Assembly (NCBI GenBank): GCA_030620115.1
Contig: JAUXFG010000139.1
Span: 1 to 10,426 of the forward strand
From: Candidatus Fermentibacterota bacterium
GTDB lineage: Bacteria; JAFGKV01
Reading direction: 5' to 3'
Length of the DNA stretch: 10,426 nucleotides
A program made the position numbers and the translations under genes. Shown piece by piece: positions 1 to 10,426 of the stretch (its first letter is position 1; every line of letters begins with the position of its first letter). The notes below the pieces were generated by a model. It was not told the DNA's origin. It did not search any database and was given only the letters and a program-made list of their open reading frames with translations.

Positions 1-15
1 AAATAAAAAGGCGCT

Positions 16-21
16 TGTCAA
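16..21 (-). promoter_or_regulatory. Possible -35 element (TTGACA) of a promoter reading out of the window
   Basis: On the minus strand the sequence reads TTGACAAGCGCC, like the promoter at 5729-5757 (TTGACAAG). Only 15 bases follow before the window edge, so any -10 box lies outside and cannot be seen. The plus-strand TATAAT at 33-38 lies only 12 bases from a TTGTCA and is not a convincing promoter. Confidence 0.25.
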
Positions 22-247
22 CACCTTTTTGGTATAATCAAGAATGGTCATTCAGGCGGCCAAATCGTTAGCCATAACCCTAACCTTCGCACAAGTCCGG
101 CAGGGAGACAAGCCTCTAGTAAATCAGGCGGCCTAATACGCCTGCTACAATGCAGAAAAGAATGGGCACAGGTCAATCGCCTTGCTACACAAGGTGAAAC
201 CCGGCTCCAAAACGGCTAAACTGTTACCCGAAACCCCGATCACTCGA

Positions 248-263
248 TCCGCCAGCTGGCGGA
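248..263. repeat. 16-base perfect palindrome TCCGCCAGCTGGCGGA, copy 1
   Basis: A self-complementary 16-mer. An identical copy sits at 8998-9013 and a variant (GTCCGCC / GGCGGAC around AGCC) at 7833-7850. Three copies in 10 kb, all outside genes, indicate a REP-like dispersed palindrome. Confidence 0.8.
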
Positions 264-285
264 CCGCGCCCACCGGAAACTCAGG

Positions 286-327
286 GTTTGCACAGAAATG
301 ACCTCACATCTTGACATCTTATCTCTG
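286..327 (-). repeat. Dispersed multi-hairpin repeat, partial copy 3
   Basis: The stretch matches one end of the repeat at 5471-5664 and 7938-8120: the segment reading GCACAGAAATGACCTCACAT is a variant of GCACAGAAATAACTTCACAT in copy 1. Only about 40 bases are present and the hairpin core is missing, so this is a truncated copy. Confidence 0.65.
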
Positions 328-381
328 GACGAAGGCGTCCATTGTGATGGCTATCGATCGCGCCTTCGATGGATGCAGAGT

Positions 382-519
382 TGGAGGGCCATGCTCCGTC
401 ATGGCCGCCGTTGGTGCTCATACAGCGGATGTGACGGAGCGCGTCCCTCCACGGGACAAGACCTACACATCCCCCTCTGGAGGGCCACGGTCCCTCGTGG
501 CCGCCGTTGGTGCTCATAC
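382..519. repeat. Cluster of three related hairpin units, the middle one inverted
   Basis: Unit A (382-423, plus) and unit C (478-519, plus) are 42-base direct repeats 96 bases apart, with identical GGCCGCCGTTGGTGCTCATAC ends apart from the length limit here. Unit B (421-451) is the same element on the minus strand, TGGAGGGAC at its start. Each folds into a 7-bp hairpin with a 6-base loop: GGCCATG/CATGGCC with loop CTCCGT (387-406), GGACGCG/CACATCC with loop CTCCGT (minus strand, G-U pairs), and GGCCACG/CGTGGCC with loop GTCCCT (483-502). The cluster begins 35 bases past the peptidase stop codon. It resembles REP-like elements known at the 3' ends of bacterial genes; it may affect mRNA ends, which is inference. 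Confidence 0.75.
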
Positions 520-536
520 TTCCGGACCGCCCTTCG

Positions 537-3500
537 TTACCTGATCACCACGAATCGTTTCCTGGCGACGTAGTCGTTACCGCGCATCTGGAAGATGTAG
601 GCAGCAGATGGAAGAGACTGCCCATGAAGATCAAGAAGGTTCCAATCAGTCCGGTAGATTCCCGGACGCGTGTCCCCGGACACGAGCCTTTGAACCAATT
701 GACCGCCGAGATTATAGATGTCCAGTCTCACGGGGCCAGGTTGTTCTCCCACGCTGTATTCAATAGTGACGCCAGGGCATGACTTGCAGGGATTGGGATA
801 GATCGCCCTCAGTTCGTACACGAACGGCTGTGGAGGTGTGTGAAGGGCCAGGTCCTTGTCGACTGCTTGCGCGATCATCTGAGCCCCGGGTTCTTGTTGC
901 CACTGATCCCATAAGGCTCCAGCGCAGGCAGATATGCACATTACGCCAATATCCCCGAGCTCATGCAATTCATCAGGTGTCGTGCAGTTTGGGAACGCAC
1001 CTGAGAACAGCCTTTCTCTGCTCCCGGTTGCCTTAAGGAACATGAAATTCACGAGATATGTCCTCGGATCATTGATGTTCTGACATTGTCCGCCCCCTGG
1101 GGGACTCATGTGATGTCTGGCGAGCCATAGCCCGCCCAGCTTGGGGCTTGCCGACATGTGGAAATCATCAATGTATTCATCACGACAATGGGTGTAGCAA
1201 CCGTCTATCTTGATGTCGTGGTCGATAATGACCCCGGCCGGTGTGATGACCACCAATCTATCTTGAGATACGAAATAGTTGGGATCCCAGGGATTCTCAG
1301 AATAGAATTCCTGAGACACGACATAGGTGGAAACGCATCCCCGATATCGGGAAAAACCGCAAACGGCTGGGTAGTAGTTCCCGGATCGTATGGGAGAGGA
1401 CATGTCCGAAACGACCTCCGATTGACTCACGTGGACACTATAGCTCGTCGCGGAGGAGTTGTACTTGCGCAACTCATAGGTCAGAGGCCAAATGAAAGAA
1501 TAGCAATCGTCGTATACCAGGGCCACCCACGAAGAGCTGTCATGGGGACTTGCTGTGACCCCGCCATAGTCGAACTCGACCGGTATATCCGGCATATCAA
1601 GTTCCTCATCAATCGCACATACAAGCTGGGGAGTCTCGCCTTCATCATCGAATCGAATCTTCTTCAATCGGCCAGTGTCCGGTACCGGATAACTCCCCCA
1701 ATAGGTCTGCAGAACCCATAACTCACCCTTTCGCTGATCCAGGGACGCTGAACGGAAGGCCCAATCATCTCCGTCTATTCCCAGTCCGACTGAATGCCAT
1801 GTGTTATTCTCCTTCCAGAATCGAACTACCCTGATCTCAGAAGGACTAGACTTCACGATCCAGCATGCGTTGGTTGCGTGCTCCACCCCCACCCACTCGG
1901 CTTTCCCCTGCCCGGCTACCGGCCCCGACGGCACATCAGTCCCAGCTGCCGTAATCTTCTTCAGGTTAGTCTGGCCGGCTCCGGAACTGAAGAGCCAACA
2001 TCCTCCATCCACAGGATCGCTAGCGCAAAAACCTCTCCCAGAGCCAAGACCGTAGGGAAACGGTTCATTGGTACCGTCCTTGCGGTAGCCAACAACGGAA
2101 TCCGCGCCACCTCCGGTCCGTTGTGTTGCCCACAGCGCCGGAGCGACAGTGAAGTAATGGTTCGTATCAGGAGCATTGTTCTCTGGATCGTAGCTGGCGT
2201 CGTTCCATCCTCCATTGACGTCTCTGATTGCCGGCACCGATGGATCAACATCTAGGTAGTTGCCAGCGAGATCATCTGCTTTGATCTCGACCGTGTATCT
2301 CCCGAAGGGTGCCTCGTTGAGGGGCGGACCACCATAAGGTAAAATGGATCCAGTGAATTCAGCACAGGGTTCATATACGGGGAATCGAAAACTACCCTGG
2401 TAGTGTGCCGCACCGTTCTCGTGCACAAAACGGATGTTGATGTATGATGGACACGGGAGTCCCGTGATGTACTCGCTGAACTTCACTGTGAATTGAAGAT
2501 CCGCATTCGGCGCGGCTTCCTCGTGGATGGGTTCCAGCACATTTCTGCCATTATACAGCGGCTCCCACTTCGCATGGTAGACGAATGCCGTATCCTGCGC
2601 CCCTGGCTCCCCATACAGGTACCAGATCTTCAACTCCTGCACATACGGAGCGAAGTTGTCGACTTGGACATCCATGTTGGCCCCGGCCACTCCGCGCCCT
2701 GAATCATCATCGTCAGGACTTGGATGCAAGACCGCAAGATTCTCGTACCGATCCTCAGCCCGCACGTAGATCTCATACCTCCCATCAGGAAACCGAGCCT
2801 CGTCGTTCCACCGCGCATCGTCGTCCAGATCGCCGCCATCCTTCTGCCTCGTGTTCCAGCAGCCGTCCTTTGATAGCCCGGTGTACGGGATGTACGAGGA
2901 GCCTTGCCAACCGGTCAGATCATTTGTCACGATGTAGTAGAACTTGTGTTGGTCACTGAGTGTGTCGTCATAGACTGTTTCCTTCAACTCTTGGGAGTTC
3001 GGAAAGGGCAATCCCCCCGCCTCAAACTTGACCAACCACCATGGGCGGTCTGGCGCATAGTAGTACTGGTCAGTTGCCATATTCTTGATCGTGTACCCTA
3101 TCCGGCATATCCCCCCTTGCTTCTCGGGGGGAGAATCGTTGTCATCATATGCTCTTGCCACGATGTCGATCTTGCCGGCGATCAGTGGTGGGTCCCGGTC
3201 CATCTCGGGATAGCCGCCTCCATTGGAGCCATCGTTGCTTCTTAGGTCGAAATGGTTATCAGGTGGATCGAGACTCACAATGATGGGATCGGAGATGTCA
3301 GTATACAGGCCGCCTATGACTGCGGGGTTGAGCGGATTCTCCGCTGGCGTTTCCGCCCCGCTGTTGTCGAGAGGCTTTCTGAAATGCAGATGGTAGAACG
3401 CAGGTGTAACCAGGTCCTTCCCGATCATGTCTCCTTCTGCCAGTGTGTCACCAATAGAGACCACGACGTTGATGTGTCCATAGGTGAAATACTCGTTCTG

Positions 3501-3779
3501 ACCAAGTGTCTGTATTCTTATCGCCGTGCCAGCGTGCCAAATACTTCTCACTACTCCCGGTTTGGCCGTAACAACAATCGATTCTTCTTTACCTGGAATA
3601 TCAACTCCACTATGGAAATAAAAAGCGCTCGTTCCGTGGCGCCAGTCTCCAAATAGCCCTGCTAGTTGCCTCGGATCCTGCCCTTCTATCGGCCAGGTAA
3701 GTGCAAGTGCAGAGAGGCAATGTGCAACCGTGAACATGATGCACAGGCCAAACCTCCAAGGGACGCTATTCTTGCACAT
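537..3779 (-). CDS. Secreted M23 (LytM) family metallopeptidase-like multidomain protein with C-terminal sorting-type domain
   Basis: The 1080-residue product starts at the ATG at 3779, because AAGGAG lies 8 bases upstream; an in-frame ATG at 3836 would add 19 residues in front of a good signal peptide. Residues 1-27 form that signal peptide (R9, then a hydrophobic run ending in an ALA site). Residues about 50-135 form an M23 peptidase domain: HSGVDI (H56, D60), YGH (H102) and HLHF (H130, H132) supply all the zinc and catalytic positions of the family, so hydrolysis of peptidoglycan cross-bridges is plausible but inferred. Residues about 190-540 look like Ig-like modules with Asp-rich loops; a second Ig-like stretch near 425-515 has the pattern of a bacterial Ig domain. 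Residues about 560-940 contain repeated GG-CW and LKKI-type strands suggesting a beta-propeller. Residues about 987-1080 (YPNP, then IYNLGG) match the FlgD-like / type-A sorting-domain pattern. The protein is probably exported and held at or outside the envelope. It is downstream partner of the beta-propeller gene. Most M23 enzymes are far shorter, so the C-terminal 900 residues are the unusual part. Confidence 0.9.
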   Translation of the reverse strand: MCKNSVPWRFGLCIMFTVAHCLSALALTWPIEGQDPRQLAGLFGDWRHGTSAFYFHSGVDIPGKEESIVVTAKPGVVRSIWHAGTAIRIQTLGQNEYFTYGHINVVVSIGDTLAEGDMIGKDLVTPAFYHLHFRKPLDNSGAETPAENPLNPAVIGGLYTDISDPIIVSLDPPDNHFDLRSNDGSNGGGYPEMDRDPPLIAGKIDIVARAYDDNDSPPEKQGGICRIGYTIKNMATDQYYYAPDRPWWLVKFEAGGLPFPNSQELKETVYDDTLSDQHKFYYIVTNDLTGWQGSSYIPYTGLSKDGCWNTRQKDGGDLDDDARWNDEARFPDGRYEIYVRAEDRYENLAVLHPSPDDDDSGRGVAGANMDVQVDNFAPYVQELKIWYLYGEPGAQDTAFVYHAKWEPLYNGRNVLEPIHEEAAPNADLQFTVKFSEYITGLPCPSYINIRFVHENGAAHYQGSFRFPVYEPCAEFTGSILPYGGPPLNEAPFGRYTVEIKADDLAGNYLDVDPSVPAIRDVNGGWNDASYDPENNAPDTNHYFTVAPALWATQRTGGGADSVVGYRKDGTNEPFPYGLGSGRGFCASDPVDGGCWLFSSGAGQTNLKKITAAGTDVPSGPVAGQGKAEWVGVEHATNACWIVKSSPSEIRVVRFWKENNTWHSVGLGIDGDDWAFRSASLDQRKGELWVLQTYWGSYPVPDTGRLKKIRFDDEGETPQLVCAIDEELDMPDIPVEFDYGGVTASPHDSSSWVALVYDDCYSFIWPLTYELRKYNSSATSYSVHVSQSEVVSDMSSPIRSGNYYPAVCGFSRYRGCVSTYVVSQEFYSENPWDPNYFVSQDRLVVITPAGVIIDHDIKIDGCYTHCRDEYIDDFHMSASPKLGGLWLARHHMSPPGGGQCQNINDPRTYLVNFMFLKATGSRERLFSGAFPNCTTPDELHELGDIGVMCISACAGALWDQWQQEPGAQMIAQAVDKDLALHTPPQPFVYELRAIYPNPCKSCPGVTIEYSVGEQPGPVRLDIYNLGGQLVQRLVSGDTRPGIYRTDWNLLDLHGQSLPSAAYIFQMRGNDYVARKRFVVIR

Positions 3780-3850
3780 AAAGAGGACTCCTTTCTGTCG
3801 ATCCGCATAGAAAGGCGGAGTTTGAACGACCATCAAGGATCAAGCTTCCA

Positions 3851-5158
3851 TTATTGTCGATTCATAACCGTCCAGATACATACCTTGTTCTTCTCGATCA
3901 TTGAGAAACTATCCTTCAAGCTGAATTCGGCCGGGTGGTATTCCTGCGGAACAAGTATGGCCGCCTCGTCGGCCATACGCTCCCAAAGAAGCCTCCCCTC
4001 CGCATCCAACAGGAGAGCAAGCTTGCCATCATTCTCTGACGATGCAAGAATAAGAATGTGCCCCCCCCTGGCTGACCATATAACAGACATGTCATTGTGT
4101 TTCGACACTTGTTTGACTTCTCGTTGCCATAACTCCTCGGCGCTGTTCGTATCTATGCAGCGGACAGTCTTGCGGTAGCAAACAAGACAAGATGAGAAGT
4201 CAGGGCTTGGCTCCAACTCGTGAATGAATTCCCCTGATCGGCTATACCTTCCCAAAGTTCCTCCGGAAATACCCATCATGTGTAAAGTGTATCCTTGGGT
4301 ATCCCCACTCGAGACGATCAAACGACCAGCATCGGGCGAGAAAGCGATGCTTGTTCTCGGACCTGCAAAACCATATCCCTGACCGAGTTCTCGCTGCCAT
4401 TCCACACAACCTCTTTTGTCAACGAGATAGACCAGTGCAATGCCCTGACTGGTACGGCCAGGATGCACACCCACCTTGGAACAATCGCTCGCAAAAACCA
4501 CTGATACGCCCTCAAGGAATTCAGAACCCCCAACTCCGGGGAACCGTGCCAACTCACTACCCTCAGCATCATAGAGAACACAATAGGCGGTCGTTGAGAG
4601 CTTATCGTTGAATGCGAGTGTCCCATGAACGGCAACAAGGGAGCCATTATTGCAGATGGTGATGTTGAGAAGAGGTTCGATGGGAAACATTGACACTATG
4701 CCGCCTTCTGCATCGAAAACGGTCAGAGTGGCAGTTTCTGCTGACCAGCTCTCCACGTCCACATCATATGTCGCAATCCCTACCCAATCACCATTCTCGC
4801 TCGCAAATACTCTGGCCTGTCGCACGATCTCACTACCAGAATGAATTTCCTCCTGCAGCTTGTCGTCCGTCTTTCGCGGATTCTCGAGACCCGTTACCAC
4901 GCTCCCGTCAGCATCCAACCAGTTGACGGTCTTCTCGGTCACCACAAGCCGTGGATACCCGTCCTTCACTCTTATGAGCTGGATTTCACTGTCAAACGTC
5001 ATTTCACGAAGCAGTCTGACCTCAACCGCAGTGGAAGCTGAAGGATCCAAGCCTTCTTCCTCGGCACCACGGGTGCTCATTGGTGTGCACAGAATCACGG
5101 CTGCAGAAGCCAGTACCACCGCCGATAGGTACCGCTCAGTGAAGTGATTGCGCATCAT
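3851..5158 (-). CDS. Secreted beta-propeller-like protein (WD40/PQQ-type repeats), function unknown
   Basis: Three consecutive ATG codons (5161, 5158, 5155) follow an AAGGAGG; its GGAGG lies 4, 7 and 10 bases from them, so the second is the best start, giving 435 residues. Residues about 8-33 form a signal peptide with a hydrophobic core and a likely cleavage near STRGA. The rest is beta-rich and repetitive: FDAEGG (about 149), YDAEGSEL (197), DKRGCVEWQREL (248), DTNSAEELWQREV (337) and LDAEGRLLWERM (385) recur with the D-x-x-G-x-x-x-W pattern of PQQ-like propeller blades, and IAFSPDAGRLIVSS (272) resembles a WD40-like blade. This suggests one propeller of 6-8 blades used as a binding platform; no catalytic residues are apparent and no ligand can be named. 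It has no C-terminal sorting domain, unlike its neighbour. The next gene begins 71 bases downstream on the same strand, without an obvious terminator between them, so co-transcription is likely. I cannot assign a specific family. Confidence 0.85.
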   Translation of the reverse strand: MMRNHFTERYLSAVVLASAAVILCTPMSTRGAEEEGLDPSASTAVEVRLLREMTFDSEIQLIRVKDGYPRLVVTEKTVNWLDADGSVVTGLENPRKTDDKLQEEIHSGSEIVRQARVFASENGDWVGIATYDVDVESWSAETATLTVFDAEGGIVSMFPIEPLLNITICNNGSLVAVHGTLAFNDKLSTTAYCVLYDAEGSELARFPGVGGSEFLEGVSVVFASDCSKVGVHPGRTSQGIALVYLVDKRGCVEWQRELGQGYGFAGPRTSIAFSPDAGRLIVSSGDTQGYTLHMMGISGGTLGRYSRSGEFIHELEPSPDFSSCLVCYRKTVRCIDTNSAEELWQREVKQVSKHNDMSVIWSARGGHILILASSENDGKLALLLDAEGRLLWERMADEAAILVPQEYHPAEFSLKDSFSMIEKNKVCIWTVMNRQ

Positions 5159-5204
5159 CATATTCCCTCCTTGCCAACACTTTCCTGGCCTATTTGTGGA
5201 TTCA

Positions 5205-5291
5205 CAATAAGTCCATGCGACATCGGAGAAATCCCCTCACCGAGCCATAGGCTCTATGAGCCGGTGGCCTCAATCCCCCTTTGCAGAAGGG
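5205..5291 (+). repeat. C-rich dispersed repeat (ATCCCCCTTTGC type), copy interrupted by a palindrome
   Basis: The start CAATAAGTCCATGCGACATC and the end CAATCCCCCTTTGCAGAAGG match the copy at 7681-7732, which is continuous. Here the copy is split by bases 5240-5267. The repeat belongs to a widely seen AATCCCCCTTTGC-type intergenic family, from general recollection only. Confidence 0.7.
5240..5267. mobile_element. 28-base palindromic insert with CCTCA flanking duplication
   Basis: The insert is absent from the related copy at 7681-7732. It is flanked on both sides by CCTCA (5235-5239 and 5268-5272), like a target-site duplication. With two flanking bases it folds as CACCG-AGC-CATAG-GCT-CTATG-AGC-CGGTG, a hairpin with two 5-bp stems separated by an AGC/AGC internal loop. 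It is far too short to encode anything, so any mobility would have to be supplied in trans. Confidence 0.45.
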
Positions 5292-5470
5292 AGAAGGTCG
5301 GATTCCCGGATTTGTAGAGGAGTTACAGTCATTCCGACGAAGCAAAGAACGTGCTCCTGGGTGATTCCCGGGCATTGTTCCTGCCAGTTCCCAAAAGCGA
5401 CTACACCATAGCATCACACAAGCCACAGAGTGCCTTGGCTTGATCTGTCTTGATCTTCCAGTTTGGTCTT

Positions 5471-5664
5471 TAGGGTTCGCGCAGGAATAGGATCGCATTC
5501 TTGGCGCACAGATTTGCCATAGGGATTTGCCATAGGATTGTCTCCCCGAGGGAGTGAAACCGGAGGCGTAGCCCAAGCTACGTCGAGGATTTCGCGATCG
5601 AGGCGAGGCCAATGGATGTGGAGAAGATGGGATGTCAAAATGTGAAGTTATTTCTGTGCGAATC
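5471..5664 (+). repeat. Dispersed multi-hairpin repeat, copy 1
   Basis: About 194 bases matching the inverse complement of 7938-8120. The core at 5540-5609 is identical to 7994-8063 at about 66 of 70 positions. It contains CTCCC-CGA-GGGAG and CGTAG-CCCAAG-CTACG hairpins and a CGATCG palindrome. It also carries a perfect 13-base tandem duplication, GATTTGCCATAGG, at 5511-5536, absent from copy 2. No transposase or clean terminal repeats are visible. Confidence 0.8.
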
Positions 5665-5728
5665 CTTTTCATAGAGATGCCGCCCTTGATGTCCCGCCGG
5701 GGCAATAACCCAACACCAATATGCTGAA

Positions 5729-5757
5729 AGGATAGCCCCAACCCAAGGACTTGTCAA
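5729..5757 (-). promoter_or_regulatory. Sigma70-type promoter, TTGACA-17-TATCCT
   Basis: A perfect -35 hexamer (5752-5757) and a good -10 hexamer (5729-5734) are 17 bases apart on the minus strand. Transcription would begin near 5722 and run toward the propeller and peptidase genes, whose first start codon is about 560 bases away. It is the best promoter seen upstream of that operon; no equally good site lies closer to the gene. Confidence 0.55.
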
Positions 5758-5816
5758 GCGCCGCTTGTGCATGGCTTGCCAGCATCCATGCCTTCACTCA
5801 TCATCTCCAAGGTCTT

Positions 5817-5860
5817 AAAATGGACCTTCGCCACCTGAGACAAGGCATTCGGTCCATTTT
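5817..5860. repeat. 10-bp perfect inverted repeat, AAAATGGACC / GGTCCATTTT
   Basis: The arms lie at 5817-5826 and 5851-5860 with a 24-base loop. The outer ends are A/T runs, so on either strand it could form a terminator-like hairpin ending in T residues. It could also be a dimeric operator. It lies about 60 bases upstream of the minus-strand promoter. Confidence 0.5.
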
Positions 5861-6030
5861 TCCACCACTGCTCCTCGCGCCTCGACCACCTTCTGCCCTA
5901 CGGCGGGAAGGCAGAATGATGGACTTCTCCTCGGAAAACTCCTCAGCTCTTCTCAGGAAATGTGCCCTGACTCCAACGGACTCTCTTACCTGACGATGTG
6001 AAGCTATCCAACGTCGCTCTTGACCAAATA

Positions 6031-6069
6031 GCTAGGGCCTCTCGGGAAAAACTCCCAAGAGGCCCTAGC
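6031..6069 (-). terminator. Hairpin downstream of the cysteine-rich FN3 protein gene
   Basis: A stem of 12 bp (GCTAGGGCCTCT / AGAGGCCCTAGC, 6031-6042 with 6058-6069), one mismatch, 3 more GC pairs, and a 7-base loop AAAAACT. It begins 27 bases past the stop at 6096. The T-tract after it on the minus strand is short (ATTT), so termination may be partial or factor-aided. Confidence 0.65.
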
Positions 6070-6095
6070 CGATTAAGCGAATGCGAGATCCGTCC

Positions 6096-7433
6096 TTACC
6101 TTGCCAGCACCGCCTTCTTGCTTACGACGCCGGAGGTGTGCACAAGCCTGAAGATATAGGCGCCTGAGGCCACTAGGTCGCCGCTCTTCGAGGCCCCGTC
6201 CCACTGGATCTCTCCTTGGCCTGGGGGAAGAATCTGGTCAATGAGTACCGCTACTTCCCTTCCAGCGAGGTCGTAGACAGAAAGGTTTGTCCTTCCCTCT
6301 GATGGAATATCGAGTCTGATATCTATGGATGAACCGTTCCACCCATTGGCCTCAAGGCCAAGCTTTGTCGGGCTGGTTTCGGGGACCACGACGGATACAG
6401 GCCCATGGAGCTTTTCGACGCCGGAGAAATCAACGTCGCTCACCCAGTATTCGAACCTGCCTCCAATATCCACATCGCTGTCGATGAAGCTGTAGGAATG
6501 CGGTGTCGAAGTCGTTCCGGCTCCGGGCACCAAGGCGACGTTGATCTTGGTCTTCTCGGATAGCTCCCCTGCCCTGTACACATTGAATCCGAGGTTGTCT
6601 TCCTCGCTCGCCGTTGCCCATCTGATCTCAACTTGACCCGGAACAGCCACTGCGCTGAGAGATGACATTTCCACGGGAACGTCCGCGCCTACGCATTCGT
6701 ACTCGCCATACATGGATGTGGTGTATGAAGGGTGCACGGCGTCGTCCATATCCTCCCAGAAACCTTGCCAATCAACCCAGTCATAGCATGGGCTTGCCAG
6801 CGCCTCGACTGTCAGGTGGATGTCGTCACCATTCCCGCTGCCGGTGGAGTCAAACATGACCACGGCGAAAAGACTATCGAGCGTGGGATGAGAAATTGTG
6901 CCGCAGTTGTTCAGCGGAAAACAGAGGGGGCCGAATAACCAATTCGACCCGTCGGGGGGATCTGGAAGCGACCACCGCCATTGATCGCCATTGCATATCA
7001 TGGCACTCGGCACGGCATCGCATGTGTCGGAGTTGGCCCAATTCCACAACTCGGCATGTGCCAGGAATTCGATATCGGGTCCTTGGGCACCCTCCCCTGT
7101 AACAACAACGTAGATGCAAACATTGAGGGGTTGGATTTCGGTAGTCCAACAGCACGTATCAACCAGCGCCATGTCGTTAAAAATGCCGTAGTACTCGTTT
7201 GAACCGAAAAACCAGCCACTGAAGAAACCAGCCCAGGTCTCAACACCGGATCTGCACGTGTCCCCCAGGGCCCTGGTTTCTTCCGGCATCTGGAGCCCAT
7301 CCGCCCGCTGCCCCCGGGGAGCCAACGGTGACAACTCCGCGGTGAACAACTGTCCTTGCTCTCGTTCGGGCCCAACAGCCCCCACCGATCCCACGAGGAC
7401 CGACAGGAGAGCAACTACTCCGATAAGACGCAT
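6096..7433 (-). CDS. Secreted cysteine-rich protein with FN3-like and C-terminal FlgD-like/sorting-type domains
   Basis: The start is the ATG at 7433, preceded by GGAGGTGATT, a near-complete match to the anti-Shine-Dalgarno tail with 5 bases between GGAGG and ATG; the GTG at 7439 lies inside this site and is unlikely. The product is 445 residues. MRLIGVVALLSVLVGSVGA is a clear signal peptide. Residues about 58-248 form an unrecognised domain with ten cysteines, including a CC pair, and many Trp and Tyr residues, as in disulfide-stabilised extracellular beta domains. Residues about 252-350 form a fibronectin-III-like module beginning VPVEMSSLSAVAV and carrying ATASEEDNLGFNVYR. Residues about 360-445 form a FlgD-like / type-A sorting-type domain: SVYDLAGREVAVL, then WDG and SGAYIFRL, ending in KKAVLAR. 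The protein is presumably exported and surface-attached or released. A hairpin 27 bases past the stop suggests a single-gene transcript. The divergently transcribed gene at 9268 encodes a relative sharing the FN3-like module. The substrate or partner is unknown. Confidence 0.88.
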   Translation of the reverse strand: MRLIGVVALLSVLVGSVGAVGPEREQGQLFTAELSPLAPRGQRADGLQMPEETRALGDTCRSGVETWAGFFSGWFFGSNEYYGIFNDMALVDTCCWTTEIQPLNVCIYVVVTGEGAQGPDIEFLAHAELWNWANSDTCDAVPSAMICNGDQWRWSLPDPPDGSNWLFGPLCFPLNNCGTISHPTLDSLFAVVMFDSTGSGNGDDIHLTVEALASPCYDWVDWQGFWEDMDDAVHPSYTTSMYGEYECVGADVPVEMSSLSAVAVPGQVEIRWATASEEDNLGFNVYRAGELSEKTKINVALVPGAGTTSTPHSYSFIDSDVDIGGRFEYWVSDVDFSGVEKLHGPVSVVVPETSPTKLGLEANGWNGSSIDIRLDIPSEGRTNLSVYDLAGREVAVLIDQILPPGQGEIQWDGASKSGDLVASGAYIFRLVHTSGVVSKKAVLAR

Positions 7434-7513
7434 AATCACCTCCAGGTTTTGTACCTGCGTCTACTTCGAAAACCAAACCCTCATGTGCCTTTTCCCCAAA
7501 TTGCGATCTTCCC

Positions 7514-7541
7514 AAGATAGGCGGCTTCCCCCACTCTGCAA
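7514..7541 (-). promoter_or_regulatory. Candidate promoter of the cysteine-rich FN3 protein gene, TTGCAG-16-TATCTT
   Basis: The -35 (7536-7541) and -10 (7514-7519) hexamers are 16 bases apart and would start transcription near 7507, giving a leader of about 70 bases before the ATG at 7433. The hexamers match the consensus at 4 of 6 positions each, so this is moderate support only. Confidence 0.35.
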
Positions 7542-7680
7542 CCATTAAGCTGCCCAGCGGGAATAGAGGAGGACCAAATAGGGCTGGAGGCTTCCGTTCT
7601 TGGAGTAGGGGTTCACGGGTTCAGAGGTTCACCGTTCAGGGTTGCCTTTCTGTTGTTGACCTTGTTCGCAGGTAAGTTCT

Positions 7681-7732
7681 CAATAGGTCAGTGCAGCATC
7701 GGAAAATCCCCCTCAATCCCCCTTTGCAAAAG
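7681..7732 (+). repeat. C-rich dispersed repeat (ATCCCCCTTTGC type), uninterrupted copy
   Basis: It begins CAATAGGTCAGTGCAGCATC and ends TCAATCCCCCTTTGCAAAAG. It aligns along its length with the two halves of 5205-5291 and shows what that copy looked like before its insert. Confidence 0.7.
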
Positions 7733-7832
7733 CTCACTATTGGACATACATAACACCGGTGGTGTGTCCTCTCCTCGATGTCTGCTGCAATCGCAACAAT
7801 TGGTTCGAATCTGTACGGAGCGAGTCGTCTTC

Positions 7833-7850
7833 GTCCGCCAGCCGGCGGAC
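7833..7850. repeat. REP-like palindrome variant, GTCCGCC-AGCC-GGCGGAC
   Basis: Seven-base arms around a four-base centre; a one-base variant of the 16-mer at 248-263 and 8998-9013 (AGCC in place of AGCT at the centre). Confidence 0.7.
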
Positions 7851-7878
7851 TCCATCATACTATCACGGTAATCCCGCT

Positions 7879-7911
7879 CGCCCTGAAAGGGCTTCACATA
7901 TCAGCCCAGGG
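7879..7911 (+). repeat. GCCCTGAAAGGGC-type repeat, copy i
   Basis: A small GCCCT/AGGGC hairpin is followed by TTCACATATCAGCCCAGGG. Related copies occur at 8141-8187 (minus), 8369-8413 (plus) and 8596-8643 (minus). The pattern of a small hairpin, an A/T-rich middle and a CCCAGGG box is shared. Confidence 0.6.
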
Positions 7912-7937
7912 TAAGGACGCGACCTGTGCTGAGGTAA

Positions 7938-8120
7938 GGGCTCACACAGGAATAACTTCACATTCTCGCATCCCATCTTTGCTGCATCTGTTTGCCTCGC
8001 CTCGATCGCGTAATCCTCGACGTAGCTTAGACTACGCCTCCGGTTTCGCTCCCTCGGGGAGACCAAATCTGCCGCATATCTGTGCGCCATAACTGCGAAC
8101 TCATTCTTGCGCGAACCCTA
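7938..8120 (-). repeat. Dispersed multi-hairpin repeat, copy 2
   Basis: About 183 bases, inverse in orientation to copy 1 (5471-5664). The core at 7994-8063 keeps both hairpins: CGTAG/CTACG with a changed loop, and CTCCC/GGGAG with loop TCG. Both ends match copy 1 too (CCCTA at one end and a CACAGGAATAACTTCACATT block at the other), so this is a defined unit and not chance similarity. Confidence 0.8.
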
Positions 8121-8140
8121 GGTCGAAGCAAGCGGCCGCA

Positions 8141-8187
8141 GCCCTGGGTCACAGATACACAATAGATCCAAGCCCCAAAAGGGCGTG
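8141..8187 (-). repeat. GCCCTGAAAGGGC-type repeat, copy iv
   Basis: On the minus strand it reads GCCCTTTTGGGGCTTGG, an A/T-rich middle, then TCTGTGACCCAGGGC, matching the layout of the other copies with lower identity. Confidence 0.5.
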
Positions 8188-8368
8188 ACAGCCTCTTGCC
8201 CATCAGGTCCACAAGTAGCATCTTTCCTCGACGTCTTGTCACGGCGTTCTCATTCATAGACGGAAGCCTTGGCAAAGACGGGTCATCATATTCAACCGGT
8301 GTTCATGAAGGAGTTCAAAGAACTCCTCCAACAACGACTGGGCGATCCTCTTGTCCTTATCTTTGTCT

Positions 8369-8413
8369 CGCCCTGTCAGGGCTGAGGGCATTTTGTTTCC
8401 GTGCCCCAGGGGC
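8369..8413 (+). repeat. GCCCTGAAAGGGC-type repeat, copy iii
   Basis: CGCCCTGTCAGGGC, then a T-rich middle, then GCCCCAGGGGC. The first hairpin has the same arms as copy i, with a different loop. Confidence 0.5.
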
Positions 8414-8595
8414 AACCCGCACTTCTCATCAGCTTCCTGCAGCAATGGCCGATATGCCCGCGCCTGCTTCGTTACGCTCCGTCGGACTCCTCGATGTATT
8501 GCCACGAATACAACTGCGGGGTCCTCGGTCGCAAGCCTTGCAGTCGCAGACATCTATGCCCTCTCGCGACGAAACCCGGTGAGAAGAGCGGATTA

Positions 8596-8643
8596 GGCCC
8601 TATCGGGCTTGCCCTGGGCTGGTATGTCAAGCCCCTTCGGGGC
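8596..8643 (-). repeat. GCCCTGAAAGGGC-type repeat, copy ii
   Basis: On the minus strand it reads GCCCCGAAGGGGCTTGACAT then ACCAGCCCAGGGC, aligning closely with copy i, and ends in a further AGCCCGATAGGGCC hairpin. The GCCCC/GGGGC arms replace GCCCT/AGGGC with pairing kept. Confidence 0.6.
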
Positions 8644-8692
8644 ACAATGGCGAAAATGGCTATGACCGCCAATGTCTTCATCCTTCCTCGGA

Positions 8693-8810
8693 ATCGGAAT
8701 CGCTATCGGGATCGAATTGCGGAATGGTCACATGGCCCTCAGTCACGAGAATCTGGATGTTTGATGAAGGCGAGAGCTACGGGATCTCTGATAGCGATAG
8801 CGATTCCGAT
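8693..8810. repeat. 16-bp perfect inverted repeat ATCGGAATCGCTATCG
   Basis: Arms at 8693-8708 and 8795-8810 with 86 bases between them. Both arms lie within short GATTCCGAT-type simple repeats. The enclosed stretch contains the possible gene remnant at 8732. Confidence 0.75.
8732..8790 (+). pseudogene. Possible remnant of a four-helix-bundle (23S rRNA intervening-sequence type) protein gene
   Basis: From the ATG at 8732 the frame reads MALSHENLDV and then stops (TGA at 8762). One missing base would restore MALSHENLDVWMKAR, which resembles the N-terminus of small four-helix-bundle proteins (pattern LDVW-x-KA-x-x-L). The rest, normally about 100 residues, is absent; the sequence runs straight into the inverted-repeat arm. 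This rests on a match of about 15 residues and a proposed frameshift, so it is a hypothesis. Confidence 0.25.
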
Positions 8811-8931
8811 CCCGATTCCGATGGTGTTGTGGAGGAGAAGGAATAACACCGTGGGCAAATCGAGACATGCATGAGAGCGATGGGAAGCGAATGGACGAAG
8901 CCGGGCTATGCATCTTGAATGTGGCAATGAG

Positions 8932-8961
8932 TTGACATTCGAGGTAAGCTTTGGCTATCCA
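8932..8961 (+). promoter_or_regulatory. Candidate promoter, TTGACA-18-TATCCA
   Basis: A perfect -35 (8932-8937) and a fair -10 (8956-8961, preceded by GGC as in the promoter at 5729). The start would fall near 8968, right where the 71-base palindrome begins, about 300 bases before the gene at 9268. It may be a distal promoter for that gene or chance. Confidence 0.35.
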
Positions 8962-8967
8962 ACGGTA

Positions 8968-9038
8968 GTCACTGCGAGGAGGGAAGCGACGCGGCAGTCC
9001 GCCAGCTGGCGGATTGCCACGCTGACGCTCGCAATGAC
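8968..9038. repeat. 71-base imperfect palindrome with a nested 16-mer palindrome
   Basis: The outer arms GTCACTGCGAG (8968-8978) and CTCGCAATGAC (9028-9038) pair with one mismatch; GCGAGGAG-x-GAAGCGAC follows. This matches a dispersed palindrome seen in many bacterial genomes (recognised from memory). Its centre is the exact 16-mer TCCGCCAGCTGGCGGA (8998-9013), also found at 248-263. Confidence 0.7.
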
Positions 9039-9184
9039 CGAGCTTCTTACAGGGAGAGCGGAGGTGGGACCTCAGCGGCATCTTTGCATTGGGAAATCGA
9101 GGTCTGAGCCATTTCCCCACATGAACCCTGAACCCCGTGAACAGCCATAGAAAGCCACCCCTCAAGTGATGCATCGCATAGAGC

Positions 9185-9225
9185 TTGACATTGGCTCGAG
9201 CTCTCTATATCTGTGGGGCTATAAT
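9185..9225 (+). promoter_or_regulatory. Promoter-like region of the second FN3 protein gene
   Basis: A perfect TATAAT (9220-9225), preceded by GGGGC, lies 28 bases before the GGAGG of the gene. A perfect TTGACA lies at 9185-9190, but 29 bases away instead of 17. With normal spacing TTGACA would pair with TATCTG (9208-9213). Either the TATAAT works with a weak -35, or the weaker -10 is used. Confidence 0.5.
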
Positions 9226-9254
9226 AGTCAGGGAAGCACCGTCACCATCAACAT

Positions 9255-9259
9255 GGAGG
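9255..9259 (+). promoter_or_regulatory. Ribosome binding site deciding the start at 9268
   Basis: GGAGG is 8 bases before the ATG at 9268 but only 2 before the ATG at 9262 and inside the frame after 9253, so it selects 9268, the first residue of the signal peptide. Confidence 0.8.
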
Positions 9260-9267
9260 TCATGAGT

Positions 9268-10278
9268 ATGAGGAAACTTATGCTTGTACTGCTCTTGGTT
9301 CTTCTGCCGAGCCTTGTCTTGGGTGCAGGCGCGGAAAGAATGGACAAGGTATTGTATCAGGGTGGCTCATCCCCTACCCCTACCAGTGACAGGGGCAGTG
9401 CTTGGATCCAATATGACAACGACACCTGGAATTTTCCTTGGAATGGCCCATTCTACATGTGCAACATGTTCTTCCCCACCTATGTCTCGTGGTACCCGTT
9501 TCAGGTGGACAAGGTACAATTGCTGTATCGCATGATCGACGGCTACACCACCGGATCCCGCCTGGTCAACCGCGTCAGGGTCTTCAATGCCGCGCTCAGT
9601 CCTGTCACCGAGTGGGTCAATGTAGCGGCAACACCGGGCGTTTGGCAGACGGTGACCGCCGTGACCCCGCCTACAATGAACTTCCCCGATCCTTTCTATG
9701 CCGGTGGGTGGAACACCAACGCCGGACCAGGCGAGCTTCCATGGCAGGGTGCTGTCGACCCCACACAGTGGCCTCCGCCTTACTGGCCTGCCACGAACAC
9801 CGAACCGTGGATCGAGATTAGCGGCCCCGCCACCAGCGCGGCCACTACGGGTTGGGGAACGGCTCGATCACCATGGCCAACCACCACTTCCGTGGCCTCT
9901 TTCAGAGTAGAGGTCTCGGGCGCCACCGTGCCTGTGGAGCTTTGCGAGCTTCAGGGGAGAGTACGACAAGGTTACATCGTGCTCAATTGGAGCACCGCCT
10001 CTGAGGAAGACAACCTCGGGTTCAACATATACCGGAGCGACACGGCAGAGGGCGTGTATGCCAGGATCAACGATGAGCTGATCCCTGGTCATGGGACCAC
10101 GCTGCAGCCTCAGAACTACGTCTTCGCCGACTACCAGGTTGAGACCAGCCACACCTACTACTACAAAGTTGAGGACGTGGCAGCTGACGGCTCGACTCTG
10201 TTTCACGGCCCCGTGGCAGTTCCTACAGGCGCAAACTTCGCCTCTTCGTGGGGTCAGATAAAGGCCGAATTCAAGTAG
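9268..10278 (+). CDS. Secreted FN3-like domain protein without sorting domain, function unknown
   Basis: The start is the ATG at 9268, with GGAGG 8 bases upstream (9255-9259); the longer frame from 9166 would put 34 non-hydrophobic residues before the signal peptide. The product is 336 residues. MRKLMLVLLLVLLPSLVLG is a classic signal peptide, cleaved near GAGA. Residues about 24-215 form an unrecognised Trp-, Pro- and Tyr-rich beta domain (for example WNFPWNGPFYMCNMFF and QWPPPYWP). Residues about 221-321 form a fibronectin-III-like module, VPVELCELQGRV then STASEEDNLGFNIYR, closely matching the one in the protein at 6096-7433. The protein ends about 15 residues later with SSWGQIKAEFK and lacks the FlgD-like sorting domain of its relative. 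It is probably secreted or periplasmic. The gene is followed by a strong terminator and preceded by two promoter-like sites, so it is likely transcribed alone. I cannot name a function. Confidence 0.88.
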   Translation: MRKLMLVLLLVLLPSLVLGAGAERMDKVLYQGGSSPTPTSDRGSAWIQYDNDTWNFPWNGPFYMCNMFFPTYVSWYPFQVDKVQLLYRMIDGYTTGSRLVNRVRVFNAALSPVTEWVNVAATPGVWQTVTAVTPPTMNFPDPFYAGGWNTNAGPGELPWQGAVDPTQWPPPYWPATNTEPWIEISGPATSAATTGWGTARSPWPTTTSVASFRVEVSGATVPVELCELQGRVRQGYIVLNWSTASEEDNLGFNIYRSDTAEGVYARINDELIPGHGTTLQPQNYVFADYQVETSHTYYYKVEDVAADGSTLFHGPVAVPTGANFASSWGQIKAEFK

Positions 10279-10301
10279 TATCGGTTAGATCAAAAAGGAA
10301 A

Positions 10302-10335
10302 AGAGCCCTCAGCCGGATGCTGAGGGCTCTTTTTT
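10302..10335 (+). terminator. Strong intrinsic terminator after the second FN3 protein gene
   Basis: A 12-bp perfect stem AGAGCCCTCAGC / GCTGAGGGCTCT (10302-10313 with 10319-10330) with loop CGGAT, followed by a T run (to 10335). It begins 24 bases past the stop. An A-rich stretch before the stem would give a T-rich tail on the other strand too, so it may act in both directions. Confidence 0.92.
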
Positions 10336-10390
10336 CGTGGAATTCATTCCTTCATTCAAGCACTGCGCTTCTCTCCCATCCCCCCCACCC

Positions 10391-10426
10391 AGATTCTTCG
10401 GTCGCTCCGCTCCCTCAGAATGACAC
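10391..10426 (-). repeat. Palindromic dispersed repeat, half copy cut by the window edge
   Basis: The minus strand reads GTGTCATTCTGAGGGAGCGG and continues to AGAATCT. This is the pattern of a common intergenic palindrome (GTCATTCTGAG...AGAATCT); the matching other half would lie beyond the window. A degenerate relative may occur near 5325-5385. Confidence 0.5.

Follow-up and report, generated by a model that had tools for sequence, protein, structure and literature searches.

The 10,426-nucleotide stretch of DNA analysed here (the window) contains a multi-hairpin sequence more than once, which raises the question of whether the repeated unit is a mobile element or a structured RNA. The answer favored by the analysis, with a probability of about 0.92, is a hairpin MITE mobilised by ISAzo13: a non-coding element of ~180 bp with ~25-bp terminal inverted repeats that would be moved in trans.

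Copies in the window and in the host genome

Repeat search and alignment confirm the original prediction of an element of ~190 bases in three copies, two of them mutually inverted; the elements stand, but their bounds shift once target duplications are left out. Full-length copy 1 occupies 5473..5665 on the forward strand, as delimited by inverted-repeat search, BLAST, and alignment, and owes its length of 193 bp to a small internal duplication of the GGGATTTGCCATAGG type. Its flanks, TTA/TTT, are read from the sequence as presumed target duplications, TTA at 5470..5472 on the left and TTT, with one base changed, at 5666..5668 on the right. Copy 2, full length at 181 bp, lies at 7938..8118 on the reverse strand; comparison of its filled site with an empty one places target duplications at 7935..7937 (TAA, left) and 8119..8121 (TAG, one base changed, right). 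The third copy is truncated, a solo right end on the reverse strand at about 284..324, recovered as inverted-repeat pair I3 and by alignment. The repeat search pairs 5540-5667 with 7936-8063 (128 nt, 86% complementary), 5471-5517 with 8074-8120 (47 nt, 83% complementary), and the solo end with copy 1 (283-324/5625-5666, 42 nt, 83%). In the alignment, copies 1 and 2 have common ends and a ~70-nt core with few differences.

A nucleotide search of the host genome, the check originally proposed, reveals further copies. Copy 1 has 62 BLAST matches in this 4.1-Mb draft of 296 contigs (best E values 1.7e-97 for itself, 2.9e-62, and 7.6e-57), and the repeat family is far above chance. The end pattern GGGTTCGCGCARRAATAR matches the host genome 215 times at up to 3 mismatches, against 11 with a reversed control; at up to 2 mismatches in 1.44 Mb of host sequence, the counts are 155 and 0. 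Twenty-two aligned host copies have sharp common boundaries and unrelated flanks, opening with (A)GGGTTCGCGCARRAATAA and closing with its reverse complement. Terminal inverted repeats, here ~25 bp, are a hallmark of MITEs, as are a short (< ~500 bp) non-coding body and many copies; most full copies measure 144-300 bp. Of 41 host elements, 37 have a midpoint outside ORFs of at least 150 aa, as do 22 of 23 elements elsewhere; such ORFs cover 76% and 65% of the respective sequence. In host copies L010, L012-L015, L017, and L024, the ends are kept and the interior is swapped for other hairpin modules, for example CTTGCCACGGCGGAGCCTTGGCGTAGACGG and CCCCATGTAGGGGCATGGCATGCC.

The window holds other repeats as well. 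Positions 8533-8599 belong to a different dispersed family, a ~64-bp repeat (core GCGACGAAASCCGGTGAGAAGTSCGGGYTAA) that recurs dozens of times in the 1.44 Mb of host sequence sampled. At 382-519, a 42-bp unit is present twice in direct orientation (90%) and once inverted in between (D1, I7), and inverted repeats built from GGAATCG/CGATTCC units lie at 8688-8822 (I8, I10, I12, I13).

Target duplications and an empty site

Identical 3-bp flanks, TTA/TTA or TAA/TAA, border 21 of 28 distinct copies from Desulfobacterota/Nitrospirae, whereas a shuffled control gives a mean of 10.9 and a maximum of 18 in 2000 shuffles. Duplication lengths of 2 or 4 were not found among these 28 copies. TTA on one side is matched by TTA on the other rather than by its complement, so the flanks are directly duplicated and lie outside the palindrome. 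In host copies, 3-bp identity occurs in 5 of 41, close to chance (mean 2.8), and a weak signal is confined to positions 2 and 3 (p about 0.04). Host copies are 85% identical on average, and the flanks of such old copies have likely mutated, which would explain their weak duplication. The fixed-length target duplication that marks MITEs is present at 3 bp (TTA/TAA) and is weak in these older copies.

These flanks also bear on another kind of repeat. REP/BIME-like sequences, which a RAYT (Y1) transposase mobilises, are likewise palindromic, intergenic, and high in copy number, but the element is far longer than REPs, has true terminal inverted repeats, and shows direct target duplications that contradict such an origin; Y1 transposition is not known to make any. 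This reading has next to no probability.

The proposed check for empty sites yielded one, for window copy 2. The surroundings of this copy recur without the element at host contig C64 of assembly G000, near 6350, as a paralogous empty site: the filled site reads GCTGAGGTAA, then the 181 bp, then TAGGTCGAAGC, and the empty site reads GCTGAGCGAAGTCGAAGC. Subtracting the element and one 3-bp copy from the filled site gives the exact empty length, with two substitutions. The C64 site directly attests to an insertion. A further candidate for an empty site (L148/L189) was not accepted; another dispersed repeat explains it.

ISAzo13 elements with the same ends

The element had been thought to lack recognised transposase ends. 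This was mistaken: its ~25-bp terminal inverted repeats agree with those of ISAzo13-family elements, both in the host and in a genome of Desulfobacterota type. To find a partner, 1.44 Mb of host sequence were scanned for pairs of ends that face each other at the spacing of an IS, which led to C193:1704-3734, where MITE ends with 1 and 3 mismatches stand on either side, flanked by CTA/CTA. The second frame of this locus encodes an ISAzo13 transposase (PF07592, E 5e-118; NF033519, E 8.6e-121) whose NF033519 score of 403.6 bits, against a cut-off of 200, places the partner in the ISAzo13 family. The first frame ends in sequence that matches the beginning of this model. In a second host ISAzo13 copy, at C130, the right end differs from the pattern by 1 mismatch and the left end is degenerate. 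In genome G117, an ISAzo13 element flanked by TAA/TAA carries the pattern exactly at one end and with 1 mismatch at the other, and its ends are those of the MITEs in its own lineage. Ends common to an autonomous element, as expected of a MITE, are found at C193, at the right end of C130, and in G117. The non-autonomous mobile element originally proposed is supported by its terminal inverted repeats, its TWA duplications, the empty site, and the presence of its ends around a transposase gene.

The duplications agree with those of the wider family. A different, unrelated multicopy ISAzo13 in genome G122 has other outer bases and the same inner AATAACTT motif, and it duplicates TTA/TAA in 10 of 13 copies; the CTA/CTA and TAA/TAA of the partners resemble these. 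ISAzo13 of another kind, without MITE ends, is also present (L234). The ISAzo13 gene was not detected in most MAGs carrying the MITE, which could be due to loss or incomplete assembly.

Might another DDE family move the element? IS1031-type elements duplicate TNA, which would suit a MITE of the IS5/IS1031 kind, and a gene for the host's DruA-Tn5/IS4 fusion sits at C188 between two MITE ends. The inverted repeats of this fusion element hug its gene and differ from the MITE ends, however, which makes it an insertion nested in a MITE copy, and it was rejected as the autonomous partner. No PF01609 locus among those returned from 10 genomes has two such ends, and the two with a single end nearby are one truncated MITE and the C188 case. 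ISAzo13 fits both the ends and the duplication, leaving mobilisation by another DDE family highly improbable. Also set aside were pairs of ends at a distance of 0.6-0.9 kb (L154, L225, L229), which have ordinary genes between them and a poor second end.

The DruA domain (PF14236), known from Druantia defence, occurs in fusion with a Tn5/IS4 transposase (761 aa; L118:2343-4628) and with a DDE_5 domain (L227:3917-5158), and it may be a transposase accessory domain. In the window, CCTCAATCCCCCTTTGCAAAAGCTCACTATTGGACATACATAACACCGG at 7711-7770 and 5268-5289 is similar to the termini of the C188 DruA-Tn5/IS4 element and is perhaps a remnant.

A mechanism by which ISAzo13 would mobilise the MITE can be proposed from these sequences. 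In three partners, the overlap of the two frames, in the -1 register, falls on a run of A8 or A9; fused at this run, the frames encode a continuous protein of 574 or 602 aa with a common junction, KKTP. The ISAzo13-family DDE transposase would be made from the two overlapping frames, probably via a -1 frameshift on the A8-A9 run. It would then recognise the MITE ends in trans, in what we infer to be cut-and-paste movement, and insert the MITE into TTA/TAA targets with duplication of 3 bp. An ISAzo13 subgroup at L227:1991-3714, L239:731-2538, and L235:1489-3296 has a conserved A8-A9 run at which a -1 shift joins the frames, as well as an N-terminal extension of ~180 aa with no significant Pfam match.

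The left end of the IS differs from that of the MITE beyond the terminal 18 bases. Over bases 19-28, most comparisons place both MITE arms closer to the IS right end than to the left one. This resemblance suggests that both arms arose by inverted duplication of the IS right end.

Relatives in other lineages and the full-length hairpin

When named genomes were scanned with the pattern, the element turned up in MAGs assigned to Desulfobacteraceae, to other Deltaproteobacteria, and, in one case, to Nitrospirae, taxon labels that can be wrong for MAGs. Its ends are present in 24 of 85 genomes of one carrier's order. Among 290 genomes sampled across the domain, 6 match, and many copies are found only in the host, G207, and G237; the latter two carry the same 179-180 bp unit. 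Phage and plasmid collections gave no match, nor did viral contigs scanned with the end pattern. Thirty-one copies align nearly without gaps over 181 columns, with identity of 0.85 within each group and 0.70 between groups.

The whole ~180 bp is an imperfect palindrome with covarying arms. RNAalifold folds the alignment into one hairpin spanning the entire element, with 64 pairs, 32 of which have double changes, a number reached in 0 of 500 shuffles. With this structure, 95.7% of cells pair, and doubly changed cells number 129; shuffles give 37, and slid controls give no more than 32. The shuffle test is inflated by the relatedness of the copies, and slid controls favor a structure derived from the same alignment. 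In other lineages, L269 for example, stem sequences are replaced. The size of the difference and the replaced stems argue for maintained complementarity. The original prediction had stems unchanged while loops differ, and its direction was right, but stems do vary across the 31 copies, with compensation.

Strong compensatory covariation along the entire length, in copies that are nearly all intergenic, could also be produced by a structured regulatory RNA or terminator-like element that was duplicated about and kept its hairpin for RNA function. A transposon is instead indicated by the 3-bp duplications and the empty site, along with ends that also border a transposase gene. The element occurs in both orientations in the window, no consistent gene association was seen, and no Rfam family matches the window at gathering score. 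The RNA option raised at the outset is not needed, and it is very unlikely.

For the MITE, either selection on DNA or RNA structure or templated correction between the arms would yield the covariation. It is a tentative and rather doubtful idea that the whole hairpin is itself selected, for instance as a cruciform or single-strand form uniting the ends for the transposase or shielding the element, such that the MITE keeps its covarying 180-bp fold while crossing bacterial phyla with ISAzo13 elements.

Relation to known elements

The ISAzo13 family (PF07592, NCBIfam NF033519) shares with the MITE its terminal inverted repeats (GGGYTYRCGCAAAAATAA) and TTA/TAA target duplication, whereas the MITE is geneless, ~180 bp long, and palindromic over its full length. 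The partners described here depart from the family in their N-terminal extension and split frames. Bacterial MITEs such as Correia/NEMIS, Nezha, and MITEAba12 are likewise short, non-coding, intergenic, and high in copy number, with terminal inverted repeats and a short duplication; unlike bacterial MITEs in general, the element is tied to ISAzo13, and its interior shows both conservation and covariation from one distant lineage to another. Tourist-like MITEs of eukaryotic PIF/Harbinger are short, palindromic, non-autonomous elements with TTA/TAA (TWA) duplication, but their transposase family and host domain are different, making the likeness an analogy only. REP/BIME sequences with RAYT are also palindromic intergenic repeats, yet they lack such terminal inverted repeats and target duplication and use another transposase.

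A search of openly accessible literature brought up no previous description of an ISAzo13 MITE. A review of prokaryotic MITEs leaves ISAzo13 unmentioned (PMC10969869), and one other paper mentions both ISAzo13 and MITE, with no ISAzo13 MITE described in the matching passages (PMC9208149). A literature search for MITE and Desulfobacter found nothing. MITEs are a known kind of element, of which the ISAzo13-linked one appears new.

With this finding, the little-studied ISAzo13 family acquires a non-autonomous partner as well as a measured target rule of 3 bp (TTA/TAA), and the MITE accounts for many dispersed repeats of the host genome. Its interior, conserved and covarying across distant lineages, offers ready-made data on the question of whether a hairpin fold plays a part in DNA transposition.
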